A DNA stretch of 64,000 bases from the NCBI RefSeq assembly GCF_013410775.1, contig NZ_JACCFH010000001.1, forward strand, positions 2,046,001 through 2,110,000, written 5' to 3'. The stretch is from Sphaerotilus montanus (lineage in GTDB: Bacteria > Pseudomonadota > Gammaproteobacteria > Burkholderiales > Burkholderiaceae_C). Positions 1 to 64,000 of this stretch are shown one piece after another. The notes beneath the pieces were generated by a model that had not been told where the DNA came from, ran no database searches, and worked only from the letters and a program-made list of their open reading frames with translations. Within the stretch, counting starts at the first letter, position 1; every line of letters begins with the position of its first letter. The position numbers and the translations under genes are program-made.

Positions 1-7
1 ATCCTCA

Positions 8-847
8 ATGTATGTTGCTGCGTTCCTCGCTGACGCCAGCGCAAGCGATCATGAGGAAATTGATGCGGGCACCTATAGATATCGCAAAGATTACGTTGTG
101 GTCTTCCGTGGTTTGTATCATCGGTATGTCTCCAGCTTTAAGGACTCAAGCCACATTTGGGGCGGCTTTTATCACGATAATGTCCCTGTGCACTCTCTCA
201 GCAAGTGCACCCAACTGACGGCGTTTCCCGGGCTCCGTCTCCCTACTGCCTTTCATCAGTCTGAGGCATCTCGTGCTAACAGTGCCTCGTCCGCCTTGGA
301 GCGGTTCTTGGCGCTTTATCACCTTCTAGAGCTCAGTTTTGACTATGACCTTGTCGAAGAAATAAAGGCGCTTCCAAGCGATTTAAAGCGTGTCGGGAAG
401 CTGTTAGCGAGCTTTGATCATGGCGAATCTTCAAGGTTGCTGCGACTGGTTATGAAATATTGGAAAGACGAGAGGACTCTGTCTGAGGCGCTGGGCCGTG
501 CGTTCGACAGCGGACCCTTTCGTGCGCGATTTCTGGAATTGCTTTTTGAGTACGAGAAAGATGGATTTCCTTGGCGATTTAAAGACGATCATTCGAAGTT
601 TCAGCTCTTCCTGACTGCGGCTGCGACTTCCTTTACTGAGTCTCATTTTGTGGATAAATCCAGGAAGCTTGGATGGTCGCTTGAGAATCTACAGAAATCG
701 TTGGCGTTCACTATTTATAGATTTCGATGCGCTATTGCACATGCTTCGATTGGAGAGTGCGTACTGTCGGCAGCTGACGATGATTTTGTTCACACAGTTG
801 GGGAGCCATTGCTAATGGAGTTGCTTTCCAATGTTTTTAAGCGATAG
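8..847 (+). CDS. Hypothetical protein with HEPN-like R-x4-H motif
   Basis: I do not recognise the family. The protein is 279 aa from the first ATG, but the frame is open to the window edge, so the true start may lie outside. The body is helical. Near the C-terminus it reads YRFRCAIAHASIGE, which contains R-x4-H (RCAIAH), the spacing of the catalytic motif of HEPN-fold RNases found in defence and toxin systems. A helix-rich stretch around SALERFLALYHLLELSF would fit the first part of such a fold. Codon use is much AT-richer than everything downstream, which suggests transfer. The HEPN call is an inference from one motif and helical character. No partner gene is visible because the upstream side is missing. 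Confidence 0.6.
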   Translation: MYVAAFLADASASDHEEIDAGTYRYRKDYVVVFRGLYHRYVSSFKDSSHIWGGFYHDNVPVHSLSKCTQLTAFPGLRLPTAFHQSEASRANSASSALERFLALYHLLELSFDYDLVEEIKALPSDLKRVGKLLASFDHGESSRLLRLVMKYWKDERTLSEALGRAFDSGPFRARFLELLFEYEKDGFPWRFKDDHSKFQLFLTAAATSFTESHFVDKSRKLGWSLENLQKSLAFTIYRFRCAIAHASIGECVLSAADDDFVHTVGEPLLMELLSNVFKR

Positions 848-857
848 TGGCACGCAC

Positions 858-879
858 AACGTGATTACGTAATCGCGTT
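858..879. repeat. Near-perfect palindrome after the HEPN-like gene
   Basis: The core GATTACGTAATC (863-874) is a perfect 12-bp palindrome. It extends to AACG/CGTT with one mismatch per side, and GCACAA/TTGTGC lie further out. It follows the stop codon at 847 by 10 bases, so it could be a transcription terminator hairpin (no T-run) or a protein-binding site. The rest of 880-1107 holds nothing I can name. Confidence 0.4.
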
Positions 880-1107
880 GCGATTTGTGCGCACGACGGA
901 GAGGAAGAGGGGCCGCTCCCTGTCGCTACACCGCTGCGTTCATCTGTCGCCGCAATCAGGTCGCTAGGGAACGTGTCTGCCGAGTCCCGGTTTTATGACC
1001 AATGTCAGATCTTGGCTGAAAGCTGCCAGTTACGGCATACATAGTTCAACCCAAGCGGGACTCTCTCCCCGCGCTTATTGCGCACCGACACCCCGCAGGC
1101 ATAACCC

Positions 1108-1566
1108 CTACCGCGCCGCCTCGATCGCCGCCACATCAATCTTCCCCATCCCCATCCCCATCCCCATCATCGCCCCGAACGCCCGCCGCGCCGCCGCCGG
1201 ATCCGGGTCACTGATCGCGGCGATCAAGGCCCGCGGCGTGATCTGCCACGACACCCCCCACCGGTCCTTGCACCTCCCGCACTGGCTCGCCTGCCCGCCG
1301 TTGCCGATGATCGCGTCCCACAGTCGGTCGGTTTCGGCCTGGTCGTCGGTCGCCACCTGGAACGAGAAGGCTTCGCTGTGCGGAAAGATCGGGCCACCGT
1401 TCAAGCCGATGCACGGGATGCCCATCACGGTGAATTCCACCGTCAGGACATCGCCCTCCTGGCCCATCGGGTAGTCGCCCGGCGCACGGTGGACCGCGTC
1501 CAGCAAACATCGGCAGGCGGCACTCAGGGCGATCGAGGCGCGGCGCTCGGCTTGGGCCGCTGTGGC
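1108..1566 (-). pseudogene. VOC-family (PhnB/glyoxalase-like) gene remnant, cut by IS
   Basis: The C-terminal two thirds of a VOC/PhnB-like protein are recognisable: LDAVHRAPGDYP, GDVLTVEFTVMGIPCIGLNGGP, then AFSFQVATDDQAETDRLWDAI and SWQITPRAL, ending KIDVAAIEAAR. The family's usual N-terminus (MAS..TICLWYD...ARFYAETFPDS) is absent. The residues before LLDAVHR are not VOC-like, so decay predates the IS. The IS3 element sits at 1567 with a GGC duplication. Removing it and one GGC joins this frame to a 14-codon stretch starting with ATG at 2856-2858. The interrupted frame was therefore open but already lacked the first beta-alpha unit. A nonfunctional gene is likely. Confidence 0.8.
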
Positions 1567-1574
1567 TGTCCTGG

Positions 1575-2782
<1,208 letters not shown>

Positions 2783-2867
2783 CTATCGGTGTGTGCGAAA
2801 TCATTAGACCAGGACAGGCAATGCGTGTCGCTGTTCGACCCGGCCGTCTACTCCTCATCGGTCTGCG

Positions 2868-3938
2868 CTAATCCTGGTCCGGGCCCCCCTTGTGTTTCTT
2901 GTAGGTGTGGATGAAACGCCCGAATGCCTTGTCCTTGTTGCGTCGTTCGGTCAGTGACAGGTCGTGGAACGCCGACTCCTTGCGCAGCTTCAGGTAGTTC
3001 CGCAGGTGCTTTTCGCTGATTTCGTTCCGTTCAACCGCCGCACGCACCGCACAACCCGGTTCACTGTCATGGGTGCAGTCGGGAAAGCGGCACTGGCCCG
3101 CCAGCGCAGCGAGGTCGGCAAACGTTTCTTCGATGCCAACGCCTGCGCCCAGCAGGCCCAGTTCTCGCATGCCAGGCATGTCGATCAGCAGCGCCCCGTT
3201 TGCCAGCAGGATCAGGTGGCGCCGCGTGGTGGTGTGGCGCCCCTCCCCCGTGTGGCTGACCTCGCGGGTTTCCAGATCCCCGTCGCCCAGCAAACGGTTG
3301 ATCAGTGTCGTCTTGCCCACGCCCGATGAGCCCAGCAGGCAATAGGTCTTGCCCGGCGCCATGAGTGCGCGAACCTGGTCCACGCCTTCGCCCGTCACGT
3401 TGCTCACGCAGACCACCTGGGCATCCACAGCCACCCGCCGTATCTGCCCGATCAGGCGCTCCAGCGCTTCCGGGTGGATCAGATCCGTCTTCGTCAGCAG
3501 CACCACGGGCTCGATATGGCCGTCCCGCGCCATCACCAGGTAGCGCTCGAGCCGGGGAATGTTGAAATCGAAGTGGCACGACTGCACGATGAACGCCGCG
3601 TCGATATTGGCGGCGATCATCTGGAACTCGACATCCCGCCCCGCAGCCTTGCGCCGCAGGAAAGAACGCCGCGGCAGCACGCTGTGGATGCTCGCCTGGG
3701 TGCCGGCATCACGGTAGCGCACGCCCACCCAGTCGCCCACACAAGGCAGGTCGACCGAAGACTCCGCCAGGTGCAGCAGCTTGCCCGTCAGCTCGGCGGG
3801 CACCTCGCCCTCCCCGTTACGCACGAGGTAGCGACTGCGGTCAACCGCGGTGACCCGGGCCGGAGACAGTTCCAGCGCCGCCAGTTCACTGGCCGGGCCC
3901 GCCAGCCCGTGATCCAAACCCAATTCAATCAGTTTCAT
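2868..3938 (-). CDS. rsgA: Ribosome small-subunit-dependent GTPase A
   Basis: The protein has 356 aa from ATG at 3938; a further ATG or GTG upstream would add residues that do not look conserved. RsgA (YjeQ) is a circularly permuted GTPase acting in late 30S maturation. Visible in order are an OB-fold region (GDWVGVRYRD), G4 LLTKTDL, G1 GSSGVGKTTLINRLLG, switch HTGEGRHTTTRR, G3 DMPGM, and a C-terminal zinc knuckle with the CRFPDCTHDSEPGCAV pattern. The order G4-G1-G3 is the expected permutation. It lies between two VOC remnants and has no operon partner. Confidence 0.95.
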   Translation of the reverse strand: MKLIELGLDHGLAGPASELAALELSPARVTAVDRSRYLVRNGEGEVPAELTGKLLHLAESSVDLPCVGDWVGVRYRDAGTQASIHSVLPRRSFLRRKAAGRDVEFQMIAANIDAAFIVQSCHFDFNIPRLERYLVMARDGHIEPVVLLTKTDLIHPEALERLIGQIRRVAVDAQVVCVSNVTGEGVDQVRALMAPGKTYCLLGSSGVGKTTLINRLLGDGDLETREVSHTGEGRHTTTRRHLILLANGALLIDMPGMRELGLLGAGVGIEETFADLAALAGQCRFPDCTHDSEPGCAVRAAVERNEISEKHLRNYLKLRKESAFHDLSLTERRNKDKAFGRFIHTYKKHKGGPDQD

Positions 3939-3998
3939 GATCAACGTGTCGTAGAAGGAGTGGTGCTGCAAGCCGCTGTGCAACAGGTGTCCCCGACT

Positions 3999-4157
3999 TC
4001 AGCCGTCCACTTGGGGATCGGACATGGCGACCATCGTTCTCTCTTGCAACTGGCTCGCCTGCCCGCCGTTGCCGATGACCGCGTCCCACCGTCGGTCGGT
4101 TTCGGCGTAGAAGCGCGCGGCGTCGTACCAGAGGCAGATGGTGTGCTTGCTGGCCAT
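3999..4157 (-). pseudogene. Second VOC-family remnant with internal deletion
   Basis: Starting at ATG 4157, with an AGGAG ribosome-binding site 8 bases upstream, the product reads MASKHTICLWYDAARFYAET and then jumps directly to DRRWDAVIGNGGQAS. In intact VOC/PhnB-like proteins these stretches are separated by about 75 residues. The frame then runs into unrelated sequence and stops. The second part is nearly identical in DNA to 1300-1350 in the other remnant, so the two are paralogs or products of one duplicated gene. Only the start region and the ribosome-binding site look preserved. Confidence 0.75.
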
Positions 4158-4424
4158 CTCGGTTCTCCTGACGCACAACACAATGGCAAAAGCCTGCCCG
4201 AGTTCCGCCGCGTTGTCGATCCTTGGCGGTACCGATCCCGGCCGGCAACGCCTGTCCCGCGCCAGTCGACACCACGCGCCGCATCCTCAAGTTAGCCGAT
4301 GACAGGCTGGTACAGGCGCGTATGGTGCGCAGGCGGGATGGATCTCCCCCGTTGTCGCCTGTGTCCGACCCATGTGTCAAAGCTTCGCCTGCCACAGGCC
4401 ACGTATCACCTAGCTGGAGTTGAT

Positions 4425-6773
4425 ATGAGCAAGACAGACATGCCGGTCGCCACGATGGACGCCGGAGCCGCTGGTCAATCCATGCCTTCGAGCCAGATGA
4501 GTGCGTCCCAAGGACTGCCTCAAGCGATCCCGACGTCGACCGGGACCGAGACCGCGCACGGCGAGATGCCGGTCGGCGTGATGGACTCCGGCCCGACCAC
4601 GGCGGGCGGCGGGCAAGACGTTCGGGTGCTGGTGGAGTTGCGCGCCGCGGCATCGACCGCCCGCGCCATGGCCGATGTCGCCGGGGCGCTGCCGGGCCTG
4701 GCGTTCGATTCGACGTTCGACCCCGTGCCGATGAAGGCGTCGCCCACCGCCTCCGGCACGCGCAGCCCCGGCAGCGAAGCGGATGCGCCGACGGAGGCGA
4801 CCATCATCGTGCGGGGCTTCGTCGATCCGGCGCAAATCGAGGCGCTGAAGGCCGATCCCAACGTGGTGGCCGTCTGGTCCGACGGCCGGATCGAGCCCTT
4901 CGGCGCTGTCCTCGACGTCGAGCCGGCGAGCGTCCCCGACGCCGACGCCGACACCGAGCGGCCGCTGCCACCGCCGACGCAACTGCTCGAAGGCATGGCC
5001 GTGTGCCCGATCGGGACCTGCGACTGCGCGCCCGGCACCCCCAAGGGCACGATCGGCGACGTGGCCGCGTACCTGGGCGTCAATGCCATCTGGGCTGCCG
5101 GCAAGCGTGGCGATGGCATCGTGGTGGGGGTGGTCGATGGGGGCATCCGCGGAAACGGGCGCCCGATCAAGGCGGCCGAAGCGGGCCGGCCGACGCTGGG
5201 CCGCGTGATCGGCGGGTTCCCCGCGGCCGACTGGGGCACCACGGCCGCCGCGTGGAGCGACCACGGGATGATGTGCGGCACCGACGTGCTGGGCATGGCG
5301 CCCAATGCGCAGCTCTACGACCTGCGCATCTCCGGCGCAGCCAGCAACGACGCCACGCTGTCGGTGGCGCTGTCCGCGTTCCAGTGGGCCATCGACCGGC
5401 ACCAGGCCGACGGCACGCCACACGTGCTCTCGAACAGCTGGGGGATGTTCCAGAAGAGCTGGGCCCCCGACTACACGACGAACCCGAACCACCCGTTCAC
5501 CCGCAAGGTCATCGAAGCCATCGACGAAGGCATCCTCGTGCTCTTTGCCGCCGGCAACTGCGGCGGCACCTGTCCCGACGGGCGCTGCGGTCCCGACAGC
5601 GGGCCGGGCAAGAGCATCTGGGGTGCGAACGGCCACCCGCGTGTCATGACCGTGGGGGCCGTGAACAAGAACGAGCAGTTCGTGGGCTACAGCAGCCAGG
5701 GCCCGGCGGCGCTCGACCCGAACAAGCCCGACTTCTGCTCGGTCACGCACTTCACGGGGTTCTTCACCAGCGACAGCGGGACCTCGGCCGCGACGCCGAT
5801 CGCCGCGGGGGTGGTCGCGCTGCTGAAGCAGACCAGGCCGTCGCTGTCGCAGGACCAGGTGAAGGCGGTGCTGAAGTCCACCGCGAAGGACATCGGTCCG
5901 GGCGGCTTTGACCAGCACGCGGGCTCCGGGATCATCCGGGCCGGCGCCGCGTTTGCCGCAGTGAACGTGCCGGCCACGTGGAAGGGCTGGGAGAGCCTGG
6001 GCGGCTTCTGCACCGATGGGGTGGGCGTGTCGTCGTGGGCACCGGGCCGGCTGGACACCTTCGTCGTCGGCAACGACCGGCACCTGTACCACAAGTGGTT
6101 CAACGGCAGCTGGAGCGGCTGGGAGGATCTGGGCGGCAACCTCTACTCGAACCCGGCGGCGGTCTCGTGGGGTCCGAACCGCATCGATGTCTTCGCCATT
6201 GGCGGCGACCACGCGATGTGGCACCGCTGGTGGGACGGCACCGCCTGGAAGGGCTGGGAGAGCCTGGGCGGCTTCTGCACCGACGGGGTGGGCGTGTCGT
6301 CGTGGGCACCGGGCCGGCTGGACTGCTTCGTCGTCGGCAATGACCGGCACCTGTACCACAAGTGGTTCAACGGAGCCTGGAGCGGCTGGGAGGACCTCGG
6401 CGGCAATCTCTACTCGAACCCGACCGCGGTCTCGTGGGGTCCGAACCGCATCGACGTCTTCGCCATTGGCGGCGACCACGCGATGTGGCACCGCTGGTGG
6501 GACGGCGCCGCCTGGAAGGGCTGGGAGAGCCTGGGCGGCTTCTGCACCGACGGGGTGGGCGTGTCGTCGTGGGCGCCGGGCCGGCTGGACACCTTCGTCG
6601 TCGGCAACGACCGGCACCTGTACCACAAGTGGTTCAGCGGCAGCTGGAGCGGCTGGGAGGACCTCGGCGGCAACCTCTACTCGAACCCGGCCGCCGTCTC
6701 GTGGATCTCGAACCGCATCGATGTCTTCGCCATTGGCGGTGACCACGCGATGTGGCATCGGTGGTACGACTAG
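4425..6773 (+). CDS. Subtilisin-like (S8) protease with C-terminal lectin-like repeat domain
   Basis: The protein has 782 aa from ATG 4425, with GGAG at 4415-4418. The catalytic triad is visible: Asp238 in VVDGGI, His280 in SDHGMM, Ser454 in SGTSAATP; AAGNCGG carries the oxyanion Asn. Residues about 60-200 look like an inhibitor-type prodomain. From about residue 519, three 89-aa units, each with two WESLGG/WEDLGG half-units and motifs such as SSWAPGRLD and LYHKWF, match DUF346/PLL-type beta-propeller repeats, a fold known to bind sugars. No Sec signal peptide is apparent. The N-terminus repeats DMPVATMDAG and EMPVGVMDSG. It stands alone between convergent neighbours. A secreted protease targeted to a glycan is inferred, and the export route is unknown. 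Confidence 0.88.
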   Translation: MSKTDMPVATMDAGAAGQSMPSSQMSASQGLPQAIPTSTGTETAHGEMPVGVMDSGPTTAGGGQDVRVLVELRAAASTARAMADVAGALPGLAFDSTFDPVPMKASPTASGTRSPGSEADAPTEATIIVRGFVDPAQIEALKADPNVVAVWSDGRIEPFGAVLDVEPASVPDADADTERPLPPPTQLLEGMAVCPIGTCDCAPGTPKGTIGDVAAYLGVNAIWAAGKRGDGIVVGVVDGGIRGNGRPIKAAEAGRPTLGRVIGGFPAADWGTTAAAWSDHGMMCGTDVLGMAPNAQLYDLRISGAASNDATLSVALSAFQWAIDRHQADGTPHVLSNSWGMFQKSWAPDYTTNPNHPFTRKVIEAIDEGILVLFAAGNCGGTCPDGRCGPDSGPGKSIWGANGHPRVMTVGAVNKNEQFVGYSSQGPAALDPNKPDFCSVTHFTGFFTSDSGTSAATPIAAGVVALLKQTRPSLSQDQVKAVLKSTAKDIGPGGFDQHAGSGIIRAGAAFAAVNVPATWKGWESLGGFCTDGVGVSSWAPGRLDTFVVGNDRHLYHKWFNGSWSGWEDLGGNLYSNPAAVSWGPNRIDVFAIGGDHAMWHRWWDGTAWKGWESLGGFCTDGVGVSSWAPGRLDCFVVGNDRHLYHKWFNGAWSGWEDLGGNLYSNPTAVSWGPNRIDVFAIGGDHAMWHRWWDGAAWKGWESLGGFCTDGVGVSSWAPGRLDTFVVGNDRHLYHKWFSGSWSGWEDLGGNLYSNPAAVSWISNRIDVFAIGGDHAMWHRWYD
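5979..6773 (+). repeat. Three tandem 267-bp coding repeats
   Basis: The unit beginning at TGGAAGGGCTGGGAG recurs at 5979, 6246 and 6513, exactly 267 bp apart. The units are nearly identical at DNA level, including silent positions, which indicates recent duplication or ongoing gene conversion. Each encodes 89 residues of the propeller domain of the S8 protease. Confidence 0.9.
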
Positions 6774-6796
6774 GCGGGCACGCAGACTGCGCCGCT

Positions 6797-7912
6797 TCAG
6801 CGCTGCAGGAACGCCAGCAGCGCCTCGTTGAACACCGGCGCGTGCGACACATTCACCCCGTGCGGCGCACCGGCTATCCGCACCAGCTGGCTGTTGTGCA
6901 CGGCGCGGTGGGTGCGCAGGCCCGAGGCTTCGATGGGCACGATGGCGTCCGCGTCACCGTGGATCACCAGCGTGGGCACGGTCACCTTCTTCAGGTCACC
7001 GCGGAAGTCGGTCGTGCTGAACGCGTCCATGCAGGCCAGCGCGGCGTGTGGTGCGGACTGGTGGCACAGCGCGAGCGCGGCGCCGCGTTGCGCTTCGCTG
7101 ACCTGCAGCACGCCCTGGGCGGAGAAGAAGTCCCGCGTGAACTGCTCGAAGAAGGCGCCGCGGTCGTCCCGGAGCGCCTGCTTCTTGCGCTGGGCCACGT
7201 CGGGCGCGAGCGGGCCGTCGGGGTTGTCGGCCGACTGCATCAGACAGGGCGGCACGGCCGAGGCAAACACCACGCTGTGCAGGCGCGACTCGCCGCTCCG
7301 GTCGATGTAGCGCGCCACCTCGCCGCCGCCCATCGAGAAGCCCACCAGCGTCACGTCCTGCAGGCCGCACTGGTCCAGCACGCGCTGCAGGTCGTCAGCC
7401 AGCGTGTCGTAGCCATACCCGGACTCCGGCTTGTCGGAGCGGCCGAAGCCCCGGCGGTCATAGGCCACCACGCGGTAGCCGGCCGCCCGCAGCACCGACA
7501 CCTGGGGCGCCCAGGCCTCGGCCGACAGCGGCCAGCCGTGGATCAGCACCACCGGCCGGCCACCGCCGCCGCTGTCGTCGATGTGCAGGTGGACGCTGTC
7601 CGCCGGCGCCTCCGCCGCTCCAGCCGCCGCGCCCCCCAGCGCACCGGCCACCGCCCCCAGCGTGGCCCCGACCACCACGCCGAGCGGGCCGGCGACCGCG
7701 ACGCCGATGGCAGCGCCCGTCGCCATGCCCGCCACCACGCCGCCGCCCATCAGCACCGAGTTGGCCTCGCGCCTGGCGTCCTGCGGATCGAGCGCGGTCT
7801 GTGCGGCGGGGTCGGGGTCCTGCGACGGAATGCCATGGCCGGGAAGGGCCTGGCTGGCCAGGTCTTCGTCGGCCGGTGCGGGGCTGGACGATGCGGTGGC
7901 GGATGGGGTCAT
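6797..7912 (-). CDS. Alpha/beta hydrolase (non-haem haloperoxidase-like) with glycine-rich N-terminal segment
   Basis: The protein has 371 aa. Residues 1-50 are Pro/Ala-rich and residues about 50-105 are a hydrophobic Gly/Ala glycine-zipper-like stretch (AGMATGAAIG..., GATLGAVAGALGGAAAG). The rest is an alpha/beta hydrolase with HGWPLS oxyanion loop, nucleophile Ser in GFSMGGGE, Asp in GDADAIVP and His in GAPHGVN, a pattern like cofactor-free haloperoxidases and esterases. The substrate is unknown. The glycine-zipper segment could insert into or associate with membranes, which is unusual for this family. It is convergent with the S8 protease and has the ferritin-like gene upstream on the same strand (46-base gap), so co-transcription is possible. 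Confidence 0.85.
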   Translation of the reverse strand: MTPSATASSSPAPADEDLASQALPGHGIPSQDPDPAAQTALDPQDARREANSVLMGGGVVAGMATGAAIGVAVAGPLGVVVGATLGAVAGALGGAAAGAAEAPADSVHLHIDDSGGGGRPVVLIHGWPLSAEAWAPQVSVLRAAGYRVVAYDRRGFGRSDKPESGYGYDTLADDLQRVLDQCGLQDVTLVGFSMGGGEVARYIDRSGESRLHSVVFASAVPPCLMQSADNPDGPLAPDVAQRKKQALRDDRGAFFEQFTRDFFSAQGVLQVSEAQRGAALALCHQSAPHAALACMDAFSTTDFRGDLKKVTVPTLVIHGDADAIVPIEASGLRTHRAVHNSQLVRIAGAPHGVNVSHAPVFNEALLAFLQR

Positions 7913-7958
7913 GGCGTTCTCCTGAGACGGATGCAGATCACGGGGTGGCGGACGTCAG

Positions 7959-8537
7959 TCAGGCCGACAGCCAGTCGCGCAGCTCTTCGGCATGGGCTTG
8001 CTCGGCGCTCAGGATGTCCTCGATGAGCCGGCGCGTCGTCGAGTCCTTGTCGCCGATCAGCGCGACCATCTGGCTGTAGGCCTCGATGGCGACCCGTTCG
8101 GCGATCAGGTTGGCCCGGATCATCGCCGTCAGGTCTTCGGAGTCGTCATAGGCGGCATGGCTGCGCCGCGTCAGCGAATCGGGCGAGAAGTCCGGCTTGC
8201 CGCCGAGCTGGACGATCCGCCTGGCCAGCAGGTCGGCGTGTTCCGTCTCCTCGTTGGCGTGCACCAGGAACTCTTCGGCGATCTTGGGCGACGCCAGGCC
8301 CTGCGCGGTGAAATGGTGGCGCTTGTAGCGCAGTGCGCACACCAGTTCCGTGGCGAGGGCGTCGTTCAGCAACTGGATGATGTCGGTGCGCCAAGGTCCG
8401 TAGTGCGGCGTCACCGCGCCTTGGTCCAGACTGCGCTTCGCTCCTTCGAGGGCCTTCAGGTCCAGCACCATGCGCGGACCGGCCTGCGCTCCGGAGGCCT
8501 TCGGGTCAAGAACCGTGGCGAGGGTCGGATGGGTCAT
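7959..8537 (-). CDS. Ferritin-like (bacterioferritin-type) iron-binding protein
   Basis: The protein has 192 aa from ATG 8537, preceded by GGAG. It is a four-helix ferritin-like fold with di-iron ligands in the expected pattern: Glu in ALATELVCALRY, E-x2-H in HANEETEHADLL, Glu in NLIAERVAIEAY and E-x2-H in SAEQAHAEEL. This matches bacterioferritin or Dps-like proteins that oxidise and store iron. It is divergent from the DTW gene and upstream of the hydrolase on the same strand. Confidence 0.85.
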   Translation of the reverse strand: MTHPTLATVLDPKASGAQAGPRMVLDLKALEGAKRSLDQGAVTPHYGPWRTDIIQLLNDALATELVCALRYKRHHFTAQGLASPKIAEEFLVHANEETEHADLLARRIVQLGGKPDFSPDSLTRRSHAAYDDSEDLTAMIRANLIAERVAIEAYSQMVALIGDKDSTTRRLIEDILSAEQAHAEELRDWLSA

Positions 8538-8658
8538 GTGGAACTCCAAGGGTGGACGGGTGCTTCAAAGTCTCGGCGCTTGTGCGGTGCGCGTCTGTGT
8601 GCTGAGCAACAGACGCGGCGGGTGCGGGCCTTCGCCACGGCCCCGTAGACTCCCCGCC

Positions 8659-9393
8659 ATGCCCCACGCCGTCGCCCGCCTGCGCGCCACCTGCCTCGCG
8701 ACCAGCCCCACCCGCCCGCACCTCGACCGCGGCGAGCCGCGCAAGGCCCGCTGCCCCCGTTGCCGCCTGATCCCGAGCCACTGTCTGTGCGCGCTGCAGC
8801 CGGTGGTGCCGACCCGCGCCGGCTTCTGCCTGCTGATGGCCGCGTTCGAGCCGCTCAAGCCGAGCAACACCGGCTGGCTGGTCGCCGATGTCGTGCCGGA
8901 CACGCTGGCGTTCGCCTGGTCGCGGGTCGCCGTGGACCCGGTGCTGCTGGCGCTGCTGGACGATCCGCAGTGGCAGCCGGTGCTGGTGTTCCCGGCCGAG
9001 TTCGCTGCGCCCGAGCGGGTGGTGACCGAGCTGCCACCCACGGGGCCGGAGGGCGGGGCGGGCGCGCGTCCGCTGTTCATCCTGCTGGACGGCACCTGGT
9101 CCGAGGCCTGCAAGATCTTCCGCAAGAGCCCGTGGCTGAACCGGTTTCCCGTGCTGAGCCTGCACCCCGACCAGCTGTCCCGCTACCGGCTGCGCCGCTC
9201 CACGCACGCGCACCACTTCTGCACCTCGGAGGTGGCCACGCTGTGCCTGGCCATGGCCGGCGACACGCACGCGGCGCAGGTGCTGGAAGCCTGGCTCGAT
9301 GTGTTCAGCAGCCGCTACCTGCGCGCCCGGCAGAGCGTGCCGGCCGATCTGGACGACGCCGCGCACCAGCGGCTGCGGGCGCTCTGCCCCTGA
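8659..9393 (+). CDS. DTW-domain protein, probable tRNA-uridine aminocarboxypropyltransferase
   Basis: The protein has 244 aa from ATG 8659. The N-terminal zinc-binding segment RCPRCRLIPSHCLC is followed by the SPOUT-related DTW domain, with LLDGTWSEACKIF as the signature (DGTW in place of DTW) and STHAHHFCTSEVA near the end. Members such as TapT (YfiP) transfer the aminocarboxypropyl group of S-adenosylmethionine to uridine in the tRNA variable loop. It is single and divergent from the ferritin-like gene. Confidence 0.85.
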   Translation: MPHAVARLRATCLATSPTRPHLDRGEPRKARCPRCRLIPSHCLCALQPVVPTRAGFCLLMAAFEPLKPSNTGWLVADVVPDTLAFAWSRVAVDPVLLALLDDPQWQPVLVFPAEFAAPERVVTELPPTGPEGGAGARPLFILLDGTWSEACKIFRKSPWLNRFPVLSLHPDQLSRYRLRRSTHAHHFCTSEVATLCLAMAGDTHAAQVLEAWLDVFSSRYLRARQSVPADLDDAAHQRLRALCP

Positions 9394-9541
9394 GCGGCGG
9401 CGCCGTTCGCGCCGCGCCAATGCACTTCGGCCTGCCGGATCGACGCTTCATCGCAAGGGGCTGGTCCGCCAGGCCCGACCGGTCCAGACTGCAGGCATTC
9501 CTTCCTTCCCCACACGGTCTCGCCGACCAGAAAGGTTTGCC

Positions 9542-9859
9542 ATGCACACCGCCCATGTCAACGTCCATGCCCCGGCCGCCCTGGACACCCCGGAAGCACG
9601 GTTGCAGCAGCAGGCGCGCCGCCGCGTGAAGCTGAAGATGGGGTTTTTCATCCACGCGCTGGTGTTCACGCTGGTCAATCTGGGGCTGCTCACCCTGCAC
9701 GCGGTCACCGGCGGCGAACGTGGGCTGCACATGCCGCTGTGGGGCTGGGGGCTCGGTCTGGCGATCCACGGCACCGTGGTGTTCACCCGCCTGCACACCC
9801 AGGGGTTGCGGGACCGGATGGTGGCCCGTGAAGTCGAGCGCCTGCGCGACCACGGTTGA
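9542..9859 (+). CDS. 2TM-domain small membrane protein
   Basis: The 105-aa protein has two hydrophobic segments (FFIHALVFTLVNLGLLTLHAV and MPLWGWGLGLAIHGTVVFT), the first preceded by a basic stretch and the second followed by one, as in PF13239 2TM domains, which also appear fused to histidine kinases. The function is unknown. The ATG at 9542 is preceded by AGAAAGG. Confidence 0.7.
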   Translation: MHTAHVNVHAPAALDTPEARLQQQARRRVKLKMGFFIHALVFTLVNLGLLTLHAVTGGERGLHMPLWGWGLGLAIHGTVVFTRLHTQGLRDRMVAREVERLRDHG

Positions 9860-9877
9860 GCGGTCGCTGGGGCTGAA

Positions 9878-11182
9878 TCAGGCGGCCGTGACCCGCCAGA
9901 TCGCGTTGCCCACATCGTCGGCCACCAGCAGGCTGCGGCCATCCGCCCCGATCGTCACGCCGACCGGCCGCCCGTAGGACACCGATTCGTCCGGCGCGAG
10001 GAAGCCGCTCAGGATGTCGCGCGGCGGGCCGGACGGTTTGCCGCCGGCGAAGGGAATGAAGAGCACCCGATAGCCGCTGAGCGTGCTGCGGTTCCAGGAA
10101 CCGTGCTGGCCGATGACCATGCCGTCGGGAAAACCGGGCAGCGTGCCGGCCGGCATCCAGCACAGGCCGAGCGACGCCGTGTGGCCGCCGAGCGCGTAGT
10201 CGGGGGCGATGGCGCGCGCGACGGCGGCGGCGTCCTGCGGCACGCGGTCGTCCACCGTGCCGCCCCAGTAGCTGTACGGCCAGCCGTAGAAACCACCGTC
10301 GCGCACGGAGGTGAGGTAGTCCGGCGGGGTTTCATCGCCCAGGCCATCGCGCTCGTTGACCACCGTCCACAGCGCCTGCGTCGTCGGCTCCCACGCCAGT
10401 CCGACTGGGTTGCGCAGACCGGCGGCGAAGGTGCGGCTGCGGCCGGTGGCGAGGTCGATGGCGTAGATGCAGGCGCGGCCTTGCTCGACCTCGAAGCCGT
10501 TCTCGGCGATGTTGCTCAGCGAGCCGACGCCGGCGTAGAGCGTGCGGCCGTCCGGACTGGGCAGCAGGCTGCGGGTCCAGTGGCCGCCGGGCTTGAACGA
10601 GGCCACGGGCCGGCCGGTGGCGTGGATCCGCAGCGCGCCCGGCGTGTAGGGAAAGGCCACCACGCCGTCGGTGTTGCCCACGTAGAAGGTCTCGCCCAGC
10701 AGTGCCATGCCGAAGGGCTGGCTCAGGCCGGACAGGAAGGTCTCGCGGGTCTCGGCCACGCCGTCGCGGTCGGTGTCGCGCAGCAGGGTGATGCGGTTCG
10801 GGCTGATGCCGGTGGCGGCGGCGCGTTTCATCGTGCTGACCATCGCGTGGTCGAACAGCGAATTGACCTCGCCCGGCAGGAAGCAGGCCTCGGCGACGGT
10901 GACATCGCCATTGGGCAGCACCAGCATCCAGCGCGGGTGGTCGAGGCCGGTGGCGAAGGCGTTGACCTGCAGACCGGCGGCGGCCACCGGCTTCTGGCCG
11001 GGCGCCCAGCCGCGGGCGGTGGGCATCTTCAGTGTCGGCATGCGGCCCTGCGGGCGCGCTTCGGGGATGGTCGGTGCGGTGCCGACGGCCTGCGCTGGCG
11101 CCGGGCCTTGCCGGCGGCGCCAGCGGATGGCGGCACTGCCGGCCAATGCAACGATCTGGGCAAGCACGTTCGACGAACTCAT
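9878..11182 (-). CDS. PQQ-dependent sugar dehydrogenase / sorbosone dehydrogenase family beta-propeller
   Basis: The protein has 434 aa from ATG 11182, with GAGGAG at good spacing. An N-terminal hydrophobic segment is followed by a Gdh/sorbosone dehydrogenase (L-sorbosone/aldose, PQQ-type) propeller: LDHPRWMLVLPNGDVTVAE, then GGHWTRSLLPSPDGRTLY, RNPVGLAWEP, VNERDGLGDE and QHGSWNRS. The family oxidises sugars or aldehydes in the periplasm with PQQ. Whether this one binds PQQ cannot be read from sequence. It lies just downstream of the SIP gene on the same strand, with a 41-base gap. Confidence 0.85.
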   Translation of the reverse strand: MSSSNVLAQIVALAGSAAIRWRRRQGPAPAQAVGTAPTIPEARPQGRMPTLKMPTARGWAPGQKPVAAAGLQVNAFATGLDHPRWMLVLPNGDVTVAEACFLPGEVNSLFDHAMVSTMKRAAATGISPNRITLLRDTDRDGVAETRETFLSGLSQPFGMALLGETFYVGNTDGVVAFPYTPGALRIHATGRPVASFKPGGHWTRSLLPSPDGRTLYAGVGSLSNIAENGFEVEQGRACIYAIDLATGRSRTFAAGLRNPVGLAWEPTTQALWTVVNERDGLGDETPPDYLTSVRDGGFYGWPYSYWGGTVDDRVPQDAAAVARAIAPDYALGGHTASLGLCWMPAGTLPGFPDGMVIGQHGSWNRSTLSGYRVLFIPFAGGKPSGPPRDILSGFLAPDESVSYGRPVGVTIGADGRSLLVADDVGNAIWRVTAA

Positions 11183-11223
11183 GGCACCACTCCTCTTCTG
11201 GGGAGGGGGCATGTTAATCCGCG

Positions 11224-11967
11224 TCAAGTTTCGATGTGCTCGTGGTGCGCCGTGGCGCCTTGCTTCCAGTAGGCCGAGACCCGCACCGCCTGGCGGTCCA
11301 GCCCCCGCTCGTCGACCAGCACGCGCCGCAGCGCCGCCATCGCGCCCGCTTCGCCCGCACCCCAGGCGAAGCCCTCGCCGCCGGGCAGGTCCAGTGCGCG
11401 CACGGCCTCGACCAGCGCGGCGCCGCTGTCGACCCACTGCACCTGCACGCTGGCCGCGCTCGGCAGCGCGCGCCGGTCGGCCGCATCTGTCACGTGCAGC
11501 ACGGCGAAGGCGCGGGTGCCGGCGGGCAACTCCTCCAGCCGGCGGGCGACCGCGGGCAGGGCGGTCTCGTCGCCGGCCAGCAGGTGCCAGTCGAAGTCGG
11601 TGGGGATGATGAAGGAGCCACGCGGCCCGCCGATGGTGGCGCGCTGGCCGGGCGTGGCCTGCGTGGCCCAGTGGGCGGCCGGGCCGTCGCCGTGCAGCGC
11701 GAACTCGATCGCCAGCGTGCCGGCTGCCGCGTCGTATTGCCGGGGCGTGTAGTCGCGGCGCACCGGCTCGCCGCCGTCCGCGGCGTCGAGGAAGAGCTTG
11801 ACGTGGTCGTCGAACGAGGCGCTGGTGAAGCCGGCGAGTTCGGCGCCGGTGAAGGTGATGCGGCGGAAGCCGGGGGTGGGCGTGTCGACGCTCAGGACGG
11901 TCAGGTCGCGGCGGCGCAGTTCGTGGCGCACGCGCTGGACGCGGCTGGCGGGATGGTCAGAGGCCAT
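11224..11967 (-). CDS. Siderophore-interacting protein (FAD/NAD(P)H ferric-siderophore reductase)
   Basis: The protein has 247 aa from ATG 11967. It has a ferredoxin-reductase-like FAD-binding domain with RRDYTPRQYD and GPRGSF, then a C-terminal SIP domain with LAGDETALPAVARRLEEL and GEGFAWGAGEAGAM. Proteins of this family (ViuB/YqjH type) reduce ferric siderophores in the cytoplasm to release iron. It is divergent from a MarR regulator 35 bases away, an arrangement like yqjH-yqjI although YqjI is not a MarR protein. Regulation by the divergent repressor is likely. Confidence 0.92.
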   Translation of the reverse strand: MASDHPASRVQRVRHELRRRDLTVLSVDTPTPGFRRITFTGAELAGFTSASFDDHVKLFLDAADGGEPVRRDYTPRQYDAAAGTLAIEFALHGDGPAAHWATQATPGQRATIGGPRGSFIIPTDFDWHLLAGDETALPAVARRLEELPAGTRAFAVLHVTDAADRRALPSAASVQVQWVDSGAALVEAVRALDLPGGEGFAWGAGEAGAMAALRRVLVDERGLDRQAVRVSAYWKQGATAHHEHIET

Positions 11968-11982
11968 GGGTTCTTGGGTCTG

Positions 11983-12036
11983 AATGGTTGATAATGTCAT
12001 CCATGATGCGCAAATCAATGGACAATGTCAACCATT
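11983..12036. promoter_or_regulatory. Inverted-repeat operator pair between SIP and MarR genes
   Basis: AATGGTTGATAATGTC (11983-11998) and the inverted GACAATGTCAACCATT (12021-12036) match at 14 of 16 positions. They flank the presumed MarR start, and the second arm overlaps its first codons. Paired inverted sites of this kind are typical MarR-family operators, so autorepression plus control of the SIP gene is inferred. Confidence 0.55.
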
Positions 12037-12479
12037 CGGGCGGGGCTGAACCCGAGCACGTGCTGGAGCTGATCCACACGGTCATGCACCAGGTGCGCTC
12101 GCAGCAATACCAGGTGCTGCGCGACGGGCCCCACACCATCACGCACATGGAGACCAAGGTGCTCGGCTTCTTCGGGCGCCACCCCGGCGCGACCCAGACC
12201 GACCTGGCCCAGCACAGCGGGCGCGACAAGGCGCAGCTCGCCCGGCTCATCAAGGGCCTGCGCGAACAAGGACTGCTGGACGCGCAGGCCGACACGGTCG
12301 ACCGGCGCAGCGTGCGGCTGGCGCTGACGGCGCAGGGGCGCGCGGTGCTGGACGCGCTGGAGCAGGCGTCCGCGCACCTGGCGGTGCAGGCGGTGGCGGG
12401 TCTGAGCGCTGAGGAACAGGGCCAGCTGCTCGCGCTGCTGCAGCGGGTGCGGCAGAACCTGGCGGCGCCAAAGGGCTGA
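12003..12479 (+). CDS. MarR-family transcriptional regulator
   Basis: The protein has about 158 aa. The winged helix is visible as ATQTDLAQHSGRDKAQLARLIKGLREQGLL followed by the wing DTVDRRSVRLALTAQG. The start is uncertain: ATG at 12003, 12006 or 12018 all fit, and none has a strong ribosome-binding site. It is divergent from the siderophore-interacting reductase and overlaps a putative operator, so it probably represses itself and that gene. The effector is unknown. Confidence 0.88.
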   Translation: MMRKSMDNVNHSGGAEPEHVLELIHTVMHQVRSQQYQVLRDGPHTITHMETKVLGFFGRHPGATQTDLAQHSGRDKAQLARLIKGLREQGLLDAQADTVDRRSVRLALTAQGRAVLDALEQASAHLAVQAVAGLSAEEQGQLLALLQRVRQNLAAPKG

Positions 12480-12613
12480 AGCACTCTGCCGCGCGGTCCG
12501 CGGCAGCTTGTCACGGCGCTGCTGGCGTGGAGAACCCGCTTGCCCACGGTTGCTCCACATTTGCTTTCTACGCTGTCCCGGTGCCCGATTCGGGCCTCAG
12601 CGGAAGAACAGCC

Positions 12614-13858
12614 ATGCGAGACCACCCCACCCGATCCACCTGGCGGTTTGCCGCCCTGCCGGCCCTCCTGACCGCGCTCGGCCTGAGTGCTTGCGGCGGC
12701 GGGGACACCGACGTAGCAGTCACTGCCCCGGACGCCACACCGGTTGCGGTGACGGCCGTCACGCGGCTGTCGGTGGGCGAGGCGATGTTCAACGACAAGT
12801 CCTTGTCCGCCAGCGGCCAGCAGGCCTGCGCGAGCTGCCACGCCACGCCCGCCGCCCACGCCGACCCTGCGGGCACGCTGCTGCCGCTGGGTGGCGCCGC
12901 GATGGACCGCCAGGGCACCCGCAGCAGCCCGAGCCTGCTCTACCTGGCCGCCAATGCCGCGTTCCGCTTTACTGCAGACGGCACACCCCGTGGCGGCTTC
13001 ACCTGGGACGGTCGCGCCGACACCCGCCAGCACCAGGCGTCCGGGCCGCTGCTGGACGCCAGCGAGATGGCCAACGCCAGCACGGCGGCGGTGGCTGCCA
13101 AGGTGCGCAGCACGGCGCTTTACACCGACTTCGCGCGCCTGTACGGGCTGCCGGCCGCGGCGACCGACCAGCAGGTCTTCGACGCCCTCACGCTGGCGCT
13201 GGCGACCTACCAGGCCGAGGATCCGGACTACCTGCTGTTCAACAGCAAGTTCGACCAGGTGCTCGACGGCAAGGCCACGCTGAGCGCGCAGGAGGCGCGC
13301 GGCCTGCAGCTCTTCAATGCGCCCGAGCGCGGCAACTGCGCGAGCTGCCACACCAGCCAGGTCGGCGCCGATGGCAGCCGTCCGCTGTTCACCGACTTCC
13401 GCTATGCCGCGCTCGGTGTGCCACGCAACACGGCGATCACGGCCAATGCCGACGCGGCCTTTTTCGACATGGGCCTGTGCGGCCCGAAGCGCACCGACCT
13501 GGCCAGCCGACTCGACCTGTGCGGGCAGTTCAAGGTGCCGACGCTGCGCAATGTCGCGGTCACCGCACCGTATTTCCACAACGCGAAGGTCGCCACACTC
13601 GACGAGGCGGTGCGCTTCTACGCGACCCGCGACATCGACCCGGGCCGCTGGTACCCGGTCGTGGACGGGCGACCGGACCTGTTCGACGACCTGCCGGTCG
13701 CCTTGCGCGGCAATGTGGTCCAGACCGCACCGTTCGGCCTGGCCCCGGGCGCTGCGCCGCGGCTGTCGGCGCAGGATGTGGCCGATCTCTCGGCCTTCCT
13801 GCGCACGCTCACCGACGATTTCACCGCCCCGGCCGGCAGCGCGACCGTGGCCCGCTAG
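12614..13858 (+). CDS. Di-haem cytochrome c peroxidase / MauG-family lipoprotein
   Basis: The protein has 414 aa from ATG 12614, with GGAAG upstream. A lipoprotein signal is present (lipobox LSAC near residue 27). Two CxxCH haem-binding motifs, both CASCH, lie about 160 residues apart. Other family landmarks are FNDKSLSASGQQ, RGGFTWDGRA, VPTLRNVAVTAPYFHNA and LSAFLRTLT. The protein reduces peroxide or performs MauG-like oxidation at the outer face of a membrane. No obvious partner gene is adjacent. Confidence 0.9.
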   Translation: MRDHPTRSTWRFAALPALLTALGLSACGGGDTDVAVTAPDATPVAVTAVTRLSVGEAMFNDKSLSASGQQACASCHATPAAHADPAGTLLPLGGAAMDRQGTRSSPSLLYLAANAAFRFTADGTPRGGFTWDGRADTRQHQASGPLLDASEMANASTAAVAAKVRSTALYTDFARLYGLPAAATDQQVFDALTLALATYQAEDPDYLLFNSKFDQVLDGKATLSAQEARGLQLFNAPERGNCASCHTSQVGADGSRPLFTDFRYAALGVPRNTAITANADAAFFDMGLCGPKRTDLASRLDLCGQFKVPTLRNVAVTAPYFHNAKVATLDEAVRFYATRDIDPGRWYPVVDGRPDLFDDLPVALRGNVVQTAPFGLAPGAAPRLSAQDVADLSAFLRTLTDDFTAPAGSATVAR

Positions 13859-13969
13859 CCGGCGCACGGCATCGGATTGCATTTGTCATCGACCCGTGCC
13901 GGCCTGCAATCGGCGATCGGCCCGGGGGATCCACAGTGCGCGCATGCCTCCACCCAGTCTTCCAGTGCC

Positions 13970-14202
13970 ATGACGTCCCTTCCTTCGAGGCCTGCTGCCG
14001 CGTTCAGGCGTACCCGCCGACGGGCGCTGCTGGCCACCTTGCTGACCCTGGCCATCTGGGGCCACGCGGGTTCGAGCTGGGGTGCGCCGGTGCGGCCCGC
14101 GGACCACGCGCGGTGCCTGCCCTGGCGCGGCATCCTGCTGGCGCTGGGTGGCGGGGCGCTGGCCGGATGGGCGCTGATGCGGCTGGGACAGCGTCCGCCG
14201 CC

Positions 14203-14209
<7 letters not shown>
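13970..14209 (+). CDS. Small predicted membrane protein
   Basis: The 79-aa product starts at ATG 13970. It has a basic N-terminus and two hydrophobic segments (LLATLLTLAIWGHA and GILLALGGGALAGWALM). A longer reading from 13877 is possible. Its end overlaps the convergent response-regulator gene by 7 bases. No family is recognised, and it could be spurious. Confidence 0.4.
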
Positions 14210-14997
<788 letters not shown>

Positions 14998-15061
14998 TCT
15001 AGCGGCTCAGTGTGCGCGCCAACGGTTGCAGTGACCCCACCCGTCGGTCAAGAAATGCAAA

Positions 15062-15089
15062 ACGCCCGACGGTGTGAACCGTCGGGCGT
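15062..15089 (-). terminator. Strong hairpin terminator after the BON gene
   Basis: A perfect 12-bp stem (ACGCCCGACGGT / ACCGTCGGGCGT) with a 4-base loop lies 53 bases after the BON gene stop. Read on the minus strand it is followed by TTTGCATTTC. It separates the BON gene from the response regulator downstream. Confidence 0.75.
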
Positions 15090-15141
15090 GCTGTCAAAAG
15101 GGGCACCGGACCCTGGCCGGTGCATCGAGGGACGAGGGACT

Positions 15142-16011
15142 TCAGGTCGCCCAGGCGTGGAGCTGGGACGTGACCGACTTGACGCCAGCGACCCGGGTCG
15201 CGATGGTGCGCGCCGACAGTTCGTCGGTGTCCAGGTTGATCCAGCCGGACAGGTTGACCTGGCCATCGCGGGCGGTGACGACGAGTTCGACGTCCTGGTC
15301 CTGGAAGGGGGCGGCCTGCAGCAGCGCGGCCTTGACCTGTGCGGCCAGGGCGGCGTCGCTCGGGCTCATCGCGGGTGCTGCGGCCACGGTGCGGGTGGCG
15401 ACCACCGGCGGCAGACCGAAGCGCGGGTCCGACGCGGTCGACCAGGCGTGCAGGTTCGAGGTCACGGCGCGCACGCCCGGCACGGCGGCGGCAGCGGCCA
15501 GCGCCGGGGCCTCGTCCGTCGAGTAGCCCACGAAGCCGGAGAGCTGGACCTGGCCGTTGGCGGCCGTCACATCGACGTCGGCGCCGCGGTCCTGCAGTGC
15601 GGTCTTGACCTGGGCGGCCAGCGCGGCGTCGCTCGCGTTCACCGTGGAGGAGAGTCCCGTGCCCGTGGAGCGGGCCGGCAGCCCGAGGCTGGGGTCCGTG
15701 GCGGTGGACCAGGCGCGCAGGGTCGAGGTCACCGACTGCACGCCCGGCACGGCGGCGGCGATGGTGCGGGCCGGCAGTTCGTCGCTGGTGTAACCCACGA
15801 AACCGGAGAGCTGGACCTGGCCGTTGGCGGCCGCCACGGTCACGTCGGTGGCCTGGGTCTGGAAGGGGCGGGCCTGCTGCAGTGCCGTCTGCACGCGGGT
15901 CGCCAGGGCGACGTCGGCCGGGGTGGCGCCGGTGGCGGTGCCGGCGTGGGCGGCAGCGAAGCCGGTCAGCAGGGCGGCGGCGAGGAGGAGTCGGGGGAAG
16001 CGCGGTGTCAT
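15142..16011 (-). CDS. Exported protein with three BON domains
   Basis: The protein has 289 aa from ATG 16011. The Sec signal peptide ends near AAAHAG. Three BON domains follow, each with NGQVQLSGFVGY or DGQVNLSGWINL and a trailing V-P/A-GV-x-V/S-V-T-S motif. BON proteins such as OsmY and DolP sit in the periplasm, bind phospholipid and protect the envelope. The three units are alike in sequence, so internal duplication is probable. It is divergent from the hybrid kinase, with a perfect palindrome between them. Confidence 0.88.
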   Translation of the reverse strand: MTPRFPRLLLAAALLTGFAAAHAGTATGATPADVALATRVQTALQQARPFQTQATDVTVAAANGQVQLSGFVGYTSDELPARTIAAAVPGVQSVTSTLRAWSTATDPSLGLPARSTGTGLSSTVNASDAALAAQVKTALQDRGADVDVTAANGQVQLSGFVGYSTDEAPALAAAAAVPGVRAVTSNLHAWSTASDPRFGLPPVVATRTVAAAPAMSPSDAALAAQVKAALLQAAPFQDQDVELVVTARDGQVNLSGWINLDTDELSARTIATRVAGVKSVTSQLHAWAT

Positions 16012-16094
16012 GGTCGTTCCTTCGGGGCGGTTGTCTGTTGCGATGACTGCATCTTCGGAGCGCCCCGTCACCGCCGGATTACAGTGCCCGGATC

Positions 16095-16116
16095 GCAGAT
16101 TGCAGATGCAATCTGC
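16095..16116. promoter_or_regulatory. Perfect 22-bp palindrome between BON gene and hybrid kinase
   Basis: GCAGATTGCA and its exact inverse TGCAATCTGC are separated by GA. The site lies 84 bases upstream of the BON start and 30 bases upstream of the kinase start. It suits a dimeric regulator acting on both divergent genes. The regulator is not identified. Confidence 0.5.
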
Positions 16117-16145
16117 CGGCGCAGGGCAGGCAACAGGACGAGCGG

Positions 16146-18686
16146 ATGAAGACCATGGACAGTGACCGTGTCTCGCTGCGCACCGGTGGGGTGCTGCTGG
16201 TGGTGCTGGTCGAGCTGGTGGTGGCGGCCACCGTGGGCTGGGGGCTGTGGACGCTGCGGCGCGAGACGCTGGCGGGCGAGCTGCAGGCCCTGGCGTCGCT
16301 GTCGGCGGCGATGGCCGTGCAGGCAGACAGCACGCTGGGCGTGGCCGACGCCATCCTGGGGGCGACACGGGCCGAGCTGGGCGATGGCCTGCTCGATCCG
16401 ACCAGTGCCGGTGCGCACGACTTCCTGCGCGCCCGCGCCGATGCGCTGCCGATGTTCCGCTCCATGCTGATCGTCGATGCCGAGGGTCGGCGCCTGACCA
16501 GTTCTCGCGAGGAGATCCGGAACGGCCCCTCGGTGGCGCATCTGGACTTCTTCATCACGGCCCGCGAGGGCCGCGGGCCGTCGCTCCACGTGGGCACGCC
16601 CTTCGTCGGGCACCTGGACGGACGCGCATCCATCGGGGTCTCGATGGACTGGCGTGACCGGCAGGGGCAGTTCCAGGGCGTGGTGGTGCTGGTGGCCGAT
16701 GCCGGTTTCCTGGACGGCCACTTCGAGCAGATCGCACCCCAGCCGGATGTCGCGATGGCGCTGTACCGCAACAGCGACCGGGCCCTGGTGTCCGACGGCC
16801 CCGGCGACGGCGCCGCCCGGCTGCTGCCTGCGCAGGTGCTGGGCCCGCTGTGGGCCGATGCCACGCCCGAGACGCCGCGCCTGGTCACCTTGCCGGACGG
16901 CCGCCAGCGGCTGGTGGCCCTGCACCGGCTGCAGCGGTTTCCGCTGACGGTGGTCGTCTCGCGCGACGCCGAGGTGGCGCTGGCGGACTGGACCGAGCAG
17001 GCCTGGCTGGTCGGCTCCTTTGCCCTGTCGGCGCTGGCGATGACGCTGTTCCTGTCGCTGCGCAATGCCCGCGAGCAGGCCCTGCGGCGCCAGGCGCAGG
17101 CGGCACTCGCCACCGAGCAGGCCTGCGCGGTGCGGGCTTTCCAGGCGGCCCAGGAAGGCCACTGGGAATGGGATGCGCACACGCAGGAAAACCACCTCTC
17201 GCCGCGCATGAAGGAGCTGCTGGGCATGGCGCCGGACGAGATCCTGCATGGTCCGGACGGGCTGTTGCACCTGGCTCGGCTGCACCCGGACGATGTGGAG
17301 CCGGTGCGCGCCGTGCTGCAGGCCCACCAGCAGGGGCAGGGCAGCGAGGTCTTCGATTTCACGTTCCGCATCCGGCAGGACGACGGCCAGTGGCGCCACG
17401 TCCGCTCGCGCGGCCATGCCTGGCGGGATCCCGATGGAGCCGCCCGCTTCTTCAGCGGCACCGGCACCGACATCACGGCCGAGATCGCCGTGCAGCAGCA
17501 GAACCTGCAACTCGAAGCGCAGCTCCAGCGCGCCCGCAAGATGGAGGCCCTCGGCACGCTGGCCGGCGGTGTGGCGCACGATTTCAACAACATCCTGGCC
17601 GCTGTCATCGGCTATGGCGAGCTGGCCCGCAGCGCGGCACCGGACGACTCCAGCCAGGCGCGCCACCTGGACCACGTGCTGCAGGCCGGACAGCGCGGCA
17701 AGGCGCTGGTCGAGCGCATCCTGTCGTTCAGCCGCGGAGCGCCCCGGGCGCGCACCCTGCTGCGGCTGGAGCCGGTGGTCGACGAGGTGCTGCAACTGCT
17801 GGCGGCCTCGCTGCCCGCTTCCGTGCGGCTGGCGCAGCGGCTGAACGCGCCCGAGGCGATCATCTCCGGCGACGTGACCATGGTCTACGAAGCCGCGATG
17901 AACCTGTGCACGAACGCCCTGCAGGCCATGCCGCAGGGGGGGGCGCTGCAGGTGGCGCTGGACGAGATCCGCCTGGAGGTGCCGCGCCAGCTCTTCGACC
18001 GCAGCCTGCCGGCCGGGCGCTATGCCCGCCTGTCGGTGACGGACAGCGGGGCCGGCATCGCGCCCGACGTGATGGCGCGCCTGTTCGAACCCTTCTTCAC
18101 CACCCGCGGCCCGCACGTGGGCACCGGTCTGGGGCTGGCCGTGGTGCATGGCGTGATGGTGGATCTGGGCGGAGCGATCGATGTGCACAGCACGCCGGGG
18201 CAGGGCGCCTGTTTCGAACTCTATTTCCCCTGCGTGGACGGCGTGCCCGACGAGGCCCGCCCGGTCGACGACACCGCGCCACCGGGCTGCGGACAGACGG
18301 TGCTGCTGGTCGATGACGAGCCCGGGCTGGTCGAGCTGGCGGAGGAGCTGCTGGCGGGGCTGGGCTACGAGCCGGTCGGCTTTGCGTCGAGCGTGCAGGC
18401 GCTGGCCGAGTTCCAGCGCGATCCGGACCGCTTCGATCTGGTGCTGACCGACGAGGTGATGCCCGAGATGACCGGCACGGCGCTGGCCCAGGCCGTGCAC
18501 GCCGTGCGGCCGGATCTGCCGGTCGTGCTGGCCAGTGGCTATGGCGGGCCGCAGCTGGCGGCCCGTGCGGCGGGGGCTGGCGTCACCGTGCTGCTGCGCA
18601 AGCCGCTGGTGCGGGCTGAACTGGCACGTGCCATGGCGCAGGCGCTGGGGGCGTGCGCGCTGCGGCTGCAACCGCCCGGCCGGTGA
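16146..18686 (+). CDS. Hybrid sensor histidine kinase with periplasmic sensor, PAS and receiver
   Basis: The protein has 846 aa. It has a TM at about 15-35, a dCache/PDC-type periplasmic sensor to about 285 (SMLIVDAEGRRLTSS, SIGVSMDWRD), a second TM at about 290-308, a PAS/PAC domain at about 320-450 (GHWEWDAHTQENHLSPR), HisKA with phosphoacceptor His in GGVAHDFNNI, HATPase with MNLCTNALQAM, DSGAGI and GTGLGLAVVHG, and a C-terminal receiver with LLVDDE and Asp in LVLTDEVMPEMTG. The ligand is unknown. The start may instead be ATG 16155. It is divergent from the BON gene and could be its regulator through a separate response regulator. Confidence 0.9.
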   Translation: MKTMDSDRVSLRTGGVLLVVLVELVVAATVGWGLWTLRRETLAGELQALASLSAAMAVQADSTLGVADAILGATRAELGDGLLDPTSAGAHDFLRARADALPMFRSMLIVDAEGRRLTSSREEIRNGPSVAHLDFFITAREGRGPSLHVGTPFVGHLDGRASIGVSMDWRDRQGQFQGVVVLVADAGFLDGHFEQIAPQPDVAMALYRNSDRALVSDGPGDGAARLLPAQVLGPLWADATPETPRLVTLPDGRQRLVALHRLQRFPLTVVVSRDAEVALADWTEQAWLVGSFALSALAMTLFLSLRNAREQALRRQAQAALATEQACAVRAFQAAQEGHWEWDAHTQENHLSPRMKELLGMAPDEILHGPDGLLHLARLHPDDVEPVRAVLQAHQQGQGSEVFDFTFRIRQDDGQWRHVRSRGHAWRDPDGAARFFSGTGTDITAEIAVQQQNLQLEAQLQRARKMEALGTLAGGVAHDFNNILAAVIGYGELARSAAPDDSSQARHLDHVLQAGQRGKALVERILSFSRGAPRARTLLRLEPVVDEVLQLLAASLPASVRLAQRLNAPEAIISGDVTMVYEAAMNLCTNALQAMPQGGALQVALDEIRLEVPRQLFDRSLPAGRYARLSVTDSGAGIAPDVMARLFEPFFTTRGPHVGTGLGLAVVHGVMVDLGGAIDVHSTPGQGACFELYFPCVDGVPDEARPVDDTAPPGCGQTVLLVDDEPGLVELAEELLAGLGYEPVGFASSVQALAEFQRDPDRFDLVLTDEVMPEMTGTALAQAVHAVRPDLPVVLASGYGGPQLAARAAGAGVTVLLRKPLVRAELARAMAQALGACALRLQPPGR

Positions 18687-18780
18687 TGGCGCCGGCCACC
18701 ATCGACGGCCATGGGCCTCTGGACTATTGCCCGTGTGCCCCCATCTGCGCGTGATTGCCCACCCACCCGAAGGAACCCGC

Positions 18781-19845
18781 ATGCTGTTCGACTCCGTCCA
18801 GGTCCGCGCGCTGACCCTGCGCAACCGCACCGTCATGGCGCCCATGACCCGCAGCCGCGCTGTCGAGGCCAACACCCCGAACGCGCTGATGGCTGAGTAC
18901 TACGCCCAGCGCGCCAGCGCCGGTCTCATCATCACCGAGGGCACGTCCCCGTCTGCGAACGGCCTTGGCTACGCCCGCATCCCCGGGTTGTTCAACGCCG
19001 CGCAGGTCGCTGGCTGGAAGCTGGTCACCGACGCGGTCCACGCCCAGGGCGGCAAGATCGTCATCCAGTTCATGCACACCGGCCGCGTCACCCACGTCGC
19101 CAACCTGCCGGCCGGCGCCGAAGTGGTCGGCCCGGTCGACGGGGCCTGCCCTGGCGAGATGTACGTGGACGCGCTCGGCATGCAGCCGCACACCCCGGCC
19201 CGCGCCATGACCGAGGCCGACATCGCCCATGCGGTCGCCGAATACGCCGAGGCGGCGCGGCTGGCGATCGAGGCCGGCTTCGACGGCGTCGAGCTGCACG
19301 CGGCCAACGGCTACCTGATCGAGCAGTTCCTCAACGCCAACGTCAACACCCGCACCGACGGCTACGGCGGCAGCACCGCGGGCCGCAACCGCTTCGCCCT
19401 CGAAGTCGCCCGCGCCACGGTGGCCGCGATCGGCGCCGAGCGGGTCGGCATCCGGCTGTCGCCGTACGGCGTGTTCAACGGCACCGGCGCTTTCGCGGAC
19501 GTGGACGCCCAATACCTCGCGCTGGTGCAGGAACTCTCCACGCTCGGGCTGATGTACCTGCACGTGCTGGACCACTCGGCGATGGGCGCGCCCGCCGTGC
19601 CGGCCGCGCTGAAGGCGGCGCTGCGGGCGGCGTTCGATGGCCCCTTCATCCTGGCCGGCGGGTTCGACGCCGCCAGCGCCGAACAGGCGCTCGTGGACGG
19701 GCAGGCCGACCTCATCGCCTTCGGCCGGCCGTTCATCTCGAACCCGGACCTCGTCGAGCGCATGCGCCAGGGCGCGCCGCTGAACCCGCCCGACATGGCG
19801 ACGTTCTATACCCCCGGCCCGGTCGGCTACACCGACTACGCCTGA
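18781..19845 (+). CDS. Old yellow enzyme family FMN oxidoreductase (NemA-like)
   Basis: The protein has 354 aa from ATG 18781, with GAAGGA upstream. It is an FMN TIM barrel with MAPMTRSRA at the start, ITEGTSPSANGLGY, QFMHTGRV, the substrate-binding pair HAANGYLIEQFLN, RTDGYGGS, and phosphate/FMN loops LAGGFDAASAEQAL and LIAFGRPFISNPDL. Enzymes of this kind reduce alkenes of enals, enones, nitro compounds or N-ethylmaleimide with NADPH. The physiological substrate is unknown. Confidence 0.95.
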   Translation: MLFDSVQVRALTLRNRTVMAPMTRSRAVEANTPNALMAEYYAQRASAGLIITEGTSPSANGLGYARIPGLFNAAQVAGWKLVTDAVHAQGGKIVIQFMHTGRVTHVANLPAGAEVVGPVDGACPGEMYVDALGMQPHTPARAMTEADIAHAVAEYAEAARLAIEAGFDGVELHAANGYLIEQFLNANVNTRTDGYGGSTAGRNRFALEVARATVAAIGAERVGIRLSPYGVFNGTGAFADVDAQYLALVQELSTLGLMYLHVLDHSAMGAPAVPAALKAALRAAFDGPFILAGGFDAASAEQALVDGQADLIAFGRPFISNPDLVERMRQGAPLNPPDMATFYTPGPVGYTDYA

Positions 19846-19852
19846 CGGTCCC

Positions 19853-19873
19853 GGCGGGCAGGTGGTGCCCGCC
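19853..19873. terminator. Hairpin between convergent genes
   Basis: GGCGGGCA and TGCCCGCC form an 8-bp stem with loop GGTGG, between the OYE gene (ends 19845) and the convergent membrane-anchored protein (ends 19881). There is no T-run, so termination by this alone is uncertain. Confidence 0.4.
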
Positions 19874-19880
19874 TGTCCGC

Positions 19881-20336
19881 CTACAGCATCGGCATCTCGT
19901 CGACCGAGGCGTGCAGCTGCAGCTGCCCGTCCACCCGCCGGATGTCGACAAAGGGGGTCTCGGCAACGCGGATGTCCTGTTCGGCGACCGGCCCGCCCTG
20001 CACCTCCACCCGCACCCGGACGACCGCGGCCGTCACCGGCACGTCCACCGCATCCGCCAGCGAGATCGACGGGTCGGTCTGGACCTTGCGCCCGTAGTAG
20101 ACCGTCAGTCCGTCGACCTGGATGGACACGGTGTCTTCCTGGAATCCATCGCGCAGCTTGAGGTGGAGGGGCATGACCGGCCTCGTTTCCATGTCGGATC
20201 GCGTTGATGACGGGAGGCTGCGAGGCACCGGGTTCCGGCTGCCGTCCAGCGGTGACCAGACCAGCCACAGGAACAGCGCCACCAGCGCCACGAGGGTGGC
20301 ATGCAGGACGTGGCGCCATCGCATCGGGCTGGACAT
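19881..20336 (-). CDS. Hypothetical membrane-anchored protein
   Basis: The protein has 151 aa from ATG 20336, with GGAG 8 bases upstream. One TM segment (VLHATLVALVALFLWLVW) follows a short basic N-terminus. The remainder is a beta-rich soluble part with alternating hydrophobic residues (TVSIQVDGLTVYYGRKV, AAVVRVRVEVQGGPV), probably periplasmic. No family is recognised. Confidence 0.6.
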   Translation of the reverse strand: MSSPMRWRHVLHATLVALVALFLWLVWSPLDGSRNPVPRSLPSSTRSDMETRPVMPLHLKLRDGFQEDTVSIQVDGLTVYYGRKVQTDPSISLADAVDVPVTAAVVRVRVEVQGGPVAEQDIRVAETPFVDIRRVDGQLQLHASVDEMPML

Positions 20337-20476
20337 GGTCAGCACTCCTTCCGCAGAACCGGAAACAGCATCTCAGCAGCGGGGCCGGGCCGGATTGAGT
20401 ACACGCAACGCCGTTGCGGCGCCCGCCACGACCCCCTGTCGGCCGCGGCCAGGACCTGCGAAACTCCGCCCCCACC

Positions 20477-21592
20477 ATGCCCCCACGCCAGCTCCACTCC
20501 GCCTCTGCCGGCTTCGAAGCCGCCCTGCACGTCGACCTCCTGCCCGCCGGCCACCGCTCGCGCCGGCTGCACGGCCACAGCTTCTTCGCCACCGTGCGCG
20601 CCGAGCTGCCGGCGGGCTGGGCGCCGTTTCCGGGCAGCGAGGTGGCCGAGCTGCAGCGCCGCATGGAGGCCTGCGTCGCGCCGCTCGACTACGCCCGGCT
20701 CAACGACCTCGACGGCCTCGCCCAGCCGACCGACGAGAACATCGCCCGCTGGATTCGCACCCGGCTGGAGACGGCGTTCGACGTGCCCGGCATCGTGCAG
20801 ATCGGCGTGCAGAGCACGGCGCACACCGGCGTCGACCTCGACCGCGCCGGCCACGCCCACCTCTGGCGCCGCTACCGCTTCCAGGCCGCGCACCGCCTGC
20901 CCAACGTGCCGCTCGGCCACAAGTGCGGGCGCATGCACGGCCACGGCTTCGAGGTCATCCTGCACGCCGACCAGGACATCGGCAGCAGCGACCTCGGCAT
21001 CGACTACGACCGCATCGATGCGGTCTGGGCGCCGTTCCACACCCTGCTGAACTACCACTGCCTCAACGAGATCGCCGGGCTGGAGAACCCCACCAGCGAG
21101 GTCCTCTCCGCCTGGCTGTGGCAGCGCCTGAAGCCGCTGCTGCCCGAGCTGTCCTGGGTGACGGTGTACGAGACCGGCTCCTGCGGCGCCAACTTCGACG
21201 GCACGCACTACCGCATCTGGAAGGAGCTGACGCTCGACAGCGCGATCCGGCTGAAGCACGCGCCGGCCGGCAGCCCGCTCGGCGCCCTCCACGGCCACAC
21301 CTACACGCTGCGCCTGCACCTCAGCGCCGAACTCGACACCGTGCAGGGCTGGACGGTCGATTTCGGCGACGTGAAGACGCAGTTCGATCCGATCTTCAAG
21401 GCCATCGACCACCGCCCGCTGTACGAGATCGCCGACCTGCCGGACGGGGATGCGCTGTCGCTGGCGCGCTGGGTGCTGGACAAGGGCCGCGCGGCGCTGC
21501 CGGAACTCGACCGCGTCGATCTGTATGAAACGCGGGGCTGTGGCGCGATCGTGATCGCCGCGACCGCCACGCAGGAGCTGGTGCCGGTATGA
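20477..21592 (+). CDS. queD: Three-domain 6-carboxytetrahydropterin synthase (QueD-type fusion)
   Basis: The protein has 371 aa, about three times the usual QueD length of about 120. Three PTPS/QueD domains follow one another (about 1-128, 129-248, 249-371), each with a zinc-binding HGH (32-34, 154-156, 272-274). Canonical residues are spread out. The catalytic Cys is present only in the middle domain (Cys150; Ser28 and Leu268-Gly269 stand at the equivalent places). The Asp-His pair is found only in the third (311-312; DY in the first, NY in the second). The conserved Glu is in the second and third (232, 351). QueD converts dihydroneopterin triphosphate to 6-carboxytetrahydropterin for queuosine. 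It overlaps queE by 4 bases. A composite active site between domains is inferred. Confidence 0.9.
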   Translation: MPPRQLHSASAGFEAALHVDLLPAGHRSRRLHGHSFFATVRAELPAGWAPFPGSEVAELQRRMEACVAPLDYARLNDLDGLAQPTDENIARWIRTRLETAFDVPGIVQIGVQSTAHTGVDLDRAGHAHLWRRYRFQAAHRLPNVPLGHKCGRMHGHGFEVILHADQDIGSSDLGIDYDRIDAVWAPFHTLLNYHCLNEIAGLENPTSEVLSAWLWQRLKPLLPELSWVTVYETGSCGANFDGTHYRIWKELTLDSAIRLKHAPAGSPLGALHGHTYTLRLHLSAELDTVQGWTVDFGDVKTQFDPIFKAIDHRPLYEIADLPDGDALSLARWVLDKGRAALPELDRVDLYETRGCGAIVIAATATQELVPV

Positions 21593-22224
21593 CCTATTCC
21601 GTGAAAGAGCTGTTCTATACGCTGCAGGGCGAGGGCGCGCAGGCGGGCCGCGCGGCGGTGTTCTGTCGCTTCGCCGGCTGCAACCTGTGGACCGGGCGCG
21701 AGGAAGACCGCGCCGCGGCTGTCTGCACCTTCTGCGACACCGACTTCGTCGGCACCGATGGCCAGGGCGGCGGCAAGTTCGCGACGCCCGAAGCGCTGGC
21801 CGACGCGGTCGCGGCGCAGTGGCCAGCGGGTGCGGGCGGGCGGCCCTACGTCGTCTGCACCGGGGGCGAGCCGCTGCTGCAGCTGGACGTGCCGCTGGTC
21901 GACGCATTGCACGCCCGCGGCTTCGAGGTCGCTGTGGAAACCAACGGCACCCAGCCCGCCCCCGCCGGGCTGGACTGGATCTGCGTCAGCCCCAAGGCGG
22001 GTGCGGCGCTGCAGCTCACCCGCGGCGACGAGCTGAAGCTGGTCTACCCCCAACTGCTGGCGCGGCCCGAGCGCTTCGCCGCGCTGGACTTCACGCACTT
22101 CTTCCTGCAGCCGATGGACGGCCCGCAGCAGGCCGAAAACACCCGTGCGACCGCCGCCTACTGCATGGCGCATCCGCAGTGGCGGCTGGGGGTGCAGATG
22201 CACAAGGTGGTCGGCATCGACTGA
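21589..22224 (+). CDS. queE: 7-carboxy-7-deazaguanine synthase
   Basis: The protein has 211 aa. QueE is a radical-SAM enzyme converting 6-carboxytetrahydropterin to 7-carboxy-7-deazaguanine in preQ0/queuosine synthesis. The cluster motif is C-x14-C-x2-C (from CNLWTG to CTFCDTDF), the variant spacing seen in one QueE clade rather than C-x3-C-x2-C. Also visible are YTLQGEG, VCTGGEPLLQLD and VAVETNGT. The ATG overlaps the queD stop, so the two are translationally coupled and catalyse successive steps. Confidence 0.95.
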   Translation: MTYSVKELFYTLQGEGAQAGRAAVFCRFAGCNLWTGREEDRAAAVCTFCDTDFVGTDGQGGGKFATPEALADAVAAQWPAGAGGRPYVVCTGGEPLLQLDVPLVDALHARGFEVAVETNGTQPAPAGLDWICVSPKAGAALQLTRGDELKLVYPQLLARPERFAALDFTHFFLQPMDGPQQAENTRATAAYCMAHPQWRLGVQMHKVVGID

Positions 22225-22592
22225 CCGGGACCGCCAGTCGACCAACCCTGTCGCGCCACCCGGCCTCTCCGTCGCCGGCCCTTCCGTCCCTTGCCCCGCC
22301 GGCCCCGGCCCCTCTGGCCCCGGCCCCTCCGTCATCCTCGCGAAGGCGAGGACCCACCTCGACCAACCACCGTTCACACCGTGCGTTGGTGCCCGCCTGC
22401 GCGGGCATGACGGGCGGGGGGGGCCTCCATGCTGTGGCTGTCGTCGCCGTCGCTTCCACTGCCTCTGGCCAATACCCGATAGAAAAATTTCCGAACTGAG
22501 GACTTGTCGCCCGCGCTCCCCGAGGGACCGGAGAGAGGGAAGGAGGGAGCGAAGGGGCAAGCCTCGACCCTGCACGCCGCGGCGGTGAAGCC
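22225..22592. other. Intergenic stretch with REP-like repeats before IS copy 2
   Basis: No gene is supported over these 368 bases. Two REP-like hairpin units lie at 22331-22356 and about 22391-22410, listed separately. The rest is low-complexity GC-rich sequence, including CCCCGGCC runs and a purine-rich GAGAGGGAAGGAGGGAG block. Confidence 0.6.
22331..22410. repeat. Pair of REP-like elements in inverted orientation
   Basis: Unit 1 (22331-22356) is GTCAT followed by hairpin CCTCGC-GAAG-GCGAGG and ACCCA. Unit 2 (about 22391-22410) is the reverse orientation, GCCCGC-CTGC-GCGGGC followed by ATGAC. The same design recurs at 49368-49395. Such inverted pairs resemble REP/BIME elements mobilised by REP-associated (RAYT) transposases, though no such transposase is seen here. 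Confidence 0.6.
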
Positions 22593-22626
22593 TGTCCTGG
22601 TCTAATGATTTCGCACACACCGATAG

Positions 22627-23834
<1,208 letters not shown>

Positions 23835-23992
23835 CCAGGACACTGCCCACCCTCCCTGCCAAGAGAGGGGTGGCAGACCGTGCGGGTTGGCAGACCGGGA
23901 CAGGACCGGCAGGGGTTGCCCCCTCCCGCACGGCCCGCCATAGACGTAGCCATGCGCGCAGATCGCGCCGTCAACAACGTTGAACGGACGTG

Positions 23993-24016
23993 AAAAAGCC
24001 GCGATGGGCGCGGCTT
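23993..24016 (-). terminator. Intrinsic terminator on the minus strand
   Basis: An 8-bp stem with a 5-base loop is followed on the minus strand by five T. It ends the possible small RNA, or is the terminator of a gene removed when IS copy 2 inserted. Confidence 0.7.
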
Positions 24017-24090
24017 GAGTCTGCGCCTGTCTTCCGGGCTGCCAAGCCCGTGCTCGCAGTGTGTGCGAGCGGGGTGGATGCTACACCAGC
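23993..24090 (-). ncRNA. Possible small RNA: three hairpins ending in an intrinsic terminator
   Basis: Read on the minus strand there is a 7-bp hairpin (24070-24052, loop of 5), a 6-bp hairpin with a 4-base loop (24050-24035), an 18-base single-stranded stretch, then an 8-bp hairpin (AAGCCGCG/CGCGGCTT, 24016-23996) running into a T5 tract (23997-23993). No minus-strand gene precedes this terminator before the TfoX gene on the other strand, so it must end something short. It does not match SRP, 6S, tmRNA or RNase P RNA by eye. The 5' end is undefined. Confidence 0.35.
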
Positions 24091-24154
24091 CGCGACGTAT
24101 ATGGCCGGCGCCTATGCGCTTGACGCCCACCGCCGCCAGCGCTCGAATCCGCCC

Positions 24155-24529
24155 ATGTCCACCGACCGCACCTTCATCGACCACCTCGCCGACCAGCTCC
24201 ACGGTTTCGGTGCCTTCGCCCACCGCAAGATGTTCGGCGAGTACGCGCTTTACCTGGACGCCAAGGTCGTCGCGCTGGTCTGCGACAACCAGCTCTTCGT
24301 CAAGCCGACCGACGCCGGCCGCGCGCTGCTCGGGCCGGACGCCGCGATGGGGCCGCCGTATCCGGGCGCGAAGCCGCATTTCCAGGTGTCCGACCTGATC
24401 GACGAGCGCGAGGCGCTGGCGCGGTTGCTGCGCGTCACGGCGGAGGCGCTGCCCGAGCCGAAACCGAAGAAACCGACGCAACCGAAGACGCCGACGCCTG
24501 CTGCGCGGCGGTCACGCGCACCGGGTTGA
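24155..24529 (+). CDS. TfoX N-terminal domain protein
   Basis: The protein has 124 aa from ATG 24155. The TfoX_N core reads FIDHLADQLHGFGAFAHRKMFGEYALYLDAKVV, then QLFVKPTD and MGPPYPGAKPHF. The C-terminal 30 residues are a Lys/Pro/Thr-rich tail (EPKPKKPTQPKTPTP). TfoX relates to competence regulation, but stand-alone N-domain proteins have no settled role. The start was chosen where family similarity begins. Confidence 0.85.
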   Translation: MSTDRTFIDHLADQLHGFGAFAHRKMFGEYALYLDAKVVALVCDNQLFVKPTDAGRALLGPDAAMGPPYPGAKPHFQVSDLIDEREALARLLRVTAEALPEPKPKKPTQPKTPTPAARRSRAPG

Positions 24530-24604
24530 TGTGACTGACGGGGTGATGGGACGGTTCGGGCCTATCCTCGGCGCGTTCAACGTCGTTCTCCCACGGAAGT
24601 CCCC

Positions 24605-25330
24605 ATGACCACCTTGCGCCCCCGCCACGAACGCCACCGCGAACGCCACCGCACCGACCGCATCGGCTGGCTGCGCGCCGCGGTGCTGGGCGCCAACGAC
24701 GGCGTCATCTCGACCGCCAGCCTCGTCGTCGGCGTCGCGGCGGCGGGCACCGGTTCGGCCGATCTGCTGGTCACCGGCATCGCCGGGCTGGTGGCGGGGG
24801 CCATGTCGATGGCGGCGGGGGAGTACGTCTCGGTGTACTCGCAGGCCGACACCGAGCAGGCCGACCTGGCCCGCGAACGGCTGGAGCTGGCCGCCGATCC
24901 GGTCGCCGAACAGCGCGAGCTGGCCGGGCTCTACGTCGCCCGCGGTCTGACGCCCGAGCTGGCGGCGGAGGTCTCCGCGCAGCTGATGGCCCACGACGCG
25001 CTCGGCGCCCACGCCCGCGACGAGCTGGGCCTGTCCACCGAGCTGGCCGCGCAGCCGGTGCAGGCGGCGCTGGCGTCTGCGGCCAGTTTCGCGGTCGGGG
25101 CGGCGCTGCCGCTGGCCGTCACGGTGCTGGCGGCGGGGCCGCACGTGATCGCCTGGGTGTCGGGCACGGCGCTGGTGTTCCTGGCCGTGCTGGGCGGGCT
25201 GGCGGCGCAGGTCGGGGGCGCCAGCGTGTGGACCGGCGCCGGGCGCGTGACCTTCTGGGGCGCGATCGCGATGGCAGTCACGGCCGCGGCCGGGTCGGTG
25301 TTCGACCATCTGCTGGCGCTGTTGCGCTGA
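24605..25330 (+). CDS. VIT1/CCC1-family iron/manganese transporter
   Basis: The protein has 241 aa. It begins with a His/Arg-rich stretch ([18 protein letters not shown]), then [26 protein letters not shown], the first TM of the family, then [23 protein letters not shown], a family hallmark with metal-binding acidic residues. Three further TM segments lie in the C-terminal half. It moves Fe2+ or Mn2+ out of the cytoplasm, as inferred from the family. Confidence 0.9.
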
Positions 25331-25412
25331 CCGCGGCCCGTTCCGGCGGGCGCGCCACGCGATAATCCACAGATTGAGCGTCCCGCACGCCCGCCACGAG
25401 TTCCGCGCCGCC

Positions 25413-28064
25413 ATGAGCCTCCCAGACCGCTACGACCCCACCGCCGTCGAATCCGCCGCCCAGACCGCCTGGCGCGCCGCCGACGCCTACCGCGTCACCG
25501 AAGACCAGACGAAGCCCAAGTTCTACGCCTGCTCGATGCTGCCGTACCCGAGCGGCAAGCTGCACATGGGCCATGTGCGCAACTACACCATCAACGACAT
25601 GCTGACCCGTCAGCTGCGGATGAAGGGCTACAACGTGCTGATGCCGATGGGCTGGGATGCCTTCGGTCTGCCGGCGGAGAACGCCGCGCTGAAGAACGCC
25701 GTGCCGCCCGAGAAGTGGACGCGCGAGAACATCGCCTACATGAAGACGCAGATGCAGGCGATGGGCTTGGCGATCGACTGGTCGCGCGAAGTCGCGACCT
25801 GCGACCCTGAGTACTACAAGTGGAACCAGTGGCTGTTCCTGAAGATGCTGGAAGCCGGCATTGCCGAGCGCCGCACGCAGGTCGTGAACTGGGACCCGGT
25901 CGATCAGACCGTGCTGGCCAACGAGCAGGTGATCGACGGCCGCGGCTGGCGCTCCGGCGCGCTGGTCGAGAAGCGCGAGATCCCGGGCTACTACCTGAAC
26001 ATCGTGCAGTACGCCGACGAGCTGCTGGGCGCGGTCGCGAACCCGGAAGACCCGAACTACCTCAGCGGCTGGCCCGAGCGCGTGCGGCTGATGCAGGAAA
26101 ACTGGATCGGCAAGAGCGAGGGCGTGCGCTTCGCCTTCCCGCACGAGATCGCGGGCGCCGATGGCGCGCTGATCCAGGGCGGCAAGCTCTACGTCTTCAC
26201 GACGCGCGCCGACACCATCATGGGCGTGACCTTCTGCGCCGTGGCGCCGGAGCATCCGCTGGCGGCCCACGCTGCGGCGACGAACCCGGCACTGGCCGCG
26301 TTCATCGTCGAATGCGGGCAGGGCGGCACGACCGAAGCCGAACTCGCCACGCAGGAAAAGAAGGGCATGCCCACGGGCCTGTTCGTCACGCACCCGCTGA
26401 CCGGCGCGCAGGTCGAGGTCTGGGTCGGCAACTACGTGCTGATGAGCTATGGCGATGGCGCCGTGATGGGCGTGCCGGCGCATGACGAGCGTGACTTCGC
26501 GTTCGCGAAGAAGTACGGCATTGCCATCAAGCAGGTCGTCAAAGCGGGCGACGAGGTGTTCTCGCTCGACGCCTGGGCCGACTGGTACGGCGACAAGCAG
26601 CGCGCCGTGTGCGTCAACTCGGGCGCGCTGGACGGGCTGCCGTACAAGGAGGCCGTCTCCAAGGTCGCCGAACTCGTCGGCGCCAAGGGCCTCGGCGAGA
26701 AGAAGACCACCTGGCGCCTGCGCGACTGGGGCATCAGCCGCCAGCGCTACTGGGGCACGCCGATCCCGATCATCCACTGCGACGACTGCGGCGCGGTGCC
26801 GGTGCCGGCCGCCGACCTGCCGGTCGTGTTGCCGATCGACTGCGTGCCGGACGGCTCGGGCAACCCGCTGAAGAAGCGCACCGACTTCCTGAACGTCGCC
26901 TGCCCCTGCTGCGGCAAACCCGCGCAGCGCGAGACGGACACGATGGACACCTTCGTGGACTCGTCGTGGTACTTCATGCGCTACTGCGACGCGCAGAACA
27001 GCGATGCGATGGTCGCCGGCGGCACCGACTACTGGATGCCGATGGACCAGTACATCGGCGGCATCGAGCACGCGATCCTGCACCTGCTCTACGCCCGCTT
27101 CTGGACCAAGGTCATGCGTGACCTGAAGCTGGTCAAGATCAACGAGCCGTTCACCAAGCTGCTGACGCAGGGCATGGTGCTCAAGGGCGCCTTCTTCCGC
27201 AAGCCGGAAGGCGGCGGCAAGAGCTACTACTGGGAACACGAAGTCAACGTCCTGACGAACGACCACGGCGTCACCATCGGCGGCACGTTGAAGGCGGACG
27301 GCCTGCCGCTCGACTACGAGATGACGACGATGTCGAAGTCCAAGAGCAACGGCGTCGATCCGCAGGAGCTGATCAACCAGTACGGCGCCGACACCGCGCG
27401 CCTGTTCGTGATGTTCGCGTCCCCGCCGGAGCAGACGCTGGAGTGGAACGACGCGGGCGTCGAGGGCGCGCACCGCTTCCTGAAGCGCGTCTGGGGCTTT
27501 GCCGCCAAGAACGAGGCGGTGCTGGTGGGTGCGGCTGGCAAGGTGTCGGGCGAGCTGCCCGCTGCCGCCAAGGCGCTGCGCCGCGAGGTGCATCTGGTGC
27601 TGCGCCAGATCAGCCACGACTACGAGCGCATGCAATACAACACCGTCGTCTCCGGCGGCATGAAGCTGCTGAACGCGCTGGAAGCCTACAAGCACGACGG
27701 CAGCGCCGCGTCGGCCGCCGTGCTGCGCGAGGGCTACTCGGTGCTGCTGCGCGGCCTCTACCCGGCCTGCCCGCACACGACGTGGAAGCTCTGGGCCGAC
27801 CTCGGCTACGCCGCCGCGCTGGGCGACCTGCTCGACGCGCCGTGGCCGCAGGTCGACGAGGCCGCGCTGGTGCAGGACGAGATCGAGCTGGTGCTGCAGG
27901 TGAACGGCAAGACCCGCGGTTCGATCACCGTGCCGGCCGGCGCGGACAAGGCGGCGATCGAAGCCGTGGCCGCGGCCAGCGCCGAGGTGGCGAAGTTCGC
28001 CGAAGGCAAGCCGCCGAAGAAGATCATCGTCGTCCCCGGCCGCCTCGTGAACGTGGTGGTCTGA
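25413..28064 (+). CDS. leuS: Leucyl-tRNA synthetase
   Basis: The protein has 883 aa from ATG 25413. Class I motifs are [15 protein letters not shown] (HIGH variant HMGH) and [12 protein letters not shown] (KMSKS). The CP1 editing domain carries [20 protein letters not shown], and a CxxC pair ([17 protein letters not shown]) suggests a zinc site. Length matches bacterial LeuRS. It is first of the leuS-lptE-holA cluster, with 4 bases to lptE, so co-transcribed. A GATAAT box lies upstream at about 25362. Confidence 0.98.
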
Positions 28065-28068
28065 GGCG

Positions 28069-28557
28069 ATGCGGCGGCGCCTGTTCACGCTGGCGGTGGC
28101 CGCGGCCCTGGCGGGCTGCGGCTTCCAGCTGCGCCGCCCGCCGGAGCTGCAGCTCAAGCGCATCTACCTCACTGGCTTCGACACCTACTCGCCGATGGGC
28201 GACGAGCTGCGCCGGCAACTGCGCGCCAGCCCCGGCGTCGTGCTGACGGCGACCGCCGCCGAGGCCGATGTGGTGTTCGACGCGCTGGAGGATGCGCGCG
28301 AGCAGGTGGCGGCGGCCTCGACCGCCACCGGGCAGGTGAGCGAGCTGACGCTGCGCGCCCGCCTGCGCTTCAAGGCCCGCACGCCTGCCGGCCGCACGCT
28401 GATCGCCCCGGCCGAGCTGACGCTGACCCGCGACGTGAGCTACAGCGAGGCCAGCGCGCTGGCCAAGGAGCAGGAAATCGCGCTGCTGTTCCGCTCGATG
28501 CACACCGATCTGGCGGCGCAGGTGCTGCGGCGGCTGGCGGCGCTGGGTCCGGGCTGA
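28069..28557 (+). CDS. lptE: LPS-assembly lipoprotein LptE
   Basis: The 162-aa lipoprotein has a signal peptide with lipobox LAGC at about residue 17, then GFQLRRPPELQLKRIYLTG, the usual start of LptE. LptE plugs the LptD barrel in the outer membrane and helps insert lipopolysaccharide. lptD is elsewhere in this window (44570-47023). It lies between leuS and holA, the order seen across Burkholderiales. Confidence 0.9.
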   Translation: MRRRLFTLAVAAALAGCGFQLRRPPELQLKRIYLTGFDTYSPMGDELRRQLRASPGVVLTATAAEADVVFDALEDAREQVAAASTATGQVSELTLRARLRFKARTPAGRTLIAPAELTLTRDVSYSEASALAKEQEIALLFRSMHTDLAAQVLRRLAALGPG

Positions 28558-28563
28558 GCCGCC

Positions 28564-29655
28564 ATGCAACTGCGCGCTGACCAGCTTCCGCAGGCGCTTG
28601 CCAAGGGCCTGCGCCCGCTCTACGTCATCCACGGCGACGAGCCGCTGCTGGCGCAGGAGGCCGCCGACGCGATCCGCAGCGCTGCACGCGCCGCCGGCTA
28701 CAGCGAGCGCAGCGTCCACACCGTGGCCGGCGCGCAGTTCGACTGGTCCGGCCTGCTCGGCGAGGCCAGTGCGCTGAGCCTGTTCGCCGACCGGCGCGTG
28801 ATCGAGATCCGCATTCCCTCGGGCAAGCCGGGCAAGGACGGCTCGGAGGCCTTGCAGCGCTACGTCGAGACGCTGTCCGACGACAACCTGACGCTCATCC
28901 TGCTGCCCAGGCTCGACCGCACGCAGCAGACCAGCGCGTGGTTCACCGCGCTGGACGGCGCGGGCGCGACCATCCGCATCGACCCGGTCGAGCGCCGCGC
29001 GCTGCCGCAGTGGATCGCGCAGCGGCTGGCCGCACAAGGGCTGCGCATCGAGGACGGCGAGGCGGGGCAGCACGCACTGGCCTTCTTCGCCGACCGCATC
29101 GAGGGCAACCTGCTCGCCGCGCACCAGGAGATCAGCAAGCTGGCGCTGCTGCACGCACCGGCCGATCCGCGTGGTGCGCCGACGGTGCTGACACAGACCC
29201 AGATCGAGTCCGCCGTGCTGAACGTGGCGCGCTACGACGTGTTCAAGCTCGGCGAGGCGGTGCTGGCCGGGCAGGTGGCGCGGGCGCTGCGCATGCTCGA
29301 CGGGCTGGAGGCCGAGGGCGAGGCGGCCGTGCTGGTCCACTGGACCCTGGCCGACGACCTGCGCGGGCTGCAGCGCGTGCACACCGCCATGCTGCAGGGC
29401 AAGCCGCTGCCGCTGGCGCTGCGCGATGCGCGGGTCTGGGGCGTGAAGGAAAAGCTGTTCGAGCGGGTCGTGCCGCAGCTGGATGCCGCCACGCTCACCG
29501 CGCTGGTCGCCGCCGCCCACACGGTGGATGGCATCGTCAAGGGCGTGCCCGACCGCCAGTGGCCGGCCGCGCCGTGGGCGGCGCTGCGCCGGCTGGTGCT
29601 GCTGACGGTGCAGGCCGTGCAACGCAAGGGGCCGCCGCTGGCGCTGACGGGCTGA
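28564..29655 (+). CDS. holA: DNA polymerase III subunit delta
   Basis: The protein has 363 aa. HolA opens the beta clamp within the clamp loader. Family features are PLYVIHGDEPLLAQEAADAI near the N-terminus, the SLFADRRVIEIRIPSGKPG region, and the helical C-terminal part with DVFKLGEAVLAG and DLRGLQRVH. Length is normal. It is 7 bases after lptE in the same operon. Confidence 0.95.
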   Translation: MQLRADQLPQALAKGLRPLYVIHGDEPLLAQEAADAIRSAARAAGYSERSVHTVAGAQFDWSGLLGEASALSLFADRRVIEIRIPSGKPGKDGSEALQRYVETLSDDNLTLILLPRLDRTQQTSAWFTALDGAGATIRIDPVERRALPQWIAQRLAAQGLRIEDGEAGQHALAFFADRIEGNLLAAHQEISKLALLHAPADPRGAPTVLTQTQIESAVLNVARYDVFKLGEAVLAGQVARALRMLDGLEAEGEAAVLVHWTLADDLRGLQRVHTAMLQGKPLPLALRDARVWGVKEKLFERVVPQLDAATLTALVAAAHTVDGIVKGVPDRQWPAAPWAALRRLVLLTVQAVQRKGPPLALTG

Positions 29656-29761
29656 ACGCCAGCGCTCGGTTGCATCAACCGGGGATTCGGCCCACTTTTC
29701 CAGACTTCCGCGCCGCCGCGACGAGAGGATGCTCAGGGCATTTCCGTGTCGAAGGATGGTG

Positions 29762-30397
29762 ATGTTCCTGAACTCGTGGTGGTGGCGTTGCGGGGGTGCG
29801 CTCCTGCTCCGGCTGGCTGTGGGACTGGGGCTGCCTGGCGTGGTGCAGGCGGCTGCCGTGACCGTGCAGACCCTGGACCCGGCGGGCAAGCCGCTGGCCG
29901 GGGCGGTGGTGGCGGTCGAGGTGGGCAGCGTGGCCAGGGTGGCGGCCCCCGGTACCCGCGCCGAGATCAGCCAGCGCCAGCGCGCCTTCGACCCGGGCTT
30001 GCTGGTGGTGCAGACGGGCACGTCGGTCGATTTCCCCAACCTCGACACCGTGCGCCACCACGTCTATTCGTTCTCGCCGGCCAGGACCTTCGAGCTGAAG
30101 CTCTACAACGGGCGGCCGTCGACCCCCGTGGTGTTCGACCGCGCGGGCGTCGTCGTGCTCGGCTGCAACATCCATGACCAGATGGTCGGCACGGTGGTGG
30201 TGGTCGACACGCCGCTGTTCGGTCGCACGGATGCGGCTGGCCGGGTCGTGCTGGAGGTGCCGGCGGGGGAACACCGCCTGCTGACCTGGCATGCCCGGAT
30301 GCGCGAGGGCACGGACCTGCTCGCCCAGGCGCTGAAGGTCGGGGTGGCCGGTGCGGTGGTCGTGACGGTCAAGCTGCCCGTGGTGGCTGCGCCATGA
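29762..30397 (+). CDS. Exported cupredoxin-like protein
   Basis: The protein has about 211 aa with a Sec signal peptide ending near VVQAA. Residues about 25-60 form a carboxypeptidase-regulatory-like beta domain (LDPAGKPLAGAVV). A plastocyanin-type copper site is suggested by HHVYSFSPARTF (His) and VVLGCNIHDQMVG (Cys, His, Met). Such proteins are called methylamine utilization protein-like. ATG 29756 is an alternative start. It overlaps the next gene by 4 bases, so both are one unit. Confidence 0.82.
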   Translation: MFLNSWWWRCGGALLLRLAVGLGLPGVVQAAAVTVQTLDPAGKPLAGAVVAVEVGSVARVAAPGTRAEISQRQRAFDPGLLVVQTGTSVDFPNLDTVRHHVYSFSPARTFELKLYNGRPSTPVVFDRAGVVVLGCNIHDQMVGTVVVVDTPLFGRTDAAGRVVLEVPAGEHRLLTWHARMREGTDLLAQALKVGVAGAVVVTVKLPVVAAP

Positions 30398-32844
30398 GCA
30401 CGGTCATGGCACGGCTGTCCGGCTGGCGCCTGAGCGGGCTGGAGCGGCGCATCGTCTGGCCCTTCCTGCTGCTGCTGGTCGTGGTGCAGGGCATCAGCCT
30501 GATGCTGGTGAACGGTGCGATCGGAGACAGCGCCACGCGCGCGATCGACAACGATCTGCAGACCGGCCAGCGCGTGTTCACCCGGCTGCTGGAGCAGCGC
30601 GCCGAGCGCCTGTCCGAGGCGGCGGTGCTGCTGGCCTCCGACTTCGGATTCCGCTCGGCCGTGAACAGCCGCGATGTCGACACGCTCAGCGATGCGCTGG
30701 AAAACAATGGCCGGCGCATCGGCGCATCGCTGGTGATCTACACCGATCCGGCCTGGCGCCCGGTGGCCGCGACCGGGCTGGACATCGGCCGCGTGGCGGC
30801 GCTGCTGCCCGCGGCCCGCCTCATGGCCATGACCGACCCGGTGGGCGGCATGTCGGTGCAGCGCGCACGCCTGACGCTGATCGAGGGCCGGGCCTACCAG
30901 CTCGTGGCCGTGCCGGTGAAGGCCCCGCGCACGGTCGGCTGGGTGCTGATGGGCTTCGTGCTGGACCGCTCGGTGCTGCAGCAGCTCGCCGCCATCACCG
31001 GTCTGCGCGGTGCGGTGCTGCTCGACGGTCCCCCGGCGCATACCCTGCTGACCACCTTCGTGCAGGCCAGCGACCTGCGGGCCGAATCCAACCCGACCGC
31101 CAGTCCCTGTGGCCGCGAGCTGCACGAGTCGGGTGCCCGCTGGCGCAGCTGCGAGTTCGTGCTGGACACGGGCGTGTCCGACGGACGTGCCGCGCCGCCG
31201 CTGCGGCTGGTGCTGGCGCATTCGGTGGACGAGGCACTCGCCCCCTTCGTGCGGCTGCAACTCACCTTGCTGCTGCTCACGGGGGTCGGTATGGTGGTGT
31301 TCGGCGTGGGCGGTGCCATGACGGCGCGGCGCCTGAGCCGGCCGATCCGCGGGCTGCGGCGGGCGGCCGAGCGCCTGAGCCTGGCCGACTACGACACGCC
31401 GGTGCGGGTGCCCGACGAGCGGGTGGTCGGTGATGAGCTGGTGCAGCTGGCGCAGGCCTTCGAGTCGACCCGCCAGGCGGTCCAGCAGCGCGAGCAGACC
31501 ATCACCCGGCTGGCCTACTGGGACACGCTGACCGGCCTGCCCAACCGCGCCCAGTTCGTCAGCGTGCTGCGGCAGCGGCTGCAGGTCGATGTGGCCGGCG
31601 GCGTGGCGCCGGTGGCGGTGATGATGCTCGACCTGGACCGCTTCAAGCATGTGAACGACGTGCTCGGCCACCAGTTCGGGGACCGGCTGCTGTGCGAGGT
31701 GGCGCAACGACTGGACTGGGCCTGTCGCCTTCCGGGGATGGTGCTGGCCCGCTTGAGCGGTGACGAGTTCGGCCTGCTGCTGCCCAGCCAGGGACCGGCC
31801 CATGCCCGCGAAGTGGCGCACGCGCTGCTGGCGGTGCTCGACCAGCCCCTCCGGCTCGACGACCACACCATCGACCTCAGCGCGAGCCTGGGCATCGCCT
31901 TCGCGCCAGACCACGCCACCGAGCCGGAAGCGCTGCTGGGCCTGGTCGAAGTGGCGATGTACGCCGCCAAGCGCCGCCAGCTGGGCGTGCTGGTCTACGA
32001 CACGTCGATGGACACGCGCAGCAGCGCCTCGCTGTCGCTGTTGAGCGAGCTGCGCGTGGCGATCGAGCAGGAAGAGTTGCGCCTGTACGTGCAGCCCAAG
32101 GTGGATCTGAAGACGGGGCAGGTGCTCGGGGGCGAGGCGCTGGTGCGCTGGCTGCACCCGCAGCGCGGGCTGGTGCCGCCGATGCAGTTCATCCCCTTTG
32201 CCGAGCAGACCGGCTTCATCCGCCAGATCACGGTCTGGATGCTCGAAACCGGCGTGCAGGCGCTGCAGCGCTGGCAGGAGGCGGGGCTGTCGATGAAGCT
32301 GAGCATCAACCTGTCGACCCGCGATCTGCTCGATCCCACGCTGACGGACCGCGTGCGCGGCCTGCTGGACCGGCACCGCGTCTCGGCGGCCTGGCTGTGC
32401 CTGGAGATCACCGAGAGCGCGATCATGGACGACCCGGCGCGGGCGCTGCAGACGCTCCAGAAGCTGCACGAACTCGGCGTGCGCCTGTCGATCGACGACT
32501 TCGGCACCGGTTACTCCTCGCTGGCCTACCTGAAGCGGCTGCCGGTCGACGAGCTGAAGATCGACCGCAGCTTCGTCACCAACATGGAGCGCGATCTGGA
32601 CGACGCGCGCATCGTGCAGTCCACCATCGGGCTGGCGCACAACCTCGGGCTGACCGTGGTGGCCGAGGGTGTGGAGACCGACAAGGCCTGGGCGCTGCTG
32701 GCGCGGCTGGGCTGCGACGAGGGCCAGGGCTATGGCATCGGCCGCCCGATGCCGTCCGCCGAGTTCCTCGGCTGGGTGCGCCGCTGGGAGGCGCCGTCCA
32801 ACGAGGCGCTGCACGTCGACACCGATTTCGCGCAGATGCTCTGA
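30394..32844 (+). CDS. Membrane GGDEF-EAL protein with periplasmic sensor and HAMP
   Basis: The protein has 816 aa. It has a TM at about 22-42, a periplasmic double-Cache-like sensor to about 290, a TM at about 292-312, HAMP at about 310-360, GGDEF at about 370-535 and EAL at about 545-800. The GGDEF signature is LSGDEF (first Gly changed to Ser), so cyclase activity is uncertain. EAL residues look complete: GGEALVRW, INLSTRDL, LEITESAIM, DDFGTGYSS, DELKIDRSF and VVAEGVET. It is probably a c-di-GMP phosphodiesterase. The 4-base overlap with the cupredoxin gene suggests that protein supplies its signal. Confidence 0.92.
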   Translation: MSTVMARLSGWRLSGLERRIVWPFLLLLVVVQGISLMLVNGAIGDSATRAIDNDLQTGQRVFTRLLEQRAERLSEAAVLLASDFGFRSAVNSRDVDTLSDALENNGRRIGASLVIYTDPAWRPVAATGLDIGRVAALLPAARLMAMTDPVGGMSVQRARLTLIEGRAYQLVAVPVKAPRTVGWVLMGFVLDRSVLQQLAAITGLRGAVLLDGPPAHTLLTTFVQASDLRAESNPTASPCGRELHESGARWRSCEFVLDTGVSDGRAAPPLRLVLAHSVDEALAPFVRLQLTLLLLTGVGMVVFGVGGAMTARRLSRPIRGLRRAAERLSLADYDTPVRVPDERVVGDELVQLAQAFESTRQAVQQREQTITRLAYWDTLTGLPNRAQFVSVLRQRLQVDVAGGVAPVAVMMLDLDRFKHVNDVLGHQFGDRLLCEVAQRLDWACRLPGMVLARLSGDEFGLLLPSQGPAHAREVAHALLAVLDQPLRLDDHTIDLSASLGIAFAPDHATEPEALLGLVEVAMYAAKRRQLGVLVYDTSMDTRSSASLSLLSELRVAIEQEELRLYVQPKVDLKTGQVLGGEALVRWLHPQRGLVPPMQFIPFAEQTGFIRQITVWMLETGVQALQRWQEAGLSMKLSINLSTRDLLDPTLTDRVRGLLDRHRVSAAWLCLEITESAIMDDPARALQTLQKLHELGVRLSIDDFGTGYSSLAYLKRLPVDELKIDRSFVTNMERDLDDARIVQSTIGLAHNLGLTVVAEGVETDKAWALLARLGCDEGQGYGIGRPMPSAEFLGWVRRWEAPSNEALHVDTDFAQML

Positions 32845-32863
32845 TCCGCGCAGGGACCGTGCT

Positions 32864-33778
32864 TCAGTAGCCGGTGCGCCGGTCCACCTGGTGCACCAGC
32901 GGCTCGCCACGGCGCCAGGCGGCCAGGTGCTGCGCCACGATCCGAGCGGCCGAGCGCGCGTCGGTCTGCGCCGCCACATGCGGCAGCACGGTGACCGCGG
33001 GATGGGTCCAGTAGCGGTGACCGGCCGGCAGCGGCTCCTGGTGGAACACGTCCAGCACGGCATGGCCGAGGTGGCCGTCGTCGAGCGCGGCCAGCAGGTC
33101 GGCGTCCACCACGTGCGCACCGCGGGCCAGGTTCACCAGCGCCGCGCCACGCGGCAGTTGCCGCAGCACGGCCGTGTCGATCAGGCTGCGGGTGTCCGGC
33201 GTCAGCGGCAGCAGGTTGATCAGGACCTCGCTGTCGGCCAGCACCGGGCCGAGCGGCTCGCCACGCCGCCAGCCGGTGACCCGGTAGCCCAGCGCCCGCA
33301 GCCGCGCGCTCACCGCGCCACCCATCTGCCCTTGCCCCAGCACACCGATGCGCACCTCGTCGGCCCGGCGCTGGGGATGCTGCCGCCAGACACCGTCGTG
33401 CTGCTGGCGCGCGTAGGTGTGGAAGCCGCGGTGCAGCATCAGCACGGCCCACAACGCCGTCTCCGCCATCGCGGCGTTCATGGCCGGATCGACCATGCGC
33501 ACGATCGGCAGGCCGGCCGGGACCGTCGGATCGGCCAGCAGCCTGTCGACCCCCGCCCACAGCGACTGGACCAGCCGCAGCCGCGGGTAGCGCTGCAGCG
33601 CGCCGGCGGGCGGGTTGGCGACGATGGCGATCTCGACCGTTGCCGGATCGTGGTCCGGTTCGCCGGCGCGCACCAGCGTGTCACCGGGCAGTGCGGCGGC
33701 CAGCGCGGGCAGCCACTCGGCCCACTCCTGCGCATCGAAGCGGCAGGCCAGCGCGATCGGTCCCGGCGTGGCGCTCAC
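32864..33778 (-). CDS. D-2-hydroxyacid dehydrogenase, GhrA-like (glyoxylate/hydroxypyruvate reductase)
   Basis: The protein has 304 aa from GTG 33778 (GTGA overlap with the preceding stop). The NAD(P)-binding motif is GVLGQGQMGGAV. Catalytic Arg is in NLARGAHVVD, Glu in DVFHQEPLP and His in LPHVAAQTDA. The N-terminal domain with LVQSLWAGVDRLL matches GhrA-type enzymes. The substrate is inferred as glyoxylate or hydroxypyruvate. It is the last gene of the thiL-pgpA-pncC chain. Confidence 0.9.
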   Translation of the reverse strand: MSATPGPIALACRFDAQEWAEWLPALAAALPGDTLVRAGEPDHDPATVEIAIVANPPAGALQRYPRLRLVQSLWAGVDRLLADPTVPAGLPIVRMVDPAMNAAMAETALWAVLMLHRGFHTYARQQHDGVWRQHPQRRADEVRIGVLGQGQMGGAVSARLRALGYRVTGWRRGEPLGPVLADSEVLINLLPLTPDTRSLIDTAVLRQLPRGAALVNLARGAHVVDADLLAALDDGHLGHAVLDVFHQEPLPAGHRYWTHPAVTVLPHVAAQTDARSAARIVAQHLAAWRRGEPLVHQVDRRTGY

Positions 33779-34278
33779 GGCATGGCCTGCAGCGCCGACA
33801 CCAGCACCGCCAGCGCGTGGTCGCGCGTCTGGGCGCGGACGGCGGCGCGGTCGCCCTCGAAGTGCCGGCATTCGGTCCAGATCCAGCCCGGCAGCGCCCA
33901 GGCGAACCAGACGGTGCCGACCGGCTTGGCCTCGCTGCCGCCCCCCGGTCCGGCGATGCCGGTGACGGCCACGGCCACTTCGACCCCCGCTTCGCGCTGC
34001 GCGCCCGCGGCCATCGCCCGGGCCACGGACTCGCTGACCGCGCCGTCGCTGGCGATCAGCGCCGAGTCCACGCCGAGCATCTCGGACTTGGCGGCGTTGC
34101 TGTAGGTGATGAAGCCACGGTCGAACCAGTCGCTCGACCCGGCCAGGTCGGTGCAGGCGGCGGCGATCATCCCGCCGGTGCAGCTCTCGGCGGTGGCGAG
34201 GTGCCAGCCCGGCGGGCGCAGCAGGTCGGCGAGGCTGTGGACAACGTGGTCCGCGTGGTCGGAGGCGGTATCGGACAT
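33775..34278 (-). CDS. pncC: CinA C-terminal family nicotinamide-nucleotide amidohydrolase
   Basis: The protein has 167 aa. Nucleophile Ser lies in LATAESCTGGMIAAA, and ITYSNAAKSEMLGV and AVTGIAGPGGGSEAKPVGTVWFAW follow. PncC deamidates nicotinamide mononucleotide in pyridine-nucleotide recycling. The N-terminal COG1058 domain of full CinA is absent, which is normal for PncC. Its ATG overlaps the pgpA stop by one base. Confidence 0.92.
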   Translation of the reverse strand: MSDTASDHADHVVHSLADLLRPPGWHLATAESCTGGMIAAACTDLAGSSDWFDRGFITYSNAAKSEMLGVDSALIASDGAVSESVARAMAAGAQREAGVEVAVAVTGIAGPGGGSEAKPVGTVWFAWALPGWIWTECRHFEGDRAAVRAQTRDHALAVLVSALQAMP

Positions 34279-34862
34279 CACAGGACTCCCTGGACAAGGC
34301 GCGTCAGCGCCACGCCGACGGCGATGGTGAACAGCGTGCAGCCCGCGGCAACGAGGTCGTCGAACAGGATGCCGAAGCCGCCGCGCCAGCCGCCGCCCTT
34401 GAAGTGCTGGTCGGCCCAGCGCACGGGGCCGGGCTTGGCGGCGTCGAAGTAGCGGAAGAGGGCGAACGCGGTGATCTGCAGGCCCAGGCTGGCCGGCGTC
34501 AGCACCCACAGGATGAGCCAGAAGGCGAGCACCTCGTCCCAGACGATGAAGCCCGGGTCGGCGATGCCGGCGTTCGTGGCCGCGACGGTGCAGGCCCACC
34601 AGCCGACGAAGAAGCCGCCGAGCAGCGTCCAGCCCCAGCCGGCGCTGTCGAGCCAGACATTCAGCACGGCGAAGGCCACCCAGGCCCACAAGGTGCCCGC
34701 CGTGCCGGGGGCGATCGGGCTCAGGCCGCTGCCGCCGCCGAGGGCCAGGAAGTGCGCCGGGTGGCTCAGCAGGAACCGCGGGCCGACACGCCGTTTCGGG
34801 GCGGGGCGGGCTTCGACATCGGACACGTCATCGGCGGGGACGTTCATGGGGGCTTTCGGCAT
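34278..34862 (-). CDS. pgpA: Phosphatidylglycerophosphatase A
   Basis: The protein has 194 aa from ATG 34862 (TGATG with the thiL stop). Family motifs are LGGGSGLSPIAPGTAGTLWAW, VWDEVLAFWLIL, FALFRYFDAAKPGPVRWAD and a C-terminal FDDLVAAGC, with 3-4 TM segments. It dephosphorylates phosphatidylglycerophosphate to phosphatidylglycerol. The thiL-pgpA order is widespread in proteobacteria. Confidence 0.95.
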   Translation of the reverse strand: MPKAPMNVPADDVSDVEARPAPKRRVGPRFLLSHPAHFLALGGGSGLSPIAPGTAGTLWAWVAFAVLNVWLDSAGWGWTLLGGFFVGWWACTVAATNAGIADPGFIVWDEVLAFWLILWVLTPASLGLQITAFALFRYFDAAKPGPVRWADQHFKGGGWRGGFGILFDDLVAAGCTLFTIAVGVALTRLVQGVL

Positions 34863-35866
34863 CAGCTGCGGAAATGGTCGAACGAGGCCCAGGGCGTGGC
34901 CACGCGGTGGCCGTGGCGGTCGTGGACCGTGGTGCCGCTCTCGGCGGTGATGCGGCCGATGCAGCGCACGCCGGTGGCGCTGCGCTGTCCGGCGGCCCGC
35001 ACGGCGCCGTGGTCGGCGGGCGCGGCGGTGAAGAGCAGCTCGTAGTCGTCGCCGCCGGCGAGCAGGCATTCGTGCTGCAGCGCAGCGGTCTGCGCGCGCA
35101 TCAGCGGGCTGCGGGGCAGGGCGTCGGCGTCGAGGACCACGCCGAGCGGGCGGCCGTCCGGGCCCGAGCGGCGCAGCACGTGCTGCAGATCGCCGAGCAG
35201 GCCGTCCGACACGTCGATCGCGCTGCTCGCCACGCCGCGCAGCGCCAGCCCGAGCGCGACCCGCGGCTCCGGGCATTCCATCGCCAGCCGCAGGTGGTCG
35301 AAGGCCTCGCCCGGCACGCGCAGGCCCGGCGTGCCGCGGAAGACCTCCAGCGCCAGCCGGGCGTCGCCGAGCCAGCCGGGTTCGTCTTCGCCGAGCGGGT
35401 GGCTGACCCAGAGTTCATCGCCCGGCCGCGCGCCGCTGCGCAGCAGGGCGGCGCCCGTGGGCACCTCGCCGAAGATGGTGAGGCACAGGTTCAGCGGCCC
35501 GGCGGTCGTGTCGCCGCCGACCAGGTCGAGGTCGTGGCGGTCGGCCAGCGCGTGCAGGCCGCGGGCCAGGCCGGCGAGGAAGGTGTCGTCGGCCCGTGGC
35601 AGGGCCAGCGCGAGCGTGTAGGCCAGCGGTTTCGCCCCGCAGGCGGCCAGGTCCGACAGGTTCACCGCCAGCGCCTTGTGACCGAGCCGCTCGGGCGCGA
35701 CGGTAGACAGGAAATGCCGGCCCTCCACCAGCATGTCGCTCGACACCGCGAGCTGCATCCCGGGGGCGGGGGCGATCAGCGCGCAGTCGTCGCCGACGCC
35801 GAGCGGGCTGCGCCGGGCGGGGCGCGTGAAGTGGCGGGCGATGAGGTCGAATTCTCCGAGGGACAT
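34862..35866 (-). CDS. thiL: Thiamine-monophosphate kinase
   Basis: The protein has 334 aa from ATG 35866, where MSLGEFDLIARHF matches the usual start. ATP-binding and metal motifs are GVGDDCALI, SDMLVEGRHFL, VGGDTTAGP, DVSDGLLGDL and LAGGDDYELLF. It makes thiamine pyrophosphate from thiamine phosphate. It is first of the four-gene chain thiL-pgpA-pncC-hydroxyacid dehydrogenase. Confidence 0.97.
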   Translation of the reverse strand: MSLGEFDLIARHFTRPARRSPLGVGDDCALIAPAPGMQLAVSSDMLVEGRHFLSTVAPERLGHKALAVNLSDLAACGAKPLAYTLALALPRADDTFLAGLARGLHALADRHDLDLVGGDTTAGPLNLCLTIFGEVPTGAALLRSGARPGDELWVSHPLGEDEPGWLGDARLALEVFRGTPGLRVPGEAFDHLRLAMECPEPRVALGLALRGVASSAIDVSDGLLGDLQHVLRRSGPDGRPLGVVLDADALPRSPLMRAQTAALQHECLLAGGDDYELLFTAAPADHGAVRAAGQRSATGVRCIGRITAESGTTVHDRHGHRVATPWASFDHFRS

Positions 35867-35897
35867 GGGGTCGTTGGCTGCTTTCAGTCGTCCGTTT

Positions 35898-36545
35898 TCA
35901 ATCCAGGCCGGCGCCGCGCAGCACATTGGCCAGCTCGACTGCCGATTTCACATCCATCTTGTCGAACACCCGCGCGCGGTGGACTTCCACGGTGCGCACG
36001 CTGATGTCCAGTTCGTCGGCGATCTGCTTGTTGGCGCGCCCGGTGGTCACCAGGCGCATCACCTCCAGCTCGCGCTCGGTCAGCTCGGCCAGGTGGCGGC
36101 GCAGGCCGTCGCGCTCGCGCAGCCGGGCCAGCGCCTGTTCGCTGCGGCCGAGGGCTTCCACCACGCGATCGACCAGCGCATTGTCGGAGAACGGCTTCTC
36201 GACGAAGTCGAAGGCGCCGCGCTTGACCGCCATCACCGCGGTGGCCACGTCGGCGTGGCCGGTCAGGAAGATCACTGGCAGCACCTCCAGCCAGCCGCGC
36301 TCGATCAGCCGCTCGAACAGCGCCATGCCGTTCATGCCGGGCATGCGCATGTCCAGCAGCAGGCAGGCGGGCGAGTCGGGGCGCACGTCGTGTTTCTCGA
36401 TCGCGGCCCAGAACTCGTCGGCCGATGCATAGGCCCGTGGCAGCAGCCGGCGCGAGCGCAGCAGCCAGGACAGGGCATCGCGCAGCACTTCCTCGTCGTC
36501 GACGACGAAGACCGTGCCACTCTGGGTCTGGACGCGTGCAGTCAT
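35898..36545 (-). CDS. FixJ/NarL-family response regulator
   Basis: The protein has 215 aa. The receiver has VVDDEEVLRDAL, phosphoacceptor Asp in LLLDMRMPGMNGMAL, Thr in FLTGHADV and Lys in VEKPFSD. The C-terminal LuxR helix-turn-helix reads LTERELEVMRLVTTGRANKQIADELDISVRTVEVHRARVFDKM. It overlaps the kinase stop by 4 bases, so the pair is cognate. The arrangement and kinase type resemble DctB-DctR and FixL-FixJ. Confidence 0.95.
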   Translation of the reverse strand: MTARVQTQSGTVFVVDDEEVLRDALSWLLRSRRLLPRAYASADEFWAAIEKHDVRPDSPACLLLDMRMPGMNGMALFERLIERGWLEVLPVIFLTGHADVATAVMAVKRGAFDFVEKPFSDNALVDRVVEALGRSEQALARLRERDGLRRHLAELTERELEVMRLVTTGRANKQIADELDISVRTVEVHRARVFDKMDVKSAVELANVLRGAGLD

Positions 36546-38635
36546 GGCGGGGGACTCGGGATGGGGGCGGTGGGGGGCGGTGGAACCGGCGACGAAGACG
36601 GGAGCGTAAACCGGAATGTGGTGCCGCGGCCAGCCGGGCCGGGGCTGAAGTCGAGCGCGCCGCCGTGCTGCTCGATCACGGTGCGGCACATCGCCAGCCC
36701 GATGCCCATGCCTTCGGGCTTGGTGCTGAAGAATGGCGTGAAGAGCTGGCGCGCCACCGCCTCCGGAATGCCGGGCCCGTGGTCGATCAGCCGGAACGCA
36801 ACCCAGCGCGCGTCGACCGGCCGCACCTCCAGCCGCAGCGTGCGCTGGTTCAGCGGGAGTTCCGCGTCTTCCTCCATCGCCTGGATGCCGTTGCGGGCCA
36901 GGTTCAGCAGCACCTGCTCGACCATCGTCCGGTCGCAGGACACGCGCGGCGGCGGTTCGGGCACATCGATCTCGATGCGGGTGTGGCTGCTGCGCGCGGC
37001 CAGGCGGACCAGCGGCAGCACGGCTTCGATCAGCTCGCTCGCCCGCACGTTCTCGCGCAGCCGCTCGCGCCTGCGCACGAACTGGTGGACGCTGCGGATC
37101 ACGCGGCCGGCGCGCTCGGCCTGCTCGGCGATGCGGGCCACCGCCTGGCGGATCATCAACTGGGTGTCGAGGTCGGCGGGCGGGTCGTCCGGGGTCTCGG
37201 GCATCAGGTTGAGGCTGCCGGTGGCGTAGCTGGCGATGGCGGCCAGCGGCTGGTTCAGCTCGTGGCTGAGCAGCGTGGCCATCTCGCCCATGGTCGCCAG
37301 CCGGGCTGCCGCCTGGAGCTTGTCCTGCTGCTGGCGCGAGAGTTCCTCCATGCGGCGCTGGGCGCTGACGTCGAGCACGGTGCTCATCCAGCCGCCGGGC
37401 CGGCCGCGGGCATCGACCAGCGGCGCCTCGAAGATCAGCACCGGGAAGCGCTCGCCGTTGCGGCGCATGAACACGGTCTCGTGGCCCTCGCGCGGCGGCG
37501 CGTTGCCGGCGTTGCGCTCGCGCTGGCGTTCGGTGTAGAGCGCGGCCATCTCGGGGGGCCAGTAGGGCGGGGTCTCGGCCTGCAGCAGCTCGTCCGCCTC
37601 GTAGCCGACCATCTGGCAGAAGGCAGGGTTGACGTAGGTGATGCGGCCGTCGGGGGTGCGCGCGCGCAGGCCGGTGACGAGCGAGTCTTCCATGGCCTTG
37701 CGGAAGGTCAGGGCCTCGGCCAGCGCCTGTTCGGCCGTCGAGCGGCGGCGCACGTCGTGCACCAGCAGCAGGATCACGACCCCGAGCGCCACCGACAGCA
37801 GCACGACCAGCGCCGCGCTCAGGTTGGGGATCAGCCGCGGCACGCCCTGCAGGCTGTCCAGCCGCACCACCGCGGTGAACCCCGAGACGTCGATCAGCCG
37901 GTCCGCGACGAACACGCCGGCACCCCGCCGCGAGCCGGTCCGGGCCAGTCGGGTGCCATCGGCTTCGACCAGAAGCACCTCGTGGCGGCGCACGATCTCC
38001 GCCGGAATCGCCACCCGCAGCAGGTCCGACAGCCCCAGCGTGACCACGACTGCATCGGATGCGCTGGTTTCCTGGGTCAGCGGGATGCACAGGTCGACCA
38101 CTTCCAGTCCCAGGCCGTTCGGGTTGGGCAGGAAGTAGGTGCGCGAGTAGGCGGGTGCGGCGAATCGGCGCGCGGTGGCGCAGGCGATCTCGGCATCGAC
38201 CGACATGCCCTCGCGCGGGATGCTCTGGAACTGCATCGGGTAGGCGGCAGAGGCCACGACCTCATCGACCGAGAACCCGGGGCCGCGGCGCTCGATGCGC
38301 AGGACCTCGGAGCGCTCGTGCAGCATCTGCGCGGCTTGCGGGCGCCAGAGGTCGGGCCGGCCCCGGTCCCACAGCAGCCGCTGCAGGGTCTGCGCGTTGT
38401 CCAGCAGGCGCTGGCGCACGTCGGCGGCCGCTGCCAGGGCCGTGGTTTCGGTGTCTTCCTGGCGCTGGCTCTGCTCCTGCTGCCAGGTCAGCCACAGCAG
38501 GGCCGCCTGCACGGTGACCACCAGCGCCACCAGTGCCGCCCACAGCGGCGCGCCCTGCCAGCGGCGCGACGCGGTCGCCAGCAGCGCGGACAGGGCGGTG
38601 GGCGAGGACGGCGGCGGCGGCGTGGCGGCAGGCAT
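36542..38635 (-). CDS. Sensor histidine kinase with periplasmic sensor and PAS domain (FixL/DctB-like)
   Basis: The protein has 697 aa from ATG 38635. It has a TM at about 31-50, a periplasmic sensor to about 270, a TM at about 272-292, PAS/PAC at about 305-440 (DGRITYVNPAFCQMVGYEADEL), HisKA with SHELNQPLAAIASYA and HATPase with NLARNGIQAM, DHGPGI and GMGIGLAMCR. The C-terminus is Pro-rich. Architecture and the partner are like TodS/DctB systems. It is divergent from maeB, so a role in dicarboxylate or organic-acid sensing is possible but is inference. Confidence 0.92.
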   Translation of the reverse strand: MPAATPPPPSSPTALSALLATASRRWQGAPLWAALVALVVTVQAALLWLTWQQEQSQRQEDTETTALAAAADVRQRLLDNAQTLQRLLWDRGRPDLWRPQAAQMLHERSEVLRIERRGPGFSVDEVVASAAYPMQFQSIPREGMSVDAEIACATARRFAAPAYSRTYFLPNPNGLGLEVVDLCIPLTQETSASDAVVVTLGLSDLLRVAIPAEIVRRHEVLLVEADGTRLARTGSRRGAGVFVADRLIDVSGFTAVVRLDSLQGVPRLIPNLSAALVVLLSVALGVVILLLVHDVRRRSTAEQALAEALTFRKAMEDSLVTGLRARTPDGRITYVNPAFCQMVGYEADELLQAETPPYWPPEMAALYTERQRERNAGNAPPREGHETVFMRRNGERFPVLIFEAPLVDARGRPGGWMSTVLDVSAQRRMEELSRQQQDKLQAAARLATMGEMATLLSHELNQPLAAIASYATGSLNLMPETPDDPPADLDTQLMIRQAVARIAEQAERAGRVIRSVHQFVRRRERLRENVRASELIEAVLPLVRLAARSSHTRIEIDVPEPPPRVSCDRTMVEQVLLNLARNGIQAMEEDAELPLNQRTLRLEVRPVDARWVAFRLIDHGPGIPEAVARQLFTPFFSTKPEGMGIGLAMCRTVIEQHGGALDFSPGPAGRGTTFRFTLPSSSPVPPPPTAPIPSPPP

Positions 38636-38779
38636 GGCCGAGTATCGAGCCCCGGCCCGGCCGGGGGCTACGCAGTTTCGCGGATGCCGTTGTCCGCGTT
38701 CCGGCTGACCATGCAGGAAGCGCATGGCCCCATGCCATGACAGGGCAACCACAACCGCGCACAGTGCCGGGGGGCTTCC

Positions 38780-38785
38780 TACAAT
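38780..38785 (+). promoter_or_regulatory. Possible -10 element before maeB
   Basis: TACAAT lies 40 bases before the maeB ATG. No clear -35 is visible. TANNAT boxes are also found before yajC (TACAAT 53684-53689) and before the AmgK-like gene (TAGAAT 47057-47062). Confidence 0.3.
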
Positions 38786-38824
38786 CGCCAGCCCCGCTCC
38801 TGCGCCTTCAGCCGAACCCGCTCC

Positions 38825-41119
38825 ATGACCACATCCGAACAGAAACAAGCCGAACTGCGCCGTGCGGCACTCGAATACCACGAGTTTCCGACGCCGGGCA
38901 AGATCGCCATCGCCGCGACCAAGCAGCTGGTGAACCAGCGCGATCTGGCGCTGGCGTATTCACCGGGGGTGGCCGCGGCCTGCGAGGAGATCGTGGACGA
39001 TCCGGCCAACGCTTTCCGCTACACCTCGCGCGGCAACCTGGTCGCCGTGGTGACCAACGGCACCGCGGTGCTCGGTCTGGGCAACATCGGTCCGCTGGCC
39101 GCCAAGCCGGTGATGGAGGGCAAGGCCGTCCTGTTCAAGAAGTTCGCCGGCATCGACGTGTTCGACCTGGAGATCGCCGAGAACGACCTCGACAAGCTGG
39201 TGGACATCATCGCGTCGCTGGAACCGACCTTCGGTGGCATCAACCTCGAGGACATCAAGGCACCGGACTGCTTCTACGTCGAGCGCAAGCTGCGCGAGCG
39301 CATGAAGATCCCCGTGTTCCACGACGACCAGCACGGCACGGCCATCGTCGTGGGTGCAGCGCTGCTCAACGGCCTGAAGGTGCTGGGCAAGGACATCACG
39401 CAGGTCAAGCTGGTGTCCTCGGGCGCGGGAGCGGCCGCGCTGGCCTGCCTGAATCTGCTGGTCAAGCTGGGCCTGCCGCGCGAGAACATCTGGGTGACGG
39501 ACCTCGTGGGGGTCGTCTACCAGGGCCGCACCGAGCTGATGGACCCGGACAAGGCCGAGTTCGCGCAGGTGACCGAGCAGCGCACGCTGCGCGAAGCCAT
39601 CGCGGGCGCAGACATCTTCCTGGGCCTGTCGGCGGGCGGCGTGCTCAAGCCCGACATGGTGGCGACGATGGCCGAACGGCCGATCATCTTCGCGCTGGCC
39701 AATCCGACCCCGGAAATCATGCCGGAGCAGGTCAAGGCGGTGCGCGACGACGCCATCATGGCCACCGGCCGCACCGATTACCCGAACCAGGTCAACAACG
39801 TCCTGTGTTTCCCCTACATCTTCCGTGGCGCGCTCGACTGCGGTGCGACGACGATCACCGACGAGATGGAGATCGCCGCGGTGCGCGCCATCGCCGAACT
39901 GGCGCAGGCGGAGCAGAACGACGTGGTGGCGGCGGCCTACGGCGGCGCCACGCTGTCGTTCGGGCCTGAATACCTGATCCCGAAGCCGTTCGACCCGCGC
40001 CTGATGATCCAGATCGCGCCGGCCGTGGCCCAGGCCGGCATGGACTCCGGTGTCGCGACCCGCCCGATCGCCGACATGGACGCCTACCGCGAGAAGCTGC
40101 GCGCCTTCGTCTACGCCGCCGGCACCGTGATGAAGCCGATCTACGCCGTGGCCAAGCGCGCCAAGGCCCGCCGTGTCGCCTATGCCGAGGGCGAAGACCG
40201 CCGTGTGCTGCGCGCGGTGCAGGTGGTCGTGGACGAAGGCCTGGCGTTTCCGGTGCTGGTCGGCCGCGGCAATGTCATCCGCACCCGCATCGACAAGCTT
40301 GGCCTGCGTCTGGAAGAGGGCCGCGACTACGAGATCGTCAACATCGACGACGACGCCCGCTACCGCCGCTTCTGGGAGATGTACCACGCGATGACCGACC
40401 GCCAGGGGGTCACCGAGCAGCTCGCCAAGATCGAGATGCGCCGGCGCATGACGCTGATCGCCTCGATGCTGCTGCACACCGGCGAGGTGGACGGCATGAT
40501 CTGCGGCACCTGGAGTTCCACGTCGTACCACCTGCAGTACATCGACCAGGTCATCGGCCGCCGCAAGGGTGTCAACACGTATGCCTGCATGAACGGACTG
40601 GTGCTGCCGGGCCGCCAGATCTTCCTCGTCGATACCCATGTCAATTACGACCCGACCGCCGAGCAGCTCTGCGAGATCACGATCCTGGCGGCCGAGGAAA
40701 TGCGCCGCTTCGGCCTGCAGCCCAAGGCGGCGCTGCTGTCGCACTCGAACTTCGGATCGAGCAACCAGCCCTCGGCGGTGAAGATGCGCCAGACGCTGGC
40801 GCTGCTGCGCGAACAGGCGCCGTGGCTGGAGGTGGATGGCGAGATGCACGGCGACACGGCACTCGACCCGACTTACCGCGCCGAGCTGATGCCGCGCTGC
40901 ACGCTGCAGGGCGAGGCCAATCTGCTGGTGCTGCCTAACATCGACGCGGCCAACATCAGCTACAACCTGCTGAAGACGACCGCTGGCGGCGGCATCGCCA
41001 TCGGCCCGGTGCTGCTGGGCGCGGCCAAACCGGTGCATGTGCTGACGCCGTCGGCCACGGTGCGTCGGATTGTCAACATGACGGCGCTGACGGTGGCGGA
41101 CGCGAACGCCGTCCGCTGA
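38825..41119 (+). CDS. maeB: NADP-dependent malic enzyme with phosphotransacetylase-like domain
   Basis: The protein has 764 aa. The N-terminal malic-enzyme half has [46 protein letters not shown] and the NADP site [13 protein letters not shown]. The C-terminal half from about 430 resembles phosphate acetyltransferase ([35 protein letters not shown] region), a regulatory domain in MaeB that binds acetyl-CoA. It converts malate to pyruvate, CO2 and NADPH. It is divergent from the two-component system. Confidence 0.97.
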
Positions 41120-41136
41120 GGACGGTCCAACTCGGC

Positions 41137-41194
41137 AGAACAGGGCTTCCAGAAGGAGTTTGCACCCGCTTACTTGCGCGGATGCCCCTGTTCT
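41137..41194. repeat. Inverted repeat after maeB
   Basis: AGAACAGGG (41137-41145) and CCCTGTTCT (41186-41194) are exact inverse copies 40 bases apart, in the maeB-ribonuclease gap. The loop is long for a terminator. A regulatory or protein-binding function cannot be excluded. Confidence 0.35.
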
Positions 41195-41218
41195 TCTGCT
41201 GAAAATTGAGGCAAACGC

Positions 41219-41247
41219 TTGAGCTTGGCGCCCTGATTCGGTACCAT
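41219..41247 (+). promoter_or_regulatory. Sigma-70-like promoter before the ribonuclease gene
   Basis: TTGAGC (41219-41224), 17-base spacer, TACCAT (41242-41247). It would start transcription about 20 bases before the chosen GTG of the ribonuclease gene. Judged by motif only. Confidence 0.45.
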
Positions 41248-41274
41248 CGCCCCCTTCAGAATTCAGGAAAACCC

Positions 41275-41715
41275 GTGGTAGATCTGGTCAGGGTGACGAG
41301 CAGGCGGCTCGTCTTGGCCGCCACCAAGGCTGTTGTGCTGGGCGCTGTCGTACTGGGCACTTGGCTCGGTACGCCGGATCTGGTGCAGGCCCGGGGCGAA
41401 TCCGAAACGGTCGGGCTGCAGAGCGGGGCCGTCAGGTTGTCCGAATTGCCACCGGAAACCGCCGACACGCACCGCCGGATCCTGTCCGGAGGCCCGTTCC
41501 GATACCCGAGCAAGGACGGCTCGGTGTTCGGCAACCGGGAGCGGCATCTGCCGCGGGAGACCCGAGGATACTACAGAGAATATACCGTCCCGACTGCAGG
41601 ATCGCGCGACCGGGGAGCGCGGCGCATCATCTGCGGTGGACGGGAGCCGACGACCCCGGATGTTTGTTTCTACACGCAAGACCACTACGCGAGCTTTCGC
41701 CGCATCGCACCGTGA
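41275..41715 (+). CDS. Secreted guanyl-specific ribonuclease (N1/Sa family)
   Basis: The protein has about 146 aa from GTG 41275, with AGGA 6 bases upstream. The signal peptide ends near LVQA. The mature part closely follows the RNase Sa pattern: LPPETADTHRRILSGGPF, then REYTVPTAGSRDRGARRIICGG and FYTQDHYASFR. Catalytic Glu (in REYTV), Arg (in RGARR) and His (in DHYAS) are all present. The enzyme cleaves RNA after guanosine outside the cell or in the periplasm. Its barstar-like inhibitor follows 38 bases downstream. It could be for RNA scavenging or competition. Starts upstream of 41275 would extend the signal unnaturally. Confidence 0.9.
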   Translation: MVDLVRVTSRRLVLAATKAVVLGAVVLGTWLGTPDLVQARGESETVGLQSGAVRLSELPPETADTHRRILSGGPFRYPSKDGSVFGNRERHLPRETRGYYREYTVPTAGSRDRGARRIICGGREPTTPDVCFYTQDHYASFRRIAP

Positions 41716-41753
41716 CTTCGACGAGGATCGAGAGCCCTAAGGGACCATCCACC

Positions 41754-42149
41754 ATGCTTATGCAGACCGTGCGTCCGAACATCGTGCAGGCCATCCGGGC
41801 CTTCCGAGTGGACGACCTCATGTCGGCGGCCCAGGACCTGGGCCACCACTTTCTCTACGCCAATCTGGCCGAAGCGTCTTCCAAGCCGGAAGTGCTGGAG
41901 TCGATTGCCAAGGCGTTCCTGTTCCCGGCCCACTTCGGCAAGAACCTCGACGCGCTCTACGACTGCATGACCGATCTGGTCAACAAGTCCGGTGCGCAGG
42001 CAGGCTTCGTCGTGGTGCTGGAGCAGTTGCCGGACAACGCCAAGTTCGACCGCGAGGCCCGCGAGCAGCTGCTCGACGTGTTCCGCGATGCATCCGATTA
42101 CTGGGGAGAACGGAAGATACCCTTCCGATGTTTCTATTCTTTTCAGTAG
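41754..42149 (+). CDS. Barstar-family ribonuclease inhibitor
   Basis: The protein has 131 aa from ATG 41754. The barstar core is AFLFPAHFGKNLDALYDCMTDL, where the Asp of ALYD corresponds to the key barnase-contacting Asp, followed by GFVVVLEQLPDN and a short C-terminal helix and strand. It stays in the cytoplasm and would block the secreted ribonuclease encoded just upstream before export. The family usually has about 90 residues; an extra 25 at the N-terminus are of unknown role. Confidence 0.9.
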   Translation: MLMQTVRPNIVQAIRAFRVDDLMSAAQDLGHHFLYANLAEASSKPEVLESIAKAFLFPAHFGKNLDALYDCMTDLVNKSGAQAGFVVVLEQLPDNAKFDREAREQLLDVFRDASDYWGERKIPFRCFYSFQ

Positions 42150-42310
42150 CCCGCTCCCAGGACCAAGGGCAATGGGAGCGGGCTGATGGAGCCCCGGCGG
42201 AACCTGTGAAGCCGCCACCGAAACCGAGCAAGAACGCTGCGCCTGCTTTTGCGCCGCACATGCCGGTGATGAGCAGTGCATTCGACACGTCGGCCCTCGC
42301 GGCCGCATGA
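42128..42310 (+). CDS. Possible small Pro/Ala-rich protein
   Basis: Sixty residues overlapping the end of the barstar gene, with a Pro/Lys-rich middle (PVKPPPKPSKNAAPAFAP). The first hydrophobic part comes from antiphase barstar DNA. Only codons after about 42185 look like real coding sequence. No family is recognised, and it may not be a gene. Confidence 0.2.
   Translation: MFLFFSVARSQDQGQWERADGAPAEPVKPPPKPSKNAAPAFAPHMPVMSSAFDTSALAAA
42148..42184. terminator. Hairpin at the end of the barstar gene
   Basis: AGCCCGCTCCCA and TGGGAGCGGGCT form a perfect 12-bp stem with a 13-base loop, starting within the barstar stop codon. There is no T-run, so it may act as an mRNA 3' stabiliser rather than a terminator. 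Confidence 0.45.
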
Positions 42311-42353
42311 CGACAGCAGACTGCACGCCACGGCGTCCCTGATGACGCCCATG

Positions 42354-42378
42354 ACAAGCCCGCCCCGTGCGGGCTTGT
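42354..42378. terminator. Hairpin terminator between barstar and rsmA
   Basis: ACAAGCCCGC and GCGGGCTTGT form a 10-bp stem with loop CCCGT, followed by TTCAT on the plus strand. It sits just before the rsmA stop (42380) and can serve both convergent units. Confidence 0.65.
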
Positions 42379-42379
42379 T

Positions 42380-43195
42380 TCATGGGGCCTTCGCCTTTTG
42401 CGCTGCGTCGCGCTGGCCCACGGCAGTCACCAGCGCCACGTAGTCGGCCACCGGCACTTCTTCGGCGCGGCGCTGCAGATCGAACGCCGGCACCTCGTCG
42501 CCACAGCGTTCGTGCAGCCAGTGGCCCAGCGTGTTGCGCAGCATCTTGCGGCGCTGCGAGAACGCCACCGCCACCAGTTCGCCCAGCAGCGCCACGTCCA
42601 CCGCAGGCGGATGGCGCAGCGGTGTCATGCGCACGACGGCCGAATCCACCCGCGGCGGCGGATCGAAACACTCCGGCGGCACATCGATCAGCGACTCGAT
42701 GTCATAGCGCCACTGCAGCATCACCGACAGCCGGCCGAAGTCCTTCCGGCCGGGCGAGGCGGCCATGCGGTCCACCACTTCCTTCTGCAGCATGAAGTGC
42801 TGGTCCTGCACCACGTCGACGAAGTCGAGCAGGTGGAACAGGATCGGGCTGGAGATGTTGTAGGGCAGGTTGCCGACCACGCGCAGCTTGTGGGCCTCGC
42901 CGTAGGTGGCCCGTGCCAGGCGGGCGACTTCGCGGAAATCGACCTTCAGCACGTCGGATTCGATCACCGTCAGCTCGGGGCGCTTGCGCAGCCGGGCGGC
43001 GAGGTCGCGGTCGAGTTCGACCACCGTCAGGTGCTCGCAGCGTTCGACGATCGGATCGGTCATCGCCCCCATGCCCGGGCCGATCTCGACCACGGCCTCG
43101 CCGGGTCGCGGATCGATGGCCCGCACGATGGCCGACAGCACGGCGCCGTCGGTGAGGAAATGCTGGCCGAAGCGCTTGCGGGGAATGTGTTTCAA
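42380..43195 (-). CDS. rsmA: 16S rRNA dimethyladenosine transferase
   Basis: The protein has 271 aa from a TTG start at 43195 that gives [15 protein letters not shown], the standard N-terminus. ATG at 43249 would add 18 residues and overlap surA. The SAM site is [15 protein letters not shown], and the catalytic motif is [12 protein letters not shown], with [13 protein letters not shown] near the C-terminus. RsmA dimethylates A1518 and A1519 late in 30S assembly. It is last in the lptD-surA-rsmA unit; pdxA, often between surA and rsmA, is missing. Confidence 0.92.
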
Positions 43196-43217
43196 AGGGG
43201 AGGGACTCGTGGAAAGG

Positions 43218-44573
43218 TCACTGGCCGGGCGGGTCGCGCAGCTCGACATAGGCGCGGGCACGCACCTCGCGGGCCCAGTCGGCGTAGGCGTCTTCGGCCT
43301 TCTGTTCGCGCAGCGCGGCGCGGGCCATCTCGCGCTGTTCGCGTGGTTCCAGGCGCTGCTCACGCCGCTCCAGCAGCTGGATCAGGTGCACGCCGAAGCG
43401 CGAGACGACCGGCTCGGCGATCGAGCCCGGCCGCAGCGTCGACAGGGCCTGCTCGAACTCCGGCACGAACTGGCCCGGCGAGGCCCAGCCGAGGTCGCCG
43501 CCATTGGCTGCGCTGCCGTCCTCCGACTGCTGGCGGGCCAGGTCTTCGAACCTGGCGGTACCGGCCTCGATCTGGCGCTTGTAGCCGGCCAGACGGCGGA
43601 CGGCGGCCTCCTGGGGCAGCTTCGGGCCGACACGCAGCAGGATGTGGCGCGCGTGCTGCTGCGACACCGTCAGGGCGGCTTCGCGGCGTTCGACCAGCTT
43701 GAGCACATGGAAGCCCGCACCCGAGCGCAGCACCTGCGGTGCCACCTCGCCTGCACGCAGCGGACTGACCGCCTCGACGAACGAATCCGGCAGCTTGTCG
43801 GCCCGGCGCAGACCCATCTCGCCGCCGCGCTCCTTGGTCGCGTCCGATGCCTCGCGCACCAGCGTCGCGAAGTCTTCGCCCGAGCGCAGCCGCTGCAGCA
43901 GGGCCACGCCCTGCTGGCGGCGCTGCGTGACGAGGGCCGGCGCAGCGTTTTCCGGCACCGACAGCAGGATCTGCGCGATGTTGTATTCGGTGGCGGCCCC
44001 GTTTTTCTCGCGCTGCTGGGCAAGCCAGGACTCGATGTCGGCATCGGTGATGCGGATGCGGCTCTGCACCTCGCGCTCGCGGATGCGTTCCAGCAGGATC
44101 TGGTCGCGCAGGTTGTTGCGGAAGCGGGCGAACTCCATGCCCTCGGTGCGCAGACGCTCGCGCAGCTGCGCCACGGTGATCTGGTTCTGCGCGGCGATGT
44201 TGGTGACGGCGCGGTCGATGTCGGCTTCCTCCGCGCGCACGCCGCCATCGCGCGCTGCGCCGAGCTGGGCACGTTCGTCGATCAGCTGGTCGAGCAGCTC
44301 GCGCACCAGCGTGTCGCGGTCCGGCAACCGGGTATTGCTGCGGGTGGCTTCCTGTTCGGTGCGCTGCAGGCGCTGCAGCACCTCGCTGTTGGTGACGAGT
44401 TCCTGGTTGACCACCGCGACGATGTAGTCGCCGCTGCGCCGTGCCGCCTGGGCGAAACCGTCGAGCGGCGCGCACAGCAGGCTGGCCGCCAGCAGCAGCA
44501 CGGCCAGCGTCTGCCGGCGGCGTGGTGTCATCGCGGCAAGCGCGTCGGGGGACAGGGTCTGCAGCTCGGTCAT
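43218..44573 (-). CDS. surA: Periplasmic chaperone / peptidyl-prolyl isomerase SurA
   Basis: The protein has 451 aa from ATG 44573 (ATGA overlap with lptD). The signal peptide ends near GFAQAA. The N-terminal SurA domain reads [18 protein letters not shown]. Two parvulin domains follow, with [40 protein letters not shown], and then [48 protein letters not shown]. It escorts outer membrane proteins, including LptD. Confidence 0.95.
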
Positions 44574-47023
44574 GGGGTGTCGGTGTCGCCGCCGGTGGCG
44601 GTGGGGTGGTCGGCCGTGGCAGCCGCGGCCCGGGGGTCGCGCAGCAGCTGGTAGCCGGGGATATTGTCCTTCAAGACCGCCAGCGGGTTGGAGCCCGCAT
44701 TGAGCCGGGACAGGCCGACCAGTTCCAGCTGCAGCATCAGCTGCGTCGAGGACGCCTGCAGGCTGGTGGACTGGCGCCGGGCGACCACGCGGCCGATCCA
44801 GCAGCCCGCATCGTATTCGAAGCCGACGATGGCGCCGCTGATGCGCCGGTCCTTGAGGCTGTAGTCGAGCGCGCCGACGCCGTAGAGGCGGCCGTCGCAG
44901 GACGAGGTGCTGCTGCGCGCCGGGCCATTGGCCTTGGCGGTGCCGTTGCCCACCAGGCGGCTCACCGGCGCGAGCAGTCCGTCGATCGGCCATTGCCAGC
45001 CGAGGGCCAGCTGCTCGCTGACGCCGCGGTTGCGGCGGTGGCTGGCGTAGAGGGTGCGCAGCGGCCCGGGCGAATAGCGCACGCTGGTGATGGTGCGCTC
45101 GACCCGGTCGGAGTCGGTGTTGAACTGCAGCGAGCTGTCCAGGGTCCAGTGCGGGATGGCCATGAGCGACCCCTGCACCAGCACGTCCGAGAAGCGGCTC
45201 GTGGCCGACACGCCGTCGGCGGTGATGCGCTGGTCGCTGAGGCGGTAGCGCTGCGCGATGCCCAGCCGCGCGAGTTCGGCGCCGCTGTGGCGGTCGAGGT
45301 AGCGCGTGGTCAGGCCGCCGGTGAGCTGGTTGGCGTCGGAGACGCGGTCGATGCCGGAGAAGACGTTCTCCGAGAACACCGTCGTGGCGTTGAAGTCCAG
45401 CGCCGCGCTGTCGAAGTCGGGCAGCGCCGACTGGTCGCGCCAGGGCGTGTAGGCGTAGAGCAGCCGGGGCTCCAGCGTCTGCGTCAGGTCGCGGCCGAAG
45501 GCGCGCGTCTCGCGGTCGAGCGACCAGGCGCTGTCGACGCTGACGCTCGGGATCACCCGCCCGGCGCGGGTGCGGCCATCGCTCAGGGGCCGGTCCACAT
45601 CGTAGCCAGCGGCGTTGAAGCTGGCGCGGGGGGTCAGCCGCCAGCCTTCGTTGCCCAGCGGCAGTGCCACCTGGCCCAGCGCATGCAGCCGGCTGCCGGC
45701 GATGCGGGTGGGGTCGGTGTTGGTGAAGCGGTTGAACTCGGTCTGCAGCGACCACTGCAGCGGCCCGCCGCGGTTGCTCCACAGCGCGCCGATCTGCGGC
45801 GTGCGCTGGTAGGGCGGGGCGATCTGCGTGCTCGGATCGGTGTCCTGCAGCACCTGCCACTGCTGCAGACGCGCGTAGAGGTGCTGCTCGACCTCGCCCA
45901 GACCGGCCACCTGCAGCAGGCGACGCTGCTGTGCCTGGGCCGTGCTGGCCAGCAGGCGCGGGGTGAGCGATTCGGCGCCGCGCAGGCCGTCCTTCCAGTA
46001 GTTGTCGTCGGAGACCCGCAGCAGGTGCCACTCGTAGTGCACGTCGTCGGGCAGGTCGCCCTGCTGGGTCCAGCGGGTGGCCCAGCGGTCGCGCCCGGCC
46101 GTCAGGTCGCGCGGCAGCCAGAAGCCGTTGATCTCGCCGCGCCAGTGCGGGCGCAGGTAGCGGAACTCGGACTCCAGCCCCGCGCCGCGCTTGGACAGGA
46201 CCGTCGGCGTCAGGGTGGCGTCCAGGTCCGGCGCGATGTTCCAGTAGTAGGGCACCGACAGGCCGAAGCCGGCGTTGCTCGACGTGGTGATCAGCGGCGG
46301 CAGCCAGCCCGACTTGCGGTCCTCCGTCACCGGGAAACTCAGCACCGGTGCCGCCAGGATCGGCACGCCGTAGAAGCGCAGCACGGCGCCTTCGGCCAGG
46401 CCCTCGTTGGCGTCGAAGTCGAGCCGGACGCGGCGGGTGGTCAGCACCCATGGGGCGGTCTCGCCATCGACCAGCGCGCAGCTGCTGTAGGCGGCGCCAC
46501 GCACCACCAGCCGGTTCCTGCCGATGAAGTCGACCCGCTCGGCGCGCCCGCCGGCCTGGGTGCGGCCGAGGTAGAAACGCGGCTCCAGGAAATAGCCCTC
46601 CTGGTGCTCGGTGTTCAGTGACAGTTCGCTGCCCTGGTAGCGGTCGTCGCCGCGGGCCAGCAGCACCTGGCCGGTGGCCTGCACCCGGTCCTCGCGCTGG
46701 CGGTATTCCATGTGCTCCGCCTGCAGGCTCAGCAGGCCGCGCTGCAGCCGGGCGCGGCCGTCGGCGACCAGCGTCTCGCCGGTCTGGCCGCTGAGTCGGT
46801 CGGCTTCGAGGTGGATGCGGTCATCGTCCACGGCGCTGGCGTCGACCAGCGGCAGGCTCAGACCCTGGGTGGCCCATTCGGGGGCACTGATGCGGCAGGA
46901 CTGCGCCGCAGCGGCCAGCGGTGTCAGCGCCGCGATCAGCGCCAGCACGCGCTGCGCGGTCCGGCGCAGGCGGCGGCGGGCGGTGGGGGCGCAGAAGTCG
47001 GCAAGGACGGGGGTGTTCGGCAC
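44570..47023 (-). CDS. lptD: LPS-assembly outer membrane protein LptD
   Basis: The protein has 817 aa. The signal peptide ends at TPLAAAAQ. The N-terminal OstA jellyroll reads RIHLEADRLSGQTGETLVADGRARLQRG, then the large beta barrel with PYYWNIAPDLDATLTPT, a hallmark of LptD, and many short strands. It transports lipopolysaccharide to the cell surface with LptE (28069-28557). It is first of the lptD-surA-rsmA unit and divergent from the AmgK-like kinase. Confidence 0.97.
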   Translation of the reverse strand: MPNTPVLADFCAPTARRRLRRTAQRVLALIAALTPLAAAAQSCRISAPEWATQGLSLPLVDASAVDDDRIHLEADRLSGQTGETLVADGRARLQRGLLSLQAEHMEYRQREDRVQATGQVLLARGDDRYQGSELSLNTEHQEGYFLEPRFYLGRTQAGGRAERVDFIGRNRLVVRGAAYSSCALVDGETAPWVLTTRRVRLDFDANEGLAEGAVLRFYGVPILAAPVLSFPVTEDRKSGWLPPLITTSSNAGFGLSVPYYWNIAPDLDATLTPTVLSKRGAGLESEFRYLRPHWRGEINGFWLPRDLTAGRDRWATRWTQQGDLPDDVHYEWHLLRVSDDNYWKDGLRGAESLTPRLLASTAQAQQRRLLQVAGLGEVEQHLYARLQQWQVLQDTDPSTQIAPPYQRTPQIGALWSNRGGPLQWSLQTEFNRFTNTDPTRIAGSRLHALGQVALPLGNEGWRLTPRASFNAAGYDVDRPLSDGRTRAGRVIPSVSVDSAWSLDRETRAFGRDLTQTLEPRLLYAYTPWRDQSALPDFDSAALDFNATTVFSENVFSGIDRVSDANQLTGGLTTRYLDRHSGAELARLGIAQRYRLSDQRITADGVSATSRFSDVLVQGSLMAIPHWTLDSSLQFNTDSDRVERTITSVRYSPGPLRTLYASHRRNRGVSEQLALGWQWPIDGLLAPVSRLVGNGTAKANGPARSSTSSCDGRLYGVGALDYSLKDRRISGAIVGFEYDAGCWIGRVVARRQSTSLQASSTQLMLQLELVGLSRLNAGSNPLAVLKDNIPGYQLLRDPRAAAATADHPTATGGDTDTP

Positions 47024-47032
47024 GGAAGGCGG

Positions 47033-47062
47033 TTCGGTCGCCCTGGGGCGCCTCGCTAGAAT
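47033..47062 (+). promoter_or_regulatory. Possible promoter before the AmgK-like gene
   Basis: TTCGGT (47033-47038), 18-base spacer, TAGAAT (47057-47062), 25 bases before ATG 47087. Judged by motif only. An AATCGATT palindrome follows at once. Confidence 0.3.
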
Positions 47063-47086
47063 CGATTGATTATTTCATGCTCCGAG

Positions 47087-48178
47087 ATGGCCCCCGTGAC
47101 CCCTGCTGACGCTCCGACCTCCATCCACTGGCCCGACGACCAGCGCCGTGCCGCGTTCGACACCTGGCTGGCCACGCAGGCCGAAGCCCACGGACTGCTT
47201 GCCGAGAGCCTGCGTCCGGCCAGCGCCGACGCGAGCTTCCGCCGCTATTTCCGCATCGACAGCGCCCGCGGCGAGGCGGCGCGCATCGTCATGGACGCGC
47301 CGCCCGACCGCGAGGACTGCCGGCCCTTCGTGCAGATCGCCGGCCTGCTGCGCCAGGGTGGGCTGAACGCGCCCGAGGTGCTGGCCTGGGACGAGGCGCA
47401 GGGCTTCCTGCTGCTGTCCGACCTGGGCGAGCGCACGCTGCTGGCCGAGCTGCAGGCGCAGGACTTCGGTACCGCCGCCGGTCTGAAGGTCGCGGACGCG
47501 CATTACCGCGGCGCGCTCGACACGCTGGTGCGCCTGCAGCAGATCCCCGCCCAGGGCCAGGTGCCCGCCTACGACGCCGCGCTGCTGCGCCGCGAGCTGG
47601 ACCTCTTCCCCGAGTGGTACATCGGCCGCCACCGCCAGTTCACCCTCGACAGCACGCAGCAGCAGGTGCTCGAAGAGGCGCTGCAGACCATCACCCGCGT
47701 CTGCGAGGCGCAGCCCTGCGTGCTGGTGCACCGCGATTTCCACAGCCGCAACCTGATGGTCGGCGCCGATCCGGCCACCCCTGGCGTGCTCGATTTCCAG
47801 GACGCGGTGTGGGGGCCGGTGACGTATGACGTGGTCTCGCTGCTGCGCGATGCCTACATCGAGTGGGACGAATCCATCCAGATCGACTGGGCCGTGCGCT
47901 ACTGGGAGCGCGCCCGCAAGGCCGGTCTGCCGGTGTCGGACGACTTCGGTACCTTCTGGCGCGACTACGAATGGATGGGCCTGCAGCGCCACCTGAAGGT
48001 GCTCGGCATCTTCTCGCGGCTCTACCACCGCGACGGCAAGGACGGCTATCTGAAGGACCTCCCGCTCGTCTGGCGCAACGCCCACCACGTCGCCTCGCGC
48101 TACTCGGTGCTGCGTCCGCTGTCGCGGCTGCTGGAAGCGCTGGAGAACGTCGAGGTCAAGACGGGCTACACGTTCTGA
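47087..48178 (+). CDS. amgK: Aminoglycoside phosphotransferase-family sugar kinase (AmgK-like)
   Basis: The protein has 363 aa from ATG 47087 (ATG 47066 is an alternative). The kinase motif is LVHRDFHSRNLMV with VLDFQDAVWGPVTYDVVSLLRD, and ASADASFRRYFRI marks the N-lobe. AmgK phosphorylates N-acetylmuramate and N-acetylglucosamine at C1 in peptidoglycan recycling, normally beside murU. Here a BenE transporter replaces murU, so the assignment rests on sequence and on the position divergent from lptD. Confidence 0.85.
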   Translation: MAPVTPADAPTSIHWPDDQRRAAFDTWLATQAEAHGLLAESLRPASADASFRRYFRIDSARGEAARIVMDAPPDREDCRPFVQIAGLLRQGGLNAPEVLAWDEAQGFLLLSDLGERTLLAELQAQDFGTAAGLKVADAHYRGALDTLVRLQQIPAQGQVPAYDAALLRRELDLFPEWYIGRHRQFTLDSTQQQVLEEALQTITRVCEAQPCVLVHRDFHSRNLMVGADPATPGVLDFQDAVWGPVTYDVVSLLRDAYIEWDESIQIDWAVRYWERARKAGLPVSDDFGTFWRDYEWMGLQRHLKVLGIFSRLYHRDGKDGYLKDLPLVWRNAHHVASRYSVLRPLSRLLEALENVEVKTGYTF

Positions 48179-48192
48179 GCAGGCGTACCCCC

Positions 48193-49359
48193 ATGCGTAG
48201 CTTCCAGCGCGACCTGTCGCTGTCTGCCGTCGTTGCCGGCTTCGTGGCGATGCTGGTCGGCGTGACCAGCTCGATCGTGGTCGTCTTCCAGGCCGCGCAG
48301 GCGCTGGGTGCGACCCCGGCGCAGGTCACGTCGTGGATCTGGTCGATCTGCGTCGGCACCGGCCTGACCAGCATCGGCCTGAGCGTCTGGTACCGCCGCC
48401 CGGTGCTCACCGCCTGGGCGACGCCCGGCGCGGCGATGCTGGTGAGCGCGGCAGCAGGCGTGACGATGCCCGAGGCGATCGGCGGGTTCATCGTCAGCGC
48501 GCTGCTGATCACGCTGTCGGGCATGACGGGCCTGTTCGCCCGTGTGATGGACCGGATTCCGCAGCCGCTGGCGGCCGGGCTGCTGGGCGGCGTGCTGGCG
48601 CGCTTTGCGCTGGACGCGTTTGGCGCGATGCCGGGCGATCCGGGGCTGGTCGGCGCGATGTTCCTGGCCTACCTGTTCGGCCGCCGCTTCTGGCCGCGTT
48701 ACGCGGTGCCGGGGGTGCTGGCGGTGGGGCTGGGCGTGGCCTGGGCGCTGGGGCGGATGCACCTGGACACGGTGGACTGGCGGCTCGGCACACCCGTCTG
48801 GACCACGCCCGAGTTCACCTTGCGCGGCCTGTTCGGCGTGGCGCTGCCGCTGTTCGTCGTGACGATGGCGTCGCAGAACCTGCCCGGTGTCGCTGCCCAG
48901 CGTGCCGCTGGCTACGACACGCCCGTCTCTCCGGTCATTGCCACGACGGGTCTGACCACGCTGCTGCTGGCCCCCTTCGGCGGCTATGCGCTCAACCTCG
49001 CGGCGATCACCGCCTCCATCTGCATGAGCCGCGAGGCGCACGAAGACCCGGCGCGCCGCTGGCCTTCGGCGGTGATGGCGGGGGTCTTCTACCTGGGCGT
49101 CGGGCTGGCCGCGGGCGCCGTGGCCGGGCTGATCGGTGCGTTTCCGAAGGCGCTGGTGCTGGCGGTGGCGGGCTTTGCGCTGCTGGGCACGATCGGCGGC
49201 GGACTCGGCGTGGCCATGGCCGACCTGCGCTGGAGAGAGCCGGCGCTGGTGACCTTTCTCGTCACGCTCAGCGGGCTGTCGATGGCGGGGATCGGCTCGG
49301 CGTTCTGGGGCGTGGTGGCGGGGGCCGTCTGCGTGGCGATCACCACCCCACGCCGCTGA
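48193..49359 (+). CDS. benE: BenE-family transporter
   Basis: The protein has 388 aa from ATG 48193, 15 bases after the kinase stop. About 11-12 TM segments are visible. Family motifs are AVVAGFVAMLVGVTSSIVVVF, AWATPGAAML, SGMTGLFARVMDRIPQPLAAGLLGGVLARF and TMASQNLPGVAAQRAAGYDTPVSP, which are of the benzoate/NCS2-like type. It probably exports or imports an aromatic acid, but the substrate is not proven. Confidence 0.9.
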   Translation: MRSFQRDLSLSAVVAGFVAMLVGVTSSIVVVFQAAQALGATPAQVTSWIWSICVGTGLTSIGLSVWYRRPVLTAWATPGAAMLVSAAAGVTMPEAIGGFIVSALLITLSGMTGLFARVMDRIPQPLAAGLLGGVLARFALDAFGAMPGDPGLVGAMFLAYLFGRRFWPRYAVPGVLAVGLGVAWALGRMHLDTVDWRLGTPVWTTPEFTLRGLFGVALPLFVVTMASQNLPGVAAQRAAGYDTPVSPVIATTGLTTLLLAPFGGYALNLAAITASICMSREAHEDPARRWPSAVMAGVFYLGVGLAAGAVAGLIGAFPKALVLAVAGFALLGTIGGGLGVAMADLRWREPALVTFLVTLSGLSMAGIGSAFWGVVAGAVCVAITTPRR

Positions 49360-49367
49360 CCGTCCCC

Positions 49368-49395
49368 GTCATTCCCGCGAAAGCGGGAACCCACC
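49368..49395. repeat. REP-like element
   Basis: GTCA followed by a 7-bp hairpin TTCCCGC-GAAA-GCGGGAA and CCCACC. It is the same design as the pair near 22331, in the gap after benE. Confidence 0.6.
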
Positions 49396-49410
49396 CACCA
49401 CCTCACCACC

Positions 49411-49677
49411 TCACCGCCCCGTCCGCCGCAACTCCCGCTGCAGATAGAGATAGAGCCCCTCCACCTTCTCCCGCGCCCACGGCGTCTGCCGCAGGAACTT
49501 CAGGCTCGACTTGACGCTCGGGTTGCTGGCGAAGCAGCGCGCTGGCACGCGCTCGTTCAGCCCGTCCCAGCCGTAGTGGTCGGCCAGTGTGGTGACGATG
49601 TGTTCCAGGGTCAGGCCGTGGAGCGGGTTGCGGGGCTGGGTAGGCGGCGGAGGGGGAGGCGCAGCGGGATCTTGCAT
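49411..49677 (-). CDS. VF530-family (DUF2132) DNA-binding protein
   Basis: The protein has 88 aa from ATG 49677. A Pro-rich N-terminus is followed by [47 protein letters not shown] and [11 protein letters not shown], the full VF530/DUF2132 core. The family is implicated in DNA binding; its role is unknown. It is divergent from the helicase. Confidence 0.88.
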
Positions 49678-49757
49678 TGGCGGGATTCTGCCCGGATGGC
49701 CTGCCTCGCTATCATCCGCCCCCGCTTGCTCCATTCCGCGTTCCCCGCGCGACCCTC

Positions 49758-51827
49758 ATGGCCGAAGCCCCTTCCACCCTCAACCCCGCCCAGCTCCAGG
49801 CCGTCTACCACCTGCACAGCCCCTGCCTCGTGCTGGCCGGTGCCGGCTCCGGCAAGACGCGGGTGATTACGCACAAGATCGCGCGGCTGCTGCAGGAGGG
49901 CATCGCGCCGTCGCAGATCGGCGCCATCACCTTCACCAACAAGGCCGCGCAGGAAATGCGCGAGCGGGCGCGGGCGCTGGTGGGCGCGCGGGCGGCGAAG
50001 GATCTGCTGATCGCCACCTTCCACTCGCTCGGCGTGCGCCTGCTGCGCGAGGATGGCGAGCGGCTCGGGCTGAAGCCGAAGTTCTCGATCCTGGACGCGG
50101 ACGACGTGCTCGGCGTGCTGCGGGACGCGGGCGGCACGACGGACGCCAAGCTCGCCCGCAGCTGGCAGTGGACCATCAGCCTGTGGAAGAACAACGGCCT
50201 CACGCCCGAGCAGGCCGAGGCCGCCGCCCAGGACGACGACGAGCGCATCGCCGCCCGGGTGATGAAGCTCTACGAGGAGCGGCTGCTGGCGTATTCGGCG
50301 GTGGATTTCGACGACCTGATCAGCCTGCCGCTCAAGCTGCTGCAGACCGACGAGGACACCCGCCTGAAGTGGCAGCGCAAGCTGCGCCACGTGCTCGTCG
50401 ACGAATACCAGGACACCAACGCGACCCAATATGACCTGCTCAAGGCGCTGGTCGGCCAGGACGGCATCTTCACCGCCGTGGGCGACGACGACCAGAGCAT
50501 CTACGGCTGGCGCGGCGCGACAATCGAGAACCTCAAGCGCCTGCCGCTGGACTATCCGAACCTCAAGGTGATCCCGCTGGAGCAGAACTACCGCTCCACC
50601 AGCGCCATCCTGACCGCTGCCAACAACGTCATCGCGCTGAATCCCAAGATCTTCCAGAAGAAACTGTGGAGCGACTTGGGCGAGGGCGAGCCGGTGAAGG
50701 TGGTCGAATCCGACCAGGAAGAGCACGAGGCCGAGCGCGCCGTGACCCGGATCATGGCCATCCGCGCCAACACCACGGGCGAATACACCGGCATCACCGA
50801 GTGGAAGGATTTCGCCATCCTCTACCGCGCCAACCACCAGAGCCGCAAGCTTGAAGAGGCGCTGCGCAAGGCCCAGATTCCCTACAAGGTCTCCGGCGGA
50901 CAGAGCTTCTTCGACCGCGCCGAGATCAAGGACCTGTGCGGCTGGCTGCGGCTGCTGGTGAACCAGGACGACGATCCCGCTTTCCTGCGCGCCGTGACGA
51001 CCCCGAAGCGCGGCATCGGCCACACGACGCTGGCGGCCTTGAGCGACTTTTCCGGCAAATGGCGCGTGAGTCTGTTCGAGGCGCTGTTTCAGGAGTCGCT
51101 CGGCACGGCGCTGAGTGCCAAGGCGATTGGCTCGCTGCATGAGTTCGGCCGCTATGTGAACGACCTCGAATACCGCGCTCGCCACACCGTCGGCGCCGAA
51201 GCGGCCAGGCCGATGCTGCTGGAGTGGCTCACCGACATCGGCTACGAGCAGCACCTGCTGGACAACGAGGAGAACCCCAAGGTCGCGGCCGCGCGCTGGT
51301 CGAACGTGATCGACTTCATCGACTGGGTAGCCAAGCGCTGCGGCGGCGAGATCGACAACGATGGCGGCATGACGGTCGAGACCGAGAAGAAGAGCGTGCT
51401 CGATGTGGCGCAGTCGATCAGCGTGATCCTGAGCCTGGCCGAGCGTGGCGACCAGGACCAGAACATGGTCACCCTGTCCACGCTGCACGCCAGCAAGGGG
51501 CTGGAGTGGCCGCACGTCGTGCTGGTCGGCGTCAACGAGGGCACGCTGCCCTTCAAGCGCGACGAGGAAGACATGACCGCCGAGCGGCTGGAGGAAGAGC
51601 GCCGCCTGATGTACGTCGGCATCACCCGCGCCCGGCGCACGCTGCTGGTCAGCACGCTCCTGCGGCAGAAGCGCGGGCGCGAGATCAAGCGCGCCTTTCC
51701 GAGCCGCTTCATCGGCGAGATGAAGCTGGACGAGCGGGTCATCAAGGAAAACCCGCGCGACCGGATCGCGGCACAGCGGGCGGCATTTGCGGCGCGGGCG
51801 GCGCAAGCGGGCAAGCCACCGGCCTGA
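49758..51827 (+). CDS. rep: Rep-type UvrD-family DNA helicase
   Basis: The protein has 689 aa from ATG 49758. SF1A motifs in order are AGAGSGKTRVIT (motif I, about residues 27-39), TFTNKAAQEM (Ia), VDEYQDTNATQ (II), GDDDQSIYGWRGA (III), LEQNYRSTSAI (IV), TLHASKGLEW (V) and VGITRARRTLLVS (VI). Rep translocates 3' to 5' and clears proteins ahead of forks. UvrD is an alternative, but the length and absence of a UvrD-type C-terminal extension favour Rep. Its 3' end overlaps an EAL gene on the other strand. Confidence 0.93.
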   Translation: MAEAPSTLNPAQLQAVYHLHSPCLVLAGAGSGKTRVITHKIARLLQEGIAPSQIGAITFTNKAAQEMRERARALVGARAAKDLLIATFHSLGVRLLREDGERLGLKPKFSILDADDVLGVLRDAGGTTDAKLARSWQWTISLWKNNGLTPEQAEAAAQDDDERIAARVMKLYEERLLAYSAVDFDDLISLPLKLLQTDEDTRLKWQRKLRHVLVDEYQDTNATQYDLLKALVGQDGIFTAVGDDDQSIYGWRGATIENLKRLPLDYPNLKVIPLEQNYRSTSAILTAANNVIALNPKIFQKKLWSDLGEGEPVKVVESDQEEHEAERAVTRIMAIRANTTGEYTGITEWKDFAILYRANHQSRKLEEALRKAQIPYKVSGGQSFFDRAEIKDLCGWLRLLVNQDDDPAFLRAVTTPKRGIGHTTLAALSDFSGKWRVSLFEALFQESLGTALSAKAIGSLHEFGRYVNDLEYRARHTVGAEAARPMLLEWLTDIGYEQHLLDNEENPKVAAARWSNVIDFIDWVAKRCGGEIDNDGGMTVETEKKSVLDVAQSISVILSLAERGDQDQNMVTLSTLHASKGLEWPHVVLVGVNEGTLPFKRDEEDMTAERLEEERRLMYVGITRARRTLLVSTLLRQKRGREIKRAFPSRFIGEMKLDERVIKENPRDRIAAQRAAFAARAAQAGKPPA

Positions 51828-53607
51828 GTGATGGCGCCGATGCCGTGTCCATGACCAGCCGGTGCTGGATGCGCGCCTGGCCCAGCAGCCGTCCCATCGT
51901 GGCGGCATCCAGCGGGTGCGACAGCAGGTGGCCCTGGAACTCATCGCAGCCGTGGCGGCGCAGGAAGTCGAGCTGGTCCTCGCGCTCGACCCCCTCCGCC
52001 ACCACCCGCAGCCCCAGCGTGTGCCCCAGACCGATCACGGCGGCAGCGACCTTGGCGCCGTTGCCCTGCAGCGTGGCCAGGAAGACCCGGTCGATCTTCA
52101 GCTCGTCCAGCGGCAGCCGGCTCAGTCTGGCCAGCGAGGAGTAGCCGCTGCCGAAGTCGTCCACCGCGATGCGCACCCCTGCCGCGCGCAGCGCCTGCAG
52201 GCGCTGGCCGAGCCGCTCGACGTCGTGCATCAGCGCCGGCTCGGTCAGCTCCAGCGTGAGCGTGCCGCCGGGCAGGCCGTGGTCGACCAGTGTCCTGAGC
52301 ACGCCGGAGACGAAGTCGGGCTGGGCGATCTCCAGCCGCGAGACGTTGATCGCGATGCGCGGCACGTCCAGCCCCTGGTCGCGCCAGCGCCGGATCTGGT
52401 GGCAGGTGTTCTCCAGCACCCAGGTGCCGATCCGGGTGATGAGGCCGGTGTCTTCGGCGAGCGCGATGAACTCGACCGGCTCGATCCGGCCGAGGTCGCG
52501 GTCGCGCCAGCGCAGCAGGGCCTCGGCGCCCGTGAGCGCGCCGGTGTGCAGATCGGCCTGTGGCTGGAAATGCAGCTCGAAGCTCGATTGCGCCAGCGCC
52601 CGGCGCAGCGCTCCTTCCAGCTGCAGCCGGCGCATCGCGCCACGGCCCAGCGCCGAGCCATAGACGACACAGCCGTTGCGGCCCTGGCGCCTGGCCTCGT
52701 GCCGGGCCAGCGTGGCGTGCCGGATCAGCACCTCGGGCTGGTGGCCGTCGTGCGGAAACACGGCCACTCCCGCATGGCCCCCCACGACGAGGCGGTGGTC
52801 GCCCAGATCGACCGGGTCGTCGAGTCGCTGCAGGAGTTCGCAGGCCAGGGCCTCGGCGTCGGCGGACCGCGCCAGGGGCACGATGATCACGGCCAGCCCG
52901 TCGTCGCAGCGGGTCAACTGGGCCCGCAGACGACCGGCGTGGCGTGCCTCGATGGCCACCAGCGCCACCTGCAGCCGGTGTTCGATCGCCTGCTGGAGCG
53001 GCGCACGCAGGTCGGCGCCCAGGGTCAGCACGACCTCGTCGAAGCGCTCCAGACCCAGCAGCACCAGCGCGCCGACCTGCGCGCTGGCACTGGCGTGCTG
53101 CAGCACGCGGGTCAGCGGGGCGTGCAGCGTCGCGGCGATGTCCTCCGCAGCGGCGGGCCCGGCGCGCAGCCGGCCCAGGTGGCCGACGACGCGGACCAGC
53201 TCGTCCGGATGCGCGCTGGCGCGGACCAGCGACACGGCGCCGGCGTCGAGCGCGCGGTGGCGCAGCACGGTGGTGTCGTCCCCGGGTTGTGGCGAGAGCC
53301 AGGCGACCATGGGCGCTCCGCTGCCCGGGTCTGCACGCAGGTCGGCCGCGTGCTGGCGGTTCGCGCCGCGTGGCGGGCCGAACTCCCGCACCACGACATC
53401 GGCAGGCGCCTGCCCGTGCTCTCCCGGCAGCACCGGTTGCAGCCCGCGGTCCAGCAGGGCGCCCGCCAGCATCGCCCGCCAGGGGCGGCTGACCTGCAGC
53501 AGCACCCGCGTTGGCGGGCACGGACCGCCGTGCACGGCATCCAGGACGGGCAGCGTGCCGCGGTACGCTGTCGGTCCACTCGCGGAGGGCAGGGGGAAGG
53601 AAACCAT
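51742..53607 (-). CDS. EAL-domain c-di-GMP phosphodiesterase with degenerate receiver and GGDEF domains
   Basis: The protein has 621 aa. Residues 30-150 look like a receiver-type fold with the usual phosphoacceptor lost (ALDAGAVSLVRASAHPDEL resembles the end of such domains). A GGDEF-like domain follows with the signature replaced by RCDDGL, so no cyclase activity is expected. The EAL domain at about 345-580 keeps GAEALLRW, INVSRLEI, LELTEPALM, DDFGSGYSS, DELKIDRVF and VVAEGVE. The last 29 residues are encoded by the antisense of the helicase 3' end. It is convergent with rep (86-base overlap). Confidence 0.9.
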   Translation of the reverse strand: MVSFPLPSASGPTAYRGTLPVLDAVHGGPCPPTRVLLQVSRPWRAMLAGALLDRGLQPVLPGEHGQAPADVVVREFGPPRGANRQHAADLRADPGSGAPMVAWLSPQPGDDTTVLRHRALDAGAVSLVRASAHPDELVRVVGHLGRLRAGPAAAEDIAATLHAPLTRVLQHASASAQVGALVLLGLERFDEVVLTLGADLRAPLQQAIEHRLQVALVAIEARHAGRLRAQLTRCDDGLAVIIVPLARSADAEALACELLQRLDDPVDLGDHRLVVGGHAGVAVFPHDGHQPEVLIRHATLARHEARRQGRNGCVVYGSALGRGAMRRLQLEGALRRALAQSSFELHFQPQADLHTGALTGAEALLRWRDRDLGRIEPVEFIALAEDTGLITRIGTWVLENTCHQIRRWRDQGLDVPRIAINVSRLEIAQPDFVSGVLRTLVDHGLPGGTLTLELTEPALMHDVERLGQRLQALRAAGVRIAVDDFGSGYSSLARLSRLPLDELKIDRVFLATLQGNGAKVAAAVIGLGHTLGLRVVAEGVEREDQLDFLRRHGCDEFQGHLLSHPLDAATMGRLLGQARIQHRLVMDTASAPSLRPVACPLAPPAPQMPPAVPRSGRAGFP

Positions 53608-53683
53608 GCCACCTTATCGGAGTGGTGCGGGCGGGCTTGATCCCCGCCCGGGCTGCCCAGGGACGGGCCATGTGCGGGGGCCC

Positions 53684-53689
53684 TACAAT
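53684..53689 (+). promoter_or_regulatory. Possible -10 element before yajC
   Basis: TACAAT lies 55 bases before the yajC GTG. No clear -35 was found. Judged by motif only. Confidence 0.3.
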
Positions 53690-53743
53690 CCAACGCTTTG
53701 TCTCATCCGACAACCCTGTCCTTCCCCGTCGAGGAGTTCGAAC

Positions 53744-54067
53744 GTGTTCATTTCCAATGCCTACGCACAGACCGCAGGCGCCGCAGCCGGTGGCATGTCA
53801 TCCCTGACGCAGATGCTGCCGCTGGTGCTGATGTTCGTGGTGCTGTACTTCATCATGATCCGCCCCCAGATGAAGAAGCAGAAGGAGCACAAGGCCATGA
53901 TCGACGCGCTCGGCAAGGGCGACGAGGTCGTCACCGGTGGTGGTCTGCTGGGCCGCATCACCAAGGTCGACGAGCAGTACGTGTCCGTCGAGATCGCCGG
54001 CAACGTGGTCGTGCAGCTCCAGCGCAGCGCGGTGGTCCAGGTCCTGCCCAAGGGCACGATCAAGTAA
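53744..54067 (+). CDS. yajC: Preprotein translocase subunit YajC
   Basis: The protein has 107 aa from GTG 53744, which has GAGGAG at 53731-53736. A single TM segment (LPLVLMFVVLYFIMIRPQ) is followed by the conserved KKQKEHKAMIDALGKGDEVVTGGGLLGRI cytoplasmic domain. YajC associates with SecDF at the Sec translocon. First gene of yajC-secD-secF. Confidence 0.96.
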   Translation: MFISNAYAQTAGAAAGGMSSLTQMLPLVLMFVVLYFIMIRPQMKKQKEHKAMIDALGKGDEVVTGGGLLGRITKVDEQYVSVEIAGNVVVQLQRSAVVQVLPKGTIK

Positions 54068-54124
54068 TCTGCCCTCTGGCTCACCCACAATAGAGAGCGC
54101 GCCTGTCCCAGGCCGGTCAGCACG

Positions 54125-56029
54125 ATGAATCGCTATCCCTGGTGGAAGTACCTGATCCTCGGCATCGCCGTGGTGGTGGGGCTGCTGTACACCCTGCCCA
54201 ACTTCTTCGGCGAGGCGCCTGCCGTGCAGGTCTCCAGCGCCCGGGCCACGGTCAAGATCGACGCGGGCATGGTTTCGCGCGTGGAGCAGGCGGTCAAGGC
54301 GGCCGGGCTCCAGCCGGACTTCGTCCAGCTCGAAGGGCTGTCGGTGCGGGCCCGTCTGGCCGACACCGACGCGCAGCTCAAGGCGCGTGACGCGATCGTC
54401 AAGGCGCTCAATCCCGATCCGGCCGACCCGTCGTACATCGTCGCGCTGAACCTGGTCTCGCGCTCGCCGCAGTGGCTGACCAGCCTGCACGCGCTGCCGA
54501 TGTACCTGGGTCTGGACCTGCGCGGCGGCGTGCACTTCCTGATGCAGGTCGACATGGCCGCGGCGCTGACCAAGAAGACCGAGTCGCTGACCAGCGACGT
54601 GCGCACGCTGCTGCGCGACAAGTCGATCCGCCACAGCGGCATCAACCGCGCCGGCGACAGCATCGAGGTCCGCCTGCGCGACCGCGAGACGCTCGACAAG
54701 GCGCGCCTGGCGCTGACCGACGCCCAGGCGGACGTGGCCTGGACCGAAGGCACCGACCCGGCCGAGCTCAAGCTGACCGGCCGCATCAAGCCCGAGGCGG
54801 TGCGCAACGTCGGCCAGCAGGCGCTGACGCAGAACATCAACACCCTGCACAACCGGATCAACGAACTCGGCGTGTCCGAGCCGGTGATCCAGCAGCAGGG
54901 CACCGACCGCGTGGTCGTGCAGCTGCCCGGCGTGCAGGACGTGGCCAAGGCCAAGGACATCATCGGCCGCACGGCGACACTCGAAGTGCGCATGGTCGAC
55001 GACAGCGCCGAGGCGCAGGCCGCGCTGACCGGCAGCGGCCCCGTGCCCTTCGGCACCGAGAAGTTCCTGGAGCGCGGCGGCGTGCCCATCATCGTCAAGC
55101 GCCAGGTGGTGCTGACGGGCGAGAACCTCACCGACGCGCAGGCCGGTTTCGACGACACCCAGCAGCCCGCCGTCCACCTGACGCTCGATGCCCGCGGCTC
55201 GCGCATCTTCCGCGACGTGACGCGCGAGAGCATCGGCAAGCGCATGGCCATCCTGCTGTTCGAGAAGGGCAAGGGCGAGGTCGTGACCGCGCCGGTGATC
55301 CGTTCGGAAATCGGTGGGGGCCGCGTGCAGATCTCGGGCTCGATGACGCCGATGGAGTCGGCCGACACCGCGCTGCTGCTGCGTGCCGGCTCCCTGGCTG
55401 CGCCGATGGAGATCATCGAGGAGCGCCTGATCGGCCCGAGCCTGGGCGCCGAGAACATCACCAAGGGCTTTGACAGCGTGCTGTACGGCTTCATCGCCAT
55501 CGCCATCTTCATGTCCGCCTACTACATGCTGTTCGGCGTGTTCTCGACGCTGGCACTGGGCGTGAACCTGCTGCTGCTGGTGGCCATCCTGTCGATGCTG
55601 CAGGCCACGCTCACGCTGCCGGGCATCGCCGCCATCGCGCTGGTGCTGGGCATGGCGATCGACGCCAACGTGCTGATCAACGAGCGCGTGCGCGAGGAAC
55701 TGCGCAGCGGCACCTCGCCGCAGATGGCCATCCACCTCGGCTACGAGCGGGCCTTCGCCACCATCCTGGACTCGAACGTGACGACGCTGATCGCCGGCGT
55801 GGCGCTGCTGGCCTTCGGCTCGGGGCCGGTGCGCGGCTTCGCGGTGGTGCATTGCCTGGGCATCCTGACCTCGATGTTCTCGGCCGTGTTCTTCTCGCGC
55901 GGGCTGGTCAATCTCTGGTACGGCCGCAAGAAGAAGCTGCAGGGCGTCTCGATCGGTCAGGTCTGGAAGCCGGCGTCCGTGCCGGGTTCCTCGCCGACCA
56001 CGACCGCCGTCACCACCCCCAAGGCCTGA
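54125..56029 (+). CDS. secD: Protein-export membrane protein SecD
   Basis: The protein has 634 aa. TM1 is at about 8-28, then the conserved periplasmic head with LGLDLRGGVHFLMQVD and RINELGVSEPVIQQQG, and the GGGRVQISG loop; five more TM segments at about 450-615 include the proton-path helix ALVLGMAIDANVLINERVREE. SecDF uses the proton-motive force to pull preproteins out. It lies 58 bases after yajC and 13 bases before secF. Confidence 0.97.
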   Translation: MNRYPWWKYLILGIAVVVGLLYTLPNFFGEAPAVQVSSARATVKIDAGMVSRVEQAVKAAGLQPDFVQLEGLSVRARLADTDAQLKARDAIVKALNPDPADPSYIVALNLVSRSPQWLTSLHALPMYLGLDLRGGVHFLMQVDMAAALTKKTESLTSDVRTLLRDKSIRHSGINRAGDSIEVRLRDRETLDKARLALTDAQADVAWTEGTDPAELKLTGRIKPEAVRNVGQQALTQNINTLHNRINELGVSEPVIQQQGTDRVVVQLPGVQDVAKAKDIIGRTATLEVRMVDDSAEAQAALTGSGPVPFGTEKFLERGGVPIIVKRQVVLTGENLTDAQAGFDDTQQPAVHLTLDARGSRIFRDVTRESIGKRMAILLFEKGKGEVVTAPVIRSEIGGGRVQISGSMTPMESADTALLLRAGSLAAPMEIIEERLIGPSLGAENITKGFDSVLYGFIAIAIFMSAYYMLFGVFSTLALGVNLLLLVAILSMLQATLTLPGIAAIALVLGMAIDANVLINERVREELRSGTSPQMAIHLGYERAFATILDSNVTTLIAGVALLAFGSGPVRGFAVVHCLGILTSMFSAVFFSRGLVNLWYGRKKKLQGVSIGQVWKPASVPGSSPTTTAVTTPKA

Positions 56030-56041
56030 CAGGAGCCCGCC

Positions 56042-57085
56042 ATGGAATTCTTCCGTTTCCGGCGCGACATCCCGTTCATGCGGCATGCGCTGGTGTTCAA
56101 CGTCATCTCCTTCGTCACCTTCGCGCTGGCGGTGTTCTTCCTGTTCACGCGCGGGTTGCACCTGTCGATCGAGTTCACGGGCGGCACGGTCATCGAGACC
56201 GAGTACGCCCAGAGCGCCGACATCGCCAAGGTGCGCTCGACCGTCGAGGCGATGAACTTCGGCGAGGTGCAGGTGCAGAAGTTCGGCACCTCGCGCGACG
56301 TGCTGATCCGCCTGCCGCTGCGGGGCGATGTCAAGCAGTCCGAGGTGGTGGGCCGCGTCTACGCGCAGCTCTGTGCCGCCGAGGGTGGCCTGCTCAAGCC
56401 GGTGCAGACCACCACGCCCAAGGGCGAGACCATCAGCCGCCAGGCCTGCGAGGCCGGCTCCGGCGCCACCGCCACCGAGCCGCTCAAGCTGACCCGCAGC
56501 GAGTTCGTCGGCCCGCAGGTCGGCAAGGAGCTCGCCGAGGACGGGCTCAAGGCGCTGGCCTTCGTGGTCGCCGGCATCATGATCTATCTGGCCGTGCGCT
56601 TCGAGTGGAAGTTCGCGGTCGCCGCGATCATCGCCAACCTGCACGACGTGATCATCATCCTGGGCTTCTTTGCCTTCTTCCAGTGGGAGTTCTCGCTGGC
56701 GGTGCTGGCGGCGGTGCTGGCGGTGCTGGGCTACTCGGTCAACGAGTCGGTGGTGATCTTCGACCGGATCCGCGAGGCCTTCCGCAAGTTCCGCAAGATG
56801 ACGACGTCCGAGGTCATCGACCACGCCATCACCAGCACGATGAGCCGCACGATCATCACGCACGGCTCGACGCAGATGATGGTGCTGTCGATGCTGCTGT
56901 TCGGCGGCCCGACGCTGCACTACTTCGCCCTGGCGCTGACGATCGGCATCCTGTTCGGCATCTACTCGTCGGTGTTCGTGGCCGCGGCCATCGCGATGTG
57001 GCTGGGTGTCAAGCGTGAGGATCTGATCGGCAACGTCCGCAAGGACCAGGATCCGAACGATCCGAATTCAGGCGCAGTGGTCTGA
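56042..57085 (+). CDS. secF: Protein-export membrane protein SecF
   Basis: The protein has 347 aa. TM1 is at about 17-38, the periplasmic part contains IEFTGGTVIETEY, then five TM segments with VLGYSVNESVVIFDRIRE and SRTIITHGSTQMMVLSMLLFGG. A Cys-containing loop (CAAEGGLLKPV...RQACEAG) is longer than usual. It pairs with SecD. Last of the operon. Confidence 0.97.
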   Translation: MEFFRFRRDIPFMRHALVFNVISFVTFALAVFFLFTRGLHLSIEFTGGTVIETEYAQSADIAKVRSTVEAMNFGEVQVQKFGTSRDVLIRLPLRGDVKQSEVVGRVYAQLCAAEGGLLKPVQTTTPKGETISRQACEAGSGATATEPLKLTRSEFVGPQVGKELAEDGLKALAFVVAGIMIYLAVRFEWKFAVAAIIANLHDVIIILGFFAFFQWEFSLAVLAAVLAVLGYSVNESVVIFDRIREAFRKFRKMTTSEVIDHAITSTMSRTIITHGSTQMMVLSMLLFGGPTLHYFALALTIGILFGIYSSVFVAAAIAMWLGVKREDLIGNVRKDQDPNDPNSGAVV

Positions 57086-57166
57086 CGCCCGCGCGCATTT
57101 GGCTGGTGTAGAGTAGGCGGTTCTTTCATCTTCTGATCCGTTCGCACGGACTCCGGCTCGACACCC

Positions 57167-59719
57167 ATGGCCTCCGCTGCTGCCCCGTCCTCGGTTCTTG
57201 CTGCGCAGGCCCGCCGCCTCTACTGCGATCAGGTTTCCAGAAGCCTGAACCGCACGGTGCGCGCGGTCATCGACCGGCTGCGCGAGCAGTGCACGCAGGT
57301 CGGTCCTCCCGACCTCATGCTCAAGCGCCGTGACCTGCTGGTCGATCTGCCGCGTCAGGCCGGCAACTGGCAGCAGCTGTTCGTGGCGCAGCTGGCCGCG
57401 GTGCTGGCCGGCCGTCCGAACCCTGCGCACGGCTCCCGGCCCGTCGCCACGCAGGTGGGTGACCTGGCGCTGGTCGATGACTCGACGATCGATCTGGAGA
57501 TCCTGGTGTCGCGCATGGCCCTGGCCATGATGGACAAGGCGAGCTGGGAGTTCTCCGACCTGCGCTACCGCATGTCGGCGCTGGACCGCCGCGACGAGAT
57601 GGAGCCGCAGGACATCCTCCGTCCGCACGCGCTGGCACGCGCCGCCGTGGACAGCTGGCGCACCGCCGGACTGTCGGTCGAGCACTGGCGTCTGGTGCAG
57701 GCCCCGCTGCACGAAGAGTTTGCCGGGCTGGTCCATGAGGCCTACCACGAGACCAACCGCTGGCTGATCGGCCAGGGGGTGTGTCCGGAAGTCAACCTGC
57801 GCCAGTTCATCCGGCGCAGCCGGGATGCCGGACCGCCGCCGGTTGCGCCCGTGGCGGGCGGCGGTGGCGCTGGCGGCGGCAGCCACTCGACGGGTGGGAT
57901 GCGCGCATCTGCAGGCGGATCCGGTGGCGGCAGTGGTGGTGGTGGCGGCTCCGTTGTTCCTGGTGCGCCGGTTGCTGCTTCTGGCGAGCGCTTCCCTTCG
58001 CCGCCGAGCTTGCAGGCCCGTGCCGATGCAGCCTCCGGCGCCGGGGGCTACCAGGGCATGACACCCCAGAATGCCCACCAGTACGCCCCCACCGTGATGG
58101 CCGGGCTGGGCAAAGCGGCCGGGGGCGGGGATGCCGGCCTGACCGGCCGCGGCGACGTGCAGGAAGAGACCCGCATGATGACGCGCTCGCCCGGGCTGCT
58201 GCGCAGCATCGAGCAGGCCGAAGCCGTGCTCGGGCGGCTGAACCGGCTGGTGTCGCGGCAGGTCCCGGACTTCTACAGCTCGACCATCGCCCAGCCGCAC
58301 CCGCCTGCATCGCCGGGACTGCGTGCGGCGATCAACGAGGTGCAGGCCGCCGTGCAGCACCGCTTCGAGCCGGGGCCGGATGCCCAGGGCAACGTGCCGG
58401 TGCTGTCGCAGTCGGTGGCGGTCAGCACGCCCGGCCTGCTGCAGGAGCTGCAGGCGCGCAAGGCCGCCCTCAAGCAGGCGGCCACCACGCCGGTCGAACG
58501 CGCCACCATCGAGGTGGTTGCGCTGATGTTCCAGAGTCTGCTGACCGAAGAGCGCATCCCGGCCGCCGTGCGGGTGTGGTTTGCGCGGCTGCAGATGCCG
58601 GTGCTGCGCGTGGCCATCGCCGAGCCGGACTTCTTTGCGACGATCGACCACCCGGCGCGCAAGCTGATCGACCGCATGGGCGCCTGCGTCATGGGCTTCG
58701 AGGCGGGCAGCGCGGGCGTGAGCGAGCCGATGGAGCGCGAGATCAAGCGGGTCGTGCAGGTGGTCGAGGCCTATCCCGACACCGGCCGGCGCGTGTTCCA
58801 GACCGTGCTGACCGAGTTCGAGCGCTTCCTGGAGGACTACTTCAAGTCCGCGCACCTGGCCGCGAGCAAGGGTGTGTCGCTGGCCCAGCAGATCGAGCAG
58901 CGCGAGACGCTGGCGATCCAGTACACGATCGAGCTGCGCAAGATGCTCAACGAGGTGCCGGTCCACGACGGGGTGCGCGAGTTCCTGTTCCACGTCTGGG
59001 CCGATGTGCTGGCGACGACCGCCGTCAAGGCGGGGCAGGCCAGCGAGCCGACCAAGGCGATGCGCAAGGCCGCTGCCGACCTGATCTGGCTGGCGAGCGC
59101 CAAGGTGTCGCGCGAGGAGCGGTCGGAGGCGATCCGCCGCCTGTCGCCGCTGCTGAAGAAGCTGCGCGAGGGCATGGTGTCGGCCGGTGTGCCCGTGCCG
59201 CGGCAGGACGAGTACATCCAGGCGCTGAACAATGCCCTGCAGGCGGCGTTCTCGGCCCGCACCGCCGCCATCCCGACCGAGCGCCTCAACGAGCTGATGA
59301 TGCAGCTGGAGACGCTGGAGGACATGCTGCCGGACGTGGACAACATCGAGATCGACGAGTCGATGGTGCGCGATCTCTCCGGCCACGAGACCAAGGATCT
59401 GGAGGTGGTCGCCGAGGGGGGCTCCATGCCCACGCCGGCGATGGTCGCCTGGTGCGGCAACCTGAGCGTGGGCAGCTGGTTCCGGCTGGACTACCGCGAC
59501 ACCGTCGCCAACGTCCAGCTCGCCTGGCAAGGCTCACGCAAGCAGTTCAATCTGTTCGTGTCCCCGCAGGGGCGCGGCATCCTGTTCCAGAAACACCGCC
59601 TGGCGGCCTTCCTGCAAGCGGGGCTGCTGGTGCCGGTGGAAGAAGAATCGCTGACCGTGCGCGCCACGCGCGACGCGCTGGCCAAGCTCGACGCCGATCC
59701 GGGACGCCTGCTGCACTGA
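57167..59719 (+). CDS. DUF1631-family protein
   Basis: The protein has 850 aa. It has a helical N-terminal part (AAQARRLYCDQVSRSLNR), a Gly/Ser-rich low-complexity linker at about 225-280 (GGGGAGGGSHS, GGSGGGSGGGGGS) and a long helical DUF1631 region to the end, which finishes with LSVGSWFRLDYRD, a short beta segment resembling PilZ-like folds. The family has no agreed function and is sometimes misnamed thymidine phosphorylase. Between secF and smg, with an 81-base gap from secF, and independent of them. Confidence 0.85.
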   Translation: MASAAAPSSVLAAQARRLYCDQVSRSLNRTVRAVIDRLREQCTQVGPPDLMLKRRDLLVDLPRQAGNWQQLFVAQLAAVLAGRPNPAHGSRPVATQVGDLALVDDSTIDLEILVSRMALAMMDKASWEFSDLRYRMSALDRRDEMEPQDILRPHALARAAVDSWRTAGLSVEHWRLVQAPLHEEFAGLVHEAYHETNRWLIGQGVCPEVNLRQFIRRSRDAGPPPVAPVAGGGGAGGGSHSTGGMRASAGGSGGGSGGGGGSVVPGAPVAASGERFPSPPSLQARADAASGAGGYQGMTPQNAHQYAPTVMAGLGKAAGGGDAGLTGRGDVQEETRMMTRSPGLLRSIEQAEAVLGRLNRLVSRQVPDFYSSTIAQPHPPASPGLRAAINEVQAAVQHRFEPGPDAQGNVPVLSQSVAVSTPGLLQELQARKAALKQAATTPVERATIEVVALMFQSLLTEERIPAAVRVWFARLQMPVLRVAIAEPDFFATIDHPARKLIDRMGACVMGFEAGSAGVSEPMEREIKRVVQVVEAYPDTGRRVFQTVLTEFERFLEDYFKSAHLAASKGVSLAQQIEQRETLAIQYTIELRKMLNEVPVHDGVREFLFHVWADVLATTAVKAGQASEPTKAMRKAAADLIWLASAKVSREERSEAIRRLSPLLKKLREGMVSAGVPVPRQDEYIQALNNALQAAFSARTAAIPTERLNELMMQLETLEDMLPDVDNIEIDESMVRDLSGHETKDLEVVAEGGSMPTPAMVAWCGNLSVGSWFRLDYRDTVANVQLAWQGSRKQFNLFVSPQGRGILFQKHRLAAFLQAGLLVPVEEESLTVRATRDALAKLDADPGRLLH

Positions 59720-59753
59720 TTCGTGGCTGGATCAGGGGCTCAATGCCCCAGGC

Positions 59754-60203
59754 TCAGTGGATCAGCCGGTCCTCGACATCGACGAACAGCTCGTCGAGGA
59801 TCAGCGCGTCGGGCTCTTCGCCGATGCTCCAGAACACCATCAGCACGATGATCTTCAGGTCTTCCAGCGCGAGTTCGCCGGTGGTGGCCATGGCACGGTC
59901 GACGGCGATTTCCCGCATCGGCGCCGGCAGCACGCCGGCCGATTCGAGAAAGCTCAGGAAGGCGATCGACGCGGTGCCGAGGTGGTCCTGCTCGGCCGGC
60001 GTGTAGACGCGCAGGGACAGCGGGCTCTGGGCCTTGGCCTGGGATTCGGCCACGGTGGTCAGTCCGTCCAGCCAGCTCAGCGCGTCCTCGATCTCGTCGC
60101 TCTCGAAGCCCACCGAAGTGAGCTTGCGTGAGAGCTGGGCGTGCTCGGGACAGGCATCGGGCCGCCAGTAGTTTTCGTAAAGATAAACGAGCACGTCGAA
60201 CAT
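59754..60203 (-). CDS. smg: Smg protein (DUF494)
   Basis: The protein has 149 aa: MFDVLVYLYENYW at the start, GFESDEIEDALSWLDGL and LEDLKIIVLMVFWS near the end, the full Smg/DUF494 pattern. Function is not settled. It follows dprA on the same strand, as in many betaproteobacteria, where topA often comes next; here a DUF1631 gene is convergent instead. Confidence 0.93.
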   Translation of the reverse strand: MFDVLVYLYENYWRPDACPEHAQLSRKLTSVGFESDEIEDALSWLDGLTTVAESQAKAQSPLSLRVYTPAEQDHLGTASIAFLSFLESAGVLPAPMREIAVDRAMATTGELALEDLKIIVLMVFWSIGEEPDALILDELFVDVEDRLIH

Positions 60204-60278
60204 GAATCCACTATACCTGAGCCGATCCTGAATGGCCGGCGCCCCGCGGGCCGGTGCCGAGGGCCGGCGTGCATGGAG

Positions 60279-61415
60279 TCACGCGCAGGCCTGACGCCGG
60301 AACAGCGGGCCTGGCAGCCGAACGACCTGGCTGTCGAGCTCCAGTTCCAGCAGGCGGTGGTTCAGCTCCGAGGTGGGCAGGCCGGTGCGGGCCTGCAGGG
60401 CGTCCAGCGTGACCGGTGTCCAGCCCATCGCCTCCAGCAGCGGATCTTCCGGCGTGTCGTCCAGCCGGGCCTGGACCGCCGCCGTGGACGATCCGGTCGG
60501 TTTCTGGCCGGCGCTGACCGGTGTGCTGGTGCCCCAGTGCAGCTCTTCCAGGATGTCCTGCGTCGTCTCGACCAGCTTCGCGCCGCTCTTGATGAGCTGG
60601 TGACAGCCCTTGACCTGCGGGCTGTGGATCGAGCCGGGGATGGCGAACACCTCGCGGTTCGACTCCATCGCCAGCCGCGCGGTGATGAGCGAGCCGGACT
60701 GCAGCGCCGCCTCGACGACCAGCGTGCCGCGTCCCAGCCCGGCGACCAGGCGGTTGCGCTGCGGAAAGTGGGGGGACAGCGGCGGTGTGCCGAGCACGTG
60801 CTCGGACACGATCAGCCCTTCCGTGGCGATGCGCCCGGCCAGGGCGTGGTGCTGGCGCGGATAGACCCGGTCCAGCCCGGTGCCGACGATGGCGATGGTG
60901 CCGGAGGGGCCGCTCAGTGCCCCCTCGTGCGCCGCGCCGTCGATGCCCTGCGCCAGTCCCGACACGACCACCATGCCGGCCTGGCTCAGTGCGGCCGAGA
61001 ACTGGAAGGCGTTGTCGGCGCCCTGCGGCGTCGGATGGCGGCTGCCCACGACGGCCAGTGCGCCGATGCCCAGCAGCTCCAGCCGACCCCGGGCGTGCAG
61101 CACCAGCGGCGGATCGGTCAGCTCCATCCAGGCGGCGGGATACTGCGGATCCCCGAGCACCAGCAGGTGGCAGCCGGGTTGCTGCAGCCACTGTGCCGTG
61201 CGTGCCACCAGGGTGTCGTGGCCTTCGGGCGCCTGGGCCAGTGCCTCGCTGACCTTGTGGCCATCGAGCACCTCGCGCCACGCCGCCGGCGAGGCCTCGA
61301 AGATCTCCCGCGGCCCGCCAAACGCCAGCAGCAGCCGGCGTGCGCGCTGGCGGCCGATGCCCGGGGTTTCGAGCAGCCGCAGCCAGGCGGCGAGTTCGTC
61401 GTCCGCCACGGTCAC
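60279..61415 (-). CDS. dprA: DNA-processing protein DprA
   Basis: The protein has 378 aa from GTG 61415, which overlaps the LysM gene stop (GTGA). The Rossmann-like DprA/Smf domain carries VVGSRHPTPQG, VSGLAQGIDGAAHEGAL, GTGLDRVYPRQH, SEHVLGTPPLSPHFPQRNRLVAGL, VVEAALQSGSLITARLA and REVFAIPGSI. A C-terminal winged helix (LDALQARTGLPTSELNHRLLELEL) follows, as in DprA of competent bacteria. It loads RecA on incoming single-stranded DNA. Confidence 0.96.
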   Translation of the reverse strand: MTVADDELAAWLRLLETPGIGRQRARRLLLAFGGPREIFEASPAAWREVLDGHKVSEALAQAPEGHDTLVARTAQWLQQPGCHLLVLGDPQYPAAWMELTDPPLVLHARGRLELLGIGALAVVGSRHPTPQGADNAFQFSAALSQAGMVVVSGLAQGIDGAAHEGALSGPSGTIAIVGTGLDRVYPRQHHALAGRIATEGLIVSEHVLGTPPLSPHFPQRNRLVAGLGRGTLVVEAALQSGSLITARLAMESNREVFAIPGSIHSPQVKGCHQLIKSGAKLVETTQDILEELHWGTSTPVSAGQKPTGSSTAAVQARLDDTPEDPLLEAMGWTPVTLDALQARTGLPTSELNHRLLELELDSQVVRLPGPLFRRQACA

Positions 61416-62650
61416 GGGGGCGTGAAGCGGTCGCCGGGACGCACGGCGGTTTCGGCGCTGAGGATCAGCGCGTACGACACCCGGTCGAACACCCGGAAGA
61501 CAAAGAGCTGGCCATGGGCCTCGTCGGGCAGCTGGAGCGTGGTCTTCAGCGGATCGGCGCGGTCCTGCAGGCGTTCTCCTGCGCGCAGCACCGACAGCAC
61601 ATGGCCCCGCTCGACGCCGTCGCGCACGCCGCGGTTGAGTGCCACGATCTGGTTCTGGCCTGCGGACAGGCCGTCGCCATAGATCGAGATGATCCGGCCT
61701 TCGATCGGCTTGTCCGGTGCGCGCGGCACGTAATTGCGGTAGTCGCGCACCGGGGCCTGGGCGATGCGGTCGCCGATGCTGGCTTCCTGGCGCAGCGAAC
61801 TCAGCGTGAAGGTGGCCGGCACGATCTCGGTGGCGCCCTTGGCGTCGGTCCGGGTCTCGCCGGGGCGCACGTATTCGGCATTGCCGACGAACGCGGCCTC
61901 GTAGCCGAGGATCTCGCCGCTCGACGGGTCGTGCAGCGGTCGGGCTTCGCGGAAGATGCGCCAGTCGCGGGTGGCTGGCAGGTCGCCGCGCACGTAGGCG
62001 GTGTCGCCGCGACTGAGCAGCACGCGGCCTTCGCGGCCGGCCACGATGCGCGGTGCGCGGGCCAGCGTGTCGCTGTCGAGGACCACGGCGTCGTTCAGGA
62101 AGGGCTCGATCAGGTGCAGCGGGATCGAGGCGATCGGCCCCAGATCCCCGTCCCCCGCCCGTACCCGCGGCGAGAGCTTGACCGTGCCGCCGCTGCCGCC
62201 ACCGAACACCAGACGCGCCCGCCCGCCGCTCTTGACCAGCGTCAGCAGCTGGCCGGGGTAGATCAGGTGGGGATTGCGGATGTCCTGCAGGTTCATGCCC
62301 CACAGCTCGGGCCAGCGCCACGGGCTGCGCAGGAACAGCTTCGAGATGTCCCACAGGGTGTCGCCGCGCTTGACCGTGTAGCTGTCGGGCGCGTTCGGCG
62401 CCAGCTCCGACAAGGGCACACCGGCTTCGGCGACTTTCTGCGCCGTGCCCCGCTGGGCGCCGGTGACTGGATAATCGGGAAATGCGTGGGCCGCCTGGAT
62501 GGACAGGCCGAGCAAGGCGAGGGTCAGGAGGCTTGCCGCCCGGGCGCTTGCGCGCTGGATGGGAGCAAGCTGGCCGTGGGACAGGATCATGGAGCGCGTC
62601 TCCGTGCGCCGACCGGTCAGGCCCGCGCGAAACTCTTCAATCAATCTCAT
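61412..62650 (-). CDS. LysM-domain exported protein
   Basis: The protein has 412 aa. A signal-type N-terminus with hydrophobic SLLTLALLGLSIQAAHA precedes the LysM domain DSYTVKRGDTLWDISKLFL...NLQDIRNPHLIYPGQLL. The remainder is a long beta-rich part of unknown fold. It binds peptidoglycan. ATG 62590 would give a more usual signal-peptide length. It is upstream of dprA, a common betaproteobacterial order, and divergent from def. Confidence 0.9.
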   Translation of the reverse strand: MRLIEEFRAGLTGRRTETRSMILSHGQLAPIQRASARAASLLTLALLGLSIQAAHAFPDYPVTGAQRGTAQKVAEAGVPLSELAPNAPDSYTVKRGDTLWDISKLFLRSPWRWPELWGMNLQDIRNPHLIYPGQLLTLVKSGGRARLVFGGGSGGTVKLSPRVRAGDGDLGPIASIPLHLIEPFLNDAVVLDSDTLARAPRIVAGREGRVLLSRGDTAYVRGDLPATRDWRIFREARPLHDPSSGEILGYEAAFVGNAEYVRPGETRTDAKGATEIVPATFTLSSLRQEASIGDRIAQAPVRDYRNYVPRAPDKPIEGRIISIYGDGLSAGQNQIVALNRGVRDGVERGHVLSVLRAGERLQDRADPLKTTLQLPDEAHGQLFVFRVFDRVSYALILSAETAVRPGDRFTPP

Positions 62651-62733
62651 AAATTCTGCCCCTAAAACGACGGTGACGTTGTCCCCGAATCACAACTTTC
62701 ACGCTGCGGCACTGCCTTGTGCCGACCCGCGCC

Positions 62734-63249
62734 ATGAGCCTGCTGACCATACTTCGCTATCCCGATCCCCGCCTGAACAAGGTCGCCAAGCCTGTCACGA
62801 CGGTCGATGACCGCCTGCGCCGGCTGATCGACGACATGTTCGAGACGATGTACAAGTCCCGTGGCATCGGTCTGGCCGCCACGCAGGTCGATGTGCATGA
62901 GCGGCTGATTGTGATCGACGCCTCGGAGGACAAGTCCGACCAGCTCGTTCTGATCAATCCCGTCATCATCGCGCACAGCGAGGAGCGTGTCGTCAGCGAC
63001 GAGGGCTGTCTGTCGGTTCCGACCATCTACGATAAGGTCGAGCGCTACGCCACCGTGGCCGTGCGGGCCCTGAACCGGGACGGCGCCACTTACGAGTTCG
63101 AAGCGGAGGGGCTGCTGGCCATCTGCGTGCAGCACGAGATGGACCACCTGATGGGCAAGGTCTTCGTCGAATACCTCTCGCCGCTCAAGCGCAACCGCAT
63201 CCGCAGCAAGATGATCAAGCGCCTGCGCGAAGACGAGGACGAGGCATGA
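62734..63249 (+). CDS. def: Peptide deformylase
   Basis: The protein has 171 aa from ATG 62734. The metal and substrate motifs are [16 protein letters not shown] and QHEMDHLMG, all intact. Def removes the formyl group from nascent proteins. It ends with a 4-base overlap with fmt, the usual pair. Confidence 0.98.
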
Positions 63250-64000
63250 CGGGCGCCGCGCTGCGCGTCGGCTTCGCAGGCACGCCCGAGTTCGCCGCCG
63301 AGGCGCTGGCGGCGATCCTGGCAGCGGGCCACACCGTGCCGCTGGTGCTGACGCAGCCCGACCGCCCCGCCGGCCGCGGCATGAAGCTGCAGCCCTCGGC
63401 GGTGAAGCAGTGCGCGCTGCAGCACGGACTGCCGGTCGCGCAGCCGACCAGCCTGAAGCTCGACGGTCGCTATCCGGACGAGGCCGCCGCCGCCCGCGAA
63501 GCGCTGCAGGCCGCGCAGCTCGACGTGCTGGTGGTTGCGGCCTACGGGCTGATCCTGCCGCGGTGGGTGCTGGACCTTCCGCGCCTGGGCTGCCTGAACA
63601 TCCACGGCTCGCTGCTGCCACGCTGGCGCGGCGCCGCGCCGATCCACCGCGCCATCGAGGCCGGCGACGCCGAGACCGGCATCACCATCATGCAGATGGA
63701 TGCCGGCCTGGACACCGGCGACATGCTGCTGGGCGCGCCCGAGCCGATCCGCCCGGACGACACCACCGCCGCGCTGCACGACCGGCTCGCCACGCTGGGC
63801 GGCCGGCTGATCGTCGAGGCGCTGGCGCTGGCCGCCCGCGGGGGCCTGCGCGCCACGCCGCAGCCTGTCGAAGGTGTTACCTACGCGCACAAGATCGACA
63901 AGCGCGAAGCGGCGCTCGACTGGACGCTGTCCGCCGAGGTGCTGGCGCGGCGCATCCGGGCCTTCGATCCGTTTCCCGGTGCGAGCTTCAGCCGCGGTGG
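63246..64000 (+). CDS. fmt: Methionyl-tRNA formyltransferase (5' part, cut by window end)
   Basis: About 251 codons are present before the window ends. ATG 63246 overlaps the def stop. The Rossmann-like hydrolase domain has [29 protein letters not shown], catalytic [21 protein letters not shown], and DTGDML. The start of the C-terminal domain ([19 protein letters not shown]) is also present. Fmt formylates initiator tRNA and is the partner of Def. Confidence 0.97.

Follow-up and report, generated by a model that had tools for sequence, protein, structure and literature searches.

The QueD of Sphaerotilus montanus is very probably a natural single-chain trimer, in which one working composite active site would lie at the boundary between domains 2 and 3 and domain 1 would complete the ring. 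The gene was found in the window, the whole stretch of 64,000 nucleotides that was analysed, where it runs from ATG to TGA without an internal stop and encodes 371 amino acids (Table 1). Pfam family PF01242 matches the product in three stretches (window positions 20510-20818, 20861-21199 and 21215-21550), in agreement with the initial annotation of a single gene with three PTPS/QueD domains. The QueD equivalog TIGR03367, compared with the whole protein, also covers three stretches and scores 144.2 bits, for a cut-off of 89.25. In a Pfam scan with E values up to 1, one unrelated family was returned besides PTPS, below its own cut-off, and the QueF domain (PF14489) gave no match. A chance or frameshift artefact is ruled out by the intact frame, by near full-length matches in 80 of the 80 listed loci and by purifying selection on each domain. 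No promoter, terminator or RNA element was found near the gene; just upstream lies a frame of 154 amino acids on the reverse strand (window 19884-20345), which has no Pfam match.

Table 1. Features of the queD-queE locus, with their positions in the window and the evidence or reading attached to each.
Feature	Position	Strand	Evidence or reading
Predicted three-domain (trimodular) QueD, 6-carboxytetrahydropterin synthase	20477..21592	+	Open frame; PF01242 three times; TIGR03367 above cut-off
Domain 1, residues 1-121	20477..20839	+	HGH kept; equivalents of His16, Cys27 and Glu110 lost; proposed to complete the ring
Domain 2, residues 122-242	20840..21202	+	Putative half-site with zinc, Cys, NPTSE and Glu
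Domain 3, residues 243-371	21203..21589	+	Asp-His half of the putative active site; equivalents of His16 and Cys27 lost
His139, first zinc ligand (matching E. coli His16)	20891..20893	+	Kept in 159/159
Cys150, catalytic Cys of CxxxHGH	20924..20926	+	Kept in 159/159
His154-Gly-His156, second and third zinc ligands	20936..20944	+	Kept in 159/159, in part owing to a search pattern
Glu232, E. coli Glu110 equivalent	21170..21172	+	Kept in 159/159
Asp311-His312, catalytic pair proposed for the domain 2 site	21407..21412	+	Kept in 159/159
QueE, ATG overlapping the queD TGA (ATGA, 21589-21592)	21589..22224	+	TIGR04508, 365.1 bits (cut-off 240)

To compare active-site residues, the three domains were registered on their HGH motifs (residues 32, 154 and 272, one per domain) and set against E. 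coli QueD numbering. The zinc ligand positions are occupied by Leu17, His32 and His34 in domain 1, by His139, His154 and His156 in domain 2, and by Ile257, His272 and His274 in domain 3. Since the equivalent of His16 is a leucine in domain 1 and an isoleucine in domain 3, the zinc set is complete in domain 2 alone; the HGH motif described earlier for every domain is thus present in all three, but a full set of three histidines is found in only one. At the catalytic Cys position we find Ser28, Cys150 and Leu268 in domains 1 to 3, and the sole CxxxHGH of the protein is C150-G-R-M-H154-G-H156, so that the catalytic Cys is indeed confined to domain 2. The Asp-His position reads Asp71-Tyr72 in domain 1, Asn192-Tyr193 in domain 2 and Asp311-His312 in domain 3, and the Glu position reads Ser113, Glu232 and Glu351; both agree with the annotation, which had confined the Asp-His pair to domain 3 and had assigned the Glu to domains 2 and 3 only. 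Glu232 presumably anchors the pterin, as the equivalent of E. coli Glu110. The seven residues (three zinc His, Cys, Asp-His and Glu) are all present only when domains 2 and 3 are taken together; each domain on its own lacks at least one.

Conservation was assessed in 159 sequences (about 70 effective sequences at 80% identity; the same species may occur in both collections), namely the window protein, 80 loci, 55 proteins from the order and 23 from other orders or from outside the class. The 80 loci are the best 80 of 406 relatives. One of the two search patterns was the domain 2 motif MHGHGFE, so the conservation of His154 and His156 in these loci is partly built in; Asp311-His312 was part of no search pattern. 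The 60 near full-length rows of the order comprise these 55, the window protein itself, which was counted once, and G287, G396, G028 and G038, which were left out. L167 (from G316) and two contig-end pieces of G369 were excluded as well. Outside the 159, the proteins of G028 and G038 obey the domain 2/3 rule and have Asp-His in domain 2 as well. In L167, the three-domain queD is split in two frames and part of domain 2 is missing, which may be decay or an assembly error.

Each of the domain 2 residues His139, Cys150, His154, His156 and Glu232, and each of the domain 3 residues Asp311 and His312, is kept in 159 of the 159 sequences; the residue pattern is therefore not a matter of chance. When the zinc-His/Cys/Glu set of one domain was combined with the Asp-His of another or of its own, domain 2 with domain 3 was the sole pairing kept throughout (159/159), which supports the complete site that the initial annotation had placed between these two domains. 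The domain 2 site is accompanied by Asp-His in domain 1 in 58 sequences and by its own in 15, and the remaining six pairings, with the site on domain 1 or 3, occur in none. The labour is thus not strictly divided in every protein, since domain 2 is complete by itself in these 15. At the lost positions (n = 159), residue 17 of domain 1 is Cys (75), Arg (70), Leu (10), Ala (2) or Val (2), residue 72 is Tyr (94), His (59), Leu (4), Phe (1) or Gln (1), and residue 113 is Ser (149), Ala (6) or Gly (4). Residues 192-193 of domain 2 read NY in 74 sequences, HH in 16, DH in 15, NH in 15 and other pairs in the rest, and residue 257 of domain 3 is V, L, I or T in 156 and never His.

Segments were further compared with 23 single-domain QueDs, a reference set that is not wholly E. 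coli-like, since 18 of the 23 fall in a separate divergent group. In this comparison the division extends over entire segments: domain 2 retains the side with zinc, Cys, P83/T84/E86 and Glu, and domain 3 retains D70-H71, with the equivalents of G50, D54 and F55 at 0.97, 1.00 and 0.83. Of these domain 3-side positions, domain 2 has the D54 equivalent at 0.74 and the others (G50, F55 and D70-H71) at 0.01-0.30.

In the monomer model, which is of good quality (pLDDT 87.2, pTM 0.88, 39 sequences), short turns or hairpins link each domain to the next (strands 236-240 and 245-257). Structural alignment gave 44-46% identity between domain 2 and E. coli QueD chains, and consecutive domain pairs aligned with tandem urate oxidase chains. 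In the covariation analysis (Neff 70), residue 307, one turn before Asp311, couples with the first two strands of domain 3, and also with residues 236 and 238, just after Glu232. Judged from this coupling, each domain may turn its Asp-His helix towards the preceding domain. The mean signal between the Asp-His region of domain 3 and the pocket of domain 2 (0.14) is the highest of six pairings, the others ranging from -0.31 to -0.03. The means of the top ten couplings between Asp-His region and pocket are 2.65 for domain 3 with 2, 2.61 for 2 with 1, 2.56 for 2 with 3 and 2.47 for 3 with 1, three of them nearly tied, and the signal follows few haplotypes and is maybe lineage-specific, so that covariation supports the pairing of domains 2 and 3 weakly.

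In the ordinary PTPS/QueD site, the zinc, Cys and Glu come from one subunit and the Asp-His pair from its neighbour. Nar et al. (1994) reportedly found zinc, Cys42 and Glu133 in one PTPS subunit and His89 in the adjacent one. PTPS assembles from six identical monomers as a dimer of trimers, and its six zinc sites each lie between neighbouring monomers (PMC7546909); the title of Burgisser 1995, cited therein, has the catalytic triad as intersubunit, in line with the earlier statement that QueD sites lie near subunit contacts. For the window QueD, we infer the composite pocket, the closure of the ring, the oligomeric state and the activity. Three tunnel-fold domains, connected head to tail by short hairpins, would close the ring that is usually made by three subunits, and a pseudo-hexamer would probably arise from the head-to-head stacking of two chains. 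One shared site out of three would suffice for such a fused ring, and the redundancy may have been removed so that domain 2 gives the zinc/Cys/Glu half and the next domain, domain 3, gives the Asp-His. With the two other boundaries dead, one working site per chain would remain. Domain 1 would close the ring and be held by selection for structure, and the enzyme would make 6-carboxytetrahydropterin for QueE, on the way to queuosine.

The genomic context points to the same pathway. The window QueE has a C31-x14-C-x2-C cluster, and its gene overlap and TIGR04508 score bear out the coupling to such a QueE noted earlier. Among 158 three-domain loci, queE is adjacent in 138 (directly downstream in 137, upstream in 1). 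By tblastn with the window QueE it was not found at the other 20, including all 7 outside the class; of these 20 loci, 2 are cut by a contig end and many have only 1.5 kb per side. In the source genome (5.07 Mb, 3 contigs, rated 100% complete) no second PTPS domain was found that could belong to another QueD doing the real work; this genome also encodes QueC, QueF, TGT and GTP cyclohydrolase I (FolE). The three-domain protein is most likely the QueD of the cell, judging from the TIGR03367 score, the overlapping queE and its position as the sole PTPS found in a genome with QueC, TGT, FolE and QueF. The QueF frame (G000:C1:44493-45047) has one strong QueF-domain match and one below the cut-off, as would suit a bimodular QueF; fusion thus seems to have affected two of the pathway's T-fold enzymes. 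What we take to be an IS3-type insertion sequence lies about 400 bases downstream of queE and consists of two overlapping frames that match HTH_Tnp_1 and rve (window 22627-23834, forward strand).

Conservation by itself is compatible with pairing in cis or in trans, and the composite site could accordingly form between chains, with domain 2 of one chain meeting the domain 3 Asp-His of another in domain-swapped or larger rings. We regard this as highly unlikely, since the short hairpin linkers put domain 3 beside domain 2 of the same chain and the consecutive domain pairs match tandem urate oxidase chains. We also give very little credit to a domain 2 that essentially works alone with a relaxed need for Asp-His, domains 1 and 3 being structural. 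This would suit the full residue set of domain 2 in the 15 sequences mentioned above and its conservation, the highest of the three domains (mean pairwise identity 0.62, versus 0.47 for domain 1 and 0.54 for domain 3, over 3000 random pairs). However, domain 3 has an invariant Asp-His although its zinc His and Cys are lost, the stretch that precedes this pair (G50, D54 and F55 equivalents) is also kept, and domain 2 of the window protein has Asn-Tyr at this place.

It is extremely improbable that the protein is no longer a QueD and acts as a pterin enzyme of another pathway, of PTPS-II or PTPS-III type, or as a non-catalytic pterin binder. The degeneration of two of the three pockets and the 20 loci without a detected queE would be in keeping with such a change, but TIGR03367 is passed, queE is adjacent at most loci, and the protein is the sole PTPS found in a genome that encodes QueE, QueC, QueF and TGT. 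The signatures of the family are CxxxHGH for PTPS-I, CxxxxxHGH for PTPS-II and ExxHGH for PTPS-III (PMC5041015). The window protein has the PTPS-I signature in domain 2 and neither of the others, the residues six positions before HGH being H26, H148 and S266 and those three positions before it R29, G151 and G269.

The preferred reading, a single-chain trimer with its site between domains 2 and 3, leaves one oddity. H32 and H34 of domain 1 are each kept in 159/159 although its zinc His is replaced, and Glu351 of domain 3 is kept in 127/159. The structural role that had been proposed for domain 1 suits a domain in which the equivalents of the zinc ligand His16, of the Cys and of the Glu are lost, but the invariant HGH is left unaccounted for. 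Domain 1 also keeps the Asp of position 71 in 137/159 and the N75, P83, T84 and E86 equivalents at 0.91, 0.84, 0.75 and 0.77. Judged from these residues, the retention in domains 1 and 3 (HGH, Asp, Glu and N75/P83/T84/E86) would exceed the needs of a bare structural role. An unlikely further reading, based on the invariant HGH, the replacement of the zinc His by Cys or Arg in 145/159 and the kept Glu351, is that the two non-catalytic pockets are more than relics: the domain 1 pocket and the domain 3 Glu may together have turned into a site where pterin or metal exerts regulation, or into a docking surface from which product passes to the translationally overlapping QueE. If so, QueD would be asymmetric, each ring having a single catalytic site besides one or two that are derived.

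The closest known parallel is bimodular QueF, whose interdomain site brings together the QueF motif from one domain and the Cys/Glu from the other (PMC5372742), and the principle of split fused sites is therefore already known. The bimodular QueFs of V. cholerae and E. coli share with the window QueD the tunnel-fold superfamily, the pathway, the tandem fusion and the splitting of catalytic elements between domains, but they have two domains and carry out NADPH-dependent preQ0 reduction, and V. cholerae QueF lacks a central tunnel. Single-domain QueDs (E. coli 4ntk, 4ntn and 4ntm; P. aeruginosa 2oba) have the same fold, CxxxHGH, zinc/Cys/Glu/Asp-His set and pathway, whereas the window protein has three domains and one complete residue set per chain. 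The rat, human and Plasmodium PTPSs share the zinc and the intersubunit catalytic triad but consist of separate subunits and form different products. Urate oxidase is a tandem two-domain T-fold protein of unrelated chemistry, with about 9% sequence identity to the window QueD. The InterPro family of PTPS is reported with 18 domain architectures (PMC5445326), so the three-domain layout may well be present in databases; among the matches listed, the titles and abstract openings of open-licence PMC papers held no description of a three-domain QueD with one site per ring.

The three-domain QueD would repeat what the two-domain bimodular QueF of the same pathway has done: here a symmetric oligomeric enzyme would have become a single chain in nature, with the spare copies of a shared site seemingly removed and one left. 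The surviving residues would then show which half-sites cooperate and in which direction around the ring. The intersubunit QueD/PTPS mechanism would become testable by point mutations in each half-site, which is impossible in a homohexamer.

A tree was built from the separate domains of 32 proteins together with 23 single-domain QueDs; in it, each domain forms one clade (100/100, 100/95 and 99/88), with few columns for many rows and a bootstrap that had not settled. The three clades are consistent with one old triplication followed by spread. In six comparisons, dN/dS was 0.12-0.53 for each domain and 0.14-0.38 for domain 1, which indicates purifying selection; domain 1, with the lowest identity, is thus the freest of the three yet not decaying.

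Three-domain QueDs are widespread, occurring in Burkholderiales, in other orders and outside the class, which settles the question of whether fused forms and relatives with the same layout exist elsewhere. The best 80 of the 406 relatives all align over nearly the whole length and are nearly all Burkholderiales, the nearest among the relatives listed being Sphaerotilus. In the order, 60 near full-length rows, counted by hand from the list, come from 59 of 399 genomes. For the class, 42 genomes were picked from 323, of which 40 had two or three PTPS matches (some two-match genomes were left unpicked), and 16 of the 42 have the three-domain form; among the matches listed for the 323 genomes, the rows are mostly single-domain. 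The 348 genomes of the phylum gave 10 near full-length rows, 7 of them outside the class.

Nine of 40 near-relative genomes carry the three-domain form (G001, G004, G005, G006, G007, G010, G019, G028 and G038). It is the sole source of PTPS matches in 7 of the 9; G007 has an additional PTPS fragment and G038 an additional single-domain PTPS protein. The PTPS gene is patchy within the genus, since 5 of 12 genomes (G002, G008, G009, G011 and G012) lack any PTPS match and the only form in G003 is a single-domain PTPS without CxxxHGH. One genome of the wider survey, G123, has two three-domain queD genes (C1:2324962-2326089 and C1:2377962-2379014), which lie about 52 kb apart on opposite strands.
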